From NCBI RefSeq assembly GCF_012163145.1, contig NZ_JAAVTX010000011.1:1-64000 (forward strand): 64,000 nt of DNA, written 5' to 3'. Of the stretch, positions 1 through 64,000 are shown in pieces; position 1 is the first letter of the stretch; each line of letters opens with the position of its first letter. The stretch comes from Falsiroseomonas frigidaquae. GTDB taxonomy: Bacteria; Pseudomonadota; Alphaproteobacteria; Acetobacterales; Acetobacteraceae. The notes beneath the pieces were generated by a model, which was not told where the DNA came from, made no database searches, and worked only from the letters and a program-made list of their open reading frames with translations. Made by a program: the position numbers and the translations under genes.

Positions 1-3000
1 AGCGTATCGGCACCGGCGCCGCCAACCAGCGTGTCGTTGCCCGCGCCGCCCATCAGCAGGTTGGCCCCGGCATCGCCGGTCAGGCTGTCGTCATGCGCCG
101 AACCGGTCACGTTCTCGATGGCGCTGAAGCTGTCGCCCTCGGCGTGGCCGCCGCTGGCCGAGTTCGTGCCGAGGTTGATCGTCACCGCCGCATCCGAAGA
201 AGCGTAGGACGCCGTGTCGACCCCGCTGCCGCCCCCAAGCACATCGTTGCCAGCGCCACCTTCCAGGGTATCGTCGCCAGCGTTGCCGGCCAGCGTGTCG
301 TTGCCAGCCAGGCCCTGCAGCAGGTTGTCGCCATCACCGCTCACCAGCGCGTCGGCATGGGCGGACCCACGCAGGCCTTCGATGGAGTTGTAGCTGTCGC
401 GGCCCGACTCATCCGTCGCCCCGAAGCCTGCCGAGTTGCGGAAGCTCACCAGCGAGGCAAAGACGGCCGAGGCGGCGTTCTCGTAGCTCGCGATGTCGAA
501 GCCCTCGCCGCCATGCATGGCGTCCATTCCGACGCCGCCTTCCAGCGTGTCGTTGCCGTCTCCGCCATACAGCGCGTCGGAGCCGGCCAGGCCACGCAGG
601 ACATTGTCCTCCGCATTGCCATACAGCGCATCGGCGAAGGCCGAGCCCTCCAGATTCTCGATGCTGTCATAGGTGTCGCCAAGCGCCTCGCCCGTATTGG
701 GGGAGTAGTTCGCCTGGATGCCGAAGCCGGCGATACCGACATTGTCGAGCGCCGCGGTCACGCCGGACTTGGCATTGGCGTAGCTGGCCGTGTCGGTGCC
801 TTCACCGCCGATCAGCTGGTCGTTGCCGATGCCGCCTTCCAGCGTGTCGTTGCCATCGCCGCCTTCGAAGACGTTGTCAGCGGCGTCACCGATCATCAGG
901 TCGTTGCCGATGCCGGCGACCACATTCTCGATGGAGACCACCTCGTCGGTGCCGCCGCCATGCTCGATGTAGCCAAGGTCGAGGCGAACCTCGATCACCT
1001 GTTCCCGATCGTCGTAGACCGCCGTGTCGTTGCCCTCGCTGCCCAGCAGCAGATTACTGCCGTCGCCGCCGATCAGCGTGTCGTCGCCGAAGCCGCCATC
1101 CAGGATGTCGTTGCCCGACCTGCCCTCGAAGACGTTGTCGACATAGCTCCCGCCACCGCTGACATCGCCGATGATCCAGTCATCGCCGCTCGAGCCGATG
1201 ACATGCTCGATCTCCATCAGCACATGGCCCGCCGCTGCGCCGCCGCTCTGCTGCAGCGGATCGAGCGAGATCACCACGCCCCCATCGAATTCATCCGAGG
1301 TGTAGCGCACCTGGTCGATGCCGCAGCCGCCGATCAGCGTGTCTGCGCCCAGCGTTGCGTAGAAGCGGTCATCACCTTCGCCGCCATCCAGCAGGTTGGC
1401 CGAGCCGCTGCCCCGCATGGTGTCATCGTTGTTCGTGCCGATGACCCCCTCGATCGAATAGAGGTCGTCGTCATCATCATAGTGATCGAATTCGACCCAG
1501 GAATAGTCCTCCCCCAGGTCGACATAGAGCTCGCCGTCCTCGGCGCTGTAGTCGACGATGTCGAAGCCTTGGCCACCAGCGATGGTGTCGTCGTCCGCAC
1601 CGCCGATCAGCGTGTCGTCGCCGGCCCCGCCCACAAGGGTATCTTCGCCATCCGTGCCGGTGATGACGTTCGCCAGGTCGTTGCCGGTCAGTTCCTGCTC
1701 GTCGCCCGTGCCGGTCAGGTTCTCGAGGTTGTCCGCCAGCGTGTAGGTGGAGAGGTCGGTCTCGACCAGGTCGATGCCACCATTGGCCAGCTCAACCAGC
1801 GTCATGTCGCCATGCTCGACGACGTAAACGTCGTTGCCTTCGCCGCCGGCCAGCGTATCGGCACCCTCGCCGGAGTGCAGCGTATCGTTGCCGGCGCCGC
1901 CCACCAGTAGCTCGTCGGCACCGCCGCCAATCAGCGAGTCGCCACTGCTGGACCCGATGACGACTTCAATCGAGCTCAGCGTGTCATTCCCAATGGCGAG
2001 GCCGGTCGCCGATTTGGCGAACAAATCGACGGTCACGCCCCATTCGGAGGCCGAGTAGTCCGCCGTGTCGGAGCCATCGCCGCCGCTGAGGTTGTCATTC
2101 CCGCTGCCGCCGATCAGCGTGTCCGCGCCGTCGCCACCATCCAGGACGTCGTTGTTGCCGCCGCCGGACAGCAGGTCGTTGCCGAGGCCGCCGGTGAGGA
2201 TGTTGTAGAGGTCGTCGCCGGTGATCGTGTCGTCGTGGTCGGAGCCGGTCACCCACTCGATGCCGGCCAGCGTGTCGCCCTCGGCGTCGCCACCGGAAGC
2301 GGTGCCGGCCTGCAGGTCGATCTGCACGCCTGCGGAGGACCCGGCATAGACCGCCGTGTCCTGGTTCCCCTCGCCAACCAGATAGTCGGCGCCCGCACCA
2401 CCTTCCAGCACGTCGTTGCCATCGCCGCCCTGCAGCGTGTCGGCGCCGGCCAGGCCGGACAGCGTATCGGCGAAGCTACCGCCAGTGATGATGTTGGCCT
2501 CGGCATTGCCGACCAGTTCCTGGCCCTCGACCGTGGAGGTGCCGGTCAGGTTCTCGAAATTCGCTCCCAGGGTGAAGCTGGCAATATTGGTCGTGATCAG
2601 GTCTGTGCCTTCGCTGGCCTGCTCCACCAGCGTCATGCCGACATGGTTGACCACGAAGGTATCGTTGCCCTGGCCGCCGGCCAGCGTGTCGTTGCCGGTG
2701 GCGCCGGTCAGGGTGTCGTCATGGGCTGAGCCGAACACGGCCTCGATCCCGATCAGCGTGTCGCCTTCCGCGTCACCGCCGGAGCCGGAGCCGGTATTCA
2801 GGTCGACCGCCACGCCCGATGCGGAGCCTGCGTAGGAGACGAAGTCGTTCCCCGCGCCACCATCCAGCGTGTCGTTGCCCGCGCCGCCGCGCAGCGTGTC
2901 CGCGCCGGCCCCGCCGGAAAGCAGGTTGCTGGCCGCATCGCCGGTCAGCATGTCGTCATTATCGGAGCCGGTCAGATTCTCGATGTTGGAGAGAACATCG

Positions 3001-4928
3001 CCCTCTTCCGCGGGGCCACCAGTCTGCGCGCCCGAGAGGGAGAGATCCACGGTCACACCCGACACAGATCCGGCGTAGCTCGCGGTGTCGATGCCGTCGC
3101 CGCCATCCAGCACGTCGCTGCCGTTGCCGCCGACCAGCAGGTCGTTGCCGTCGCCGCCATACAGGGAGTCGGGGCCGGTGCCACCCAGCAGGGTATCGGC
3201 ACCCTCGCCGCCGCTGAGGCTGTCGGCAAGCTGGCCGCCGTCCAGGATGTTGTCGGCCGCGGAGCCGATCAGCGTGTCGGCAAGGTTGGTGCCGATCAGA
3301 TGCTCGATGCCCATCAGCGTGTCGCCGGCCGAGCTGGTGCCGAGGGTCAGGTCAACCATACGGCCTGAATCGTGCGACGAGTAGTCGGCGGTGTCGTTGC
3401 CGTCGCCTCCGATCAGCGTGTCGTTGCCGTCGTGGCCTTTCAGCGTGTCGTCGCCGCTGCCGCCATCGAGCGAGTCAGCACCGATGTATCCGGCCAGCGA
3501 GTCGTTGCCCGAGCCGCCCAAGAGTGTATCGCCGCTGCTGCTGCCGGACAGGGAGTCGTTGCCAGCCTCGCCCTGCAACAGGTTGCCCAAGGCACTGGCG
3601 CTAAGATAGTCGTCCTGGCTGCTGCCGATCACGCCTTCGATGCCGGAAAGGCTATCGCCGGCTGCATCGCCCGCGCTGCCCGTGCCGGTGCTGAGGGCGA
3701 CCGTCACGCCGAGTGTGGACCCGGAATAGTCGGCGATGTCAAAGCCCGCTCCACCAACGAGCGAGTCCGCGCCGGCGCCGCCGGCCAGCGTGTCGGCGCC
3801 GTCGAGGCCGTATAGTTCGTCGTTGCCGTTGCCACCCTCAAGCCGGTTGGCGTCGGCGGTGCCAGTGAGGGTGTCGCCATGGGAGCTGCCGATCAGGTTC
3901 TCGATGCTCGTCAGCGTGTCACCCGTCGCGTCGCCGCCGGTCGCGCTGTTGCCGCCGAGGTCGATCGTGACGCCGCTTTCGGAGCCCTGATAGCTCGCCG
4001 TGTCGACACCCGCGCCGCCATCCAGCGAGTCGGCCCCCGCGCCGCCGGTAAGGCGGTCGTTGCCATCGCCGCCCAGCAGGGTGTCATTGCCGAGGCCGCC
4101 GTCAAGCGTGTCGTTGCCGGTGCCGCCGCTCAGCGAATCAGCCCCGTCGCCGCCCGACAGCGAGTCATCGCCGGCAGCGCCGGTGAGCGCGTCATTGCCG
4201 TCCTCACCGGCGAGCGTGTCATTGCCGGTGCCGCCCGTGAGCATGTCCTCACCGTCGCCACCCCGGAACCAGTGCTCATCCGACGACACGCCGACGATCG
4301 TGTCGTCAAAGGCGGTGCCGACCGCATGCTCGAAGTTCAGCAACGTGTCCGACTCGACCCCGCCGATAGTCGAGGAGGAGGAACCGACCAACAGGTCGAT
4401 GGGGCCTGCAGCACCGGAATAGTCGACAACGTCGTCGTTGCCGGCGCCACCATCCAGCGTATCGGCGCCTTCGCCGCCATCCACCGTATCGGCACCGTCC
4501 CCGCCGTCGATGATGTCATCGCCAGACCCACCGAGGAGCACATCGCTACCGAGGCCGCCCGCCAGGCTGTCAGCGCCCGCATTACCGGAAAGCGTATCGT
4601 TGCCGATACCACCATCCAGCGTGTCGTTGTCATCACCGCCGCTAAGGACGTCGTTGCCCTCCTCGCCATAGAGGATGTCGTTGCCAGCACCGCCGTCGAG
4701 GCTGTCGCTGTCATTGCCGCCAGAGAGAGTATCGTTGCCCGCGGCGCCAGAGAGAGTGTCTCTGCCACTACCGCCAACGAGACTGTCGTTGCCCGTACCG
4801 CCATCGAGGATGTCGTCGCCAGCAAGGCCGCTGAGAGTGTCGTTCCCGCCGTTGCCCACGATGGTGTCGTTGATGGCGTCGCTACCCGACAGGGTTTCGT
4901 CGGTTTCGTCGCCCATAATCGCGCTCAT
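1..4928 (-). CDS. Giant RTX calcium-binding repeat protein (N-terminal part, C-terminus beyond window)
   Basis: The minus-strand frame stays open from an ATG at 4928 to the window edge, so at least 1642 residues are visible. I checked that the frame agrees near 4900, 2120, 900 and 5. The protein is almost entirely RTX nonapeptides of the GGxGNDTLxG type. Linker modules recur about every 270-350 bp, reading roughly D-T-A-S/D-Y-(9-10)-V-x-L then GDxLxxIExxxGS; examples lie near 3990, 3065, 2820, 2330, 775 and 210. Two modules (near 1700 and 2600) instead carry an xNxENLTGT motif. There is no N-terminal signal peptide, as expected for type I secretion with an uncleaved C-terminal signal, but that end and any ABC/MFP/TolC genes lie outside the window. 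In this family the repeats fold into beta-rolls on binding calcium outside the cell. A catalytic or adhesive domain, if any, would lie beyond position 1. The frame has no visible break. Confidence 0.93.
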   Translation of the reverse strand, partial: MSAIMGDETDETLSGSDAINDTIVGNGGNDTLSGLAGDDILDGGTGNDSLVGGSGRDTLSGAAGNDTLSGGNDSDSLDGGAGNDILYGEEGNDVLSGGDDNDTLDGGIGNDTLSGNAGADSLAGGLGSDVLLGGSGDDIIDGGDGADTVDGGEGADTLDGGAGNDDVVDYSGAAGPIDLLVGSSSSTIGGVESDTLLNFEHAVGTAFDDTIVGVSSDEHWFRGGDGEDMLTGGTGNDTLAGEDGNDALTGAAGDDSLSGGDGADSLSGGTGNDTLDGGLGNDTLLGGDGNDRLTGGAGADSLDGGAGVDTASYQGSESGVTIDLGGNSATGGDATGDTLTSIENLIGSSHGDTLTGTADANRLEGGNGNDELYGLDGADTLAGGAGADSLVGGAGFDIADYSGSTLGVTVALSTGTGSAGDAAGDSLSGIEGVIGSSQDDYLSASALGNLLQGEAGNDSLSGSSSGDTLLGGSGNDSLAGYIGADSLDGGSGDDTLKGHDGNDTLIGGDGNDTADYSSHDSGRMVDLTLGTSSAGDTLMGIEHLIGTNLADTLIGSAADNILDGGQLADSLSGGEGADTLLGGTGPDSLYGGDGNDLLVGGNGSDVLDGGDGIDTASYAGSVSGVTVDLSLSGAQTGGPAEEGDVLSNIENLTGSDNDDMLTGDAASNLLSGGAGADTLRGGAGNDTLDGGAGNDFVSYAGSASGVAVDLNTGSGSGGDAEGDTLIGIEAVFGSAHDDTLTGATGNDTLAGGQGNDTFVVNHVGMTLVEQASEGTDLITTNIASFTLGANFENLTGTSTVEGQELVGNAEANIITGGSFADTLSGLAGADTLQGGDGNDVLEGGAGADYLVGEGNQDTAVYAGSSAGVQIDLQAGTASGGDAEGDTLAGIEWVTGSDHDDTITGDDLYNILTGGLGNDLLSGGGNNDVLDGGDGADTLIGGSGNDNLSGGDGSDTADYSASEWGVTVDLFAKSATGLAIGNDTLSSIEVVIGSSSGDSLIGGGADELLVGGAGNDTLHSGEGADTLAGGEGNDVYVVEHGDMTLVELANGGIDLVETDLSTYTLADNLENLTGTGDEQELTGNDLANVITGTDGEDTLVGGAGDDTLIGGADDDTIAGGQGFDIVDYSAEDGELYVDLGEDYSWVEFDHYDDDDDLYSIEGVIGTNNDDTMRGSGSANLLDGGEGDDRFYATLGADTLIGGCGIDQVRYTSDEFDGGVVISLDPLQQSGGAAAGHVLMEIEHVIGSSGDDWIIGDVSGGGSYVDNVFEGRSGNDILDGGFGDDTLIGGDGSNLLLGSEGNDTAVYDDREQVIEVRLDLGYIEHGGGTDEVVSIENVVAGIGNDLMIGDAADNVFEGGDGNDTLEGGIGNDQLIGGEGTDTASYANAKSGVTAALDNVGIAGFGIQANYSPNTGEALGDTYDSIENLEGSAFADALYGNAEDNVLRGLAGSDALYGGDGNDTLEGGVGMDAMHGGEGFDIASYENAASAVFASLVSFRNSAGFGATDESGRDSYNSIEGLRGSAHADALVSGDGDNLLQGLAGNDTLAGNAGDDTLEGGAGNDVLGGGSGVDTASYASSDAAVTINLGTNSASGGHAEGDSFSAIENVTGSAHDDSLTGDAGANLLMGGAGNDTLVGGAGADT

Positions 4929-6220
4929 GCTCTTAGGTCCCGTCTGATTTCGTGAATGCCGGCGCGTTGCGCCGCTGCTTGAAGGGGCCGCCTCGCCCGC
5001 GTCATGCCGGGTGGCGGGATGATTTCAGCTGTTTCGTGGCGACGCGCGCCGGGGCACGCGGGGTGTCGGCGCCAGGCCCGAATTCGACGCCAGGCAGGTC
5101 ATGCGATCCGACACAGGATCGAGCCTGCAGGTCGGAAGCCCGGCGCGCGCGGCAGCTTGGCGCCGGGCCGGGGCCAGGGGTGGGCGGAAGCCCGCATTGG
5201 CGCGGCGTGGCGTGCCGCGGGTAAGCCAGGGGCTGGGGGCAAGGCGAACGGGCTCCAGGCACCACGCTTCCGCAGATTCCGCGGCGGCGCTGCCCCGCTT
5301 ACGCTTTACGTAGGGTCGTGGCGGCGCGCTTTTTCGTGCCCACCCCGGTCGATTGCCGTCCATGAAAATTCGCCCCCACCTGTCTTAGGCTGGCTCAACT
5401 TGGCTCACGGGAAAGTAACCGACAGTGGTAGCGGCGCTCAGCCCCATTTCTGTCGAGTATTGTAAGGTAATGGCTTGCACGCCGCCGGCCCCGTCGGCCG
5501 AAGAATTACAACCCATGCGTGTTTTTCGGTGCAGGATAGCCCTGCGGCGTGTAGCCAACCCGGTGCCAACGACGCCCGTGTCGCTACCGCGACCGAGGCA
5601 AAGTGCAGCGCAGGTGCGGATCCGAATGTGAGGAGGCTCATCTAGGACCGCCCAAGCCGCGGTCAGGTGCGGCTCAATTTTGGTGCAAACCTCGGTGCCT
5701 GGCTGTCGGTTCGGGCTCAACCGCGCGTTGCGGAGGCGGGCGCCGCCTACATTCCCCTACATTTCGCCGCCCAAGCGGGCGATCAGTACGAAACGAAATC
5801 GGGTCCGGACGGTCCGGCGGCACGATTGCCCGCTCCTTCGCTTCGCCATGTGAACACGCGGCGGATCAGGAACGACCGCGGGCCGTGACGCCCGAGACAA
5901 GTCCAGCGGCCAGGATCGCGGATTCATCGGCCGCGGTCGCGCCACCAGCGCCCGCACCGGGCGATACAGGGGGGCCTTTGCCAGGTGGATGCGCAGGGGC
6001 CAGCGCCGCGGTTTAGCCCCTGCCGTCAGGGTGCGCGGACGCGGCAGCGATGCGGACAGGGATCCACCGGACGCGGCCTGGTCGTGGCCGATGTAATGGC
6101 ATTCGGAGCGGTGGTTCCGAGCAAGATGCCAGGGCCGCCATGTGGGTCTCTTCGGCTGCGACACTGGCGGAGCCAGCGATGTCGCGCCCTCCTCCGCCAA
6201 GCGAGCGAAAGAACAACGAC
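4929..6220. other. 1.3 kb region with no convincing gene
   Basis: This stretch must contain the promoter of the minus-strand RTX gene near its left end. Short frames exist on both strands (for example 5385-5720 minus), but their translations match no family I know and several overlap each other, so I call none. No tRNA, insertion sequence or strong terminator was recognised. The part around 5380-5530 is less GC-rich than its surroundings, which could mark regulatory DNA or a decayed insertion. Confidence 0.5.
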
Positions 6221-6898
6221 ATGACCGGTTCACCCCCGACGAAATCCAGCATCCTGCCAAGCGGCGGAGGCGCCGCGCTCATGGACCCGTCCGACGTACT
6301 GATCCTTCTGCTCGACCACCAGTCGGGGCTGTTCCAGACGGTCAGGGATATCCCGGTCGCCGACCTGCGCCGGAATGTGGAGATGATCGCGAAGCTCGCC
6401 ACGCTGCTGGACATCCCGGTCATCACCACGGCGTCGGAGCCCAGTGGCAGCAACGGTCCGCTCACGCCGGAAATACACCAGCATGCGCCGCATGCCGTCT
6501 ACGTGCCCCGCAAGGGCGAGGTGAACGCCTGGGACAACGAAGACTTCGTCGCGCAGGTACGATCCCATGGCCGGCAGACGCTCGTCATCGCCGGCGTCTG
6601 GACCAGCGTCTGCGTCATGTTCCCGGCGCTCGATGCGCGCGAGGCGGGGTTCAAGGTCTATGCCGTGATCGATGCGTCCGGCGACCCGAGCGAGATGGCG
6701 TCCCGCACTTCGCTCGCCCGCTTCGTGCAGGGTGGCGTCAAGCCGACATCCACCAATGCGCTGCTTTCGGAGCTGCACCGGACATGGGCTCGCCCGGAAG
6801 CGGCTGACCTCGCCCAGCTTTATGGGCTGGTCGCGCCGAACTACGCGGCGGTGATCGAGAGCTATCAGCGGGCCCAGGAAGCGGCCAGGACCGCCTGA
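6221..6898 (+). CDS. YcaC-like isochorismatase-family hydrolase
   Basis: A 225-residue cysteine hydrolase of the isochorismatase fold. Motifs in order are a catalytic-Asp segment (LLLDHQSGLF), a lysine segment (PRKGEVNAWDNEDF) and a nucleophile loop (GVWTSVCVMFPAL), which matches E. coli YcaC closely in order and spacing. YcaC-type enzymes are cytosolic hydrolases of uncertain substrate, so no substrate is assigned. The start at 6221 keeps a Gly/Ser-rich leader. The in-frame ATG at 6281 has a better ribosome site (GGCGGAGG about 10 bases upstream) and gives 205 residues, close to the 208 of YcaC, so either start is possible. The gene appears monocistronic and has no marked partner. Confidence 0.85.
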   Translation: MTGSPPTKSSILPSGGGAALMDPSDVLILLLDHQSGLFQTVRDIPVADLRRNVEMIAKLATLLDIPVITTASEPSGSNGPLTPEIHQHAPHAVYVPRKGEVNAWDNEDFVAQVRSHGRQTLVIAGVWTSVCVMFPALDAREAGFKVYAVIDASGDPSEMASRTSLARFVQGGVKPTSTNALLSELHRTWARPEAADLAQLYGLVAPNYAAVIESYQRAQEAARTA

Positions 6899-7139
6899 GA
6901 CGGCGGGCTCTCACTGCCCCGGCATGGACGCGACGCCGGCCTTCCGGCGCGCGTCCGAAACCGCCAGGGAAGGGTCATTCGGCAGCGGCGGCCTTCAGTC
7001 AGTCCCCGGCCCGCCCGGCGGTTCGGGTAACTTTCCGTGAACGCTCGATGCGCCAGCAGAAAAACTCTCGGAAGCGCCGTAAGGTGCCGCGCGCCCGGCC
7101 GCCATTCCGTCCGGTCCACCTGGCCGCGCTCCCGACCCA

Positions 7140-10088
7140 ATGGAACATGCCCGAACTGCCGTGGAGAACATGGAACCAGGATCCGTCGACGCCGAGGAAA
7201 GGATCTACCGCTTCGGAGACTTCCGGCTGCTTCCAGCCCGGCAGTCCCTGCTGCGTGGCGATACCCCGGTACGGATCGGCAGCCGGGCGATCGACCTGCT
7301 GCGGCTTCTGGTGGAACGTCCCGGGCAATTGCTCAGCAAGGCGGAGTTGATCAGCTCTGCCTGGCCGGACACTTTCGTCCACGAGAACAATCTGAAGGTG
7401 AACATCGCGGCGCTGCGGCGGGCCCTGGGCGATACCGCGTCCGATCTGCCCTACATCGCAACCGTCACGGGGCGCGGCTACCGCTTCGTCGCAACGGTGC
7501 GGGTGCAGCAAGCCGCCCCTGGCCGCACAACCCCAACCGAGTTCCCCGGCGCTGCCGCAGGCATGCCGCCGCCAGCCGGCATTGTCGGTCGCGACGAGGA
7601 CATCACGCGCATCGCCGAGACGCTGGCCTGGCGGCGCTTCCTGACCATCGTCGGCCCGGCCGGCGTGGGCAAGACCACCGTCGCCCTGGCGGCGGCACGG
7701 CACGCGGCCTCGCACCAGCCGGACGGGGTCTGCTTCGTCGACCTTGCGGCGATCGGGGACCCGCAACTCGTCACGGTCGCGATCGCCTCGGCGATCGGGG
7801 CGGGCGGCAACCTGAAGGACATTCTGGCCGGTATCGTCGATGCGCTGCGCGGCCGGCGCCAGTTGCTGATCCTGGACAATTGCGAGCACGTCCTGCGGGC
7901 GGCATCCGTGGTCGCCGACCATATTCGCGCAGCGCTTCCCGATATCGCGGTGCTCGCCACGAGCCGGGAGCCGTTCCGGTCCCGCGGGGAGACAGTTTAT
8001 CGCCTGCCGCCGCTGTCCTGCCCCGGATCCGGCGAGGACATCGGCCACGACCAGGCGATGGCTTTCACCGCCGTGCAGCTTTTCGTGGCCCGCGCGCGCG
8101 CGGCCAGCGGTTTCAGGTTGACCGACGCGAACGCGCCGATCGTCGCCGGCATCTGCCGCAGGCTCGATGGCATTCCGCTCGCCATCGAACTCGCAGCCCC
8201 GCGCCTGCGCGGCTACGATGCCGGAACCCTCCTCCATTTGCTGGATCAGAGCTTCGATCTGCTGAGCTACGGCCCGGCCGAGGCGCCGCTGCGCCAGCAG
8301 ACCCTTCTGGCGACCCTGGATTGGAGCTACCGCCTGCTGTCCGAGGCCGAGGCGGCAGTGCTGCGCTTCCTTTCCGTCTTCGCGGGGGCCTTCATGCTTG
8401 ACGATGCCATCGGCGTCGGCCGCAACCTGGCGCGTCCGCCGGAGGAGATCGCAAGCTGCATCGAGGGTCTCGTCGCCAAGTCGCTGCTGTCATCGAGCTT
8501 CGCCGGCGGCATGCTGCAGTATCGCCTGCTCGACGCGACGCGCAGCTATGCGGCGGAGCGGCTGCGCGGCGCGGGCGAGCAGCGCTGCGCCTGCACGGCC
8601 CACGCCACCCATCTCCTCATGCTGTTCGAGCGCGCCGAGGCCGAGTTGCAGTGGCGTGTCCACGAGGAATGGACCGTCGCCTACGGTCGCCTGGCCAATG
8701 ATCTGCGGCGGGCGCTCGACTGGGCCTTCGGCGCGGAGGGTGAGCCCGTGCTGGGGGTCCGCCTGACCGCCTGCGCCATCGCGCTCTGGGACGAGATGTC
8801 TTCCGTCGGCGAGGGCAGCCAGCGTGTCCGCCGCGCCCTGCAATCCCCCGCGCTGGCGGAGGGCGGCCTTGCCGCGCGGATGAAGCTGATGACCGCGCAT
8901 GCCTGGAGCCTGAGCTACACGGAGCGCTTCGCCCCCGGCGGCGAGGCGTTGTGGCAGGAGAGCCTGCGGCTGGCGGAACTGGCGGGCGACCAGGACTACC
9001 AGGTGCGGTCGGCGCTGGGTCTCGTCGTGCTGCAGTGCTTCTACGGCCAGCACCGCGAGACGCTGAAGAGCCTCCGGCGTTTCCAGGCGATCGCCGGCGA
9101 GAATGACAGCTCAGCGGTTCCGGCCGGTGAGCGGATGCGGGTGATGACCGAGTTCTTCATGGGCGATGTCCGTGGCGCGCATGAGGAGCTGAAACGGCTG
9201 GTACGACGCGACGACAGCACCGTCCGGCGCTCGCGCCTCGCGCGCTTCCAGTTCGATTGGTGCGTCGCCATCAGGACCTCGCTCGGCGTGGTCCAGTGGG
9301 TGGCAGGCCAGCCGCATGAGGCGGCTGCGACGGTACAGGCCGCGCTGGATCGTGCGACGGAGATCGGGCACCTCGTCTCCCATTCCACCGCCCTGGTGCT
9401 GGCGGCCATTCCCGTGGCTCTGTGGACAGGGCAGATCGATGTGGCGGAGCGGCGCCTCGCCTGCCTGGTCGCCAACCTCCGGCAATGCGACATCATCATC
9501 TGGGAACCGGCGGCCCGCCTGTTCGAGGGGATGATCCAGCAGGAGCGCGGCGATACCGAGGGTGTGCAGCGGATGCAGACCGCGCTGACCGACATGATGG
9601 CCACGCATTTCCTGGGCAGGATGCCGAACTTCCTGTGCATGCTCGCCGACGCCGCCTTGCGCCATGGCCGGCTGGACATCGCGCGCGAAAGCATGGCGAC
9701 CGCGCTCGACATGGTCGAGCGCAATGAGGAGCGCTGGTGCGAGCCCGAGGTGCTGCGGGTGCGCGGGATTCTGCAGTGGCGCGAAGGCGATGCGCGGGGT
9801 GGCGAGGCGAGCCTGCTGCGCGCAGCGAAGCTCGCGGCACAGTCGGGCGCCATGATGTTCGAGCTGCGCGCCGCGCTGGCCCTGGCCAGCTGCTGGGCTG
9901 CCGAGGGCCGTACGGCCGAAGCCCATGCCCTGCTCGGTCCGGTCTGCGCCCGCTTCGACGCAGCGGCCGACGGCCGGGATGTTGCACAGGCACGGCAATT
10001 GCTCGATCGGCTAGGCCGGTCCGATCGACGCAACCTGCATGTCGGGCGCACGGCGTCAGGCACGCGCCTCCGGCGCAGCGATGCGTGA
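7140..10088 (+). CDS. Winged-helix transcriptional regulator with NB-ARC-like ATPase and helical repeat region
   Basis: A 982-residue one-component regulator. Residues about 22-118 form an OmpR/CadC-type winged helix, ending in the typical GRGYRFVATV wing. An AAA/STAND ATPase core follows, with Walker A GPAGVGKTT near residue 172, Walker B LLILDNCEH near 241 and a sensor-like LATSREP segment near 270. The remaining 550 or so residues are alpha-helical and TPR/MalT-like. STAND regulators of this build typically switch on ATP binding plus an effector or partner. The target is unknown and neighbouring genes give no clear clue. A second in-frame ATG at 7170 has GGAG 5-6 bases upstream and may be the real start. 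The 3' end overlaps the convergent esterase gene by 33 bp. Confidence 0.88.
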   Translation: MEHARTAVENMEPGSVDAEERIYRFGDFRLLPARQSLLRGDTPVRIGSRAIDLLRLLVERPGQLLSKAELISSAWPDTFVHENNLKVNIAALRRALGDTASDLPYIATVTGRGYRFVATVRVQQAAPGRTTPTEFPGAAAGMPPPAGIVGRDEDITRIAETLAWRRFLTIVGPAGVGKTTVALAAARHAASHQPDGVCFVDLAAIGDPQLVTVAIASAIGAGGNLKDILAGIVDALRGRRQLLILDNCEHVLRAASVVADHIRAALPDIAVLATSREPFRSRGETVYRLPPLSCPGSGEDIGHDQAMAFTAVQLFVARARAASGFRLTDANAPIVAGICRRLDGIPLAIELAAPRLRGYDAGTLLHLLDQSFDLLSYGPAEAPLRQQTLLATLDWSYRLLSEAEAAVLRFLSVFAGAFMLDDAIGVGRNLARPPEEIASCIEGLVAKSLLSSSFAGGMLQYRLLDATRSYAAERLRGAGEQRCACTAHATHLLMLFERAEAELQWRVHEEWTVAYGRLANDLRRALDWAFGAEGEPVLGVRLTACAIALWDEMSSVGEGSQRVRRALQSPALAEGGLAARMKLMTAHAWSLSYTERFAPGGEALWQESLRLAELAGDQDYQVRSALGLVVLQCFYGQHRETLKSLRRFQAIAGENDSSAVPAGERMRVMTEFFMGDVRGAHEELKRLVRRDDSTVRRSRLARFQFDWCVAIRTSLGVVQWVAGQPHEAAATVQAALDRATEIGHLVSHSTALVLAAIPVALWTGQIDVAERRLACLVANLRQCDIIIWEPAARLFEGMIQQERGDTEGVQRMQTALTDMMATHFLGRMPNFLCMLADAALRHGRLDIARESMATALDMVERNEERWCEPEVLRVRGILQWREGDARGGEASLLRAAKLAAQSGAMMFELRAALALASCWAAEGRTAEAHALLGPVCARFDAAADGRDVAQARQLLDRLGRSDRRNLHVGRTASGTRLRRSDA

Positions 10089-10691
10089 CAGAAGTGCGCG
10101 CAGCTGGCGGACTTCGTCCTCGTTGATGCCGTGGCCCATGCCGGGATAGATGCGCTCCTCGACCGCGCCGCCCAATGCGGTGAGGACCCGCGTGGTTTCC
10201 CTTACCCGGGCCAGCGGGATGTGCGCGTCGATGTCGCTGCAGCCGAGGAAGACCGGGCTGTCCTGAAGGCTGCCGGCATAGGCGCGGGAGGTGCCCTCCG
10301 GACCGATCAGGCCGCCGCTGAGCCCGATGACCGCCGCGTAGCGCTGTGCGTGGCGCGCGGCATATTCCAGCGCCAGGCAGGCCCCCTGGGAGAACCCCAG
10401 CAATGCCACCCGCGCCGGCGGCACACCCTCCTTCGCCAACCGCTCCAGCAGCGAGGTCAATGTGCCGAGCGCGGCGGAAAGATGTGGCTCGTTATCCGCC
10501 AAGGGGGCGAGGAAGGAATAGGGATACCAGCTGCGCCCAACGGCCTCCGGCGCCAGCCAGGCCACGTCTGATTGTGCCAGCGCCTCCGCCAGGCTGAGCA
10601 TACCGTCGGCATCTCCGCCCCGCCCGTGCAGCATCAGGACAGCCGCCCTCGCCCGGTTCAGCGGCGCGCCGGCCTCGGCCACCCGTGTCAT
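10056..10691 (-). CDS. Phospholipase/carboxylesterase-type alpha/beta hydrolase
   Basis: A 211-residue protein of the YpfH/carboxylesterase type. Seen directly are the oxyanion region (LMLHGRGGDADGM), the nucleophile elbow GFSQGA with catalytic Ser, an acid segment (CSDIDAHIPL) and the terminal His in GMGHGINEDE, which together make a complete Ser-Asp-His triad. Members hydrolyse small esters or lysophospholipids in the cytosol. The frame is open further upstream to 10808, but that extension is low-complexity and not family-like, so the ATG at 10691 is preferred although its ribosome site is weak. It converges with the STAND regulator. A large neighbouring role is not evident. Confidence 0.85.
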   Translation of the reverse strand: MTRVAEAGAPLNRARAAVLMLHGRGGDADGMLSLAEALAQSDVAWLAPEAVGRSWYPYSFLAPLADNEPHLSAALGTLTSLLERLAKEGVPPARVALLGFSQGACLALEYAARHAQRYAAVIGLSGGLIGPEGTSRAYAGSLQDSPVFLGCSDIDAHIPLARVRETTRVLTALGGAVEERIYPGMGHGINEDEVRQLRALLSRIAAPEARA

Positions 10692-10972
10692 GCGCCGATC
10701 CGCCGCGGAAGATGGCGCGACGGCGGTCGATGATCGGCTTCGCTGCGCCGGAGGTGCAGTCGCGTATGGCAGTCCATGATCGTCTTCCCCGTAGGGTGGA
10801 TGCAGCAAGCCTACACCGCATCAGGGTGGCGCCAAGCTGAGGAGAGCCGGCTCCGACGCGGCGGCTGTGCGGAATGCCATCACGGTGGCCGGGCGCGCTT
10901 CGCGGCGCGCCCCGCTCGTATTCATCGGGCCGGCACGCAGCCAAGGCCACGGCCGGCCGTGAACGCTCGCGT

Positions 10973-11311
10973 TCAGCGGCGCGGCGTCCCCACATTCCCA
11001 TCCAGGGGCGCGCCGTAATGCCGGTCGCCCGGCGCGCCCAGCTCGCTGTTGTAGCGCAGGATATAGACCGGTCCTCCGCCGATGGCCGGGCGGCCCGCGC
11101 CATAGGTCACGCGGAATTCGTTGTTGCCGGTGGACTCGATACGGGTCACGTCGCCGCCCACCACCGGCCCGCAGTTCATGGAATAGACGATCTCGACATT
11201 CTCGCCGGAGCCGCGAACTTCCTCGACCTGGCAACTCATCAGCGTCTGCGCGCCGGCAGGCAACGCTGCCAGCGAGGCCACCAGGGCGGCGGCAATCATG
11301 GGAGACTTCAT
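10973..11311 (-). CDS. Small secreted protein of unknown function
   Basis: A 112-residue protein beginning with a clear Sec signal peptide (MKSPMIAAALVASLAALPAGAQT) and a probable signal-peptidase I site after GAQ. The mature part is short and beta-rich with two cysteines (SCQVEEV and MNCGPV), which could form a disulfide in the periplasm. No family was recognised. The start at 11311 is supported by AGGAAGGA about 9 bases upstream; the longer open frame to 11404 has no such support. It is divergent from the AraC regulator, so the 290 bp between them probably holds promoters for both. Confidence 0.7.
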   Translation of the reverse strand: MKSPMIAAALVASLAALPAGAQTLMSCQVEEVRGSGENVEIVYSMNCGPVVGGDVTRIESTGNNEFRVTYGAGRPAIGGGPVYILRYNSELGAPGDRHYGAPLDGNVGTPRR

Positions 11312-11601
11312 GGCGTGGTCCTTCCTTGTTGAGCCATCTGACGCGCTGGCTGGGCGGCAGGGGGCAGGCTGCCCGGACGGCAGCGTCCTTGCTTCCGTCG
11401 CCATGCATGGAAGCCTGGGCGCGGCCGGTCCGGCTTGTCTGTTTCGCGCCTTCCGATCCGCGGCAAGGACGACGTCGCCGGCGTATCCCTGGTGGCGGCC
11501 GCGCGGTGCCGGGCATGAGCCATCGATTTACGTCGATTTACTCACGCCATACGGAGCCCGTGCGGAGGATGTGCGGCACAGCACAATCCCCGGAGCGCCG
11601 C

Positions 11602-12549
11602 ATGACCCATCCGCCCGTGCTTCTCTCCGCGACCGCATCAGGAGGCCCGGCAATACGGGCAGCGCCCCCTCGCCCCATCTACCTCGGCGGGGATCTGCTG
11701 CGACAGGTCCAACGGCGCTGGAGCATAGTTGCCGCCAGCCTCACCGAGCTGCGCTGCGGCCCGTCGCTTCAGATCGCCCTGTGGTCTGAAGCGACGCAGC
11801 TCTCCGTGATGCTGGAGGAAGTCGGAGGGCGTGCGAGCATGTGCATCAGCCCTTGCGCCAGGGCGGCGGCGCCATCTGGAAAGCCGCTGCCCCTGTCACT
11901 CATTCCGCCACGGCACGGGGCCAGGGGCGAAGCGCGCGGCCTGCGCTACCTGCGCCACATCGTCCTGCAATTCGATGGCGATGCCCTGGCCAACACGCGG
12001 GAGAAGCGGATCGATCTGGAAAGCACCCTGGCAGCCAGGCCGATGTTCGCCTGCCCAAGGCTGCTTCGCCTGGCGCGGCTGTTCGCCGAGGCGTGCCACG
12101 ATCCGGAGCCAGGAGACACGCTGTACGGAGACGGCCTGTCGGCGGGCCTGTTGGACAGCCTCGCGCAGCTCGCAGCGCCGACCATGCCCGAGGAAGCCCG
12201 CTGCCTGCTTGCGCCCTGGCAATTGCGGAAGGCCATCGAGATCTTGCGGGAAAGGCTCGACGAGAACGTCCGGATGCAGGAGCTGGCGGCGGAGACGCAC
12301 CTCTCCGTGTCCTATTTCTGTCGTGCGTTCAAGGCCTCGACCGGCATGCCGCCGCATCGCTGGCAGTTGAACGCACGCGTCGAGAAGGTGAAGGAATTGC
12401 TGCTCGACGATCGTGAGTCGATGGCGCAGATCGCGATCCTGGCAGGCTTCGCCGACCAGGCACATATGACGCGAACCTTCAGCAGGCTGGCGGGCATCAG
12501 CCCCGGCCTCTGGCGGCGTCCCCACCAGGCCGTGCCGCATGCGGCCTGA
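11602..12549 (+). CDS. AraC-family transcriptional regulator
   Basis: A 315-residue protein whose last 100 or so residues form the double helix-turn-helix of AraC/XylS. The segments ELAAETHLSVSYFCRAFKAS and IAILAGFADQAHMTRTFSR are the two recognition regions, followed by the usual G-I-S-P-G-LWRR ending. The N-terminal part (about 200 residues) is an unrecognised sensor domain. The start at 11602 has GGAG about 7-10 bases upstream. The frame stays open to 11326, and an ATG at 11515 is a weaker alternative. The target is unknown; the divergent small secreted protein is a candidate by position only. Confidence 0.88.
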   Translation: MTHPPVLLSATASGGPAIRAAPPRPIYLGGDLLRQVQRRWSIVAASLTELRCGPSLQIALWSEATQLSVMLEEVGGRASMCISPCARAAAPSGKPLPLSLIPPRHGARGEARGLRYLRHIVLQFDGDALANTREKRIDLESTLAARPMFACPRLLRLARLFAEACHDPEPGDTLYGDGLSAGLLDSLAQLAAPTMPEEARCLLAPWQLRKAIEILRERLDENVRMQELAAETHLSVSYFCRAFKASTGMPPHRWQLNARVEKVKELLLDDRESMAQIAILAGFADQAHMTRTFSRLAGISPGLWRRPHQAVPHAA

Positions 12550-12620
12550 GGCAACGGCGCGCATACGGTTGAGACCTGGCGTCCCGATGTTTCGGTCGGG
12601 TGCCACGCTGCCGATTGGGA

Positions 12621-13253
12621 TCAGCCCTGTGCCTCACGCCGCAGGCGCTCATTCTCCGCGCGCAGGGCGATGATCTCCGCGCGTACAGGTTCGATGATGG
12701 CCGTGAGCTCCGCCTCCGAGTAGCGCGGCGTGATGTGCTGCGGGCAGTTCCAGTCATAGGCTTCGACGGTGATCAGGACGGCGCGCTCGGTCCGCGCCGC
12801 ATAATCCGGGACCGCCAGGCGTTGCGCCAGCGCCGGGTCGTCCCGCGCATCGACGACCTGCATGCGCCCGAAGATCTTCAGGCGGCGCTGGTGCGGATAG
12901 TCCATCACGAACAGGGATACGCGGTCATCCGCCGTGACATTGCCGATAGTGAGGTACTGCCGGTTGCCGCGGAAGTCGGCAAATCCCAGCGTCCTGTCGT
13001 CGAGAACCCGCAGGAAGCCGGAAGGCCCGCCGCGGAACTGGACATAGGGCCAGCCGGTTTCCGAGATGCTGGCCAGATAGAAGCCGTCGCGTCCCGTGAT
13101 GAACTGCGCTTCCGCCGGTCCAAGCCTGTCATGGCTGGCGGGCTCCTCCGCGGATGCGGCTGGCGCGGATCGCGCGCGCTGGGATGCGCCGTACCGTTCG
13201 CGCGCCTGCATGACCGATGGCGTCGTCGCGATCTCCTGATACCGGTGTCGCAT
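12621..13253 (-). CDS. Pyridoxamine 5'-phosphate oxidase-like flavin-binding protein
   Basis: A 210-residue protein with the split-barrel FMN-binding pattern of PNPOx-like proteins. It shows FITGRDGFYLASISETGWPYVQFRGG, then LGFADFRGNRQYLTIGN and a conserved D-W-N-C-P-Q-H-I segment near the C-terminus, ending in a charged coiled-coil-like tail. Family members bind flavin (FMN or F420) and reduce small molecules or protect against oxidants; the substrate here is unknown. The start at 13253 is preceded by GGGAGAGG at good spacing. It lies 55 bp downstream of the MBL-fold gene on the same strand, so the two are probably cotranscribed. Confidence 0.87.
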   Translation of the reverse strand: MRHRYQEIATTPSVMQARERYGASQRARSAPAASAEEPASHDRLGPAEAQFITGRDGFYLASISETGWPYVQFRGGPSGFLRVLDDRTLGFADFRGNRQYLTIGNVTADDRVSLFVMDYPHQRRLKIFGRMQVVDARDDPALAQRLAVPDYAARTERAVLITVEAYDWNCPQHITPRYSEAELTAIIEPVRAEIIALRAENERLRREAQG

Positions 13254-13308
13254 CCAGCCCTCTCCCTGCCTCCGCCGGGCGAGGCCCGGCGGCCGCATCC
13301 TACATCCG

Positions 13309-14256
13309 TCAGCCCTGCAGGGCCCAGTCGGCGACGTTCCACCGAAGCTGCCCGCGGTCGGAGACGATCCGGCCCAGACCCGGGAACGGCATATGCGTCG
13401 CGGCGATGAGCGCGCCTTCCGCCGCGGCGCGGGGAAAGAACCGGTCTCGCATGGCCTGGGCTGCCGCGCGGTCCTGCTCGAACACGAAGCCCACATCGGT
13501 TGCCGCCGGATGCACCACCGGGAAGAGCATATCGGACACCATGATGAGGCTCTGCCCCGCATCCTCGACCCGTACGCCGATATGGCCGGGAGTGTGGCCC
13601 GTCAGGTCGACGATGGAGATGCCGCGCAGGATCTGGCGCTCGCCATCGATCGCCTGGAGCCGGGGATAGAGGCGCACCACCTCGGCCGACATCCGGAAGC
13701 TGTTCTGCAGATAATCGGGCGCGGCGCTGCGCTTCGCCGGATCGGTCCAGTGGCTGATGTCGCGCCGGTCGATGTGCAGCTCGGCATTCGGGAAGTTCTT
13801 CTGCCCGCCGACGACCAGTCCGCCCATGTGGTCTTCATGCATATGCGTGACGACGATGGCGTCGATCTGGTCACGGCGCAGGCCGACCGCTTCAAGCGCC
13901 TGCGGCAGTGCGCCGGTCTGTCCGATCGATCCGGCCGGCCCGGTATCGACCAGGATCCGGCGCTCGCCGTCCTCGATCAGATACTGGTTGAACACGAGCC
14001 GCAGGCCGCTCGGCCTGGCCACGAACTGCGCCGCGGCAGCCTGCTCGACCTGGGCCGCGCTGCGACCCGGGAAGAAGTTGTAGGGCATGTCCGCGTAGCC
14101 ATCCGTCAGCGCGGTCACGGTGAAGCGGCCGATGCGGATCTGCGCCAGCGGCGTCACGCGTGACACTGGCGTGGCGGCTTCCGCGCCACGTATGAGAGGC
14201 AGGATGCCGGCACCCAGGGCGCCGAGCCCAAGCGAGCGGCGGGACAGGATTGTCAT
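13309..14256 (-). CDS. Exported MBL-fold metallohydrolase
   Basis: A 315-residue metallo-beta-lactamase-fold enzyme. The N-terminus has a twin-arginine-type signal (SRRSLGLGALGAG, then Ala-rich), suggesting folded export to the periplasm. The metal site is intact: THMHEDHMGG near residues 137-146, a downstream His in LTGHTPGH, an Asp in MVSDMLF and a late His in AATHMPFPG. This arrangement resembles quorum-quenching lactonases and alkylsulfatase-type hydrolases, but no specific substrate can be assigned. It is first in a probable two-gene transcript with the PNPOx-like gene. Confidence 0.9.
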   Translation of the reverse strand: MTILSRRSLGLGALGAGILPLIRGAEAATPVSRVTPLAQIRIGRFTVTALTDGYADMPYNFFPGRSAAQVEQAAAAQFVARPSGLRLVFNQYLIEDGERRILVDTGPAGSIGQTGALPQALEAVGLRRDQIDAIVVTHMHEDHMGGLVVGGQKNFPNAELHIDRRDISHWTDPAKRSAAPDYLQNSFRMSAEVVRLYPRLQAIDGERQILRGISIVDLTGHTPGHIGVRVEDAGQSLIMVSDMLFPVVHPAATDVGFVFEQDRAAAQAMRDRFFPRAAAEGALIAATHMPFPGLGRIVSDRGQLRWNVADWALQG

Positions 14257-14782
14257 GGATGGCTCCTCGGAATCCGTGCCGCAACCAAGGGGCGAGGTGC
14301 CGCATCGGCTCGATCACGGTCGCATGACAGGCCCACGAGGCATCACCATGCGCGCCTTGACCATCCAGGATCTCCCCGGTGTCCACGCGCAACGCTCCAC
14401 CACATCGCCTGCCGCCGGACGGTACCTGCGGCATCGAGGATGACGGCAGTAAATGCAGATAAATCCTGGTGCGCACTGCGTGAAGGAGCCTGCGCCCGAA
14501 GGCGCTTGCGATGCCGCATCGCGGGACACGACAGGTTCATTGCTTTACCTGACTGAGCATCGACCACAGATGGGAAGGATGGCCGGCCCTCCTTCGTCAC
14601 CTGCCGGACTGGCACCAGCCGCGTCAGGCGGCTCGGATTGCCCTGCGCCAGCAGGATATGCCCGGCTGGGTCACACCAGACGCGGAGCAGGAAGTGCGGG
14701 TCAGCTCCAACTCCATTTCGGCATTCAGTGGAATACCTCCCTGCTGTTCGCTTAAGCTGAAGCCTTCGCTGCGGGGGATGCG
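14257..14782. other. Intergenic region between divergent units
   Basis: A 526-bp stretch between the minus-strand MBL gene and the plus-strand membrane-anchored protein. It presumably carries the promoters of both. Short frames here have no recognisable product. No terminator or repeat stands out. Confidence 0.45.
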
Positions 14783-15841
14783 ATGCGCCTCGACCCCAAC
14801 AGGCTTCGCCCCAACTGGACCACGCTGCGCCGCTGGTCCTGGCCGGTGATCGTGACGGGCGTCGCGATCGCCTTCGCTTTGCTGGTCGTCCGTCCCTTCG
14901 ACGCTGCCCCCGATCCGGCGGTGGAGGATGTTGCCCAAGCCTGGAACCGGAGCGTCGGGAGGCTCGGCGTGCTTCCCGTCTTTCCGCCGGAGGAGGATCT
15001 GCATGTCGGTGACCTCTGGGCCTTCATCGCCTCCGACGCCTCGGATACGCCGCTTCTCGGCAAGGCGGTACGATTGGCGCAGCTGGACCTGCGCGACCTG
15101 CTGCGTGCGCCGCGCCGCCGCCCGGTCTTTCCCGATACTGTTGCCAGGGAAGAGGGTGGCGAATTCCGCCGCCAGCCGCGGACCGAACTCACGGACGTCC
15201 CGCCGCCTGATGCCATCGCCCTCACCCTCACGGCCTTCCCCGGCATCGTGATCCGCCACAGCCGCCGGGTCGGCAGCACGGCGGCGGGCATCCTCGGCGC
15301 CTTCGGTGCGCGGCGGGAGATTCTGGAGGAGGAGGAAATCCGTATCCCCGTCGCCGAGACCTATGGCGTGCATGCCGCCGCCGCCGCCGGGCGCTTCGAC
15401 GAATGGTGCGCGGCACCCGAGACCGCGCTGCTGTGTACCGACGCCTTCGCCCGCCGTACCCTCGCCTATGCGGTCAGCGACCGGGTGCTGGAGACACGGG
15501 AGGGCCGCTATGTGGTGCCGGTGCACCTGCGGCTCGTGACCCGCGTCTTCCTGATGCGCGAGATCGAGCACCGCCGCGCACGCGACGACGGGCGTGGCGC
15601 CTCGGCGCGCGGCGGCCCGGCGGCTCCGGGCACGGCGCCCACCACCGATGCGGGCGAGGCGCATCTGCGCGCAAGCCTGGACCGGGCCGCGGGCGCGGAG
15701 GGCGCGGTCTGGCGCGCCGACAGCGCCGGCATCTCGCTGCGCCAGGTATTCCAGCGCCCCGTTGTCTTCGGAATGCGCGCAGTGACGTTCGCGCTGCCAC
15801 CCTCCCAGCCGCCCGCACCACCGACGGAGACACGCCGATGA
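14783..15841 (+). CDS. Membrane-anchored protein of unknown function
   Basis: A 352-residue protein with one hydrophobic segment near the N-terminus (about residues 19-37, preceded by basic residues), so it is probably anchored in the inner membrane with a large periplasmic domain. The rest contains no family that I recognise. It has an acidic stretch (LEEEEIRI) near residue 180 and two cysteines near 215-225. The start has GGGGG a few bases upstream. It overlaps the next gene by ATGA, so the two are translationally coupled, and it converges on the CHAT operon. Confidence 0.7.
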   Translation: MRLDPNRLRPNWTTLRRWSWPVIVTGVAIAFALLVVRPFDAAPDPAVEDVAQAWNRSVGRLGVLPVFPPEEDLHVGDLWAFIASDASDTPLLGKAVRLAQLDLRDLLRAPRRRPVFPDTVAREEGGEFRRQPRTELTDVPPPDAIALTLTAFPGIVIRHSRRVGSTAAGILGAFGARREILEEEEIRIPVAETYGVHAAAAAGRFDEWCAAPETALLCTDAFARRTLAYAVSDRVLETREGRYVVPVHLRLVTRVFLMREIEHRRARDDGRGASARGGPAAPGTAPTTDAGEAHLRASLDRAAGAEGAVWRADSAGISLRQVFQRPVVFGMRAVTFALPPSQPPAPPTETRR

Positions 15842-16191
15842 GCCGCCCATGCCGGAGTACGTTCATCCTCGCCCTCGCGGTGCTCGGCTTTGCCGCCGGC
15901 CCGGCGGCGCCCGTCGCGGCGCAGACGCCTGGGCAATCCCAAGCGCCGGGCAGCGCAGTTGCCCCGTCGACCGGGCCGCTGCAACGCGGCGCTGCAGGTG
16001 CGGAAGCGCAGCCGTGCTTGCCCTATCCGGATTGCCGGGTCCTGCGGCTTGCACCTGGAGCCAGCCAGAACGGCCTGGTGCCGCGCGGCCTGGGAGAGAG
16101 TGACCTGCAAATGCCACGCCCCAGGCTTGGCACCAGCACCGCACAGGATGTGCCACCGCCGGGCGGCGCTCCGGCGCCACCGATGCGCTGA
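15838..16191 (+). CDS. Small secreted proline-rich protein
   Basis: A 117-residue protein with a clear signal peptide (hydrophobic core about residues 8-25, cleavage after VAAQ). The mature part is rich in Pro, Gly and Ala with one Cys pair in QPCLPYPDCRV. Its start overlaps the stop of the preceding membrane-anchored gene (ATGA at 15838-15841), strong evidence that both are real and act together in the envelope. No family was recognised. The end is 76 bp from the convergent CHAT gene stop. Confidence 0.65.
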   Translation: MSRPCRSTFILALAVLGFAAGPAAPVAAQTPGQSQAPGSAVAPSTGPLQRGAAGAEAQPCLPYPDCRVLRLAPGASQNGLVPRGLGESDLQMPRPRLGTSTAQDVPPPGGAPAPPMR

Positions 16192-16267
16192 CGGCAGGGC
16201 GACGGCGCCTTCGATGCGCGGGTGCCCAGCAGGGGCACCAGCGCGGTGCCTCCTGCATGCCAAGCCG

Positions 16268-19200
16268 TCACCGGCCCACGACCACGAAGGGCGCCCAGAA
16301 CAGCGGGTGCGCCAGCTCCCCTTTCGGGTCATCCATCATGCGCAGCATCACGGCGCGCAGCGCCTCCGCCCGTCGGGCACGCGGATCGGCCGTCGCCGCT
16401 TCGGCAAAGCCGGTCACCACCTCCACGGTCACCGCGCTGATCACCGGCCAGTGGCTCACCAGCAGCGACCGCGCACCCGCCACCAGGAACGCGCGCGCCA
16501 GGCCGGACAGGCGCTCGGACCCCGGCAGCCCATCCCCCGCCGCGGTGTTGCAGGCCGACAGCAGCACCAGCTCGGCATCCAGCTCCATCGCCGCCACGTC
16601 GGACGCCAGCAGCAGCCCGTCCATGCGCGCCCCATTGCCCTCGGGCGTCAGCACCAGCGCGGGCTCGTCCAGGCCGCCGAGGCTGCCGGCCATCAGCCCG
16701 TGGATGGAAAAGCCGATGGTGCGGAACCGTGCCGGCCTGGCCGCGCGGAAGCCGCGCGCCGTCGCCTCCGCGCCCAGCAGCATCTCGCTGCTGCCCGGCG
16801 GGTGCACGCCGGCAATGCGGCGCACTTCCCCGTCCGTCTCCTTCAGCGCCGCCAGCCGTTCAAGCCGCCGGGCAAGCGCATAGCCCTCGCCACGCATGCC
16901 GGCCGGCGCGGCGGCTGGTTGCGCCAGCGGATTGCCGATGCCCAGGAAGGCCATCGGCGCGCGCGATGGTTGCTTCGCGGCTGCATCCGCCGCCACCACG
17001 GCGCGCACCGAGGGTGCGATGGTCACGGCGTAGCGCCGCGGCAGCCAGCCGCGCATGGGGTCGAACAGCATCTGCGGCGGCAGCGCGTCCAGCGCCCCGT
17101 CGGGGACGAACAGAAGGTGCCCCCCCGGGCCGGGCAGCAGCCCTGCCGCCTCGGCCGGTGCGATCAGCACGGCGTGCAGCGCCTTCGCGGCCTCCAGGTC
17201 GATCGCGGGCAAGGCGGCCACTTCGCCGCCCACCGCATCCAGGTCCACGCCCTCCCGCAGCCGCGCGACCAGATGCTCGACCTCGGAGCGCGGGATGGGC
17301 TGCCGCAGCACCCGCGCCGCCTGGCGCGTCACCACCCACAGCAGCAGCGCATCCTCCCCCGCCACCGGCGCCAGCAGCGCCTCATCCGGGGCCAGGATCG
17401 CCTGTACCTCCGCCAATGTCGCGGTGCCGGGCAGCAGGTATTCCGCGAAGCCGGGCGCCAGCGCCGCGATCTCCGCCGTGATGTCGAGAAGCCGCGCGGC
17501 CGCCTGCTGGCGCGCCTCGAGCCGCGCCAGCCCGGCATTGCCGGCAAGCTGCAAGGGCTGCGCGGCCCCCGCGACGACCTGTGCATCCGCCTTGCGCAAC
17601 GCATCTTCCGCCGCCCGCAATGCCCGCAACCGATCCGCCAAGGCCGGAGCCTGGTCCTCCGCCGCCAGCCGCGCCGCGGTCAGCCGAAGCGCCTGCGCGG
17701 CGCGCGAACTCAGCGCCTCCTGCGAGGCCGCGAAGGCGGCCTCCCGCGCCTGCGGGTCCTCCGGCGCCAGGTCGATCAGGAGTCGTGCCTGGGTGAGGAA
17801 CAGCTCCCGCACCGCGGCGCGATGGGTCACCACGCCGGTGCGGACCTCGGCCTCCACCCCGCCCACCCGCGTCCGCAGCAGCATCAGCGCATCCTGCGCG
17901 TCGCGCAGGCCGCCCCGCGCATCGCCGGACTCCGCCCGCAGCATGGCCCGCGCGGTCATCGCCTCCGCCACCCGCACGGTGCCGGTGGCACCGAGTTGTT
18001 CATAGAGCGCGATGGCTCGGTCGATCGGCGGCGCAGCCTCCTCATGCCGGCCAGCCCGGGTCAGCAGCCTCCCGAGGCGCAGCAGTGAAAAGGCGAGGTC
18101 CACGGACTGAGGCCCGCGCGCCTGTTCAATGAGCGCCTGGCCCTGGCGGAACAGGGTTGCCGCCTCCTCGACCAGCCGCGCCGCATCCGCAGCATCCGCG
18201 ACCCGGGCCGCCCTGTCTTCCGCGACCAGCCCGAGAAGGACCGTAGCCAGCCCCTCCGGTCGCGCATCGGGCGGTGGCATGCGGGCATGCGCTGCCAGCG
18301 CGGCGCGCGCATGCGCCTCCGCCGCATCGAGGTTGCCCTGCCGCAGATGGAGCCAGCCATGCTCGACGCGGGTGGCGTTGAAGGCCACGGATTCCGGCCC
18401 GAGCGTCTCCTCCCACAGCCGGGCAGCGGCGGTGAAGGCGGCGTCAGCCTCGGTCGCCTGTCCCAGCTCGGTCAGCGCCGTGGCCAGGGTGTGAAGCGCC
18501 TGGCCGAAGCTGGGGTGGCGATCGCCGAGGGTGGCGCGATAGATCTCCACCGCCGCGCTCGCCGCCTCCGCCGCCTCGCTCATCCGGCCGCGCTCGAACA
18601 GCGAAATGGCCTGGGCGAGCCGCGCATGGCCGCGCAGCGGATCATCGGCGTAGCCAGTGGTGGCGAGGTGGTCGAGCAGTGCGTCCGCGCCCACCGTGTC
18701 GAGGTCTGCCTGCAGCATCACCTGTGCCACGGCGAGCGCGACCGCGCCCTGCCGTCGCGCATCCGATCCGGCCGCATCATGGGCGCGGCGCGTGAACGCC
18801 CGCGCACCCGCCGCATCGCCCATTTCCAGCCGGAGGAGGGCGAGGTTGACCAGCGCCTCCACCATCGCCTCGCCCTGCGGGTCGGGCTCTCCCGGGCCCA
18901 GGCCTGCGGCGTAGCGCAGCAGCGCAACACTGCGGGCGAAATCCGCCGCCGCCTCCGCGAAGCGCAGGGCGGCGTGCCGCACCAGGCCGCGCGAATTAGC
19001 GGCGACCGCGGCCTCGGCCGGCGCCTCGGCCTCAAGCGTCGGCAGCGCCGCCGAAAAGCCGCGATCGGCACGGTCGAGATCCCCTGCCCTCTGCCACACG
19101 AGCGCCACGTCCCGCAGGATGCGCGCGGCCGCCAGGGGTTCGGCCGCCAGCGGCCTGCGGCGCGCCAGAGCCTCGGCCGCGTCGAGGTGGCTGCGAAGCC

Positions 19201-19492
19201 GCGGCTGGTCGGCCATGCGGCCCGAGAGGCGGGCGGCAGCCAGCCGCAGTCGCGCAAGGTCCCAGTCGTCGGCACGGGGCGCGCCGGCCGCGAACCAGCG
19301 CTCCAGCACCCGCATCCCGGCAAGCAGGTTGCCGCCGGCGGCCAGCGCTTCCGCCTGGCGTATCGCCTGGTCGGGGCGCTGGTCGCCAGGACCCCGCACC
19401 TGCGCTGCCGCGGGCGCCGCCGGCAGGATCAGCAGCGGCCTGCCGGCGCATAACGCCAGGAGCAGCGCCAGGAGCAGGCGGTGGACCATCAT
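16268..19492 (-). CDS. Exported TPR-CHAT domain protein (caspase-like protease candidate)
   Basis: A 1074-residue protein with a Sec signal peptide (residues 1-31, ending AAAQ). Long TPR-like helical repeats follow (about residues 40-640). The C-terminal CHAT domain has the catalytic His in FSIHGLMAG (H931) and catalytic Cys in LLSACNTAAG (C981), and ends with the usual PLFWAPFVVVG strand. CHAT proteins are caspase/separase-like cysteine peptidases; TPR regions usually bind the regulator or substrate. A signal peptide implies action in the periplasm or at the surface, unlike the cytosolic CHAT proteases of defence systems. It is the last gene of an operon 27 bp behind the Slam-client gene, so processing of the exported client or envelope proteins is a reasonable but unproven role. 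Confidence 0.9.
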   Translation of the reverse strand: MMVHRLLLALLLALCAGRPLLILPAAPAAAQVRGPGDQRPDQAIRQAEALAAGGNLLAGMRVLERWFAAGAPRADDWDLARLRLAAARLSGRMADQPRLRSHLDAAEALARRRPLAAEPLAAARILRDVALVWQRAGDLDRADRGFSAALPTLEAEAPAEAAVAANSRGLVRHAALRFAEAAADFARSVALLRYAAGLGPGEPDPQGEAMVEALVNLALLRLEMGDAAGARAFTRRAHDAAGSDARRQGAVALAVAQVMLQADLDTVGADALLDHLATTGYADDPLRGHARLAQAISLFERGRMSEAAEAASAAVEIYRATLGDRHPSFGQALHTLATALTELGQATEADAAFTAAARLWEETLGPESVAFNATRVEHGWLHLRQGNLDAAEAHARAALAAHARMPPPDARPEGLATVLLGLVAEDRAARVADAADAARLVEEAATLFRQGQALIEQARGPQSVDLAFSLLRLGRLLTRAGRHEEAAPPIDRAIALYEQLGATGTVRVAEAMTARAMLRAESGDARGGLRDAQDALMLLRTRVGGVEAEVRTGVVTHRAAVRELFLTQARLLIDLAPEDPQAREAAFAASQEALSSRAAQALRLTAARLAAEDQAPALADRLRALRAAEDALRKADAQVVAGAAQPLQLAGNAGLARLEARQQAAARLLDITAEIAALAPGFAEYLLPGTATLAEVQAILAPDEALLAPVAGEDALLLWVVTRQAARVLRQPIPRSEVEHLVARLREGVDLDAVGGEVAALPAIDLEAAKALHAVLIAPAEAAGLLPGPGGHLLFVPDGALDALPPQMLFDPMRGWLPRRYAVTIAPSVRAVVAADAAAKQPSRAPMAFLGIGNPLAQPAAAPAGMRGEGYALARRLERLAALKETDGEVRRIAGVHPPGSSEMLLGAEATARGFRAARPARFRTIGFSIHGLMAGSLGGLDEPALVLTPEGNGARMDGLLLASDVAAMELDAELVLLSACNTAAGDGLPGSERLSGLARAFLVAGARSLLVSHWPVISAVTVEVVTGFAEAATADPRARRAEALRAVMLRMMDDPKGELAHPLFWAPFVVVGR

Positions 19493-19519
19493 GCGTCCCC
19501 CAGAGCCCTGCGGCAGGCG

Positions 19520-22500
19520 TCACGGCCTGCGGCCGACGAACACGCCATTGGCGCCGTAGCCTGGACCCGCGATGCCGAAGGCGCCGCCGACCCCGGCGGG
19601 CGGCGTCGTCGTGCCGGCGCCACGCGCATCGAAGAAGCCACCCTGCACGACCAGGCGCCGATCCCCGGTCACGCCGCTGCCGCTGAAGGCGGCGCTGCCG
19701 GGCGGCATGGCGATGCGCGCATCGTAGCGGCGACCATCGTAATCCGCCGCCATCCCGCCGCGCCGCGCGCCGAAATCCCAGCTTTGCGTGAAGCTGCCGG
19801 CCACGCTGCGCAGGGAGCCCGGTTCCGCCACCGTGCCGATCATCCCGCCCCCATAGCTCGCCGTGCCGCGCAGCGCCCCGAGGGTGGCGGCATCCACAGG
19901 CCGGCCAGCGGCCCAGAAGCCGAGGTTCACATGGTCGCGGCGCGTCCCGCCGGCATCATTGACGAGGTCGCCGAGGAACATCCCCCAGGCGAGATGCTCG
20001 GTGCTGGCCGGCATGGTGGATCGCCCGCCGGCGATGCCGGCCAGCAGGTCGCCATCGACGCTGAGCAGCGCGGCGCGATCCGGAACCACGGCGCCGAAGG
20101 TGGATTGCCCGATCCAGGCCGTGGTCGGCTGCCCGGTCGCGGATTCTCCGCCGAAGGCCAGGGATTGCGTGCCTGCCACGCCATTCGGCGCCACGGCGGC
20201 CAGCGGGTTCACCGCCAATTCCCCCGCGGCGCGCGGAACCAGGTCGATCCGCGCGGCAAAGGTGTTGGCGCCCTCGGCACGGTCGATCGCGACGCCACCA
20301 CCGCCCTCAGTGCTGACGCCATGCAGCGAAACCGCGCCGTCCCGCACCGATTCGACGATGCCGGCGGCGAAGCCGCGCAGCGCCGCGGCGCCGCCCTGCG
20401 GCAGCGCGGCCGGGGCCGCGGCGCCGGGCCCGACGCTGACATTGGTGGCCAGCCGCGTGAAGCCGAAGGGCGCCGAGTCACCGCCGCCGACAGGCTCGAT
20501 CGTGCCGGGCTGGCCGCCGTCGCTGCCGGGCACCCCGCGTCGTACATCCTGCGTGCCCACCGCGAAGTAGCCTGCGCTGGCGGGGTCGCTGGCACTCGGG
20601 AAGATATGCGCGCCCGTGCCAGCCGCATCCGTGCCAAGCGAGCCGAGCGCCGAGCGGATGACCAGCGAGCCTTGCGACGCGTCGAGCCGCGCGGTGCCGT
20701 AGGTATTGCCGGACAGCACCAGGCTGTCGCCGTGCCGCCCGATGGAGCCGACGGAGACGGAGACGGATCCGCCGCCGCCGCCGATGACCTCGACCTCACC
20801 CCGCAGCGCCGCGGCCGGTGTGCCGCCAACGACCAGCAGATGCGTGTCCCCGCGGCCGGTGGGTGCCGTCCGGGCATCGGCAGGCCGGCCGGCAAAGGTC
20901 TCGTCCGGGCGGAAGGCGTTGAAGCGGGAGAAGGCGATGGGCCGGTCCGCGCCGTTGAACTGCGCCTCCACCGTCGCGCCTTCCTGGAAGCCGCCGAGCG
21001 GGTTCATGCCGTCCGAGATGGCGAAGCGCGTGACCTGGCCTGGCGCCGTGCCGGGCAGGCCGCCGGACGCGGGAACCGGCGTGCCGCCGATGACGAAGAA
21101 GCGCTCGCCTTCCTGGATGCCGGGATCGGCGAAGATGCGCTGGGAACTGGCGGTGATCTTGTCCACGATGAAGACGCTTGGCATCACTTCGCTCGCCGGG
21201 ACGACGCGGTCCGGCGTGTTGAGATCCGGCGCCAGCCCATCCGAGGAGATCGTGCGGCCGGAGCGCGTGGGCTGGCCGTTGTCATCCGTGCCAAGCTCTC
21301 CGCCGAGGATCACGAGGTCCGGAAGCGGCGTTGCGCCGACATAGGAGATCAACCCGATCTCGCCGAACAGGCGCGATACGCGGCCATCCGTCGGCGTGCT
21401 GGCCAGCACTTCGGGCGGCGTGGTCGGTGATTCGCGGCGCTGCTGCGGCCCGGCGTCGCGGTTCTGCAGCCCCACCTCGAACAATGCGCTGCCGGTGTAG
21501 TCAAGGCGCCGCCTGCCGGAGCTGGAGGTGAAAGCCGCCGTGGGTGTCGCCGAGTCGGCGACGCTGATGCGCGGCACGCGAACCAAGTTCAGCCCACCGC
21601 TCGTATCCGCCAGCCGCACCTCGGCAAAGGCGTTCAGCTCCACGACGCCGACGCGGGCGACCGCGTCATAGAGCGTGATGCCGCCGGATTGCGGCAGCTG
21701 CTCCCCGCTGCGCGACAGGGGTGTGAACAGGCTGCTCGCCGCCACCCCGGCGCCCGTGCCACGGATCGCGCCCGTGTCGTTGCGCGTGGCGGCGGCCACG
21801 ACCTTCCGGTCCGCCGTCACCGCGCCGCCGGAGGCGCCGGCCGGAATGCGGCGCACCCGTCCGGTGCCGAAGCTGCGGATCGAGGCGATGCCGGCGATGT
21901 TTGCATCCGGTTCCTGCGAACCGGGATCGACCTGGGAATTGGCAGCGCCGATACTGGTCGTGCTGGCGTTGATGCGCGGTGCGACGATGCCGGAGCCTGC
22001 GATGCTGCTGCCCGGCGCGCGCGCGCCAGCGGGCGTCGCCACGCTGCCCCCGCTGCCTGCGGCGATCGGAATTGCAGTGCCTTCATAACGCCGCGGACGC
22101 AGATCATCGCCTCCGTTGAAGCGCCGGCCATTCGCCGCGCCGCCAGGCTCCACTGCGGCGTCACCGTCCCAGCCACCGCCGCGCTGCACCTGGGCGAAGC
22201 CCTGCATGGCCGCGGCCTGTTCGGCGCGGGTTCGGCGTTCCGGGCCGCTGGCGGCGCCCGCGGCGACGAAGGACACGCCGAAGCCGGGGCGGCGCACGGC
22301 ATCCTCCCGCCCGCTCGGCTGGCGCACCAGCAGGGGGCCGCCCGCCAGCAGCGTGGCCGACCCGCCCGCACCCGCCTGCACCACCGCCGAGCCGGCGACG
22401 ACACGCACCACCGCGCCCGGCGTCGTCACCAGCATTTCCACGTCGGACGCCGTGTTGATCCGGAGCCGCCCGCGCCCGGCCGCCGCCCGCACCACCAGCC

Positions 22501-22813
22501 GGCCACTTTGCGGGTCGCGCGCCATGCCCTGCAGCGTGAAATCCGCCCCCTGTTCCAGCACCACCGTGGTGCCGCCCATGAAGGCGATCTCGGTCCAGCT
22601 TCCCGCCGGGCTCTCGATGCGCAGGCCGGGCGCCAACACCAGGTTCTCCGGCGGCGGCGGGCGGGGCGCACCAGGCGCCGGGCCGCGGAGGATGACGCCG
22701 GTCAGCCGGTCCTGCGCCTGCGCGCCGCCAGCCGCGCCCGCTGCCAGGGCGGCGAAGGCGGTGGCCATCAGCGCCAGTCGCCGGCCGGCGGTCGCCTTGT
22801 GGATCTTGCCCAT
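19520..22813 (-). CDS. Exported FecR-like protein with TbpB-like C-terminal barrel (probable type XI secretion client)
   Basis: A 1097-residue protein with a signal peptide (about residues 1-33, cleavage near AQAQ) and no lipobox cysteine. Residues about 50-170 resemble a FecR domain (GGTTVVLEQGADF, then TPGAVVRVVAGSAVV). The middle is Gly/Ala-rich and beta-prone. The last 150 residues show G-T-A-S-Y-G-G, then GSFTQSWDFGARRG, FSGSG, QGGFFD and a final YGANGVFVGRR, which is the pattern of the small beta-barrel at the C-terminus of TbpB-like proteins and other Slam clients. The start at 22813 has AGGAGGGA just upstream, and the gene lies 13 bp behind the Slam-like gene. Together these suggest a surface-exposed or released protein exported by that barrel. 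Its ligand is unknown. Confidence 0.78.
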   Translation of the reverse strand: MGKIHKATAGRRLALMATAFAALAAGAAGGAQAQDRLTGVILRGPAPGAPRPPPPENLVLAPGLRIESPAGSWTEIAFMGGTTVVLEQGADFTLQGMARDPQSGRLVVRAAAGRGRLRINTASDVEMLVTTPGAVVRVVAGSAVVQAGAGGSATLLAGGPLLVRQPSGREDAVRRPGFGVSFVAAGAASGPERRTRAEQAAAMQGFAQVQRGGGWDGDAAVEPGGAANGRRFNGGDDLRPRRYEGTAIPIAAGSGGSVATPAGARAPGSSIAGSGIVAPRINASTTSIGAANSQVDPGSQEPDANIAGIASIRSFGTGRVRRIPAGASGGAVTADRKVVAAATRNDTGAIRGTGAGVAASSLFTPLSRSGEQLPQSGGITLYDAVARVGVVELNAFAEVRLADTSGGLNLVRVPRISVADSATPTAAFTSSSGRRRLDYTGSALFEVGLQNRDAGPQQRRESPTTPPEVLASTPTDGRVSRLFGEIGLISYVGATPLPDLVILGGELGTDDNGQPTRSGRTISSDGLAPDLNTPDRVVPASEVMPSVFIVDKITASSQRIFADPGIQEGERFFVIGGTPVPASGGLPGTAPGQVTRFAISDGMNPLGGFQEGATVEAQFNGADRPIAFSRFNAFRPDETFAGRPADARTAPTGRGDTHLLVVGGTPAAALRGEVEVIGGGGGSVSVSVGSIGRHGDSLVLSGNTYGTARLDASQGSLVIRSALGSLGTDAAGTGAHIFPSASDPASAGYFAVGTQDVRRGVPGSDGGQPGTIEPVGGGDSAPFGFTRLATNVSVGPGAAAPAALPQGGAAALRGFAAGIVESVRDGAVSLHGVSTEGGGGVAIDRAEGANTFAARIDLVPRAAGELAVNPLAAVAPNGVAGTQSLAFGGESATGQPTTAWIGQSTFGAVVPDRAALLSVDGDLLAGIAGGRSTMPASTEHLAWGMFLGDLVNDAGGTRRDHVNLGFWAAGRPVDAATLGALRGTASYGGGMIGTVAEPGSLRSVAGSFTQSWDFGARRGGMAADYDGRRYDARIAMPPGSAAFSGSGVTGDRRLVVQGGFFDARGAGTTTPPAGVGGAFGIAGPGYGANGVFVGRRP

Positions 22814-22826
22814 CTCCCGTCCCTCC

Positions 22827-24188
22827 TCAGAGGCCGAAGCGCAACCCAAGCGTCAGGGCATGGTTGCCGTAGCTGTAGAAGCCGTAGTTGCTGTCCTGCT
22901 CGTACCAGCCGTATTCGAGCGCGAGCGCGACCGCCCGGCCCAGCGGCAGCACCAGCGATGCCCCGGCATCCCAGCGCGTATCCCGCCGGCTCTGCAGGGG
23001 ATTGATGAAGGGATCCGGCGCGTCGTAGCGCAGGCGCCTGACGCCGACACGCGTCGCAAGCTCCGCCGGGCCCAGGGGGCCGAGTTCCACCACGCTGGTC
23101 ACGCCGAGCGAGCCACCCCAGCCGCTGCGCGCCCACCAATCCTCCCGCGCCTCCGCATCCGAATAGCTGAGGGAGGCCGAAAGGCGCGTATCCCGCGTCA
23201 TGGCATATTCCACGGTGGCCACTACGCCCTGCTCCGCGCCGGTGAATTCGCGTGAACGCGGACGGAACTCGGTGTTCTCGTAGTTGCCGAAGCGGCCGAG
23301 CCAGGTCAGTTCCAGCGTCCAGCGCGGCGGCAGCTTGACCTCGGCTGTCAGCCCGCCACCGTAGAGCCAGGCGTAGGTCTCGCCGCCATAGCCGATCCAG
23401 GCGGCGGAGGCGAAGGGGCGCAGCGCGAGACGCGCGCCCTCGCCCTGGATGACGCCAATGCGGGGGCCGCTATCGAGCGATGCGATGGACAGGTCGTAGC
23501 CGCGCGCGATGCGGGCGAAGCGCTGGTCGAACAAGGCGGCGTTCGTCTGCCAGCTTCCCTCGCGCTGCAGCCCGAGGTCGTAGCGATGCTGCGCGCGGGC
23601 GCCGAGCACCATGCTCCAGTCGCTTTGGCCGCGCGTCGGCACCTGCACACCGACGAAATCCTGCAACTCCGGGAGGAAGATGGGCACGCTGCCGAGGCTG
23701 GTGGCCTCATTGGCATTGCTGTCGTAGCGGGCGCCGGCGAAGCCGCTGACATCGAAGGTGCTTCGCGCCGCACCGCGCTCGGCCTGCGCCAGCAGCATGC
23801 GCCCGCGGCGCTCGACATCGGGCGGGATGTCGGGATTCTCCAGCGCCTCCCTCGCATAGGCGGCGGCGAGGTCGGGCGAGCCGGAGGCCAGATGCAGCGA
23901 GGCAAGCTCCAGCCGGATGTTGTCGAGCTGCGGGTCGATGCGCAGCACGCGCTCGAGCGCGATGATGGCGGCGCGGGCATCGCCGGTGGCGGCCGCGAGG
24001 CGCGCGTAGCGCAACGCCGCATCGGGCTGCCCGGGGGCTGCCATCATCTCGATGAAGGCGGTGCGCAGCGGGTCCGCCTGGACGCGGTCCTGCGCCGCCG
24101 CCGGGGCCAGCGGTGCGAGCCAGAGGAGCAGGATGAAGATCGGGCTGACATGGCCGGCTTTGCAGCCATGGTGCCTGCCGCGCTGCAT
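22827..24188 (-). CDS. Slam-like outer-membrane exporter (DUF560/type XI secretion), TPR plus beta-barrel
   Basis: A 453-residue protein with a signal peptide (core FILLLWLAPLAPAAAQ), then TPR-like helices (about residues 40-150, including IALERVLRIDPQLDNIRLELA). A long beta-barrel domain follows, rich in alternating strands and aromatic girdles, ending in a strand LTLGLRFGL. This N-terminal TPR plus C-terminal barrel is the architecture of the surface lipoprotein assembly modifiers, which move lipoproteins or soluble clients across the outer membrane. Length is close to the family norm. The adjacent downstream gene encodes a matching client barrel. The start at 24188 gives a normal signal peptide; the frame is open upstream but without a signal. 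Confidence 0.82.
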   Translation of the reverse strand: MQRGRHHGCKAGHVSPIFILLLWLAPLAPAAAQDRVQADPLRTAFIEMMAAPGQPDAALRYARLAAATGDARAAIIALERVLRIDPQLDNIRLELASLHLASGSPDLAAAYAREALENPDIPPDVERRGRMLLAQAERGAARSTFDVSGFAGARYDSNANEATSLGSVPIFLPELQDFVGVQVPTRGQSDWSMVLGARAQHRYDLGLQREGSWQTNAALFDQRFARIARGYDLSIASLDSGPRIGVIQGEGARLALRPFASAAWIGYGGETYAWLYGGGLTAEVKLPPRWTLELTWLGRFGNYENTEFRPRSREFTGAEQGVVATVEYAMTRDTRLSASLSYSDAEAREDWWARSGWGGSLGVTSVVELGPLGPAELATRVGVRRLRYDAPDPFINPLQSRRDTRWDAGASLVLPLGRAVALALEYGWYEQDSNYGFYSYGNHALTLGLRFGL

Positions 24189-24321
24189 GGCCTGGTTGCT
24201 CCTGTTCGCCAACACCCCTCGTGGTTCGGTCAGGCTGCAAGCATCGTTGCTCGGCCGGGGCGCCTGCAAGGCCCGCGACGGCCCCCACCGGTCACAGATC
24301 GGCGACGCTGCGCCGCGCGCG

Positions 24322-26034
24322 TCAGCCGGTCGTCGTGGCATCGAAGTCGAGCCCGCTCGAGCCTTCGCCACGGCCCAGGCCGACGCGGCGCGCGACCCAG
24401 CGCAGCACCTGGCCATCCGCCGCGCGCGCCATGCAGGGCACGCGCGCCACGCGCAGGCCCTCACGCGGCACCTCCTCCTCCTGCAGTGTGAAGGGCGTCG
24501 GGTCCAGCAGGCGGCCGAGCCAGTCGCGACCACCGCTCATGGTGCCCTTGCGCAGGTCGAAGCCACCGGCATTGCCTGGCTTCGCCACCGGCACCAGCGG
24601 TATCCAGTGGCGCGGCACGGTGGTCTGCAACAGGTAGCGCAGCTCCGTTCCCGCGCGCGGTGTCCGGGATGGTGGCGGCGCCTGCGCCTCGTCCGCGCGC
24701 GGGCGCGGATCGCCGCTTGGCGCCTGCACGGTGCGCTCCACCGCCCAGGCCATGTTGGCGGCCTCGTCGCGCAGGAACAACACTTCCTCCAGCGCGCGGC
24801 CTTCCAGCGTGCCGCGCAAGGCGGGCGGCACGAGCATGCCGCGCAGCGGCGCCGCCCCTGCCTCCGCATCCAGCGCAAACAGGCGGAACCGCGCGCCTGC
24901 CGGCCCCTCCGGCGCCGGGTTCACCAGGGTGTGCTCGCCAAAGGTGTCGGTCGTGGTCAGCGTCTCGATCCGGTTCAGGCTGCCGCATTCCGCATCCACC
25001 GGAACGGAGAACCAGTCGCTGCCATAGACCATGCCGAACTCGACGAAGCAGAGCCGTGCGAGGTCGGTGGGCTGCGCTTCCAGCGCGCCGAGGTTCACCG
25101 CCCCATCCTCGAACTGCCAGAGCCGGTCCGCCGGCATCCCGGCATAGCGCAGAGGGGAGGCGAGCACGGAAATCGTCCGTTCCTCCGCGGCCTCGGCCGG
25201 CGCTCCGGCAAGTGGTGTGGCGCTGGCGTCGAAGCTGTACCAGTCGATGGCGCCGCCATCATGCAGCGGCGCCCGCAAGGCCGTGCCGTCGCCCAGCCCG
25301 ACCTGGAAGCGATGTTCCAACCGGTGCGGGATCCAGGCCTCGCCGGTTTCTCCCCCTGGGCCGCCAGGCATCACCGCCATCCCCCACCAGGCCAGCCACT
25401 CTGCCGCCGCCGCCTTGGCCGCCTCGGGCGCGGCGGTGAGCCAGCCGGGTTCCCCTGCCGCCAGCGCCGCCGCGGCCGCCATCCCATCCGCGCAGCCACG
25501 CCCGAGCGTTGCGAACAGGCGCGGTACCGCCAGGGCCTCGGGCACCGCCTCCGGCAAGGCAGCCGCCCGCGCCGTGGTGTCCAGCGGATAAGCGGCCAGC
25601 AGCGCCGCACGGCCCTCCGGCCATCCCGCCTCCTCGAAGGCCGTCGCGAGCAGGCTGCCGCCCTCGGCGCGCTGGCGCAGCCCCGGCCCGCCCGGCGCCG
25701 CCGGCTCTGCCTCCACCAGGGGGTCGAGCGGCATGCCGGGCGGCAGCGGCCGAACCGGATGGCCGGCGGCGGGGTCGCCGGGCTGCCAGGCGGTGATGCG
25801 GGTCGCCTTGACCCGCGCCTGGACCGACAGCGGCGTGCCGGCATCCTCGCCCTCGAACTCGCCGAACTGCCATTGCCGCGCGAGCAGCCAAAGCGGGTCG
25901 TGCAGCCGCGCCTCCAGCCCCGGCGTCGGGTCGCCGGAGACCGAGCGTGGCTCCAGGCGCGTCCAGGCCGGAGGTTCGGTGAGCACCTGCGTCAGCAGGC
26001 CGGACATGCGCTCCGCAACCAGCAGGTCACTCAT
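24322..26034 (-). CDS. Conserved protein of the DUF6603-associated operon (fourth gene)
   Basis: A 570-residue protein without signal peptide or membrane segment. It starts MSDLLVAERMSGLL and carries the segment HDPLWLLARQWQFGEFEGEDAG near residue 45, which I remember as a hallmark of a widespread but uncharacterised family. Further conserved-looking stretches are FVEFGMVYGSDWFSVPV and HWIPLVPVAK. The ATG at 26034 overlaps the stop of the preceding gene, so translation is coupled; the frame is open further upstream but there it lies inside that gene. It is the last of four cotranscribed genes, 133 bp before the Slam-like gene. I cannot assign a function. Confidence 0.85.
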   Translation of the reverse strand: MSDLLVAERMSGLLTQVLTEPPAWTRLEPRSVSGDPTPGLEARLHDPLWLLARQWQFGEFEGEDAGTPLSVQARVKATRITAWQPGDPAAGHPVRPLPPGMPLDPLVEAEPAAPGGPGLRQRAEGGSLLATAFEEAGWPEGRAALLAAYPLDTTARAAALPEAVPEALAVPRLFATLGRGCADGMAAAAALAAGEPGWLTAAPEAAKAAAAEWLAWWGMAVMPGGPGGETGEAWIPHRLEHRFQVGLGDGTALRAPLHDGGAIDWYSFDASATPLAGAPAEAAEERTISVLASPLRYAGMPADRLWQFEDGAVNLGALEAQPTDLARLCFVEFGMVYGSDWFSVPVDAECGSLNRIETLTTTDTFGEHTLVNPAPEGPAGARFRLFALDAEAGAAPLRGMLVPPALRGTLEGRALEEVLFLRDEAANMAWAVERTVQAPSGDPRPRADEAQAPPPSRTPRAGTELRYLLQTTVPRHWIPLVPVAKPGNAGGFDLRKGTMSGGRDWLGRLLDPTPFTLQEEEVPREGLRVARVPCMARAADGQVLRWVARRVGLGRGEGSSGLDFDATTTG

Positions 26035-29000
26035 CGATTGGCCTCCTTCATCGCGGTGATCGGCCCGGTCTTGATGATCCGGCCGGCAAGCGCGCCAAGG
26101 CGCAGCACCGGCTCGCCCTGCAACGACGCGGTCCGGGTGTAGAGCGCGGGCAGCAGCGCGGCGGCGCCGACCGTGTGTTCCAGCACCACGCCGCGCAGCT
26201 TCGCCAGCTCCAGCGTCTCCCGCAGCGTGGTCAGCAGCGCAGCGCTGTCCCAGCGTCGCGCCGGATCGGGCGGCACGGCGAGCAGCCAGGCGTTCGGCGC
26301 CCGGGCATTGGGCGCGGCGGCGTGGAAGGCGACACCGGTGGTTACACGCGGCCTCGGGGCCGGCGGCGGCTCGCCCGGCTTCGGTGCGCCGGCACGGGCC
26401 CGCAGCGGCAGGGTCTCCACCCACTCGTCCAGCACCAGCGCGCCGACGCTGGCGGCAGGATCGGGCGCGCCCAGCAGGTCGAGCATCCAGGCGACCACCG
26501 GCGTCCCCGGCGTCGGCTCGCCTTCGCCCAGTGGCAGGCCGATCCAGCGCGCGGGGGGCTCGGGCCCTGGCCCGGCCTGCTGTGCGATGCGCAGCATGGG
26601 CGGGGCGCCGGTGACCTCGGCCAGCAGGATCGCCTCCGCAAGCCGGCGCGCGCCGTCGCGCACCGAGGCGGCATCGGCCAGCCAGCGGCGCGCCGCGGCC
26701 CGCGTGGCGCCGGGCGGCGGTGCGGCCAGTGCCTCATCCCAGCCATCCGCGGCGGGTGCGGGCGCCAGCATGGGCAGCAGGCGGAAGCCTTCCCCGAAGA
26801 TCGCCTCCGCCGCCTCGGCCAGGCTGGCAGCGCTTGCAGGCCGCGCCAGCGCCGCCTCGGCCGTGCCGATCCGCCGCGCCGCCTCGGCCAGCGCCAGCTC
26901 GGCAACTGCGCCGAGGTCGCCGCCGCCGCCGGCCAGGACGTCGGCCCGGCTGAAGCCCGGCGCCACGATGCCGAAGCCGGCCAGGCCCTCCATCGCGTCG
27001 CGTACCTGCGCCGCCGGGGCACCGGCCTCGATCTGCGAGTCCAGCGCCTCCGCCCGGTCTTCCAGGCCCGCGAGCGCTGCCCGCAGCCGCGCCTCGGCGG
27101 CCGACAGCCAGGCCGGATCGACCTGCCGCGCCACCGGCAGGTTCGGCACGCCGAGATCGATCGGCAGCGCCGGGCGCCCGGCCGAGAGCAGCCCGCGCAG
27201 GGCCGTGGCCAGCGCATGCACGTCGCCGATGGCCCGCAGCCCCGGCGCCCAGCCTGGCTTCGGCGCCTCCGCCAGCGGGGCCTCCGGCGGCAGGTCGGGC
27301 AGCGCGGCGCGCAGGCGCTGGTCGAAGCCGGCGCGATCCGCCGCGTCATACAGCAGGTCGAGCGCGGCGCGCCCGGCTGCCGCCAGCGTCAGCGGCGTCC
27401 CGTCGGCGGCGGCACCGACGACGATGGTAGCCGGGTCGCCGAGGCGGGCCGCCGCCCAGGCCTCCAGCGCCGGCTCGGCCGCGGCGCGCGGGCGGCTGGC
27501 ATCCCAGCCCGCCGCCGGCGCCGGTGGCGCGCCAAGCACGCCCAGCATCAGCCGGTGCGCGACCGGCAGGCCCTCGGCCGGCGTCGTGACCACCTGCGGA
27601 ACCGGCGCCGGCGCCTCGCCATTGCCTGCGGCATCCAGCGCCGCCCCTGCCCGCGCCAGGTTGCCCTGCACGAGCTGGTGGACGGATTCCGCCATCAGCA
27701 GGTCGCCCACCGCATCCAGCGCGTCCTGCGCCTCCGCCACCGCGCGCTCCAGTGTCGCTCGCTCCGCGGCCGAGACCGGCGGCCAGTCGCCCGTCAGGTA
27801 GGGGTTGTCGGCCGGCCGCTGCGAGAGCCGCGCGACCACCGCCTCGGCGTTCCAGCCCGTCACCAGCAACACGCCGTCCACGACGTTGGCCGCCGCCACC
27901 GCTTCCTGCGCCGCGCGGCCGGCCTCGTCGGCAGCGGCGTCGCGATCGGTCAGCCGGCCCTGCGTCAGCGGCGCGACGGCGCGCAGCGAGCGGACCAGCC
28001 GCGCCGCGCCGCCCTCATGCATCACCCGTTCCACCCGATAGCCCAGCAGCGCGCCGAGCGGCTGGCCCTGGCGCATCCCGTCGATCAGCTCCAGCGCCCG
28101 CCGCACCCGCATGCTGCCGAGGTCGATGGCGAAGGCGCCTTCGCCGCCGGCTGCCTGCTGCTGCATCCAGGCGCTTCGCAGCACGCCGGCTGTCGCCGCA
28201 TGGGCCAGGCTCGGCGCATGGATGAAGCCGCCATCGGCCTGGCGGCCGCGGCCCGGCACGATGCCTTCCACCCAGCCATAGGCGCCGATCTGCACGCCGC
28301 GCGGCCGCGCCGCCCGCATCGCCACCCGCCGGCGCTCCACCAGGGCGGTAACCCAGGCGTCCAGCCGGTGAGAGGCGGTGTCGAGGGTTTCCGAAAGCAG
28401 CAGGCGCCGCTGGTCGAGCGGCACCTGCGCAAGTTCGGCCAGCGCGCCACGCAGTTCCGCCATCCGCGCCTGCGCTTCGAACCAGCCCTGCAGCGCGAAG
28501 CGGTCGAAGGTGGCGGCGACGCCGGAGGACTTGGCCTGGGTCGCCAGCTCCGCGAAGCTGCTGGTCGTCGTGGCGACCGGCTGGAACGCCCGAAGCGTCG
28601 GCCGCTCCGCAATGCCGGAGGCCACGCGCAGCTCCGCCGCGACCGCCGCCAGCGTCTCCGCTGCGGCGACGGGCGCAACCTGCGGCGCGATGCTTTCGAC
28701 CCGCCGGGCAAGGCCGGCCACGCGTTCGCGCAGCGGCGGGTCGAGCGTGGGTGCGACGCGATTGAACACCTCCATCACCCGCTGCCCGGCCGTGGCCCGC
28801 ACCTCGAGCAGGGCGGCGTCCATCGAGATGGCCAGCAGGGCCTGCAGCAGGCTGTTCGGCTGGCCGGCGCGCTGCTCCAGCAGCGCGGCGATGAAGGCCG
28901 GGTCGTCCTCGGCCACATGCGGCAGCGGCAGGTGGCGGTCCTGCCTGCCGAGGAAGCCGATGCGCGACCGCGGGCTGGAGAGGTTCACCAGGTCGTGCCA

Positions 29001-30680
29001 GATCGCCTGTTCCAGCGCGGCTTCCAGCAGCATCTCCTGCGGGTCGCCGCCCGATGCCCTGATGCCGAGCCCAGTCGCCTCCTCCGACAGCACCTGGCGG
29101 ACGAAGACGGCGAAGGAGACCGGGGCGGTGCCCAGCGCGTCCCGCATCGCCTCGGGCGGCGTCCCCGGCGCCGGGCGCGGCACCCGGCCGATGCCACCGC
29201 GCCACCAGCCGCGCGCACGCCGCAGTATCTGCGCGAGGCCCTTCTCGAAGGCGTCGCCCGGCGTGGCCACCCAGGGCCCGTCCAGCGCGCCGGCCGGCAG
29301 CAGGCCATAGGGCTGGTGGCCGATGCGCAGCGTCGGCAGCGGTCCGCGTCCCCGGACGTGGTCGCGGTGCAGCCTCCGTCCCGCCTCCCGCATGTCATCG
29401 GACAGCGCGGCGCCAGCCTGGCCGACGCTGTTGATCCGGTCGAGGAAGCTACCCCAGCTGGCGTTCCACAGGGCGGTATTGGCCGCCCGCGCCGCCGGCT
29501 GCTCCCGCGCCTCCGCCCCCTCCAGCCCGGCGAGCACGGCGGGATCGAGACCGAGCGCCGCGGCCAGCACCGCCGCCGCGCTGCCCTCGGCCACGGCCGG
29601 CGGGTCGAGCGCGGGGCGCTGCGGGTCGGGCCGGCGCTGCCAGGCGGCACGCGCCGCCTCCCCGTTATTGGTCGGCGTGCCCTGCCGCACCAGCGCGAGG
29701 CCGGCGCCGAAGCGGTGCGCGCGCAGCAGGTCGGTCAGCTCCGCGGCCGCTTCCTCCGCACCGAGGCTACGACGCAGGCCAAAGGCGAAAAGCTGGTCCA
29801 CCGGCGCGCCGCGCCGCGCCAGCGGCACCGTCACCGCCAGCCCCAATTCCAGCGCACGCTCATAATCCGCGATCCATTCGGTGCCGGGGGCGAGCCGCAC
29901 GCCGCCGGCCTCCACCAGCGTCGCCTCCTCGGTCGGCACCAGGGCGGCGGGGAGCAGCGCGGGGATCTGGTTGCCGGTGGCCTCGGAGGGCTGGCCAGCC
30001 TGCAGGGCGACCACGCGGAACCGGTCCGGCAGCAGCCGGGCCGCGCCACCGATTCCCGCCGGTGCCAGGGTCGCCGGGAAAGCGGGGGCCTCGGTGGCGC
30101 GCGCGGCGAGGTTGGCGGGGCGCGTCGCCTCCCCCACCCAGGCCGCCCGGGCCCGCCCGACCCGCTCCACCAGGCCGCGCCAGGCGGCTTCCTGCTCCGC
30201 CTCCGCCCCGCGCCAGGCGGCGGTCCACCAGGCGAGGCCGGCGGCGCGCTCGGCCTCGGACAGCCCGCGCTCGAGCCTGTCCACATGGACGTCGTCCGGG
30301 AACAGCCGCACGCGCAGCGCGGTGCGGTCGGCGGTGTAGCGCGTCTCGATCCGCACCGGCAGCAGCAGCAGCGGCACGGCCGGATCGGCGTCGCAGGGAT
30401 CGATCCGTGCGCCAAGCTGGCCGAGGGCGAGGCGTGCCGCCTCCTCCAGCCGCAGCCGGTCCGTCACCTGGGCGGCGGCGGCGGCGCGCAGGCCCTGGCG
30501 GGCATCCAGCGCCGCCCTGGCCCCCGCAAGGTTCCCCGCCGCCAGGCTGTGCGCCAGCCCCGCCTCCGTGGCCCCGGCCTGCGCCCCCAGGTCGCGGGCA
30601 CGGGCAAGCGCGGTGTCGCGGTCCACGGCCTGCTGCCGGGCGGCGGCGCGCAGGGCTTCGAGGGATGGGTCCTCCGGCAT
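26031..30680 (-). CDS. Giant conserved protein of the DUF6603-associated operon (third gene)
   Basis: A 1549-residue, Ala-rich, largely helical protein with no signal peptide or obvious membrane segment. An N-terminal coiled-coil-like region (about residues 1-90) is followed by VPLLLLPVRIETRYT and, near residue 455, LPTLRIGHQPYGLLPAG, both of which look like conserved family motifs, not low complexity. No catalytic motif was recognised. It starts 6 bp after the preceding gene stop and overlaps the next start by 4 bp. The opposite strand carries a 2713-codon open frame across this and the next gene; that is a shadow caused by high GC content. Confidence 0.85.
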   Translation of the reverse strand: MPEDPSLEALRAAARQQAVDRDTALARARDLGAQAGATEAGLAHSLAAGNLAGARAALDARQGLRAAAAAQVTDRLRLEEAARLALGQLGARIDPCDADPAVPLLLLPVRIETRYTADRTALRVRLFPDDVHVDRLERGLSEAERAAGLAWWTAAWRGAEAEQEAAWRGLVERVGRARAAWVGEATRPANLAARATEAPAFPATLAPAGIGGAARLLPDRFRVVALQAGQPSEATGNQIPALLPAALVPTEEATLVEAGGVRLAPGTEWIADYERALELGLAVTVPLARRGAPVDQLFAFGLRRSLGAEEAAAELTDLLRAHRFGAGLALVRQGTPTNNGEAARAAWQRRPDPQRPALDPPAVAEGSAAAVLAAALGLDPAVLAGLEGAEAREQPAARAANTALWNASWGSFLDRINSVGQAGAALSDDMREAGRRLHRDHVRGRGPLPTLRIGHQPYGLLPAGALDGPWVATPGDAFEKGLAQILRRARGWWRGGIGRVPRPAPGTPPEAMRDALGTAPVSFAVFVRQVLSEEATGLGIRASGGDPQEMLLEAALEQAIWHDLVNLSSPRSRIGFLGRQDRHLPLPHVAEDDPAFIAALLEQRAGQPNSLLQALLAISMDAALLEVRATAGQRVMEVFNRVAPTLDPPLRERVAGLARRVESIAPQVAPVAAAETLAAVAAELRVASGIAERPTLRAFQPVATTTSSFAELATQAKSSGVAATFDRFALQGWFEAQARMAELRGALAELAQVPLDQRRLLLSETLDTASHRLDAWVTALVERRRVAMRAARPRGVQIGAYGWVEGIVPGRGRQADGGFIHAPSLAHAATAGVLRSAWMQQQAAGGEGAFAIDLGSMRVRRALELIDGMRQGQPLGALLGYRVERVMHEGGAARLVRSLRAVAPLTQGRLTDRDAAADEAGRAAQEAVAAANVVDGVLLVTGWNAEAVVARLSQRPADNPYLTGDWPPVSAAERATLERAVAEAQDALDAVGDLLMAESVHQLVQGNLARAGAALDAAGNGEAPAPVPQVVTTPAEGLPVAHRLMLGVLGAPPAPAAGWDASRPRAAAEPALEAWAAARLGDPATIVVGAAADGTPLTLAAAGRAALDLLYDAADRAGFDQRLRAALPDLPPEAPLAEAPKPGWAPGLRAIGDVHALATALRGLLSAGRPALPIDLGVPNLPVARQVDPAWLSAAEARLRAALAGLEDRAEALDSQIEAGAPAAQVRDAMEGLAGFGIVAPGFSRADVLAGGGGDLGAVAELALAEAARRIGTAEAALARPASAASLAEAAEAIFGEGFRLLPMLAPAPAADGWDEALAAPPPGATRAAARRWLADAASVRDGARRLAEAILLAEVTGAPPMLRIAQQAGPGPEPPARWIGLPLGEGEPTPGTPVVAWMLDLLGAPDPAASVGALVLDEWVETLPLRARAGAPKPGEPPPAPRPRVTTGVAFHAAAPNARAPNAWLLAVPPDPARRWDSAALLTTLRETLELAKLRGVVLEHTVGAAALLPALYTRTASLQGEPVLRLGALAGRIIKTGPITAMKEANR

Positions 30681-30686
30681 GGCGCA

Positions 30687-33600
30687 TCACTCCGGGCGGG
30701 CGGGCGCGAGCAGCTTCCGCGCGTCGAATGCCGCGCGGACGGGGCTCTGGAGCAGGATGCGGGCGGTGCTCGCGGCATCGGCGCCCCAGGCGAGGCTGGC
30801 CGGCGCGCCGCCCGGATTGGCCAGGCCCGCCACGGCGCCAGGTGCCCCGGCGGCCAGGAACGGCCCCGCTGCTGCCATCGGCAGGGCGCCCCAGGACAGC
30901 GCATTCATGTTGCGCGGCGGCGGAGTGCGCCGGCCGGGCGCCGGCGCGTCCTCCGGCGGCAGGTCGAGGCCGAAGCGCGGGCCGGTCGGAGGCTCCGCCA
31001 GCACGAACCACCATCGGGAGGCGGGTGCCGTGATCTCCTCCACCGTCAGGTCGAAGCCGACCAGCAGGAGGTCCGGCGGCAGCGGCGCCTGGAACACCAC
31101 GCGGCCCTTCTGGCCAGGGCCGGGCGGGGCGCCGAGCACGGGGCGGCCGGCCGCATCCGGTGCCGGCTGCGCCTCGATCGCCAGCGCCAGGACATCCGGG
31201 AAGCGGCGCACCAGCTCCGCCCGGATCGCCAGCACGACGATTGCCTTGGCATCCTCCGCCGCCAGATGCGACCCGAGCGGGGTGGCGCCGAAGCGGTGGA
31301 TCTCGGCCTTCAGCTCATCCTGCCCGCCATCCCAGAAGCGGCGGAAATAGGTGCCGCGCTGGTCCGTTGGGTAGCCGCGCCACAGCAACTCCCGCCCCAT
31401 CTCGTCCGACAGGCCGAGCAGGAAGGCTTCGGTGAAGGCCGGGTTGGTGGTCAGCAGCGTGACGAAATCGGTCTCCGCGAGCGCGCCAAGGCCGGGCACC
31501 AGCCAGTCCCGGTCATAGGCCTCGAGCGCCTGGTACATCGGCCGGTCGAAGCGCGGCGCCGCCATGATGGGGTTCAGCATGCCGTCATCGAACCAGCCCG
31601 CTGGCAGCGCACCCGGCCGCAGCGTCAGCCGCCCGAGCAGCGCCGCCGTCGCGGTGCGCGCCGGCGCCACGGCGTCCAGCAGCGCACCGCGATCGAGGGC
31701 GGCCGGGGCGCGATCCGGCAGCGTCGCCAAGACGCCGATGCCGCCGCCCTGCGCCAGGGCGGAAACGGCGTCGGCGATCTGCCGGAAGGGCGCCGGCGCC
31801 CGTTCCGCCAGCACGGCCTCGACCTGGCGGGAGGCGCGGGTGTCGAAGCGCTCCGCGAGCGGCAGGCGGATGGTGGCGGCGGCTTCGGGTGCCGGGGGAG
31901 CGCGCTCCGCGACCACTGCGCCACCGAGGTCCAGCCCGCCGACGAGGGCCTCCCGCCGCAGCCGCCCGGTCGCGCTCAGGGAAAGCTGCGCGGCGGCCGG
32001 GGCGGGCGCCGCGAAAGCGGAGCCGGAGCGCGTGGTGGCAAGGGAAGGTCCCGGCGCCACCGCGGCCCCGCGGCGCAGCATCAGCCTTTCGTCGAGGCGC
32101 CCGCCGAGGCCGCCGCCGACCGGCGGCACGCGGATGCCGCCGGGGGTGCCCAGCGGCGCACCGCCAAGATCACCCGGCCGCGTCTGCGGCACGCTGGCCG
32201 GCGCGCGCTCGATGCGCAATTCGTCCCGCCGCTGGGGCGAGACCATCAGCGGCACGCGCGCCTCCAGGCCGCGCAGCACCACCGTTGCGCGAACCGAGAC
32301 GGCGCCGATACCGGCCGCGGCGATGCCGGACAGGATGGGGGCCAGGGATTCGACCCGCGCCGGCTCCACCGTGGCGTCGCGCGGCATCGCCTGCTCGACC
32401 AGCGCGGCGATGCGCTCCGCGGCCTGCATTCGCAGGTCGAGCCCGCCCTGCGGAACCGCCCAGCCGGCGGCCGGCGACTGCAGGCGGTCCACCACGCCGG
32501 GGCGGGCCGTGCCGGCCACCAGACGGTCCAGCGCGGGGGCGAGCTGCGCGTCACTTCCCACCCGGAAGGCGCGCCGCAACGTTTCCCGCGGCAGCGCCTC
32601 GATCGCGGCGCGGGACAGGCCGCCGACACCGTCGAGCGGCGCGCGGGCCACGCGCATGTCACGCAGCGCGCCGGCCTCGGCCACCATCGCGCGCGCGGCG
32701 CCGAGCTGCGAGGGCTGCCGCACCAGCGGCCCACCAAGGCGGACGGCGCGCCGGAACGCCGCGGTCATCGCGGCGGGCGGCGTCGCGCTGCCTTCCAGCA
32801 TCCCATGCACGGTCAGCGGCCCTGCGGCGACGCGGATCTGGCCCTGCACGCCACGCAGCACCTGCGCCAGGTCGCCGAGCGGCAGCTTCGCAACATGCCG
32901 CCGGTGCACGGCCCCGGCAACGAAGCGGCCGAACTGCATGCGGGTGATGCGCGCATTTGCCTGGCGCAGCGCACCCACCTGCAGCCAGGCCGCCTCCATC
33001 AGCGCTTCCTGGTCACGCCGCACCACGCGGGTGCCGAGACCGGCGATGATGCGGTGGACCGGCGTGGTGTTGAGCTGCGCGAACCAGTCGGCGTCGGCCG
33101 CCGCGGTATCGCCGGGCGGCGCGCCGAAGACGGGGCCGAGCCGCGGCGCGCCGCGCTGGAACCGCGCATAGAGCCGCGGCCCGACAAGCGGCAGATCAGG
33201 GTCGCCACCGGCCTCCGCATCCAGCCTGCCGCGAAGCGCGTCGCGCGCCGCCGCATCCCAGGCGGCGCCTTCCGCCGGCACGTCATCCGGTGGCGGTGCA
33301 GGCGAGACAAGGGCGCAGCGCAGCACCTGCACGTCGCCCGGCGCGCCATCGGCCAGCGGCGCGAGGCCGCCGCCCGGCTCGGCGGCATCGAGCAGCCGGC
33401 GCCCGACCTTCCAGGGGGCAGGCACACCATGGATGCGCTTGGCGAGCTGCTCGAAATCGCCCGCCTCACCGGTTGCAAAGCGCCAGGCATGGTAGGCCGG
33501 CAGCAGGATCTCGGCATTGGCGTCGGTACCATCCGCGGCCCGGGTCCAGGCGGGGCCAAGGCTGCCGCCGGGCAGGCCGAGACCGGCCCGCGCGCCGCAG

Positions 33601-34289
33601 TCGAAGGCCGGCACCACGCAGGCGATCCAGGACCGGCCGGCGGCCAGGCGGCGCGGGCAGATCAGCCGCGAGAGGTTGGCCGGCGCATGCGCATCGGAAA
33701 GCCGGTCCGGGATCTCCCCCTCCGGCGGCTGCCCCGCCACCTGCGCATGTGCAAAGGCCCAGGCATCATCGAGCGGCTGCAACTCGCCGGCGAGCGTGCG
33801 CAACCGCTGCGGCAGGCCGGATGGCCCCGGCTCCAGCCTCGCGGCTCGCGCGTCGCAGACCACCAGCACGATCCAGGGCGGCAGCCGCCCGCCGGCCGGC
33901 GGACGTGGCGTGAAGAGCCAGGGCAACTCCGGCCGGTCGAACTCGACATGGGCGAGGAAATTCTCCTCGGCATCCACGCAGCCATCCTCCGGCACACGGC
34001 GGATGATCTGCTGCGGGTCGAGGCCGAGCACGTCGCCCGGGCCGCGCAGCGTCAGCGTCTTGCCCACGACGCGCTCACCGGTGGCATCCCGCACGGTGAC
34101 CGAGACGGCGACGGTGGCGCGCAGCGCATCGCCCTCCGGCGGCTGCAACGCGGCGGCGAGGCCGGAGCGGGCGTAGCCCACGAAGCTGTGGTCGCCGAGC
34201 CGCACCGCCTCGGGCCGGAAGGCGACGGCAGGCGCGATGCGCAATGCGTTCGGGACAAAGGTCGCGATGCCGCTGAGGGATCCGCTCAT
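30687..34289 (-). CDS. Giant conserved protein of the DUF6603-associated operon (second gene)
   Basis: A 1200-residue protein without signal peptide. The N-terminal 130 residues are beta-rich (VAVSVTVRDATGERVVGKTL), and a conserved-looking segment ELLWRGYPTDQRGTYFRRFWD lies near residue 970. The C-terminal part (PPDLLLVGFDLTVEEI, then a Trp-Trp-containing WWFVLAEPPTGPRFGLD) also looks conserved. I remember such segments from uncharacterised proteins of actinobacteria, myxobacteria and others, but know no function. The ATG at 34289 overlaps the TGA of the DUF6603 gene. The frame is open further upstream, but there it only shadows that gene. Confidence 0.85.
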   Translation of the reverse strand: MSGSLSGIATFVPNALRIAPAVAFRPEAVRLGDHSFVGYARSGLAAALQPPEGDALRATVAVSVTVRDATGERVVGKTLTLRGPGDVLGLDPQQIIRRVPEDGCVDAEENFLAHVEFDRPELPWLFTPRPPAGGRLPPWIVLVVCDARAARLEPGPSGLPQRLRTLAGELQPLDDAWAFAHAQVAGQPPEGEIPDRLSDAHAPANLSRLICPRRLAAGRSWIACVVPAFDCGARAGLGLPGGSLGPAWTRAADGTDANAEILLPAYHAWRFATGEAGDFEQLAKRIHGVPAPWKVGRRLLDAAEPGGGLAPLADGAPGDVQVLRCALVSPAPPPDDVPAEGAAWDAAARDALRGRLDAEAGGDPDLPLVGPRLYARFQRGAPRLGPVFGAPPGDTAAADADWFAQLNTTPVHRIIAGLGTRVVRRDQEALMEAAWLQVGALRQANARITRMQFGRFVAGAVHRRHVAKLPLGDLAQVLRGVQGQIRVAAGPLTVHGMLEGSATPPAAMTAAFRRAVRLGGPLVRQPSQLGAARAMVAEAGALRDMRVARAPLDGVGGLSRAAIEALPRETLRRAFRVGSDAQLAPALDRLVAGTARPGVVDRLQSPAAGWAVPQGGLDLRMQAAERIAALVEQAMPRDATVEPARVESLAPILSGIAAAGIGAVSVRATVVLRGLEARVPLMVSPQRRDELRIERAPASVPQTRPGDLGGAPLGTPGGIRVPPVGGGLGGRLDERLMLRRGAAVAPGPSLATTRSGSAFAAPAPAAAQLSLSATGRLRREALVGGLDLGGAVVAERAPPAPEAAATIRLPLAERFDTRASRQVEAVLAERAPAPFRQIADAVSALAQGGGIGVLATLPDRAPAALDRGALLDAVAPARTATAALLGRLTLRPGALPAGWFDDGMLNPIMAAPRFDRPMYQALEAYDRDWLVPGLGALAETDFVTLLTTNPAFTEAFLLGLSDEMGRELLWRGYPTDQRGTYFRRFWDGGQDELKAEIHRFGATPLGSHLAAEDAKAIVVLAIRAELVRRFPDVLALAIEAQPAPDAAGRPVLGAPPGPGQKGRVVFQAPLPPDLLLVGFDLTVEEITAPASRWWFVLAEPPTGPRFGLDLPPEDAPAPGRRTPPPRNMNALSWGALPMAAAGPFLAAGAPGAVAGLANPGGAPASLAWGADAASTARILLQSPVRAAFDARKLLAPARPE

Positions 34290-37255
34290 GCCGCCAGCCT
34301 CGCCCTGATGACCTGAAGGCCTTCCCGCTGCCCGACCGCCATGCCGCGCAGAAGGCGCCGCGCCGCCGATGTGGCCATGGCCGCCGGCACACCCTCCGCG
34401 CGCACCGAATCCGCCATCCGCGCGACGGTCGCGAGCCCGGCGTCGCCGAGGGCGATGCCTGCGTCCGGGGCGATGCCGATGGCGTAGGGGTTGACCCGTG
34501 CGCGCGCCGCGATGCCGACCGCGGCGGTGGCGAAGGCGTGCGGGGCGATCAGCCGGAGGTCCCACGCCGTGCGGCTGCCGGCCATGGCGTCATCATGCGG
34601 GAAGACCGTCTCCCAGGTCACCGCCGCCGACGCCACCGGACCAGGCTGCACCGCGCGCGTGGCGGCCAGCCGGATGCCGCAGGGGAAGGTCTCGAAATCC
34701 GGCCCACTCGCCTGGTCCTCGACGGCCATGTCGATGAACTGGCCAGGTGGAAAGGCGTCCGTCGCATGCGACAGCGCGGCCGCCTCGGCAACCCCGATGC
34801 GTGGCGCGTCGAGGTGGACGCGCGGGGCCAGCACGGGATTGCCGCCGATGCGGTCGATCTCGGTCTCCAGCGGCACCGACAACTGCCGCGCCTCCAGCGC
34901 GCCCAGCGGGTGGACCAGCAGCGGCGTGATTTCATCCGACCGCAGCCGCACCAGTGATTCCGCGCCGGCCGGCAGACGCGGCGTCCAGGCCGCATCCGCC
35001 TCCAGCGCCTGCGCCACCACCTGCATGGGCGATATGGCGGGCGCCGCGACGGCTTCCTCCGCGCCCCAGGTGATCGGCCCGATATCGATCGGGATGTCCC
35101 ACCACAGGATCTCGATGCTCGCCCGGCCTTCAAGGCGCCAGGGCGCGGTGCCGGAGATCTCGCCACGGAAGCTGACGCCGAGCAGGGTTTCGCCGAACAC
35201 CTTGACCTCGAGCCCGGCATCGATGCGGCAGACGAAGCGGAAGCGTGGCGCCCATTCGAACAGCGCATCCACCGCGAGCCAGGCGCGTGCCTCGGCAGGC
35301 CCCACCTTGGCGCGCAGGGTGAAGCTGCCGCCGAATTGCAGGGTGCTGGCGGTGATCGCGAAATAGCCCTCGGCGCGCAGCGTGATCCAGGGCAGCGGCG
35401 GTGAGACCTCGATCGCGATGCGCTTCAGATCGGCAAGCTCGGGCGGAGCCTCGAAGCCGGGAAAGAAGCCGCCGATCGAGATGGCGAAGATCTCCTCATC
35501 CGCCCAGCGAACCAGCAGGCCGAGGTCGCCATTGACCGTCGCGGTCGCAAGCTTCGAGTTGATCAGGCTGGCGCGCGCCAGAAGATAGTCGTCCGAGAAT
35601 TCCGCGAAGAACTCCGCGCGAAGGTCGACGATGCGCAGGCGATCCGGCGTCTCCGCCGTCGGCACGCCCACCTGCAGCGCGCCGAGCAGCACGATGCGCG
35701 GATCGGGCAGCGCGAGCACCAGCCCGACCTTCGCCTTCACGAAGCCGGCCTGCGAACCCCAGCCGAGTTCAGCGATGGGACCCACGACAAAGCCGCCGGG
35801 CTGCGGAGGGAAGATCGTCTTGATGCGGTCGAGAATGCCTGGCGCGGCCTGCACCGGATCGTCGGGGAACAGCAAGGTGCCGATCGCGCCGTTGCGGATG
35901 CCGGCGCGCAGCGCCTCCGTATCCAGGCGCCGCTCCAGCGCCAGAATGCCGCCGAGGCCGCCGAGGGTGAAGCCGAAGCCGAGCTCGATGCGCGGCGCGA
36001 AGCGCACGCCGAGCACGACGACGAGCGAGAAGGGTTCCGTGCCGATCAGGCATATGGCGGTAACACCGAACTTCGCGAAGGTGAGGTCGAGCACGCCGCC
36101 GTATTCGCCCGCGTCCTCATCGTGGCGCAGGAAGCCGCCGCCACGCACGATGCCGGCCTCGATGCGGATGCCGGCGGCATGCGGCGGGCGTGGGCGGACC
36201 TCGATGGGTGCGTCGCCGCCGCGCCAGGTCAGCACGGCGCCGACGCCCTCGGCGACGATGCCGACCGCATCGCCCATGCGCCCGGCAACGGTCGCCATCA
36301 GGTCGATGCGCCCGGAATCCGGCGGAGCCTCCTCTTCCGGCGGGCGGGCGATGGCAAGTTCGCGCAGCTCAAGCCCCGGGAAGGCGAAGCGCACAGGCAG
36401 CGTGAGGCGGCGGTCCGCGCCCGCGCCGAAGGTGAGGCCGTTGGTGGTGTCGAGCGTGACGGCGGTGGGCTCGGTGTCGGCCGTCGGCGCCTGGCCCGGG
36501 ATGATCTTCTGCAGCAGCTTGTCGCCGCGCAGCCCGGCCTTGATGCGCGCCTTGACCAGCACGCCGAGCGTCGCGCGATCGGCGAAGCTGAAGAACCCCT
36601 CGACCACCGCACCATCGAGCGTGATCGGACCCAGCGCGGTCGATCCGGTGGCTTCGAGCAGCACGGCCAGCCGCTTGCCGGGCTGGTCCCAGCTCAGCCG
36701 CGTCCCGATGGCACGGCTGGCACCGTCGAGACCGAGCACGCTGTTGCAGAGGCTGTCGAAACCCTTGGCGGCATCCTGTGCGAGGCCGCGGAACGGCGCG
36801 ATCCACGGCTCCTTGATGCCCTTGATCGCAGCGCGCAGCGGGGCCTTTGCGGCCTCCTCCGGCTCACGCGCCGCGGCGGCGTCGGCAAGGTCGTCGATGG
36901 CGCGGCCCAGCGCGTCAATCACAACGCCCAGTTCCGTCGCCGCACGCATCGCGGCCTCGGCGGTGAAGGGGTCGGTGCCAAGTTCCGTGGCCATCCTGCC
37001 AACCGCGGCCGCCGCCGCCTTGGCCTCATCCTCCACCGCGGCGATGAGGGGCTTCACTTCCTCGGCCAGCGCGGCGATCTGTTCCTTCAGCTCCTTCAGG
37101 CGCTGCTTGACGCCCGGATCATCCTCCTCGCCGTCAAAGAGCGATGTGACGAGCGAACCGGTGTCACGGAACGTGGACTGGGTAAGGTCCCCGGCGCGGC
37201 CATGGGCAAAGGCCAGCATGCCCTTCGACATGGCGTGCCAGATGTCGTCAGCCAT
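34286..37255 (-). CDS. DUF6603-type giant protein (first gene of operon)
   Basis: A 989-residue protein. Residues about 1-180 are helical with a coiled-coil-like part (KQRLKELKEQIAALAEEVK). The central region matches my memory of DUF6603: a glycine-rich GFGFTLGGLGGILALERR, then LRAGIRNG, LLFPDDP, FPPQPGGFVVGPIAELGWG and LVLALPDPRIVLLGALQVGVP. After it come many amphipathic beta-strands (for example LEVKVFGETLLGVSFRGEISG) ending around an IPIDIGPITWG segment. Such alternating strands without a signal peptide suggest a long beta-rich groove or shell and not a classical outer-membrane porin, but this is inference. The start has GGGAGGCG at good distance. It leads a four-gene coupled operon. Confidence 0.85.
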   Translation of the reverse strand: MADDIWHAMSKGMLAFAHGRAGDLTQSTFRDTGSLVTSLFDGEEDDPGVKQRLKELKEQIAALAEEVKPLIAAVEDEAKAAAAAVGRMATELGTDPFTAEAAMRAATELGVVIDALGRAIDDLADAAAAREPEEAAKAPLRAAIKGIKEPWIAPFRGLAQDAAKGFDSLCNSVLGLDGASRAIGTRLSWDQPGKRLAVLLEATGSTALGPITLDGAVVEGFFSFADRATLGVLVKARIKAGLRGDKLLQKIIPGQAPTADTEPTAVTLDTTNGLTFGAGADRRLTLPVRFAFPGLELRELAIARPPEEEAPPDSGRIDLMATVAGRMGDAVGIVAEGVGAVLTWRGGDAPIEVRPRPPHAAGIRIEAGIVRGGGFLRHDEDAGEYGGVLDLTFAKFGVTAICLIGTEPFSLVVVLGVRFAPRIELGFGFTLGGLGGILALERRLDTEALRAGIRNGAIGTLLFPDDPVQAAPGILDRIKTIFPPQPGGFVVGPIAELGWGSQAGFVKAKVGLVLALPDPRIVLLGALQVGVPTAETPDRLRIVDLRAEFFAEFSDDYLLARASLINSKLATATVNGDLGLLVRWADEEIFAISIGGFFPGFEAPPELADLKRIAIEVSPPLPWITLRAEGYFAITASTLQFGGSFTLRAKVGPAEARAWLAVDALFEWAPRFRFVCRIDAGLEVKVFGETLLGVSFRGEISGTAPWRLEGRASIEILWWDIPIDIGPITWGAEEAVAAPAISPMQVVAQALEADAAWTPRLPAGAESLVRLRSDEITPLLVHPLGALEARQLSVPLETEIDRIGGNPVLAPRVHLDAPRIGVAEAAALSHATDAFPPGQFIDMAVEDQASGPDFETFPCGIRLAATRAVQPGPVASAAVTWETVFPHDDAMAGSRTAWDLRLIAPHAFATAAVGIAARARVNPYAIGIAPDAGIALGDAGLATVARMADSVRAEGVPAAMATSAARRLLRGMAVGQREGLQVIRARLAA

Positions 37256-37865
37256 CCGCGCCTCCCGCTTGAGCTCGCCTCGTTCGGAGGCGTCGCCTGA
37301 ATCGCCTCCGCTTCGAACGTCTGCGCTGCCTCAGGGAAGCTCGGAGCGAACGCCGAATAAGGCCGCTTCGTCAACAAGATTAAAATCTGACTCATGCCTC
37401 CATTCTGACGGATCTACATTCTGTTGACTGGATTATCGACAATACACCGAGCAAATCGGGATCTTTATCTTCGGTCCACGTCAGTTGATCCCAGCGCCTG
37501 TCTGGAGTCCGGATTCAACCTAAAGGGGCTTTGCGGCCAGCCGCAGAAGCATGCTGCGGATCGTCGCCATGCGGACGAAGGCCGCGACGATGCGGCGGTG
37601 CCGTCCTTGCCTTCTGGCTGTCGATGATCGCCGCGATCGGACCTGGACATTCCCGCAACGTCTGAGCGGATCAGCGAAGAAGGTCGCCCGGTCGCACCGC
37701 ATCGCCGGCCGGATCATGACCGGGAACGGCACGGATCACGCCAGATGCCCGACACTTGCCGCGCATCAAGGCAAAGGCTGCCGTGCCGGCGCAGAGATGG
37801 AGTCGCGCGATGTGATCAGGTTCTTATCGAAGAACTGTCATGACCGCGCTGTATGGTGATTTTGC
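37256..37865. other. AT-richer intergenic region with probable divergent promoters
   Basis: A 610-bp stretch between the DUF6603 operon (minus) and the MgtE-like gene (plus). The part about 37360-37470 is clearly less GC-rich than anything nearby, as expected for promoters. On the minus strand a TTGTCG element near 37434 is followed, about 18 bases on, by TGTAGA; this is a weak sigma70-like candidate. No protein-coding frame is convincing. I see no recognisable magnesium riboswitch in front of the MgtE-like gene. Confidence 0.4.
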
Positions 37866-38867
37866 ATGAAACAGGATGCCCCGCCCGTCAGCGGCGCTCC
37901 GGCCAGCCGGATCGCCCGCTCGGTTTCCGCATATATCGACGCCGCCGTTCCTGTCGCCGGTCCAGGCGAGACCGTCGGGGCCGTTCGCTCGTTGATTTCC
38001 ACCACCGGCTTTGTTGCCGTCGATCCGATCTTCGTGCTGGGGCCGGGCCGCGCCCTGCTCGGTGCGGTGCGATTGACCACCTTGCTCGCAGCGGCAGATG
38101 CGACGCCGCTCGCGGAACTGGCCGAGCCCGCCTGGCCGCAGGTCTCCGTCACGCGCACATGCGAGGAGGCCGCGAGCCTCGCCATCCGTCATGAGGTGCC
38201 GGCGCTGGCCGTGCTCGACCCCGCTGGCGCGTTCCTCGGTGCGCTGACTGCGACTTCGGTCATGGCCATCCTGCGCGACGAGCATCTTGAGGACCTGCAC
38301 CACATGGCAGGCATCCTCGGCCGCAGCGAACAGGCCAGGGCGGCGCTGACGGCGCCCCCATTCCGGCGTGCGCTGTACCGCCTCCCCTGGCTACTGGTCG
38401 GCCTGGCCGGCTCGGCCGCCGCGACGGCGGTGATGGCCGGGGCGGAGGCGAAGCTTTCGGCCCATATAGCCGTCGCCTTCTTCATCCCTGCCATCGTCTA
38501 CCTGGCGGACGCCATCGGCACACAGGCCGAAGCGGTCGCCGTCCGCGGGCTCTCGTTCACCGATGGCGGGCCGCTGCGGCTCCTGCTGGGCGAACTCGGC
38601 ACCGGCGTGCTGCTGGGCGTCACCCTGGCCACGCTGTCCTTCGGGGCGGTCTGGGCGGTATTCGGCGATCCACGCCTCGCTTTGGCCGTGGCGTTGGCGC
38701 TGGCGGCCGCCGGTACCATCGCGACCGGGGTCGGCTTCCTCCTGCCCTGGGCCTTCCAGCGCACCGGCCTGGACCCGGCGCTCGGCTCCGGGCCGGTGGC
38801 AACGGTGGTGCAGGACGTGCTGTCGCTCGCGGTCTATTTCGGCCTTGTCGGCCTGCTGCTGACATGA
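37866..38867 (+). CDS. MgtE-like divalent-cation channel (CBS plus membrane domain, short form)
   Basis: A 333-residue inner-membrane protein. Residues about 15-140 form a CBS-domain pair (LGAVRLTTLL, FLGALTATSVMAIL). The rest is an MgtE-type transport domain of about five helices, with IPAIVYLADAIGTQAEAVAVRGL corresponding to the GGNxGxQ pore segment and a final LGSGPVATVVQDVLSLAVYFGLVGLLL helix matching the conserved Asp-containing last helix. The usual N-terminal superhelical Mg-sensing domain is missing. MgtE proteins conduct Mg2+ under intracellular control. The pore Gly-Gly-Asn is replaced by Ala-Asp-Ala-Ile, so selectivity may differ. It overlaps the P-type ATPase gene by ATGA. Confidence 0.85.
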   Translation: MKQDAPPVSGAPASRIARSVSAYIDAAVPVAGPGETVGAVRSLISTTGFVAVDPIFVLGPGRALLGAVRLTTLLAAADATPLAELAEPAWPQVSVTRTCEEAASLAIRHEVPALAVLDPAGAFLGALTATSVMAILRDEHLEDLHHMAGILGRSEQARAALTAPPFRRALYRLPWLLVGLAGSAAATAVMAGAEAKLSAHIAVAFFIPAIVYLADAIGTQAEAVAVRGLSFTDGGPLRLLLGELGTGVLLGVTLATLSFGAVWAVFGDPRLALAVALALAAAGTIATGVGFLLPWAFQRTGLDPALGSGPVATVVQDVLSLAVYFGLVGLLLT

Positions 38868-41791
38868 GGACGGGGGGCAGCCTGCCCGCGCGGCCACGCC
38901 GGGCGGTTGGCGTCGCCATCGTGCATGCGCTGCCCGGCCGCTACCGCCTTGCCGACCCGCGTCTGCGCAGGGCGCCGGAGCGTGCCGAGGCGGCGCGGCT
39001 GGCCCTGCTCGGCGTGCCCGGGGTGACACAGGCGAGCGCCTCCGCGGTGACTGGAACAGCGCTGGTGCGCTGCGCGGCCTCGGTCACAGCATCGCGTCTC
39101 CGCGCCGTGCTGGGTGCGGCGTTGGGCGACCCGCCGCGCGCGCGCAGCCTTTCCGCTGCAGCCCGGGCGCAGCCCTGCGAGGAACCGCATGCCTGGCACG
39201 CCATGCCCGCGGAAGCCGCGGCGGCGGCGCTGGGCTGCGCGCCGAAGCGCGGCCTGCCGCCTGCCGAGGCCGCGGCACGGCTGGCCGCGGGCGGTCCGAA
39301 CCTGCTGGCGCGCACCGAGGGGCGTTCCGCCACTGCCATCTTCGCCGAGCAGCTCACCTCGGTTCCGGTGGCGCTGCTGGGCGCCTCGGCCGTGGTGTCG
39401 ATCGCAACGGGCGGGCTCGCCGACGCGGTCGCGATCGGCGCGGTGGTGCTGCTCAACGCCGGCATCGCGACCGCCACCGAGCGATCCGCCGAACGCACCA
39501 TCCGCGGCCTGTCGGAGGTCACCCCCGCACCGGTGCCGGCGATGCGCGGCGGCAAGCGCATGCTGCTGCCGGTCGCGGCTCTCGTGCCAGGCGACCTCAT
39601 CCTGCTTGAGCCCGGCATCCTGGTGCCGGCGGACGCCCGGCTGATCGCCGCGACGGACCTCACGGTGAACGAGAGCGCGCTGACCGGCGAAAGCCTGCCC
39701 GTCACCAAGGATGCCGCGGCGCGCGTGCCGGTCGAGGCTCCGCTCGGCGAGCGCCACGGCATGGTCTTCCGCGGCACCGGCGTGACCGGCGGCTCGGGCC
39801 TCGCGATCGTCACCGCGACCGGCGCGGCGACCGAGATCGGCCGCATCCAGGCGCTGCTCGGCGCCGTCCGCCCGCCGCAGACGCCGATCGAACGCCAGCT
39901 CGGCGAGGTCGGGCGCGAACTCATGCTGGTCAATGGTGTGATCTGCGCCGCCGTCGGCGGCATCGGCCTGCTGCGCGGCCAGCCCTGGCCGGAGATGCTG
40001 CGCAGCGCCATCAGCCTGGCCGTTGCCGCCGTGCCGGAAGGCCTGCCAGCGGTTGCCACCACCACCCTCGCCCTCGGCATCCAGGACATGCGGCACAGGC
40101 AGATCCTGGTGCGCCGGCTGGACGCCGTGGAGACGCTGGGCGCCGTGGAAGTGGTCTGCCTCGACAAGACCGGCACGCTGACCGCGAACCGCATGGCCAC
40201 CGCCGCGCTGCATCTGGATGGCACGTTGCTGGCGCCCGCGATGTTCGCCGGTGCACATCGTGGCGTCGCCGCGGCCTTGCTGGAGACGGCGACGCTGTGC
40301 AGCGATGTCGAGGAGGCCGCCGACGGGCTTGCCGGCTCCCCGACCGAGACCGCGCTGGTGCGCGCCGCGCAGGAGCTTGGCCTCGACCTCGCCAGGCTGC
40401 GCGCCTGCTGGCCGAGGGAGAAGGCGGTGTCGCGGGCCGAGGGGCGCAAGCGCATGACGACGCTGCACCGCGGCCGTGGCGGCGCCCTGCTGGCGATGAA
40501 GGGCGACCCGGCCGAAGTGCTGGCGCTCTGCACGAAGCGGCTCACCATGTCGGGCGAGGCGACGCTGGACGCCAAGGCACGCGAGGCGATCATGGCTGCC
40601 AATGACCGGATGGCGGGGCAGGCGCTGCGCGTGCTCGGCGTCGCGCGGCGGCAGGGTGGTGGCGACCCGCAGGATGAGGAAGGCCTGACCTGGCTCGGCC
40701 TGGCCGGTCTCGCGGACCCGCTGAGGCCCGGCGCGGCGGCGGCGATCCACGCCCTGCACGTCGCCGGCATCCGCACCATGATGATCACCGGCGACCAGAG
40801 CGCGACCGCCTATGCAATCGCCAAGGAACTCGGCCTGCCGCGCGATGGCGAGGTGCGGGTGCTGGAAGCCGGCGCGCTGCGCGACCTGCCGCCCGAGGCG
40901 CTGGCAGCCCTCGCCCCGCAGGCCGATGTCTTCGCCCGCGTCAGCCCGTCGAACAAGCTGCAGATCGTGCGCGCGCTGCAGGCTTCAGGGCGGATCGTCG
41001 CCATGACCGGGGACGGCATCAACGACGGCCCGGCGCTGCGCGCCGCCGAGATCGGCATCGCCATGGGCGGGGCGGGAACCGATGTGGCGCGTGAGGTCGC
41101 CGACATCGTGCTCGCCACCGACGATCTGGGTGGGCTGATCGACGCCATCGAGCTCGGCCGCGCGACCTACGCCAATATCCGCAAGGTGCTGCGCTACCTG
41201 GTGGGCACCAATGCCTCGGAAACCATGGTGATGCTCGGCGCGGCGATCGTCGGCCTGCCGGCGCCGCTGACGCCGATGCAGTTGCTCTGGCTCAATCTCG
41301 TCTCCGATCCGCTGCCTGCGCTGGCGCTGGGGCTCGAGGCGCCGGAGCCCGATGTGCTGGAGCAACTGCCGCATGATCCGCGCGCGCCGATCCTTTCGCC
41401 CACCGATTTCCGGCGGCTGCTGCGCGAAGGCGCCGTGATCGGCGGCGCGGCGCTCGCCTCCACCTTCGGTGCGCCGCCGGCGGCGACCTTCCATGGGTTG
41501 ACGCTGGCGCAGCTGGCGCATGCCTTCCTCTGCCGGTCGGAGACTCATGGCCTGTTCGACCGCGACGGGCCGCCGATGAACGCCAGGCTGGTCGGCGCCA
41601 TCGGGATCTGCCTGGCGTTGCAGGCCGCGGCGCAGGGGGTGGGGCCGCTGCGCCGGCTGCTCGGACTGGGACCGCTCGGGCCGGCAGGATTTGCGGCGAC
41701 GGCGGCGACGGCACTGGTGCCGCTTGCGGTGAACGGGATCATCTCGGCCGCGTCGCAGCGGCGGCGGCAGCAGGAGAGGCCGAATGCGTGA
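38864..41791 (+). CDS. P-type cation-transporting ATPase (P2A, Ca2+-type) with HMA2-like N-terminus
   Basis: A 975-residue pump. Residues about 14-90 look like an HMA2-type ferredoxin-fold (ALPGRYRLADPRLR). The core has TGES, the helix-4 motif AAVPEGLP near residue 389, the phosphorylation site CLDKTGTLT (D434), KGDP and TGDGIND near 714. Residues that hold Ca2+ in SERCA have counterparts: Glu in PEGLP, Asn and Glu in GTNASETMV, and Asn, Ser, Asp in WLNLVSDPLPALALG. This supports Ca2+ or Mn2+ transport and argues against a heavy-metal CPx pump. It is coupled to the MgtE-like gene before it and overlaps the MetK-like gene after it by 8 bp, so the three form one transcript. Confidence 0.93.
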   Translation: MRTGGSLPARPRRAVGVAIVHALPGRYRLADPRLRRAPERAEAARLALLGVPGVTQASASAVTGTALVRCAASVTASRLRAVLGAALGDPPRARSLSAAARAQPCEEPHAWHAMPAEAAAAALGCAPKRGLPPAEAAARLAAGGPNLLARTEGRSATAIFAEQLTSVPVALLGASAVVSIATGGLADAVAIGAVVLLNAGIATATERSAERTIRGLSEVTPAPVPAMRGGKRMLLPVAALVPGDLILLEPGILVPADARLIAATDLTVNESALTGESLPVTKDAAARVPVEAPLGERHGMVFRGTGVTGGSGLAIVTATGAATEIGRIQALLGAVRPPQTPIERQLGEVGRELMLVNGVICAAVGGIGLLRGQPWPEMLRSAISLAVAAVPEGLPAVATTTLALGIQDMRHRQILVRRLDAVETLGAVEVVCLDKTGTLTANRMATAALHLDGTLLAPAMFAGAHRGVAAALLETATLCSDVEEAADGLAGSPTETALVRAAQELGLDLARLRACWPREKAVSRAEGRKRMTTLHRGRGGALLAMKGDPAEVLALCTKRLTMSGEATLDAKAREAIMAANDRMAGQALRVLGVARRQGGGDPQDEEGLTWLGLAGLADPLRPGAAAAIHALHVAGIRTMMITGDQSATAYAIAKELGLPRDGEVRVLEAGALRDLPPEALAALAPQADVFARVSPSNKLQIVRALQASGRIVAMTGDGINDGPALRAAEIGIAMGGAGTDVAREVADIVLATDDLGGLIDAIELGRATYANIRKVLRYLVGTNASETMVMLGAAIVGLPAPLTPMQLLWLNLVSDPLPALALGLEAPEPDVLEQLPHDPRAPILSPTDFRRLLREGAVIGGAALASTFGAPPAATFHGLTLAQLAHAFLCRSETHGLFDRDGPPMNARLVGAIGICLALQAAAQGVGPLRRLLGLGPLGPAGFAATAATALVPLAVNGIISAASQRRRQQERPNA

Positions 41792-42965
41792 CGGCATGAT
41801 CTTCACCTCGGAATCAGTGACGCCGGGCCATCCGGACAAGCTCTGCGACCGCATCAGCGATGCCGCGGTGGATGCCTTCCTGCAGCAGGATGCGCGGGCG
41901 CGCGCCGTGGTGGAATGCGCGGTAGCGACCGGCATCGTCTTCATCGCCGCGCGCTTCGCAGCGGAGGCGGCGGTCGACCTGCCCTCCCTCGCGCGCCGTG
42001 TGATCGCCGAGGCCGGCTATGTCGGCGAGGGCTTCGACGCCCGCACCTGCTCCATCCTGACCAGCATCTCAGAGCTACCGGCGGCGGCACGCGCCCCGCA
42101 TGAGGCGGCGCGCGACGAGGAGCATGAGGTGGAAGCGCTCAGCGCGACCGAGCAGGCCAATGTCTTCGGCTATGCCACCGACGAGACGGCCACGCTGATG
42201 CCGGCACCGCTGGTCATCGCGCATCGCCTGGCGCGCGCCCTGGATGCGGCGCGGGGGAACCTGCCGTGGCTTGCGCCGGACGGCAAGACACAGGCGGGCG
42301 TCCTGTATGGCGGAGGCCGCGCCGCGGGGCTGTCCTCCGTCGCCCTCACGGTGGCGACGCTTCCTGGCGCACCAAGGGCCGGCGCGCTCGCGGCGGCATT
42401 GCGCGAGCAGGTGGTGGTCCCGGCGCTGGCGGATGCGCTGTTGCCTCTGACGCCGCGTACCGAGATCCATGTGAATGCCGGCGGCCCCTTCGCGATCGGC
42501 GGCCCGTCGCGCCATGCGGGGCTCACCGGGCGCAAGAACGGCATCGACACCTATGGCGAGGCGGCGCGGCAATCCGGCGCCGCACTTTCGGGCAAGGATC
42601 CGTCGCGCATCGACCGGATCGGTGCCTATGCGGCGCGGCACGCGGCGAAATGCGTGGTCGCCGCGGGGCTGGCGCGGCGCTGCGAAGTGCATCTCGGCTA
42701 CGTCATCGGCCATGCGCGGCCAGTCAGCGTCGCCGTGGAGTGCTTCGGCAGCGCCGTGGTCGCCGAGCAGGAGATAGCCCGGCGCGTCGCTGCGACCTTC
42801 GATTTCCGCCCCGCCGCGATCGAGCGCCGCTTCGCGCTGCGCAGCCGCGCACAGGCCGCCGGCGCGGCAGGTTTCTTCCGCCCCCTCGCCGTCTATGGGC
42901 AGATGGGGCGCGAGGATCTGGCCGTGCCCTGGGAGGAAACCGGCGAGGCGGCGCTGCTGCGCTAG
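41784..42965 (+). CDS. Divergent S-adenosylmethionine-synthetase-like protein
   Basis: A 393-residue MetK-family protein of normal length. Conserved are FTSESVTPGHPDKLCD, FGYATDET, DGKTQ, GLTGRK, DTYGE, SGKDPSRIDR and the C-terminal WEET segment. Two signature loops are altered: GAGDQG of normal MetK is SATEQA (the catalytic Asp becomes Glu), and GGPxGDxGLTGRK is GGPSRHAGLTGRK (Asp becomes His). A third position, Glu in GGE of E. coli MetK, reads Arg. These changes suggest altered substrate or loss of normal activity, so it is probably not the housekeeping enzyme. It overlaps the P-type ATPase gene, an odd partner that implies a role in this cation module. Confidence 0.9.
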   Translation: MRDGMIFTSESVTPGHPDKLCDRISDAAVDAFLQQDARARAVVECAVATGIVFIAARFAAEAAVDLPSLARRVIAEAGYVGEGFDARTCSILTSISELPAAARAPHEAARDEEHEVEALSATEQANVFGYATDETATLMPAPLVIAHRLARALDAARGNLPWLAPDGKTQAGVLYGGGRAAGLSSVALTVATLPGAPRAGALAAALREQVVVPALADALLPLTPRTEIHVNAGGPFAIGGPSRHAGLTGRKNGIDTYGEAARQSGAALSGKDPSRIDRIGAYAARHAAKCVVAAGLARRCEVHLGYVIGHARPVSVAVECFGSAVVAEQEIARRVAATFDFRPAAIERRFALRSRAQAAGAAGFFRPLAVYGQMGREDLAVPWEETGEAALLR

Positions 42966-43031
42966 GCTCCGAACCCGGTCTGGCCTGGCCGCAAGGATGG
43001 CGCGGACCCTCTCAGCCAGGTCATTCTCGGG

Positions 43032-43454
43032 CTATTCCTCGGGGTCGGGCGCGGGTGCGCCGCGCAATACGCTGCCCGCATACCATAGCAGGGTGACGGC
43101 GGGCGGCAGAACGGCGCCCCGCGCGGCCTGCAGGGCGGCCAGGACCCCGAAGGCTGCCGCGCCGAAGGGTGCAAGCTGCGCCGCCGAGGGCATGCGCGTC
43201 GCAGGCGCCTGTGCCGCGGCGCGGAAGACGCCTTCCCTGGCGGCGGCCGCGAGCACCGCCTCCGCCGCGCCACCGAAGCGTAGCAGGAGCCCTGCCGTCA
43301 TCGGGTTCGCGGCGGCGCCGACGACGCCGGGCAGCATCAGCGCGCGCTGTGCAAGCAGTGCGAAGAATGCCGCGTCGTCGCGATGTGCCGGCAACCGCAG
43401 CCGCATCCGCCCCGCCACTGCGGAGACGATGATGGCGCGCGGGACTTCAGGCAT
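43032..43454 (-). CDS. Small HMA2-like membrane protein
   Basis: A 140-residue protein. Residues 1-75 look like a ferredoxin-fold HMA2 domain lacking a CxxC metal motif (IIVSAVAGRMRLRLPAHRDD). It resembles the N-terminus of the P-type ATPase next door. A hydrophobic segment (about residues 95-125, FGVLAALQAARGAVLPPAVTLLWYAG) probably anchors it. The start at 43454 lies inside the end of the DUF5132-like gene (8-bp overlap), so the two are coupled. It converges with the MetK-like gene at a distance of 66 bp. A regulatory or assembly role for the pump is inferred from context only. Confidence 0.72.
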   Translation of the reverse strand: MPEVPRAIIVSAVAGRMRLRLPAHRDDAAFFALLAQRALMLPGVVGAAANPMTAGLLLRFGGAAEAVLAAAAREGVFRAAAQAPATRMPSAAQLAPFGAAAFGVLAALQAARGAVLPPAVTLLWYAGSVLRGAPAPDPEE

Positions 43455-43776
43455 CGGCCGGCGCCCGCGCAGCCTTGCGCGTCCGCTTGGCGGGCGCCCG
43501 TGCCGCACGTGCCGCGCGGGCGGGCCGCGCGGGCGGCGGCTGGGGCGCCGGCGCCTCGGCGAGCTCGGCCTGCGCTTCCGCATAGAGGTCCTCGACCGTC
43601 TCGGCTGCCTCGGACGCGGCGGTACGCATCGCGGTGCCGGCCGCGATCGCGAGCTTCAGCCCGGCGCGCAGCACGGGGCGGAGGTTGCGCGTTGCCTCCG
43701 GCGCCAAAGCGGGCGCCAGCACGGCGGCCCCTGTGCCTGCGACGAGACCGGCGAGGAACACGAGTAGAGGAGGCAT
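43447..43776 (-). CDS. DUF5132-like small membrane protein
   Basis: A 109-residue protein with a glycine/alanine-rich membrane segment at the N-terminus (LVFLAGLVAGTGAAVLAPALAP). A short amphipathic helix with acidic residues follows (ASEAAETVEDLYAEAQAEL), then a basic Ala/Pro/Arg/Lys-rich tail resembling histone-like tails. The first two parts match my memory of DUF5132, a family often found beside HMA2-domain proteins and P-type ATPases, as here. Its molecular role is unknown. It is the first gene of a two-gene minus-strand unit. Confidence 0.7.
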   Translation of the reverse strand: MPPLLVFLAGLVAGTGAAVLAPALAPEATRNLRPVLRAGLKLAIAAGTAMRTAASEAAETVEDLYAEAQAELAEAPAPQPPPARPARAARAARAPAKRTRKAARAPADA

Positions 43777-43869
43777 CGGCGCGGTCCTGTTCCTACCTGT
43801 GGACGCGTTGGCTGCGTTGCCCGCTCATGGTGGATGAAGGTAGCGTGCGGCGGAAGGGGCAAGTGACCG

Positions 43870-44112
43870 ATGAGCAGGAAGCCGAAAGACGAGGTCGGTA
43901 CGCCGGAGGCGGCGAAGGTCGCGGCGACAGTGATGCTCTCGCTCGGGCACACCAAGGCGACGCATGAGTTCGAGGAGGTTTCCATCTCAACCGATGACCC
44001 CGAGCACGTCACGGTCCTCCTCTCCTCCGCGGATGGACGCAAGATCGCTGTGATGCTGCCGCGCGCCGAGGTCAAACGCCTGCTCTCCTGGCGCATGATC
44101 ATGTCGCTGTAG
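43870..44112 (+). CDS. Small conserved-looking protein of unknown function
   Basis: An 80-residue soluble protein with alternating beta-strand pattern in the middle (VSISTDDPEHVTVLLSSADGRKIAVMLP) and a C-terminal helix. No signal peptide or membrane segment. GGAAGGGG lies about 12 bases before the ATG. It is divergent from the DUF5132-like gene and upstream of the PstB-like gene. Codon use matches the surroundings. No family was recognised. Confidence 0.6.
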   Translation: MSRKPKDEVGTPEAAKVAATVMLSLGHTKATHEFEEVSISTDDPEHVTVLLSSADGRKIAVMLPRAEVKRLLSWRMIMSL

Positions 44113-44243
44113 CGGGCGCCGCTGTCGCCAGGCGTATCATGACACTTGGATGAAGTTGATCTTCAGCCGCGACGGCTTGCGGCATCTCAAGCCGGATGGC
44201 GCATGGCCGCCGCAAGCTCCGCCGGAAAGCGGAGAGGCGGACC

Positions 44244-45104
<861 letters not shown>

Positions 45105-45422
45105 GATGCCACGCGGCCGAAGGAGGCTCCGACACATGGAGATCAGCTCAGGCGCCGATTTGAACTTGAGGTGGATCCAGATGCACTCAGGTTGATGAAG
45201 CCGTGGCGGCTGCTGTCCGGAAGGTCGCCTACGAGCTACCGGCTCGATCCGGCATTCGCCATTTTGCGCTTGGACGACTTGGCGGAACATCCTAGCATGC
45301 ACGCTGCATCGGGCCAGGCACGCAGCTGCAACGATGCCCTGATGCACGTATCCCCGAACCCTGAGCCAGGCGCGCCGCAGTCAGCCCGGTTTCGGGGCTC
45401 TGGCTGCGTGGGAGAACGGACC
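45105..45422. other. Intergenic region before CadC-like regulator
   Basis: A 318-bp stretch that presumably carries the promoter of the regulator gene. The regulator frame stays open back to 45171, but that upstream translation does not resemble a winged helix. No other feature was seen. Confidence 0.4.
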
Positions 45423-47069
45423 ATGCGCATCGCGTTCGCCGGGCATGAGCTGGATCTGCGCCGGCAGGAACTGTGCCGTGACAAGGTGCTCGTCCATATC
45501 GAGCCGCAGGTCTTCGACATCCTGCTGCATCTCGTGCGCAACCGTGATCGCGTGGTCAGCAAGGACGAGTTGTTCGAAGTCGTCTGGAATGGCCGCCTTG
45601 TCTCCGAGGCCGCGCTCAGCAGCCGCATCAATGCCGCTCGCAAGGCCGTCGGCGACGATGGCGATCGGCAGGCGATCATCAAGACCGTGCACAAGCGTGG
45701 ATTCCGCTTTGTCGCTTCGGTCCAGGAGTGTTCCAGCGAAGCGGAGCCGGTCGCAGCCGCGTTACCGGATAGCCCGCTGCAGGTTCCTGCCCCCGCATCG
45801 CTGCCGGCTTCCAGCACGGGGCGCGCGCGCGGCGACAAGCCCTCCGTCGTGGTGCTGCCCTTCAGCAATCGCAGCCCGGAGCCGGATACCGATTACTTCA
45901 GCTATGGCCTCACCGAGGACATCATCCGCCTCCTCGCCCGCAATCGCTGGCTCGAGGTCCTCAGTCGTCATTCCGCCGCAGCCTTCAAGGATCGCGACGT
46001 CCCCGCGCAGGAAATTGGCGCCGCCTTGGGCGTCCGATACCTGGTGCAGGGAAGCGTGACGAAGCGGCAGGACCGCCTCCGCATTATCGCGGACCTCGTC
46101 TGTGCGGAAACCGGCCGGCACCTCTGGTCGGAGACCTACGACCTGACGATCGACGACCTGCTGCAGGTCCAGGACGCAATCGCGCAGCAGATCGCCGCCA
46201 CGATCGAACCGGAACTTTCACGCCTGGAGCATGAGGCAGCGATCCGTCGGCCACCGAGTACCATGGACGCCTGGGACTTCTATCAGCGCGGCCTGTGGAA
46301 CCTGTGGGGCTTCACGACGCCCAGCATGGCAGAGGCCGAGACGATGTTTCGCCGCGCGATGGAACTCGACCCGGGTTTCGCCCGGGCACATGGCGCATTG
46401 TCCTATGTCTTCCTGCAGCGGACCTTCCTCAGCGAACCCGAGGAACGGCCGGCACTGCTCGAAACCGCGATGCGCTACGCCCGGCTGGCGGTGATGCTGG
46501 ATGATCGGGACTGCATGAATCTCTGCGCCCTCGGCCGCGCCCATTGCATGCTCCAGGAATACGAGGACTCCGTTGCTGCCCTCGAGCAATGCGTTGCGCT
46601 GAACCCCAGCTTCGCGCAGGGATGGTTCGCGCTGGCCTTCACCCTGACCTTCTGTGGCCGGCAGGAGGAGGCGCTGGCGATGGTCGGGCGCGCCATCGAG
46701 CTCAGCCCCCGCGATCCGCACCTGACCAGCTTCCACCACCTTCGCGGGCTCGCCTGCTTCGCGCTTGGCGACCTGGAGGGTACCGCCGCCTGCATGCGCA
46801 TGGCCATCCGGCTGCACAATGCCAGCCATTGCTCCTTCGCCGTCCACGCCGCGGCACTCGGGCTGCTCGGCAGGCCGGTGGAGGCGCGCGCCAGCGTGAC
46901 GGAGCTGCTGCGGCGAAAGCCGCACTACAGCAGCGCGAGCGGCAGGCACGACCTGTTCTTCTGCGCCGACACCGCGATGATCGAGCGCTTTGTCGAGGGA
47001 CTTCGCCTGGCCGGCCTTTCCGCGCAACCGCAGGCCACGGGCGCGGCCCGCCGGCTGCGGACCGCCTAG
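45423..47069 (+). CDS. CadC-like winged-helix regulator with TolB/FlgO-like and TPR domains
   Basis: A 548-residue protein. Residues 1-100 are an OmpR-type winged helix beginning directly at the first strand (MRIAFAGHELDLRRQEL) and ending VHKRGFRFVASV. Next, about residues 140-270, comes a segment starting PSVVVLPFSNRSPEPDTDYFSYGLTEDII, typical of the TolB/FlgO-like module found in adenylate-cyclase-associated regulators. The C-terminal 250 residues are TPR repeats. No membrane segment is evident, so it is a cytosolic regulator, unlike CadC itself. The ATG at 45423 has GGGAGAACGGA upstream. Its stop overlaps that of the convergent MaoC-like gene by 4 bp. Confidence 0.88.
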   Translation: MRIAFAGHELDLRRQELCRDKVLVHIEPQVFDILLHLVRNRDRVVSKDELFEVVWNGRLVSEAALSSRINAARKAVGDDGDRQAIIKTVHKRGFRFVASVQECSSEAEPVAAALPDSPLQVPAPASLPASSTGRARGDKPSVVVLPFSNRSPEPDTDYFSYGLTEDIIRLLARNRWLEVLSRHSAAAFKDRDVPAQEIGAALGVRYLVQGSVTKRQDRLRIIADLVCAETGRHLWSETYDLTIDDLLQVQDAIAQQIAATIEPELSRLEHEAAIRRPPSTMDAWDFYQRGLWNLWGFTTPSMAEAETMFRRAMELDPGFARAHGALSYVFLQRTFLSEPEERPALLETAMRYARLAVMLDDRDCMNLCALGRAHCMLQEYEDSVAALEQCVALNPSFAQGWFALAFTLTFCGRQEEALAMVGRAIELSPRDPHLTSFHHLRGLACFALGDLEGTAACMRMAIRLHNASHCSFAVHAAALGLLGRPVEARASVTELLRRKPHYSSASGRHDLFFCADTAMIERFVEGLRLAGLSAQPQATGAARRLRTA

Positions 47070-47523
47070 CCGCGCTTCATCTGCCGCAGCGGTACCGTGT
47101 AGGTCACCGCCGTGCCGGCCAGGCAGATCTCGCCCCTGCCATTGCGCACTTCCGTCCGCAGCGTGCAGATGGGCTTGTCATCCCGCACCGCGGTCACCTC
47201 GACCCGCGCGGTGATGCTCTCGCCGACGCCCACCGCCTTCACGAAGCGCCATTCGACCCCGAGGAAGACACTGCCCGGGCCCGGCAGGTCCTCAGCCACC
47301 ACCGCGTTGAGCAGGCCCGAGGTGACGCCGCCCTGGACGATGAGGCCGCCACCGAATGGCGCCTGTGCCGCGAGCAGCGTGTCGTAGTGCAGCGGGTTCC
47401 GGTCGCCTGTCATGGCCGTGAAGTTCTCGACATCCTGCATGCTGGTCTGCCGGCTGCGCTCGGCGCAGGCGCCGATATCCGGCCGGCGGCCGGCCAAGGT
47501 CCCGGCCCATATGTCGGTCTGGC

Positions 47524-47527
<4 letters not shown>
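47066..47527 (-). CDS. MaoC-like (R)-specific hydratase/dehydratase-family protein
   Basis: A 153-residue hot-dog-fold protein. The MaoC hydratase motif is visible as FTAMTGDRNPLHYDTLLA, with the catalytic Asp and His, followed by GGLIVQGGVTSGLLNAVV. Such proteins hydrate enoyl-CoA thioesters or act in related lipid steps. It is the last gene of the four-gene minus-strand operon, overlapping the preceding flavoprotein gene by ATGA. Longer upstream frames only shadow that gene. Confidence 0.88.
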
Positions 47528-48696
<1,169 letters not shown>

Positions 48697-48715
48697 GATG
48701 CTTCTCCTTGCCGTG

Positions 48716-49972
48716 TCAGGCGGCCGCATGGCAGCCGGAGGTGGAGCCGACGCAATGACCGAGGAGGTGCCAGGCGAGCGCTTCTGCATCGGCGCCGACG
48801 CCATCGATGAAGCTTGAATTGCGGCGGCGCATGAAGTGCAGGCCGAGCACGTAGAGGCCCGGCACGGGCAGGACGCCACCCTCGTGAAGCAGCTCGCCCG
48901 CGCTGTCGAGCGTCCCCGGAACCTGCAGCCAGTCGTAGCTGCGTCGGAAGCCGGTAGCCCACAGAACGGTGCGTATGCCTGCCGCCGCGAGATCCAACCT
49001 CGCTGGCGTCTCGCCCGGAAGCAGCAAGGCACGCGGCGGATCCTCGGCAGGGGCGTTGGCTGCGTCGGCCAGGGGGGCGATGCGGTCGAGCAGCCGGTCG
49101 AGCGACCGCTGCGACGCCGCGGTGGTTTCCGGCAGGTCATCCGCCAGGTGCAGTGTGTGCCCCGAGATTCCCCTAAGGCGGCCGACCACGCGCACCCCCA
49201 TCCGGTGCAGATGGCCAAGGTCGAGGCTCTGCACGTCCGTCCGCCCAACGAGCTGCAGGGAAGGCTGCGCGCGCGATTGCGCCAGGCTACGGACGCGCTC
49301 GGCGCCTTCGCCGAGGATTCCGGCCTGGTCCATCCAGGCCATGATGTCGCGCCCGCGCCAGCGCCGCGGCAGCCGCGTGTGGCGGCCGACGGCAAGGGTC
49401 ACGGGGTGGCCTGCGCGCTGGATCTCCTCGGCGAGCTGAACGCCGGAGGCCGAGGCGCCAACCACCAGGACACCGCCTGCCGGAAGCCCGGCCGGTGCCC
49501 GGTAGGCGCCCGGCGTGCATTGCAGGATATGCCTTGGCAGGTCGCCTGCCATGGCCGGCACCGCAGGCCGGTCGCAATGACCGGTGGCGATGACGACGGC
49601 GCGTGCGCGCCAATCGCCGCGGTCCGTCTCCACCGCGTATCCGGCCGCAATCCGGCGCACCGCCGTCACCGTCGTATCGGCTTCAACCGGCGCGGCAAAG
49701 GATCGGGCATAGCCATCCAGATACGCGGCGACCTCGGGCATGCTCATGAAGCCCTCTGGCTCCGGCCCGCGATAGCACCAACCGCCCGGCATCCGGCTCA
49801 TCCAATTCGGAGTCAGCAGGCGGAGCGAATTCCAGCGTTCGCTGCGCCAGCGTTCCGCGACACGTCCGCGTTCCAGCAGCACGTGCTCGACGCCGAGGCG
49901 GGCAAGGCAGTGGCTCATGGCAAGGCCGGCCTGGCCCGCGCCGATGATGATGGCGTCGGTTGTGCGCGGCAT
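48716..49972 (-). CDS. CzcO/Baeyer-Villiger-like flavin monooxygenase
   Basis: A 418-residue flavoprotein with two dinucleotide folds: AIIIGAGQAGLAMSHCLARLG at the N-terminus for FAD and VLVVGASASGVQLAEEI near residue 170 for NADPH. The first is followed by LERGRVAERWRSERWNSLRL, a segment typical of CzcO/YUCCA-type enzymes, and a late LWATGFRRSYDW. Such enzymes oxygenate ketones, amines or hydrophobic acids. The start at 49972 has GAGGAGA upstream. It lies 19 bp ahead of the second flavoprotein gene and 66 bp behind the OsmC-like gene. Confidence 0.9.
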   Translation of the reverse strand: MPRTTDAIIIGAGQAGLAMSHCLARLGVEHVLLERGRVAERWRSERWNSLRLLTPNWMSRMPGGWCYRGPEPEGFMSMPEVAAYLDGYARSFAAPVEADTTVTAVRRIAAGYAVETDRGDWRARAVVIATGHCDRPAVPAMAGDLPRHILQCTPGAYRAPAGLPAGGVLVVGASASGVQLAEEIQRAGHPVTLAVGRHTRLPRRWRGRDIMAWMDQAGILGEGAERVRSLAQSRAQPSLQLVGRTDVQSLDLGHLHRMGVRVVGRLRGISGHTLHLADDLPETTAASQRSLDRLLDRIAPLADAANAPAEDPPRALLLPGETPARLDLAAAGIRTVLWATGFRRSYDWLQVPGTLDSAGELLHEGGVLPVPGLYVLGLHFMRRRNSSFIDGVGADAEALAWHLLGHCVGSTSGCHAAA

Positions 49973-50038
49973 GGCTTGGTCTCCTCTGCAAGGCATGGCG
50001 CCACCGGCAGCGCGAGGGCCGCCGGTGGCGCGCATGGC

Positions 50039-50632
50039 TCAGCATTCGGTCTGGATGGAGACCGGCACACCGTTCCGCAGCACGTCGAGGACCGCCGAGC
50101 GCGCGACCGCCTGGGCGACGACCTTCCGCAGCGTTTCCTCGCAGGCATCGCCCTTCACGTGGAAGCGGGCACGGATGTCGCCGAAGCCGTTGCGGACCTC
50201 GTCCGAGAGGCCGAGGATGCCCTGCAGGTCGATATCGCCTTCGACGCTGCAATCCACCGAGTGCAGCGTGATGCCGCGGGCGGAGGCGATGTTGGCGATG
50301 CCGGCGGTGATGCAGGCGGCCAGGCCGTGCAGCAGGAATTCCACCGGCGTCGGCCCGTGATCCATGCCGCAGAGAACCTCGGGATGGTCTGCGTCCGCGC
50401 TGTGCGGCGCCTTGCGCTGCATGTCCCCGCCGGCGCCGTAGAAGCCGGACATGGTGCTGCGCATATGCGTGCCCGAGATCCACTCGCCGTCGGCGCGGAA
50501 GCGGAACTGCGCAAGCGAGCGCTGATCGGCGACGGCGGCAATGGTGGCGAAGAGCTTCGGCGTGTCCACGCCATTCATCGGCACGGGCGGCTTCTTCGCG
50601 GCGGTGGGCTTTTCGACGGTGGTGGCGCTCAT
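50039..50632 (-). CDS. OsmC-family protein
   Basis: A 197-residue protein with the OsmC/Ohr fold. The first conserved Cys appears in HPEVLCGMDHGPTPVEFLLHGLAACITAGIANIA, where the second Cys follows on the central helix. OsmC proteins reduce organic hydroperoxides with two thiols. Here both Cys are present but the spacing differs from classical Ohr, as in the large OsmC subgroup that is often uncharacterised. It starts at 50632 with AGGAGACGAG upstream and leads the operon with the two flavoproteins and MaoC-like protein, hence may protect against or use peroxy products of these enzymes. Confidence 0.85.
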   Translation of the reverse strand: MSATTVEKPTAAKKPPVPMNGVDTPKLFATIAAVADQRSLAQFRFRADGEWISGTHMRSTMSGFYGAGGDMQRKAPHSADADHPEVLCGMDHGPTPVEFLLHGLAACITAGIANIASARGITLHSVDCSVEGDIDLQGILGLSDEVRNGFGDIRARFHVKGDACEETLRKVVAQAVARSAVLDVLRNGVPVSIQTEC

Positions 50633-51123
50633 CTCTCGTCTCCTGGGGTTTGATCGACGGGTGCCTCGCAACAAGCGACGCACCATTGGTGCGACCCCTT
50701 GCGGCCAATGCCTGCGGCACGGGGCTTCGGATCACCTTCGGGACGCTAGCCAGCCGGACGGCGGCCAGCTTGGAGAAGAGCTTCAGGAATTCCTGAGAAT
50801 GGCTGCTTTTTTGCCCCTGCTGCCGTCCCGGCCCGCGGAGGGGCGGCGGGGCGTACCCGGCTGGCGGCAAGCCGTGATGACGGTTGATCGAAGGGCGAGG
50901 ATCACTCTGTCCCTGACGCAAACAGGCGACCGATCGAAGCGACGGCCTGACCTGCGACGTCCATGCGAGTGACGGGGGTCCGGATCAATTGCCAAGGCGG
51001 CTGCCGCGGGCACGACTGGCATTCCCCTGCCAGGGCCTCCGCATCTGCAGGCTGGGCAAGGGGCAGGTGCGTCCCTGCCCTCCCCAGGCGGTCGGTTGAA
51101 CCGCGGCGGTCCCCGGCTCGCGC
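50633..51123. other. Intergenic region upstream of OsmC operon
   Basis: A 491-bp stretch between two minus-strand units. It should hold the promoter of the OsmC-like operon near 50640-50750 and the end of the flavodiiron-like operon near 51120. No coding frame is convincing, and no hairpin with a T-run was recognised. Confidence 0.45.
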
Positions 51124-51855
51124 TCAGTTCATGGCGGCCTGAAACCGACGGTCGTAGTCATCTGCCAATGCGCGCAGCGCCGCCGCGCCGTCGCCGGCGA
51201 AGGATGGGCCGTGCATCAGCGCGAGCGTGCGCGGCGAGAGCGCTGCCAGTCGGCGGATCGTGGCGCCCATGCCCGGGTTCAGGCTGGAGAAGCCGAACAG
51301 ATCCTCGGCGGCGATGGCGGGGCCGACCACATCCGCTTCCGTCAGGGCCGGGCCGTCGCCGATCTGGGTGAAGAGGTCGCCGCAGAGCAGGGTTCCGCTC
51401 GCCTCCTCGAACAGCACGCCGGCGTCCCAGCCATGCGGGATATGCGGCGTGTCGATCCAGCGCAGGCGGCGGCCAGCGCCGAGGTCGATGACCTCGCCAT
51501 CGGCCAGCATCCGCGGCGTCCGGTCGGCCATGTCGTTCAGCGAGACCAGGCAGCCGGTATGGCCATGCGCCGCTTCCGCATGCGGCGCCATCGCCAGCCA
51601 CTCATTCACCGCGCCGGACTCATCGGCCTCATAATGGCCGAAGCCGATCCAGCGGAGCCGCTCGGGCGGGACGAGGCGGGCCACCGCCTCCCGCACCAGC
51701 GGGAACATGCGCCGCAGGCCGGCGTGGAAGAGCAGCGGCTCATCGCCCAGCACCAGGAACTGGTTGAAGGTGAAGCCGGCCGGCGGCGCGATCTGTGGCA
51801 CGAAGGTCGAGAGCCGGTAGATGCCGGAGGCGATCTCGGCAATCCTGGTTTCCAT
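51124..51855 (-). CDS. Flavodiiron-like (ODP-type) MBL-fold protein
   Basis: A 243-residue MBL-fold protein. Its metal motif is HYEADESGAVNEW, the H-x-E-x-D-E variant found in flavodiiron proteins and related oxygen-sensing ODP proteins, in place of HxHxDH. Further ligands appear as the His in AHGHTGC, the Asp in LLCGDLFTQ and the His in LALMHGPSF. It lacks the flavodoxin domain of flavodiiron oxidases. Such stand-alone proteins bind O2 or NO at a di-iron site. It is the last gene of an operon with a cytochrome c and an NTF2-like protein, consistent with redox or gas chemistry. Confidence 0.87.
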   Translation of the reverse strand: METRIAEIASGIYRLSTFVPQIAPPAGFTFNQFLVLGDEPLLFHAGLRRMFPLVREAVARLVPPERLRWIGFGHYEADESGAVNEWLAMAPHAEAAHGHTGCLVSLNDMADRTPRMLADGEVIDLGAGRRLRWIDTPHIPHGWDAGVLFEEASGTLLCGDLFTQIGDGPALTEADVVGPAIAAEDLFGFSSLNPGMGATIRRLAALSPRTLALMHGPSFAGDGAAALRALADDYDRRFQAAMN

Positions 51856-51941
51856 GTCGCATCCTCCTTCGCGCCGTGTCCGGCCGGCGGCGCCACGGGT
51901 CTTCAGGCGAGCCTGTCCCCGGCAACAGGCCCAGACGCGGA

Positions 51942-52451
51942 TCAGCGGCCGGGCGGCGCGACCACCGTGAGGTAGGGTGCGGGCGGCGTCTCGCCCGCGC
52001 CGGCCATCGGCGGCGTCGCATTGCGCACCGGCGGCAGGCCCTTCAGGTAGCGCGCGAGCGCCCGGGCATCCGCGTCGGTGAGTGCGGCGTAGTTGTGCCA
52101 CGGCATCACCGGGGCGAGCACGCGCCCGTCCGGGCGCACGCCGGTGCGAATGGCGCGGATGATCTCTGCCTCGCTCCAGGCGCCGAGGCCGGTGGCACGG
52201 TCCGAGGTCAGGTTTGGCGGATAGAAGACGCCGACGCCCGGAATGCCGAAGCCGATGCCGGAGCCGGCCAGGTGCAGCTTCGGGTCCGGCTGGCCCGCCA
52301 GCGCACCACCGGTGTGGCAGCCGCCGCAATCCATGATCGTCGCCAGGTACTCGCCGCGCGGGCGGGGCTGGGGGTTCTGCTGTGCCATCACCACCGGCGG
52401 GACGGTAGCACCGAGCAGGGCAAAGGCCGCGATGGCGTGGGAAAGCTGCAT
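51942..52451 (-). CDS. Exported c-type cytochrome
   Basis: A 169-residue periplasmic protein with a signal peptide (AAFALLGATVPPVVMAQQ) and one heme site, CGGCH, near residue 42 within YLATIMDCGGCH. A methionine ligand is likely in LAPVMPWHNYAALTDAD. This is the common class I/monoheme type seen as an electron-transfer subunit of dehydrogenases. It lies 13 bp after the NTF2-like gene and 86 bp before the flavodiiron-like gene. No dehydrogenase partner is present in the operon. Confidence 0.9.
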   Translation of the reverse strand: MQLSHAIAAFALLGATVPPVVMAQQNPQPRPRGEYLATIMDCGGCHTGGALAGQPDPKLHLAGSGIGFGIPGVGVFYPPNLTSDRATGLGAWSEAEIIRAIRTGVRPDGRVLAPVMPWHNYAALTDADARALARYLKGLPPVRNATPPMAGAGETPPAPYLTVVAPPGR

Positions 52452-52464
52452 GGTTCTGCCCTCC

Positions 52465-52923
52465 TCACGCCGCCGCAGCAGTCGCGGCCACCGCCTGCGA
52501 AGGCGCGCATCCGAGCTGCTGCTGGATCGCCGCAAGATCGCACCAGACATTCTCGCGCAGGATCTTGCCGTCGCGGAACTCGAAGACGTGCAGCAGGCGG
52601 AAGCTCACCGGGCCGCTCCGGCCGTCCAGGTGGAACTGCCGCCCATCCGTGATCTGGCCATGCCAGACCGACTCATCCAGGACGAAATCGTCGCCATAGA
52701 GCCGGCGCAGCGGGCTGACGCTCTCGCCCTTCAGGTCGCGGAACAGCTGTTCGTAGAAGCGCCGGATGCTGGCGCGGTCGTTCAGACGGCCCAGTGGCGA
52801 CGGGATGATCTCATGCTCGGCGTCATCGGCGAGGCTGCCGAGGACGCCATCGACGTTGTCGGTCGCCTCGAAGCCGAAATGCTCGTCGATGATCCGGTCG
52901 ATCTGCTCGCGTGAAAGGCCCAT
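52465..52923 (-). CDS. NTF2/SnoaL-like protein
   Basis: A 152-residue cone-shaped-fold protein. The pattern of an N-terminal helix (QIDRIIDEHFGFEATDNVDGVL), then LNDRASIRRFYEQLFRDL and later strands RLLHVFEFRDGKILRENVWCDLAAI, is typical of SnoaL-like NTF2 proteins, which act as isomerases, hydrolases or binding proteins. No catalytic identity can be given. It is the first gene of the operon and is divergent from a TetR-type regulator 63 bp away, which probably controls it. Confidence 0.83.
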   Translation of the reverse strand: MGLSREQIDRIIDEHFGFEATDNVDGVLGSLADDAEHEIIPSPLGRLNDRASIRRFYEQLFRDLKGESVSPLRRLYGDDFVLDESVWHGQITDGRQFHLDGRSGPVSFRLLHVFEFRDGKILRENVWCDLAAIQQQLGCAPSQAVAATAAAA

Positions 52924-52986
52924 GGTGCGCTCCCTCCGGGTTCGTGGGACTTGCTACTCCTTACGAGACACGAGTATCATGAAGAC
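52924..52986. promoter_or_regulatory. Short divergent promoter region with inverted repeat
   Basis: The 63 bp between the NTF2-like operon and the TetR-type gene contain TACTC and GAGTA separated by 12 bases (about 52952-52975), a possible TetR operator. The arms are short, so this is only a candidate. The compact divergent arrangement is typical of a local repressor controlling both transcripts. Confidence 0.4.
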
Positions 52987-53667
52987 ATGAAAGTCTCACG
53001 TCAAGGCAATTCGCAGCCTGCCCCGGATGCACGCGCCAACCAGAAGGGCCGGACCAGGGCCGCGCTCGTCGCCGCGGCCTCGGACCTGCTCCGGCGCGGG
53101 GTGACACCCACGGTCGCCGAAGCCGCGGAGGAGGCGAAGGTCTCCCGCGCCACCGCCTATCGCTACTTCCCGACACAGGAGGCGCTGCTCATTGAGGTGG
53201 CCGAGCTTTCCCCCGCCGTGGCACCGGTCGAGGCGGCGCTTGCGGCACTGCCGCCGGGCGACGTCGAGGCCCGGCTGCTGCACCTGCTGGACGCCTTCAA
53301 CCCGATCCTGTTCGCCAACCAGGCGCCGATGCGCAACGCGCTCCGCGTCTACCTCGACACCTGGTTCGAGAACCGGCGTGCCGGCGAGGACGCTTCACCC
53401 ATCCGCGAGGGCCGCCGCACGCGATGGCTGGACGAAGCCCTGGAGCCGGCCCGGCGCGGGATGCCAAGAAGGCACTGGCGCCGACTGCAAGCCGCCCTTT
53501 CCCTGACCCTCGGCTCGGAGGCCCTGATCGTCATGAAGGACGTCTGCCGCCTCGATGACGATGAAGCCATGGCCGTGCTCCGCTGGGCAGCGATCACCCT
53601 GCTGCGCGCCGGGCTGGAGGAGGCGCGCCAGGCCCCGGCGACCCGCCCTGGGGCCAGGCCGCGCTGA
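52987..53667 (+). CDS. TetR-family transcriptional regulator
   Basis: A 226-residue regulator. The N-terminal helix-turn-helix reads TVAEAAEEAKVSRATAYRYF, followed by PTQEALLIEVA, the classic TetR pattern. The C-terminal ligand domain is unassigned. The ATG at 52987 gives a family-like N-terminus with a basic arm; the frame also opens at 52951 but without a family-like sequence. It is divergent from the NTF2/cytochrome c/flavodiiron-like operon, its likely target. Confidence 0.9.
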   Translation: MKVSRQGNSQPAPDARANQKGRTRAALVAAASDLLRRGVTPTVAEAAEEAKVSRATAYRYFPTQEALLIEVAELSPAVAPVEAALAALPPGDVEARLLHLLDAFNPILFANQAPMRNALRVYLDTWFENRRAGEDASPIREGRRTRWLDEALEPARRGMPRRHWRRLQAALSLTLGSEALIVMKDVCRLDDDEAMAVLRWAAITLLRAGLEEARQAPATRPGARPR

Positions 53668-53748
53668 GCCGTACGGCCCGGAGCGTGCCGCGCCCCGTGG
53701 CGATGCCGCCGCTACGCCCCCTCCCCGGCAGCCCGTCGTGATCGACGG

Positions 53749-54774
53749 TCAGGCCGCGGCCATGCAGCGGAAGCGCTGGCGATACTGATTGGGTGCGATG
53801 CCGGTGGCGCGCTTGAAAATCCGGCGGAATGCCGCCGGCTCCTGGTAGCCGACCTCGCCGGCGATGGAATCGATCGGCGTGTCGGTTGTCTCCAGCATCT
53901 GCTTGGCCTCCTCGATGCGGAGCGACTGCACATAGTCGAGCGGCAGGTAGCCCGTCGCGGCCTTGAAGCGGCGCATGAAGGTGCGTGCCGCCAATCCGGA
54001 AGCCTTTGCCATGCCTGCCACCGGATGGGCGCAGACATAGTTCTGCGCGATCCAGTCCTGCGCCGCGGCCACTGCCGCATCGTTATGTTGGGGCGGCCGG
54101 ACGCGCGCAGCAAAAGGCAGCTGGCCATCGCTGCGGTCGCCGAACAGGAACAGCTTGGCGGTCCGCCGCGCTTCCTCCTCGCCACAGAAACGCGCGACCA
54201 GGTAAAGCGCGAGATCGGTCCATGACGCCGAGGCACCGGACGTGACCAGCCGGTGGCCGGCGCCCGTCGTCACCAGAACACGCTCGGGATGCAGGCGCAC
54301 CGCAGGATAGCGGCTCCGGATCTGTTCGGCGGCGGCCCAGTGGCACGTCGCATCCTCCCCATCGAGCAGCCCGGCCTCGGCGAGCAGGAGCGAGCCGGTG
54401 CAGACCGAGCAGATCAGCGCGCCCTGCGCGTGCTGCTGCCTCAGCCAGGCCGCGGCTGCCGGCCACAGCCCGCGCGTATCCTGGTCCCGCCCGATGGCGA
54501 GGTCGCCGACGATGACGATGTCGGCGCGTTTCGCCTGCGCGAAGGTAAGGTCCGGCGTGATGGGCAGGCCGACCACGTTCCGGAACGGCGCTGCCTGCTC
54601 GGCCACGATCCGCGGCACGAAGCGCCTGGGCCCCGGCGGCCAGCCGGTCATCATCTCCCAGCCCGAGCCCACGAAGGAAAACACCTCGTAGAAGCCGTTC
54701 AGCACGCCGGTCGCGATCTCCGGCATCGCCAGGAGGCAGACCGAGAGGCGGGCCGGGGCATAGGAGGCGACCAT
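53749..54774 (-). CDS. GlxA-type AraC transcriptional regulator with DJ-1/PfpI-like domain
   Basis: A 341-residue protein. Residues about 10-200 form a DJ-1/PfpI-like domain, with the elbow ICSVCTGSLLLAEAGLLDG carrying a Cys at the usual position. Residues about 230-340 are an AraC double helix-turn-helix (AKASGLAARTFMRRFKAAT and IAGEVGYQEPAAFRRIFKR). GlxA-type regulators respond to small metabolites or nitrogen compounds. Start 54774 is chosen because the domain begins right after it. It is divergent from the Tat-type protein at 54885, a plausible target. Confidence 0.9.
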   Translation of the reverse strand: MVASYAPARLSVCLLAMPEIATGVLNGFYEVFSFVGSGWEMMTGWPPGPRRFVPRIVAEQAAPFRNVVGLPITPDLTFAQAKRADIVIVGDLAIGRDQDTRGLWPAAAAWLRQQHAQGALICSVCTGSLLLAEAGLLDGEDATCHWAAAEQIRSRYPAVRLHPERVLVTTGAGHRLVTSGASASWTDLALYLVARFCGEEEARRTAKLFLFGDRSDGQLPFAARVRPPQHNDAAVAAAQDWIAQNYVCAHPVAGMAKASGLAARTFMRRFKAATGYLPLDYVQSLRIEEAKQMLETTDTPIDSIAGEVGYQEPAAFRRIFKRATGIAPNQYRQRFRCMAAA

Positions 54775-54884
54775 GCAGCAAGCATGGCATATCTGGACCG
54801 TTTTCGTCCATTCCTGGCCTGACGCCCCGTCCGCCGACCATGCGACTGAATGGCATCGCAACCAGGCAGGATTGGAAGATCCCC

Positions 54885-56276
54885 ATGCTCGACACCACGA
54901 GACGCAAGCTTCAGGGCGCCACATTGCTTGGCGCCGGTACTGTCCTCGGCGGCCTTGGCTTCGCCCAGGGCGAGGGACTGACGGCCAAGGGCCGCATCCT
55001 TCTCGACTCCCTCTCCCCCAGGCCGCGCGGCCTGGTCGAGGCCACGTCCTTTCCGTTGATCGAGGCGATCCATGGTCGCCGGTCCCGGCGCTTCGCGAAG
55101 GGCGCTTCGATCCCGGCCGGGCCTTTGGCCTTCACCTCGCGCCACGCGCCCGAGCCGCTCGACCCGCTGGAGCAGATGCTGCTCATCGCGACCACAGCCG
55201 GCAATACGGGGTGGGCGGAGCTGTTCGCGCATCATCCCGGCTACGCGCCGCAGATGCCGAACTACACCACCGCCGCGGGGGGGCGCAGCTTTCCCTCCTC
55301 GGCGGGTTTCAACACCTCGGAGTTCTTCTTCACCGACGACACCGGCGTGTACTTCCTGCCGACGCGGTCCATGTCTCCGATACCCAATGCGGGCGGCACG
55401 GACCTCCGCGCCTGGCTCGACGCGCACCGCGCCCGGATCGTGAAACTTGCCGATGGGCGGCTCAATATTCCAGCCGAGATGCCGCATATGGAAGGGCACA
55501 ATACCTGGTGCGCGAATGTACGCGGCTCGACGCTGGTATTTCCGGTGGCCGATCTGGCGCAGCATGTGATCCTGTTGCTGCTCTATCTCGTGCAGAACGG
55601 CACGGGCATCTATGATGATGTGAACGGCCGCCCGATCCCGGGGCTAGAGCGCTACACGCACCGGCTGAATCTCCAAGCCGCCTATCCGATGACCTTCCTT
55701 GAACAGACCGCGCTTACCGACGTGTCTGTGGAGATGGGCACGGCCTGCTATGCGGGTGCGCTGATGCTGCAGGCGCTTGGCCTTGGTGGCTGGATGTACA
55801 CGGGGCTCAACCCCTTCACCGTCCTGGGCGCGAGCGGCGACCCGTCGGTGCCGGGCCTCGGCTTTCGCTTCGAGATGCTCGAGGGCAACCCGCTGCCGCA
55901 CTTCACTGGCCTGCCCGGCGTGTTCGAGGCGCATGTGCCACCACACCACGCAAGCATGCGCGCGGCCGTTGAAGCGGCGGTCGCCCGCAAGTTCGGCGCG
56001 GGCGGGCCATTCGACCCGAAGCAGGGCGGACCCTACCGGGAGAACGCGGCCGTCCGGTCGGGCGCTGCCACGATCGACGCCGAGGCGATCGAGATCACCA
56101 CGCTGATGGCGCAGTACGTCTTCGAAACCTTCGGCCGCTTCCCGGCAAGGGTGCCCGCCGTGTTCCTCAATACATACCTGCAGGCCCATCGGCTCGACAC
56201 CGAGTTCTACGACCGGCACTTCGCACCGGGTGCCTATCTGCGGACCCATGCCGGGCACGACCGCAACTGGAGCTGA
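54885..56276 (+). CDS. Tat-type exported protein, possibly nitroreductase-like
   Basis: A 463-residue protein. The N-terminus TRRKLQGATLLGAGTVLGGLG fits a twin-arginine signal, so it may be exported folded with a cofactor. The segment IEAIHGRRSRRF, then LEQMLLIATTAGNTG, resembles the N-terminal region of nitroreductases, but the remainder (YGAxL-type motifs absent) is not a clear match. Conserved-looking segments are GHNTWCANVRGSTLVFPVADL and MGTACYAGALMLQALGLGGW. The ATG at 54885 is preferred; an ATG at 54840 would add 15 residues. A strong hairpin lies just after the stop. Confidence 0.7.
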   Translation: MLDTTRRKLQGATLLGAGTVLGGLGFAQGEGLTAKGRILLDSLSPRPRGLVEATSFPLIEAIHGRRSRRFAKGASIPAGPLAFTSRHAPEPLDPLEQMLLIATTAGNTGWAELFAHHPGYAPQMPNYTTAAGGRSFPSSAGFNTSEFFFTDDTGVYFLPTRSMSPIPNAGGTDLRAWLDAHRARIVKLADGRLNIPAEMPHMEGHNTWCANVRGSTLVFPVADLAQHVILLLLYLVQNGTGIYDDVNGRPIPGLERYTHRLNLQAAYPMTFLEQTALTDVSVEMGTACYAGALMLQALGLGGWMYTGLNPFTVLGASGDPSVPGLGFRFEMLEGNPLPHFTGLPGVFEAHVPPHHASMRAAVEAAVARKFGAGGPFDPKQGGPYRENAAVRSGAATIDAEAIEITTLMAQYVFETFGRFPARVPAVFLNTYLQAHRLDTEFYDRHFAPGAYLRTHAGHDRNWS

Positions 56277-56296
56277 AACGGCTGTGGTGAATCAGC

Positions 56297-56328
56297 GGGA
56301 CCCGGTGCGAAGGGCTGCACCGGGTCCC
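56297..56328 (+). terminator. Strong hairpin after Tat-type gene
   Basis: A perfect 12-bp stem (GGGACCCGGTGC paired with GCACCGGGTCCC) with an 8-base loop, 21 bases after the stop at 56276. There is no T-run, so it is a terminator-like or RNA-stabilising hairpin and not a textbook intrinsic terminator. Confidence 0.6.
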
Positions 56329-56569
56329 ACAGGCGGAAGGTCGGCGCAAGACAATTCGGATGGCTGGGGGCCTGGATCCAGCCGGGTCGGCCAGGAGCTC
56401 CTTTCCTGGCGTAGCCGCACCTGAGGCAGTCAGGCCGCTAGGACTGCGCAGGATGACGTTGACCGCGCACCTGTCCCTGCACCATCGCCACGCGTGGGAT
56501 GCCGGCATCCGTCTTGCGGTTCCCCGCCCGCGAGGCGACGACGAGCAGCTCGGCCAGTTGCTGTTGCAT

Positions 56570-56802
56570 GGAGGTGCTGACCCGCTACATGGCCAAGGAG
56601 TTCGGCCCGCGCCGCATCCGCGCCAACGCCGTATCACCGGGCGCGATCCGGACCGAACCGGGCGGCGTTGCTCGCGTCGCAGACGGCGCTGGTCCATGTG
56701 GGCGAGGCGGAGGTTGGCCGTGTAATCGTCAGCCTGCTCACCGGCGATCTGGGCTGGGTGAACGGTCAGTCGATCGAGGTTGACGGTGGCTACTGCATCT
56801 GA
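56570..56802 (+). pseudogene. Remnant of a short-chain dehydrogenase/reductase gene
   Basis: The first part encodes EVLTRYMAKEFGPRRIRANAVSPGAIRTE, the conserved region after the catalytic Tyr-x-x-x-Lys of SDR enzymes. A second part in another frame encodes GEAEVGRVIVSLLTGDLGWVNGQSIEVDGGYCI and ends with TGA at 56800-56802, the standard SDR C-terminus. The Rossmann N-terminus and catalytic motif are absent, and the middle is shortened and frame-shifted, so this is a decayed gene. The VOC gene 13 bp downstream may once have shared its transcript. Confidence 0.85.
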
Positions 56803-56815
56803 GGGAGGAGCGACC

Positions 56816-57226
56816 ATGCTCGACCACATCTTTCTGCCGGTCAGCGACCTCGCGCGCTCGATCGCCTTTTACCAGGCAGCGCTGGCGCCGCTCGGCATCA
56901 CGGACCGGCTAGATTTCGACGGCCGCGATGGCCCGCCTGGCCATCCCGACCTCAAAGGGTTCGGTGCGAACGGGCGCATGATCCTCTGGCTCCGTGCAGG
57001 GGAGGCCAAGGGCCAAGTGGCGCATGTCGGCTTCGTGGCGCGCTCGCGCCAGGCGGTCGATGCGGCGCATGCGGCGGCAATGGCGGCGGGGGCCACGGAT
57101 AATGGCGCGCCCGGCCCACGACTCCATTACGACCCGCGATACTACGCAGCCAACGTCCTCGATCCGGACGGCTACAGCCTGGAATTCGTGTTCAAGAGCT
57201 GGCAGCACCCGCAGTCAGACGGCTGA
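56816..57226 (+). CDS. VOC (glyoxalase/bleomycin-resistance) family protein
   Basis: A 136-residue protein with two beta-alpha-beta-beta-beta halves. The N-terminal HIFLPVSDLARSIAFYQAAL and the C-terminal YYAANVLDPDGYSLEFVF are typical of VOC proteins; the His near the start and the final Glu are likely metal ligands. The substrate is unknown (isomerase, dioxygenase or binding protein are all possible). GGGAGGAG precedes the start. It is the last chromosomal-looking gene before the mobilizable element. Confidence 0.88.
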   Translation: MLDHIFLPVSDLARSIAFYQAALAPLGITDRLDFDGRDGPPGHPDLKGFGANGRMILWLRAGEAKGQVAHVGFVARSRQAVDAAHAAAMAAGATDNGAPGPRLHYDPRYYAANVLDPDGYSLEFVFKSWQHPQSDG

Positions 57227-57589
57227 TGATCTGCGGAGCCAGGATGAACCACATTCTCGAAGGGCCGGATGAAGCCTGCGAGGCGGAGCCTGGCTGCTCA
57301 CCTGGCGTGAAGCACCGGGCCTTCGCGCTGGGCCAGGACTCGACGCGGCCCTGCAGGATGCCGTGGTTCCGCTGAACAGCGCTGGTCATTTGCTGCGCAC
57401 CGTGGATCCGCTGATACACGGCGCAATCCGGCGGGCGACCACCACCTCGACATCGTCGCCGAACTCGACAACGATATGGTCGGGCACCTGGACCCTGATG
57501 CGCGCGCCAGCGTGCCGTAGGTGGACGCGGTAGCGCGTCCCGGGCGTCCATCGACAATCCACTGGCGGTGCAACCGAGCGCAGCAACGC

Positions 57590-57619
57590 AAAAAGCCCAC
57601 CGGCTTACGCCGATGGGCT
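57590..57619 (-). terminator. Rho-independent terminator on the minus strand
   Basis: On the minus strand the stem AGCCCA-x-CGGC / GCCG-x-TGGGCT (one mismatch, 4-base loop) is followed by TTTTT. It would end a minus-strand transcript, but no minus-strand gene is present directly to the right, so it may belong to a gene cut off by insertion of the mobile element. A looser T-rich stretch on the other side could give weak bidirectional function. Confidence 0.7.
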
Positions 57620-57728
57620 GATGGATGTTTTACGGACCTAATCGAATGGGATGCGGGGAGGCGAACTAAGCGCCGCTTCATTCACGTAGCCTGGGACATC
57701 GGACCGAAGCCGGCGAGCATCTGAGCCT

Positions 57729-57760
57729 GCCGGTTGTCTCCGGCATCCTCTATCTCGCTT
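57729..57760 (+). other. Candidate oriT of the mobilizable element
   Basis: An inverted repeat GCCGG-TTGTCT-CCGGC (57729-57744) is directly followed by ATCCTCTATC, close to the YATCCTG nic core of IncP/VirD2-type relaxases. It lies about 50 bp before mobC, where oriT is normally found in MobC-relaxase units. The nic site is not verified. Confidence 0.45.
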
Positions 57761-57791
57761 GCTCTTGGTTCGGTTCCCACTGCGGGAATCG

Positions 57792-58169
57792 ATGGGCAAG
57801 CCAAGGAAGCCGAAGACCACACCGATCTCGATCCGGTTGACGGATGCAGAGCGCGACGAGTTGATCGGTCGCGCGGGCCAACGCAACTTAAGCGACTACA
57901 TCCGGGCGTGCCTCTTCGGCATGGCGGCCAAGGCGCGGAACGCGAAGGCCCCAGCGCCGGCCTCGCGCGAGCTCGCGCATATCCTGGCGCGCCTTGGAGC
58001 ATCAGACCTTGGCCCTAGCCTTCGCGAACTTGCTTACGCCGCGAAGATCGGGGCATTGCCGGTCACGCCGGAAGTCGAAGGCGCCATCAAGTCGAGCTGC
58101 GATGCCATCGTCGCGCTTCGCGCCGAGCTCATGCAGGCGGTGGGACTGAAGGAGGACCGGGTTCCATGA
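57792..58169 (+). CDS. mobC: MobC-like relaxosome accessory protein
   Basis: A 125-residue protein with a basic N-terminus and a ribbon-helix-helix pattern (ISIRLTDAERDELIGRAGQRNLSDYIRACL), as in MobC/NikA-type proteins that bind oriT and assist the relaxase. The ATG at 57792 is the best start; the frame opens earlier at 57759. The stop overlaps the relaxase ATG (ATGA at 58166-58169), the usual mobCA arrangement. Confidence 0.85.
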   Translation: MGKPRKPKTTPISIRLTDAERDELIGRAGQRNLSDYIRACLFGMAAKARNAKAPAPASRELAHILARLGASDLGPSLRELAYAAKIGALPVTPEVEGAIKSSCDAIVALRAELMQAVGLKEDRVP

Positions 58170-59440
58170 TCCTCAAGGCCAGCCAGCGTGCCGGCGGTAA
58201 GCAGCTCGCCGTGCACCTTCTTCGCGATGACGAAAACGACCATGTCGAACTGCACCAGATACGCGGGTTCGTGGCCGACGATCTGACGGGCGCGCTTCGG
58301 GAGGCCTATGCGGTCAGCCGCGGGACGAAGTGCACGCAATATCTCTTCTCGGTTAGCTTCAGTCCGCCCCAGGAGGAGAAGGTTAGCGTCGCGACATTCG
58401 AATCTGCGATCGATGAGCTTGAGCGCCGGGTGGGGCTATCCGGCCAACCGCGGGTGATCGTCTTCCATGAAAAGAACGGGCGTCGGCACGCGCACTGCGT
58501 TTGGTCGCGCATCCGCGCTGATGATCTTCGCGCGGTCAACATGGCACACTTCAAGCTGAAGCTGCGGGAGTTATCGCGTGAGCTCTATATCGAGAATGGC
58601 TGGAAAATGCCGCTCGGCCTAGTCAACAGCGAAGAGCGCAATCCACTCAATTTCACACGCGACGAATGGCAGCAAGCCAAACGCATTAGCCGCGATGCGG
58701 CAGGCATAAAGGCCGCGTTCCAGGATAGCTGGGCAACGTCCGATTCTCGGCAGGCCTTTATCCAAGCGCTGGAAGCCCGCGGCTATTACCTTGCGCAGGG
58801 CGACCGGCGCGGCTTCGTCGCGGTGGATTATCTCGGTGAGGTTTATTCCCTCTCCCGCTGGAGCGGCATACGGACCAAGGATCTTGCGAAGCGACTTGGC
58901 GACCCAGCCGCTTTGCCGGGCGTCGATGCGCTGAAAGCGCAACTCATGGAGAAGGTGGCCGATAAGCTCGCGTCCTTTGCCAGCGAGATCAAGGGCGAGT
59001 TCGAAAGCGCACGCCTCGGCCTCCAGGAGCAGAAGAAGCGTCTTGTCGCTTGGCAGCGGGATGAGCGCGCGATGCTACGAGACTTGCAGGCCGCAAGGGC
59101 CGTCGCCGAGGCGCGCACCCGCGCCGAGAGGTTTCGGTCAGGACTTAAGGGGCTTTGGGACCGTTTGACCGGCAGGCGCTTAAAGATCGCCGGTCAGAAC
59201 GAAGCGGATTATATCGCCTCTAAGCGCCGGGATGCGGAAGAACACCAAGCGCTGGTCGATCGCCAACTGGCGGAACGCCGGACGCTCCAACGGAAGATTG
59301 CCGAGCGACAGGTTCACCTGGATCGCGAGCTATCTGAACTGCACGGCAGACCACCTATAAATCGAGAGCTGTCTATAAACACTCATGATCGGTCCCCGGT
59401 GCAGCGATCGAGGCGCCGCAATCCCACTTTATCACCCTAA
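58166..59440 (+). CDS. Relaxase/mobilization nuclease (MobA/VirD2 family)
   Basis: A 424-residue relaxase. The metal-binding histidine motif is HEKNGRRHAHCVWSRI near residue 97. A tyrosine-containing N-terminal region (for example AYAVSRGTKCTQYLF near residue 50) could supply the nicking residue, but I do not identify the exact Tyr. The region after residue 260 is a long charged coiled coil (KKRLVAWQRDERAMLRDL). Relaxases nick oriT and pilot the DNA strand during conjugation. No type IV secretion genes are present, so the element would be mobilised by a helper. The C-terminus ends in basic residues. Confidence 0.92.
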   Translation: MILKASQRAGGKQLAVHLLRDDENDHVELHQIRGFVADDLTGALREAYAVSRGTKCTQYLFSVSFSPPQEEKVSVATFESAIDELERRVGLSGQPRVIVFHEKNGRRHAHCVWSRIRADDLRAVNMAHFKLKLRELSRELYIENGWKMPLGLVNSEERNPLNFTRDEWQQAKRISRDAAGIKAAFQDSWATSDSRQAFIQALEARGYYLAQGDRRGFVAVDYLGEVYSLSRWSGIRTKDLAKRLGDPAALPGVDALKAQLMEKVADKLASFASEIKGEFESARLGLQEQKKRLVAWQRDERAMLRDLQAARAVAEARTRAERFRSGLKGLWDRLTGRRLKIAGQNEADYIASKRRDAEEHQALVDRQLAERRTLQRKIAERQVHLDRELSELHGRPPINRELSINTHDRSPVQRSRRRNPTLSP

Positions 59441-59519
59441 TACTTTTTGGCGCTCAAGTATTAGGTGCGTTTCCTGGCTAAGCAACAGATTGGCAGCATT
59501 TCCGGGTTGCCTGAGAACT

Positions 59520-59903
59520 TTAGCGCCGAAAGCGATCTGTGCCAGCAAAGACCGACTGCCACATACGGGTTGGCTCCGCTGCTTCGGGGATGTTCGTAGT
59601 CATGTGCCAGAGCGTGATTATCACGTCGTGTCCGTCGTCGTTGACCATCTGTCCTACCCACGCGGTGAGTGCCGCAGTCGGCCAGTTCACTACGAAAGAG
59701 ATCAGATCGCCGTTCACATAACCTGTAAGCTGCCCTGTGATAGGTTGCCCTTCGCCGCTCACAGCACTTTCGTACGCGCCAGCAACAGTCCCGTTCGTGA
59801 CGGTTAGAGTAGCTCGAGACCCTAGCTGATTGCGCCAAACGCCAGAGAAATCAACAGGTAGCGCACTGGAACCAGCTTGCAGAAGGGCTTGCTCATGCTG
59901 CAT
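59520..59903 (-). CDS. Avidin/streptavidin-family biotin-binding protein
   Basis: A 127-residue protein that is avidin-like throughout. Counterparts of streptavidin's biotin-contact residues are visible: Asn and Ser in WRNQLGS (N23, S27), Tyr and Ser in AYESAV (Y43, S45), Trp in VVNW (W79), Thr and Trp in LTAWVGQ (T90, W92), Trp in ITLWHM (W108), Trp in MWQS (W120) and Asp in GTDRF (D128). S88 appears to be replaced by Ala. High-affinity biotin binding and tetramer or dimer formation are therefore likely. No signal peptide is seen from the start at 59903, which has GAGGT upstream; the frame opens to 59996 without one either. It is divergent from the EamA-type gene and close to two biotin-ligase-related genes, so it belongs to a biotin cassette. 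Confidence 0.88.
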   Translation of the reverse strand: MQHEQALLQAGSSALPVDFSGVWRNQLGSRATLTVTNGTVAGAYESAVSGEGQPITGQLTGYVNGDLISFVVNWPTAALTAWVGQMVNDDGHDVIITLWHMTTNIPEAAEPTRMWQSVFAGTDRFRR

Positions 59904-60202
59904 GGCGACCTCGATCTCGGCTCGATGCGAGCATAGGCGAGTCAATGATCGAAATGCAACGTGTGACAGAACAAGGCCCCCGGACTCGACGATCAAGCCG
60001 GTGTCCTACCTTATATGGTGCTGCGAGGCGTCGGCCTGAGGCATAGCGCCCGGCCGCCACATTCGAGATCTGCGCTTCCCGATGAGGTAACAGATTTGTC
60101 TGCTCATCTTCGTTGCCATCGCAAACTTATTCAGTCACAGTTAGCCCCACAGCCGGTTTCGAACCTTACTCGATCATTGTTTATCCTTTGGAGACAGTGG
60201 CA
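59904..60202. other. Divergent region between avidin-like and transporter genes
   Basis: About 300 bp less GC-rich than the chromosome on the left. It should hold promoters for both genes. No coding frame other than the extensions of the two genes is convincing. No obvious BirA-type operator (TTGTAAACC-type half sites) was recognised. Confidence 0.4.
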
Positions 60203-61174
60203 ATGCAGCATGGTCGACCTTACGGGAGCGATATTGCCATTGCTGCCGCATTCGGCGCACTAGCCGCGACCGGGTATGCCCTTCAGCACCCATTTTCAAA
60301 GCCTGCCGCGACGAGGATTGGCTCTTCATTTAGCGCCGGGCTATGGCTAGTGATTTTGACGGAACTTGTCTTGGCATCGGCTGCTGTTGCTCTATTAATC
60401 GCAAGCTCAAAAATCCGAGAGCAAGCGGCGTCAATTTTCGTCGGTAGAACTAATTTGACTGGGCTACTCCTAAATTGTTTCGTCGGCGCGGTCTCGCTAC
60501 TAACATATTTATACGCCATCTCGATTGCCGATCAAATTTTCCTCGCAGCGATCCTGAACTGCTTTCCGTTCTGGCATGCCCTGATCGGCAGTTGGTTTTT
60601 TTCGAAAGCCAAAATGAGGCTAGCAGAGTGGGGAGTATTTGTAGCAGCACTGACAACGATTATATTGATTTCGGCATCCGATTTTGAACGCGGGGGTATC
60701 TGGCAATTCTTTTTATTCTCCCTTACACCTATTGGATTCTCCCTCGGAGTTTTCATTCGGGCGTCCTATTGGGGCACACTTGGACCACTGCCGTTTCTCT
60801 GCGCAACGACGATCTTTAACGCGCCAATTTTCTTGACCGGCTGCATAATTGCCTTGGGGGCGTCGTTTAACTGGAATACATTCATGGGCATTCTAAATGA
60901 AGATCTAGTATTTTTCGGTATTGGAGCGCTATCTTCCGTTGGCGCTACATATTTTTTGCACCGAGGGCACTCGATTTCGCCGAAAGTTAGTTGGGTGGCC
61001 GGATTTATGCTTTTTCTGGTTCCAGGAATGACGGCATTCTTAAGCTACGCCACTATTCGACTTTTTAAGACTGATATTCCCTTTGAATTTAGATATGTTG
61101 TGCTTTCCGCACTAATGATGGTTTACCTGCTGACATATTACTCATACACTCAATGGACCGAATTAAAAAGATAA
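60203..61174 (+). CDS. EamA/DMT-type membrane transporter
   Basis: A 323-residue protein with about ten hydrophobic segments in two repeats of five, typical of drug/metabolite transporters. Repeat 1 starts near IAIAAAFGALAATGYAL and includes YLYAISIADQIFLAAILNCFPFWHALIG, the EamA signature. Repeat 2 follows ISASDFERGGIWQFFLFSLTPIG. Base composition is clearly AT-richer than the chromosomal genes to the left, with poorly GC-biased third positions, so it was acquired recently. DMT proteins export or import small metabolites. Placed between avidin and biotin-ligase genes, biotin or a biotin analogue is a plausible substrate, but this is inference. GGAGAC precedes the ATG at 60203; an earlier ATG at 60113 is less likely. 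Confidence 0.82.
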   Translation: MQHGRPYGSDIAIAAAFGALAATGYALQHPFSKPAATRIGSSFSAGLWLVILTELVLASAAVALLIASSKIREQAASIFVGRTNLTGLLLNCFVGAVSLLTYLYAISIADQIFLAAILNCFPFWHALIGSWFFSKAKMRLAEWGVFVAALTTIILISASDFERGGIWQFFLFSLTPIGFSLGVFIRASYWGTLGPLPFLCATTIFNAPIFLTGCIIALGASFNWNTFMGILNEDLVFFGIGALSSVGATYFLHRGHSISPKVSWVAGFMLFLVPGMTAFLSYATIRLFKTDIPFEFRYVVLSALMMVYLLTYYSYTQWTELKR

Positions 61175-61350
61175 CTGCTTGGCTTGCAATGCGATTCTTT
61201 GTCGCATCGAGGAACTCGAGCGTGTGGAACGCCAATCCTCACCCCGCCTCTGAAAGGCCAGTAGGCCATGGCGCGAAAAGCGAGCCTGTTGCGGGAGAAT
61301 CTCCCGCCGCTCTTATTGGAAGGTATCCACCGCCGATGCTTTAGCCGCAC

Positions 61351-62097
61351 TTAGGGCGCCTTCAGGATGACTTCGCCGGTGATGAGCCTCGATATAGAGC
61401 CATCGCTCTTCTTAAGGATAAGAGCACCATCAATGTCGATTCCCTCGTAAATTCCTTCCTCATAAAACGTCTTATTATGCCCTAGGCCAACAGTAACTCT
61501 TTCGCCAAGCCTGTGAGCGCACTGCAAATAGGCTAATCGGATGGCTGCAAATCCTTTTTGAACCCACAAATCTAGGAACGCGCAAAATCTTATGTTCAGC
61601 CGCTCTATGATGGCATCGCGGCTCGCTTGTGGAAATCCAAGTGAATGAAGCGCACCCGGCGGATACACCATCCCCGCCCCCTCAGGGTGATGCCTTACGT
61701 TGACGCCAGTTCCGACGACGATCCAGCCGGGAGTCCTATCTGAGTAAGCTCCAGCTTCAATGAGAGATCCGCCCACCTTTCTTTCTTGCAGTATAAGGTC
61801 GTTTGGCCATTTAAACGAAATACCTGAGTTTGCTCCAAGCGCGTCATCGATCGCCGCCTTTACCGCCAAGGCGTTTACGAAAGGGAGTTCGCCAACGCTC
61901 GGCCACGTTGGTTGGGGCCTGAGCAAAATTGACCAGAAGACATTGCCCTCTTCAGATATCCATTGACGATCGTGGCGGCCACGCCCCGCGGTCTGGCGGC
62001 GGGCCCAAACGACAGTAAGGTGACCACCCGCCTCACTCGTCAATCGCTTTAAGTCATCATTTGTGCTTCCGGTCACGTCCTTCTCAATTACCAGCAT
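61351..62097 (-). CDS. birA: Biotin-protein ligase without repressor domain
   Basis: A 248-residue monofunctional (class I) ligase. It has the biotinyl-AMP loop GRGRHDRQW near residue 39, KWPNDLI near 97, KVGGSLIEAG and VVGTGVNV. A small C-terminal SH3-like domain follows, ending EVILKAP. It makes biotinyl-5'-AMP and attaches biotin to carboxylase lysines. The N-terminal DNA-binding domain of BirA is absent. The ATG at 62097 has GGGAGG with ideal spacing; the in-frame ATG at 62121 is less likely. Composition is AT-rich compared with the chromosomal part, so this is probably not the host's housekeeping ligase. It lies downstream of the BPL_N gene on the same strand. Confidence 0.93.
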   Translation of the reverse strand: MLVIEKDVTGSTNDDLKRLTSEAGGHLTVVWARRQTAGRGRHDRQWISEEGNVFWSILLRPQPTWPSVGELPFVNALAVKAAIDDALGANSGISFKWPNDLILQERKVGGSLIEAGAYSDRTPGWIVVGTGVNVRHHPEGAGMVYPPGALHSLGFPQASRDAIIERLNIRFCAFLDLWVQKGFAAIRLAYLQCAHRLGERVTVGLGHNKTFYEEGIYEGIDIDGALILKKSDGSISRLITGEVILKAP

Positions 62098-62200
62098 CGA
62101 TTCCTCCCGGATAGGTTGCATTCAGCGCTTAGCTGCCGCGTTTCTTTTCGACGGACCTACGCGTGCGTTTACGGGCCACAGAATGAACGCGGACGTGGAT

Positions 62201-62935
62201 TCAAGGTAGCAAACTATCTACCAATTCCCGAAAAGGCTCTAGACTTAAGTTGTTCGAGCCGATGAGTGCGGCAATATCTTTAAAGTTATTCCCAACAACT
62301 TCGAATCTTATCAGTTCGATCGCCGACGCATCATACTCAACATGGGCCGAACTTAACAACCATTTGCCGCTGCCGTAGGTGCCACTAACGATGGCTGGAG
62401 AATTATCGTGAAGCTGGCTAAAGGTGGCGATCGTCTCAAAGACCGCCTGCGGCCTAGCGACGAATCGACACCCGCCCCAATAGAGAGCCCTCAACTTGCG
62501 CGAACCAAAATCTAGATCCACTATTCGCGCATCAGATCCATTATAGCTCTCGGCCTGTGAAAAGTCTTTGATAGGGCCTACAGCCTTGCCTGGGAAAAAT
62601 TCAAGCTCATTGCTCCGAACAATCTCGAACTCCGTGCCCCGCGCCCACTCTGTAGTCTCACACGCCATATATGCGCCAGCACATATCCCAAAATAGCTGC
62701 CTCCGCCACGTACATAATTTTTTATCGCGTCGTTTCCAGGTCCGGCCAACTTGGCCTCTTTATACCTGGATGCACCGCCTGGCATGAATAGGATAGTGAC
62801 GTCTCGATGGAGCACGCCGCCTATAACTTCGTTGGCATCAACAAAATCAACATTCTGCTTCCCAAGAAGCCTGCCGAGAGATGTGTATAGCGTTCCATTT
62901 GAGGACACGTTATCCTGATAAATAGCCACCTTCAC
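62201..62935 (-). CDS. Stand-alone BPL_N-type glutamine-amidotransferase-like protein
   Basis: A 244-residue protein matching the N-terminal domain of eukaryotic-type biotin-protein ligases (BPL_N, a class I glutamine-amidotransferase-like fold). The nucleophile elbow reads GSYFGICAGAYMA (C85), preceded by ILFMPGGASRY. Likely catalytic His and Glu occur in SSAHVEYD near residue 205. So a Cys-His-Glu triad is probably intact. In yeast this domain is fused to the ligase; here it is a separate gene 103 bp upstream of birA. It starts with GTG (62935) preceded by GGGGGGAGG. The reaction of the domain is not established in any system I know. AT-rich like its neighbours. Confidence 0.87.
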   Translation of the reverse strand: MKVAIYQDNVSSNGTLYTSLGRLLGKQNVDFVDANEVIGGVLHRDVTILFMPGGASRYKEAKLAGPGNDAIKNYVRGGGSYFGICAGAYMACETTEWARGTEFEIVRSNELEFFPGKAVGPIKDFSQAESYNGSDARIVDLDFGSRKLRALYWGGCRFVARPQAVFETIATFSQLHDNSPAIVSGTYGSGKWLLSSAHVEYDASAIELIRFEVVGNNFKDIAALIGSNNLSLEPFRELVDSLLP

Positions 62936-63043
62936 TTTTGCCTCCCCCCAGAATGACGCGTACTATAAGCCCTCGCCCCAATCTGCGCAGCAACGATGAT
63001 CGCCGCTGCGCAACGTTATGATCATGGGCAAAACGCAGGAATC

Positions 63044-63979
63044 TTAGGCCGCTCGCGAAACAGCTTGCACCTCCTTGGTAGCATTGCCTTGCAACGCGTG
63101 AAGGTAGTCTGCGGCCCGCTGCGCATGGCTCGCCGCTGAAAACACAAAACGCTTGTCGCCCTTCAGCACCTCCAGCCAAGAGGCGATGTAGGCGGCATGG
63201 TCCTCCCGTACCTCCGGCGCGATCCCAAGATCGGCGCCGAGGAAGGCGGCGCCGAGTTAGGCAACAAGCTCTTCCTTCGCATACCCTTGGTCACCCCATT
63301 TCACGCGGCCAAGATCGCGTGCCAGGCGCTTCTCATGCTTGGTCCAATGGGTCAGCTCGTGCGCCAGCGTTGCGGCATAGCTCTCGGTGTCTCGGAACGT
63401 CTCGAAGGGCGGCATCTGCACGAAGTCGGCGCCTTCCGCGTAGTAGGCACGGGTCCCGCCATGCCGAATATCGGCACCCGTCGCGGCGAAGAACACATCG
63501 GCCGCTTCGATGCGCTGGGCAGGCGTCAACACGAGGCCTTGCGCGCTGGCGTAGTACTGGGCGGGCAAGCCTTCGCACTGCTCGGCATTGAAGACGGTGT
63601 AACCTTTGAGGAAGGGTATTTCCCGCTCGGCCTCCGTGCCGTCGTCCTTGGTTTCGGTGCGGGTGATGGAGTTCGCATAGACCACGAGTTCGCCGGTCTC
63701 GCCCTTCCTGACATGGCCGCCGAGTTCGAGGGCCTGCTTGAAGGTCAGCCACAACGGGCAGGCAAAGCCCTTCGCAACCGATGCCGACCAGAGCATCACG
63801 ACATTGATGCCGCGATAGGGAATGCCGTTGTGGCGCAGCGGCCGCGTGATGCGCCCGGCGGCATGGTCTGCCGACCAAGGCTTCATCCAGGGGCGAACGC
63901 CGCGCTCCAGATCGGCGATGATCTTGTCGGTGATCCGGCTATAGACATCGGGCCGGGAGGATTGGTTAGTGCTTGCCAT
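63044..63979 (-). pseudogene. ArdC-like antirestriction gene interrupted by one in-frame stop
   Basis: The reading frame encodes an ArdC-type protein: an N-terminal ssDNA-binding domain (DVYSRITDKIIADLERGVRPWMKPW) and a metallopeptidase-like domain with HELTHWTKHEKRL. It stops at TAA 63257-63259 after EELVA, 240 residues in. Translation of the same frame beyond that stop continues as family-typical LGAAFLGADLG, then HAAYIASWLEVLKGDKR to a natural TAA at 63044-63046, giving 311 residues if read through. GAA to TAA is one base change. AAAGGAGA precedes the start. ArdC proteins protect entering DNA from restriction. The short product would lack the last conserved part and is likely inactive, unless the stop is read through or is a sequencing error. 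Confidence 0.85.
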
Positions 63980-64000
63980 CTTCTTGATCTCCTTTGGTTT

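Follow-up and report, generated by a model that had tools for sequence, protein, structure and literature searches.

A 3.8-kb interval in a mobile element of Falsiroseomonas frigidaquae is swappable cargo and carries genes for an avidin-family protein, an integral membrane protein, a biotin protein ligase without a helix-turn-helix (HTH) domain, and a stand-alone BPL_N protein. The interval lies near the right end of the 64,000-nucleotide stretch analyzed here (the window; contig NZ_JAAVTX010000011.1, positions 1 to 64,000). The reading we favor, at a probability of a little over one in three (about 0.37), is a mobile biotin capture-and-charging module that combines an intracellular avidin with a split, eukaryote-type ligase. 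The module joins, beside a ligase, a bacterial avidin and a counterpart of the amidotransferase-like domain in eukaryotic biotin ligases; being small, easily cloned bacterial proteins, they could make the roles of both testable.

A replaceable module in a mobile element

The initial annotation described a mobile, biotin-related cassette located between a relaxase and an ardC gene, and the placement was confirmed and the mobile character supported. On the left are a NikA-like accessory protein and a MobA/VirD2-type relaxase (together 57759–59440), and on the right is ArdC (Table 1). A sister element (G078, locus L163) shares DNA homology over 57648–59300 (83.5%) and 63102–65584 (85.7%). Between these flanks it has a slot of ~3.5 kb with a single 980-aa ORF, which is unrelated to the module genes and had no PADLOC or Pfam match. 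Because the sister element, 84–86% identical on both sides, holds an unrelated gene in this position, the interval 59301–63101 is replaceable cargo. The only repeats detected around it were short and chance-like. The AT-richness remarked on earlier was also found, with a GC content of 0.711 in positions 1–57000 of the window versus 0.565, 0.471, 0.527, and 0.497 in the four module genes.

Table 1. Features of the module and of the flanking element backbone
Feature	Coordinates	Strand	Basis and remarks
NikA-like mobilization accessory protein, element backbone	57759..58169	+	PF21983 28.9 bits, cut-off 27; 91% identical in sister element
MobA/VirD2-type relaxase, element backbone	58166..59440	+	PF03432 54.4 bits; 87% identical in sister element
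Replaceable cargo module	59301..63101		3.8 kb, four genes inside; DNA homology to sister element ends at both edges
Avidin-family protein, 127 aa from likely ATG	59520..59903	-	PF01382 71.3 bits, cut-off 24
Divergent intergenic region, avidin gene/membrane-protein gene	59904..60202		Read from sequence
Integral membrane protein, 323 aa, putative transporter	60203..61174	+	Hydropathy peaks; family unassigned
Class I-type biotin protein ligase without HTH, 248 aa	61351..62097	-	TIGR00121 131.2 bits, cut-off 83.1; PF03099 and PF02237 over cut-off
Stand-alone BPL_N, class I amidotransferase-like, 244 aa	62201..62935	-	PF09825 108.9 bits, cut-off 24.2
ArdC-type gene, element backbone	63257..63979	-	PF08401 143 bits, PF18818 106.5 bits; 91% identical over 240 aa in sister element

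The module genes form two or more transcription units in a divergent and convergent layout. Promoter-like matches in the divergent intergenic region were not above those in shuffled sequence, and the promoter and terminator scans gave approximately shuffle-level counts (4 versus 3.3 and 6 versus 4.5). BioR-type operators were rejected: scanning the window with what we take to be the BioR motif gave seven matches with one or two mismatches, versus 3.9 expected, and no perfect match. To the right of the module are genes for Fic, HerA with SIR2, type I restriction subunits, and a GmrSD-type nuclease, and HerA-SIR2 also lies close to one relative of the relaxase. None of the four module proteins matched a PADLOC model at E ≤ 0.001. 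No biosynthetic cluster was found among the 17 proteins scanned to the right of the module, the annotation covering the DNA from 57 kb onward.

The four module proteins

Purine-rich, ribosome-site-like stretches lie upstream of ATG 59903 (avidin), ATG 60203 (membrane protein), ATG 62097 (ligase, preceded by GGGAGG), and GTG 62935 (BPL_N). Because such stretches precede ATG 59903 and ATG 62097, these two genes probably start farther downstream than first noted. The avidin ATG is also backed by a similar N-terminus in another avidin (L059); TTG 59996 is a possible alternative. Profiles over cut-off supported three of the four members of the cassette as initially described, namely the avidin, the HTH-less ligase, and BPL_N, and left the EamA-type identity of the membrane protein without backing.

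The module avidin belongs to the same Pfam family as streptavidin and rhizavidin. It keeps 10 of what we take to be the 11 usually counted streptavidin biotin contacts (N23, S27, Y43, S45, W79, T90, W92, W108, W120, and D128), with S88 changed to alanine; at two further sites compared (13 in all), A86 is replaced by threonine and L110 by methionine. It differs from those avidins in showing no visible signal from the likely ATG and in adjoining genes for a ligase and BPL_N. The N-terminal hydropathy peak is 0.83 from ATG 59903. Six other genome or plasmid avidins were compared, of which three (L062, L063, and L066) have a clear signal type, with peaks of 1.83–2.67, and three (L059, L060, and L061) are lower. 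Judged by its N-terminus, the protein is therefore apparently intracellular if translated from the ATG; initiation at the TTG would give a moderately hydrophobic N-terminus (1.6), and the avidin could then be exported. Read as a secreted agent, the biotin-starvation weapon proposed early on loses ground with the first start and would regain some with the second. According to a 2021 survey, roughly one in two bacterial avidins carries a secretion signal, avidins show no clear tie to the genes of any particular pathway, and two defense-pathway GO terms occur among avidin-associated genes (PMC8033661).

The ligase consists of the catalytic and C-terminal domains, with no HTH row among Pfam and NCBIfam profiles, and its GRGR and KWPND motifs are intact. 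It is 32% identical to the host's own chromosomal biotin ligase. Distant relatives occur on 55 plasmid records; the two with the lowest E-values among the 40 listed (H19 and H24) have no biotin gene in their annotated neighborhoods. The BPL_N gene lies upstream of the ligase gene and is co-directional with it. In 55 sequences (the module and 54 of 80 BPL_N loci), C85 and H198 are invariant and E200 is present in at least 90%, and the fold predicted for the protein is that of class I glutamine amidotransferases, these three residues forming a Cys-His-Glu triad. The N-terminal domain of the yeast class III ligase keeps the same triad, and its role is reported as unknown (PMC12582158). Class III eukaryotic ligases have a BPL_N-type domain with this triad and the catalytic and C-terminal ligase domains in common with the module, but they are single fused proteins, whereas here the parts are encoded by two separate, adjacent genes.

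The membrane protein is strongly hydrophobic. Its sole Pfam row at E ≤ 10 was DUF2063 (E 0.17), with no EamA profile match; NCBIfam gave no rows at 0.01, and rows from the PDB were at chance level (E 0.79 and 1.3). A single-sequence structure model (pLDDT 43.6) was too poor to judge a ten-helix DMT fold. Escherichia coli BioP (YigM), an annotated biotin transporter, is likewise a hydrophobic multi-helix protein, but neither it nor RarD has significant similarity to the module protein. Lacking Pfam support, BioP/RarD similarity, and a usable model, the EamA/DMT assignment was dropped. Samples of 385 and 339 genomes yielded no credible relative, and neither plasmids (at E 1e-5) nor viral contigs gave a match. 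Two weak genome matches of 72 and 83 residues, both within short open frames at loci with thiolase and fadB-like genes recognized by eye, were set aside as chance because one is antisense to a fadB-like gene and the other was not reproduced with tblastn.

Biotin context and recurrence

BioB was above cut-off in none of 16 genomes of the host genus, the host included, and in 32 of the 100 genomes searched. The host seems from its gene content to lack biotin synthesis of its own and to be biotin-dependent; it has BioY (118.6 bits) on another contig. At 17 of 80 loci a stand-alone BPL_N gene has bioY no more than 6 kb away, and in 11 of these the two genes overlap or are at most 132 bp apart; all 17 neighbors were confirmed as BioY by Pfam. 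These loci belong to Pasteurellaceae, Chlamydiae, and Brevinema, and give the domain a setting of biotin uptake in several groups of bacteria. They share the protein family and a biotin setting with the module, but no ligase, avidin, or module-type membrane protein was detected in them. The link was found at none of the ~34 loci (of the 80) with an alphaproteobacterial title, and the 20 class-sample regions with BPL_N also lacked it.

Within the class sample, BPL_N was present in 20 of 385 genomes (19 over cut-off) and avidin in 6 of 385, and F. frigidaquae is the only genome common to both lists. Chance would not be expected to bring three biotin families, two of which are rare, together within 3.4 kb. 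Absence of the gene set from all other genomes had been named beforehand as a refuting condition for the original proposal, and in every sample searched the outcome went against the proposal: no second copy was found at the 80 named BPL_N loci (none with a detected ligase or avidin), the 20 class-sample BPL_N regions, or the 5 other avidin loci. The whole module DNA and BPL_N each had no plasmid match at E 1e-5. The avidin has one plasmid relative, from Rhizobium gallicum (38%), whose listed neighbors include no gene annotated as BPL_N or biotin ligase, and one short stretch resembling BPL_N was found in viral contigs (L147; 31% over 71 residues). The combination is not described among the matches listed in the open-access literature, subscription papers being outside that scope.

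Explanations for the gene set

As a capture-and-charging module, the membrane protein would import biotin or a biotin derivative, and the avidin, if intracellular, could hold biotin against loss. BPL_N might act on the ligand as an enzyme, biocytin or another biotin amide being a conceivable substrate for cleavage, or might be a partner domain of the ligase, which would attach biotin to carboxylases; BPL_N and ligase would then amount to the eukaryotic class III enzyme divided between two genes. Acting jointly, the four genes could benefit a biotin-dependent host, as this one appears to be. Capture and charging are favored by a host that keeps BioY in a genus without BioB over cut-off and by the link of BPL_N to bioY in other phyla. 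In addition, three biotin families share one replaceable module, 10 of the 11 avidin contacts and the ligase motifs are kept, and the BPL_N triad recurs in the yeast class III ligase. Against it, the bioY link was seen in none of the alphaproteobacterial loci surveyed, and the window is alphaproteobacterial. Avidin binds biotin almost irreversibly, and an intracellular avidin could therefore starve the cell of biotin instead of storing it. With the TTG start the avidin might be exported, and the host has BioY and a chromosomal ligase of its own. No relative of the membrane protein is known, the four-gene set has been seen once, and the module sits among defense genes.

The same genes could instead confer resistance to ligase inhibitors or to antimetabolites that resemble biotin: the avidin would sequester the compound, the second ligase would be an insensitive bypass, the membrane protein would export the compound, and BPL_N would hydrolyze it; we regard this as rather unlikely. 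Resistance is often carried in cargo slots of mobile elements, and a diverged second enzyme, such as the module ligase, is the usual shape of target bypass; the predicted amidotransferase-type fold and full triad of BPL_N also fit. A precedent is the Streptomyces "streptavidin BGC nexus," which likewise has an avidin in a biotin-related region and where streptavidin is reported to bind acidomycin and so to protect the producing strain (PMC13336041). The module differs from it in its alphaproteobacterial mobile slot, its apparently nonsecreted avidin, and the lack of an antimetabolite cluster among the scanned proteins. Moreover, acidomycin and the stravidins are reported to act on biotin synthesis, which is apparently absent from the host, and BPL_N accompanies an uptake gene in other phyla. 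The defense genes to the right, the HerA-SIR2 near a relaxase relative, the seemingly cytoplasmic avidin, and the two defense-pathway GO terms of the survey (PMC8033661) point to a competition- or defense-linked biotin sink, in which the avidin would withdraw biotin on a trigger (infection or element loss) and the ligase and BPL_N would protect or release the cell. This is unlikely: no module protein matched PADLOC, the sister element's gene in that slot matched neither PADLOC nor Pfam, and no sensor domain is visible. Biotin withdrawal also acts slowly, via fatty-acid synthesis, which fits phage stopping poorly. More doubtful still is a reading in which an intracellular avidin serves, from a defense-island slot, as a regulated store or sink for biotin, partnered by a two-gene class III-like ligase, with BPL_N as an enzyme on biotin derivatives; if true, it would also account for the N-terminal domain that eukaryotic biotin ligases carry. 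Finally, the avidin with the membrane protein and the BPL_N-ligase pair could be unrelated cargo pieces with no joint function, which we hold to be about as improbable as antimetabolite resistance. The genes occupy at least two transcription units and differ in GC, avidins and BPL_N occur apart elsewhere (5 avidin regions; 20 and 80 BPL_N loci), and the Alphaproteobacteria examined lack the BPL_N-bioY link; yet both halves are biotin-related, and both lie in one interval wholly missing from the sister element.

Layout and setting of the module

The four module genes lie on a contig (C2) of 89,343 bases in a genome of 6.08 Mb; bases 1–64000 of this contig make up the window. The genes have a NikA-like and relaxase gene pair on one side and an ArdC gene on the other. 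The initial annotation had described four neighbouring genes between a relaxase and ardC in AT-richer DNA; this was borne out by profile matches and by GC contents of 0.565 (avidin), 0.471 (membrane protein), 0.527 (ligase) and 0.497 (BPL_N) versus 0.711 for positions 1–57000 of the window. The EamA identity it gave the membrane protein was not upheld: hydropathy peaks are consistent with a polytopic membrane protein, and no credible relative was found among families, PDB chains, plasmid genes or sampled genomes.

Genes of the module, with the evidence for each
Gene	Coordinates	Strand	Evidence
Avidin	59520–59903	minus	PF01382, 71.3 bits
Membrane protein	60203–61174	plus	hydropathy
Biotin ligase	61351–62097	minus	TIGR00121, 131 bits
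BPL_N	62201–62935	minus	PF09825, 108.9 bits

The relaxase was matched in 10 of 147 relatives, and its closest counterpart (87%) belongs to a sister element in a genome of the host's family (G078), where the NikA-like, ArdC and Fic proteins are each 91% identical. DNA homology to the sister element covers 57648–59300 (83.5%) and 63102–65584 (85.7%); between these segments, 3.8 kb with the four module genes gives way, in the sister, to approximately 3.5 kb with one 980-aa open reading frame (ORF). The module is replaceable cargo. The 980-aa protein (L163:13273–16215 in the sister locus) had no match in Pfam or among PADLOC anti-phage defence models at E ≤ 0.001. To the right of the module, the contig encodes Fic, HerA plus SIR2, type I restriction subunits, a GmrSD-type nuclease and a TraG-type coupling protein, with a large serine recombinase close to its right end. 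The defence genes in this series (all of those named except the coupling protein and the recombinase) occupy 64.4–79 kb (regions L002 and L003), adjoining the module; PADLOC models matched none of the four module proteins themselves. We infer that the module, its flanks and the rightward genes form a single integrated, mobilizable element, whose right end lies past the contig or was not found. Within 63102–63979, the ArdC frame seems truncated C-terminally: its stop lies at 63257, and DNA homologous to the longer ORF of the sister extends further, as far as 63102.

Searches for the four genes together elsewhere

Across a class sample of 385 genomes, avidin was detected in 6 and BPL_N in 20, and only the genome under study had both. 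Twenty fetched regions covered 22 of the 24 listed BPL_N places, leaving out the window's own and a sub-cut-off one in genome G302; other module members were sought in these regions and in all five other avidin regions at E ≤ 0.01, and none was found. A genome scan confirmed 221 BPL_N relatives, and the best 80 of these, used as named loci (3.2–20.7 kb), yielded no other module member at E ≤ 0.001. BPL_N, the membrane protein and the module DNA were all without match in plasmids at 1e-5, and BPL_N was not found in 15 other genomes of the genus. The search for the four families together elsewhere, proposed in the initial annotation, thus gave no second set, and the combination has been seen once. 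A distant avidin could escape such a search, because the single-sequence search overlooked two of five known avidins (L062 and L063). The avidin, biotin ligase and BPL_N families are each already known; among the matches listed in the open-access literature, there was no description of the four-gene combination, of an apparently cytoplasmic avidin beside a ligase, or of a split class III-like pair (BPL_N and ligase).

Avidin, host biotin metabolism and possible function

Of the 11 residues commonly listed as streptavidin contacts, 10 are conserved in the module avidin and one, S88, is replaced by alanine; the further compared sites A86 and L110 are T and M. The streptavidin reference sequence was checked against PDB 5n7x, which confirmed it. 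The N terminus (MQHEQALLQA) resembles that of the avidin in genome G130 (MQQEKALLRA), and its hydropathy peak is 0.83 from the ATG, nothing signal-like, and 1.6 from a TTG at 59996. Read from the ATG, the protein is apparently cytoplasmic. Among other avidins, the N termini in loci L062, L063 and L066 are signal-like (1.83–2.67) and those in L059, L060 and L061 are not, with uncertain starts. A 2021 survey places a signal peptide in about half of bacterial avidins and reports no clear link between avidins and any pathway (PMC8033661). The L066 relative (L066:5881–6357) is carried by the Rhizobium gallicum conjugative plasmid NZ_CP092345.1 and is absent from the PLSDB gene table for that plasmid.

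Host biotin genes were covered for BioB, BioY and biotin ligase. The biotin synthesis protein BioB (TIGR00433) was above cut-off in none of 16 genus genomes, host included (32.9 bits), and in 32 of 100 among all genomes searched. The host has the uptake protein BioY (118.6 bits) and a second ligase, 32% identical to that of the module, adjoining nuoN-like and coaX-like genes recognised by eye. With BioB below cut-off and BioY and the second ligase present, the host seems to be biotin-dependent and to possess uptake and a ligase of its own. Another avidin carrier in the BioB sample (G123) also had no BioB above cut-off, which says little because 68 of the 100 genomes lack it.

We favour a role for the module in biotin capture and charging. 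The greatest problem for this reading is that avidins let go of biotin slowly, so the module avidin may be a sink instead of a store. In the leading alternative, the module would confer resistance to biotin-like compounds, for which there is a precedent in streptavidin, which binds acidomycin and protects its producer (PMC13336041). Two further explanations are kept alongside capture and charging: a defence-linked biotin sink, because of the module's surroundings, and unrelated pieces of cargo, because the set was seen only once.

BPL_N neighbourhoods in other genomes

In 17 of the 80 BPL_N loci, bioY lies within 6 kb (all 17 confirmed as BioY by Pfam), and in 11 of these the two genes either overlap or are separated by no more than 132 bp. 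By title, and with named genera assigned to their families, the 17 comprise five Pasteurellaceae, nine Chlamydiae, two Brevinema and one gammaproteobacterial MAG; being concentrated in few groups, they are not all independent. By a rough calculation, a random gene would be expected to touch bioY in approximately 0.1% of genomes this size. Against such a link, none of the approximately 34 alphaproteobacterial-titled loci among the best 80 has bioY, nor does any of the 20 regions from the class sample. In several groups, then, stand-alone BPL_N sits in a setting of biotin uptake, though not in the class to which the window appears to belong, Alphaproteobacteria; the adjacency hints at what BPL_N does in general, not just here. 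BPL_N directly adjoins bioY, divergent or overlapping, in Pasteurellaceae (L088, L096, L108, L111 and L123), Chlamydiae (L113, L118, L128 and L135) and Brevinema (L127 and L130). An article on BPL_N gene transfer into a placozoan host names BPL_N with biotin (PMC7750005). A tandem second BPL_N-like gene is present in 17 of the 80 loci (L070–L073, L075–L082, L084, L085, L089, L092 and L121), mostly Micavibrio and other Alphaproteobacteria MAGs; this copy scores lower than the first and could represent a partner subunit that has diverged.
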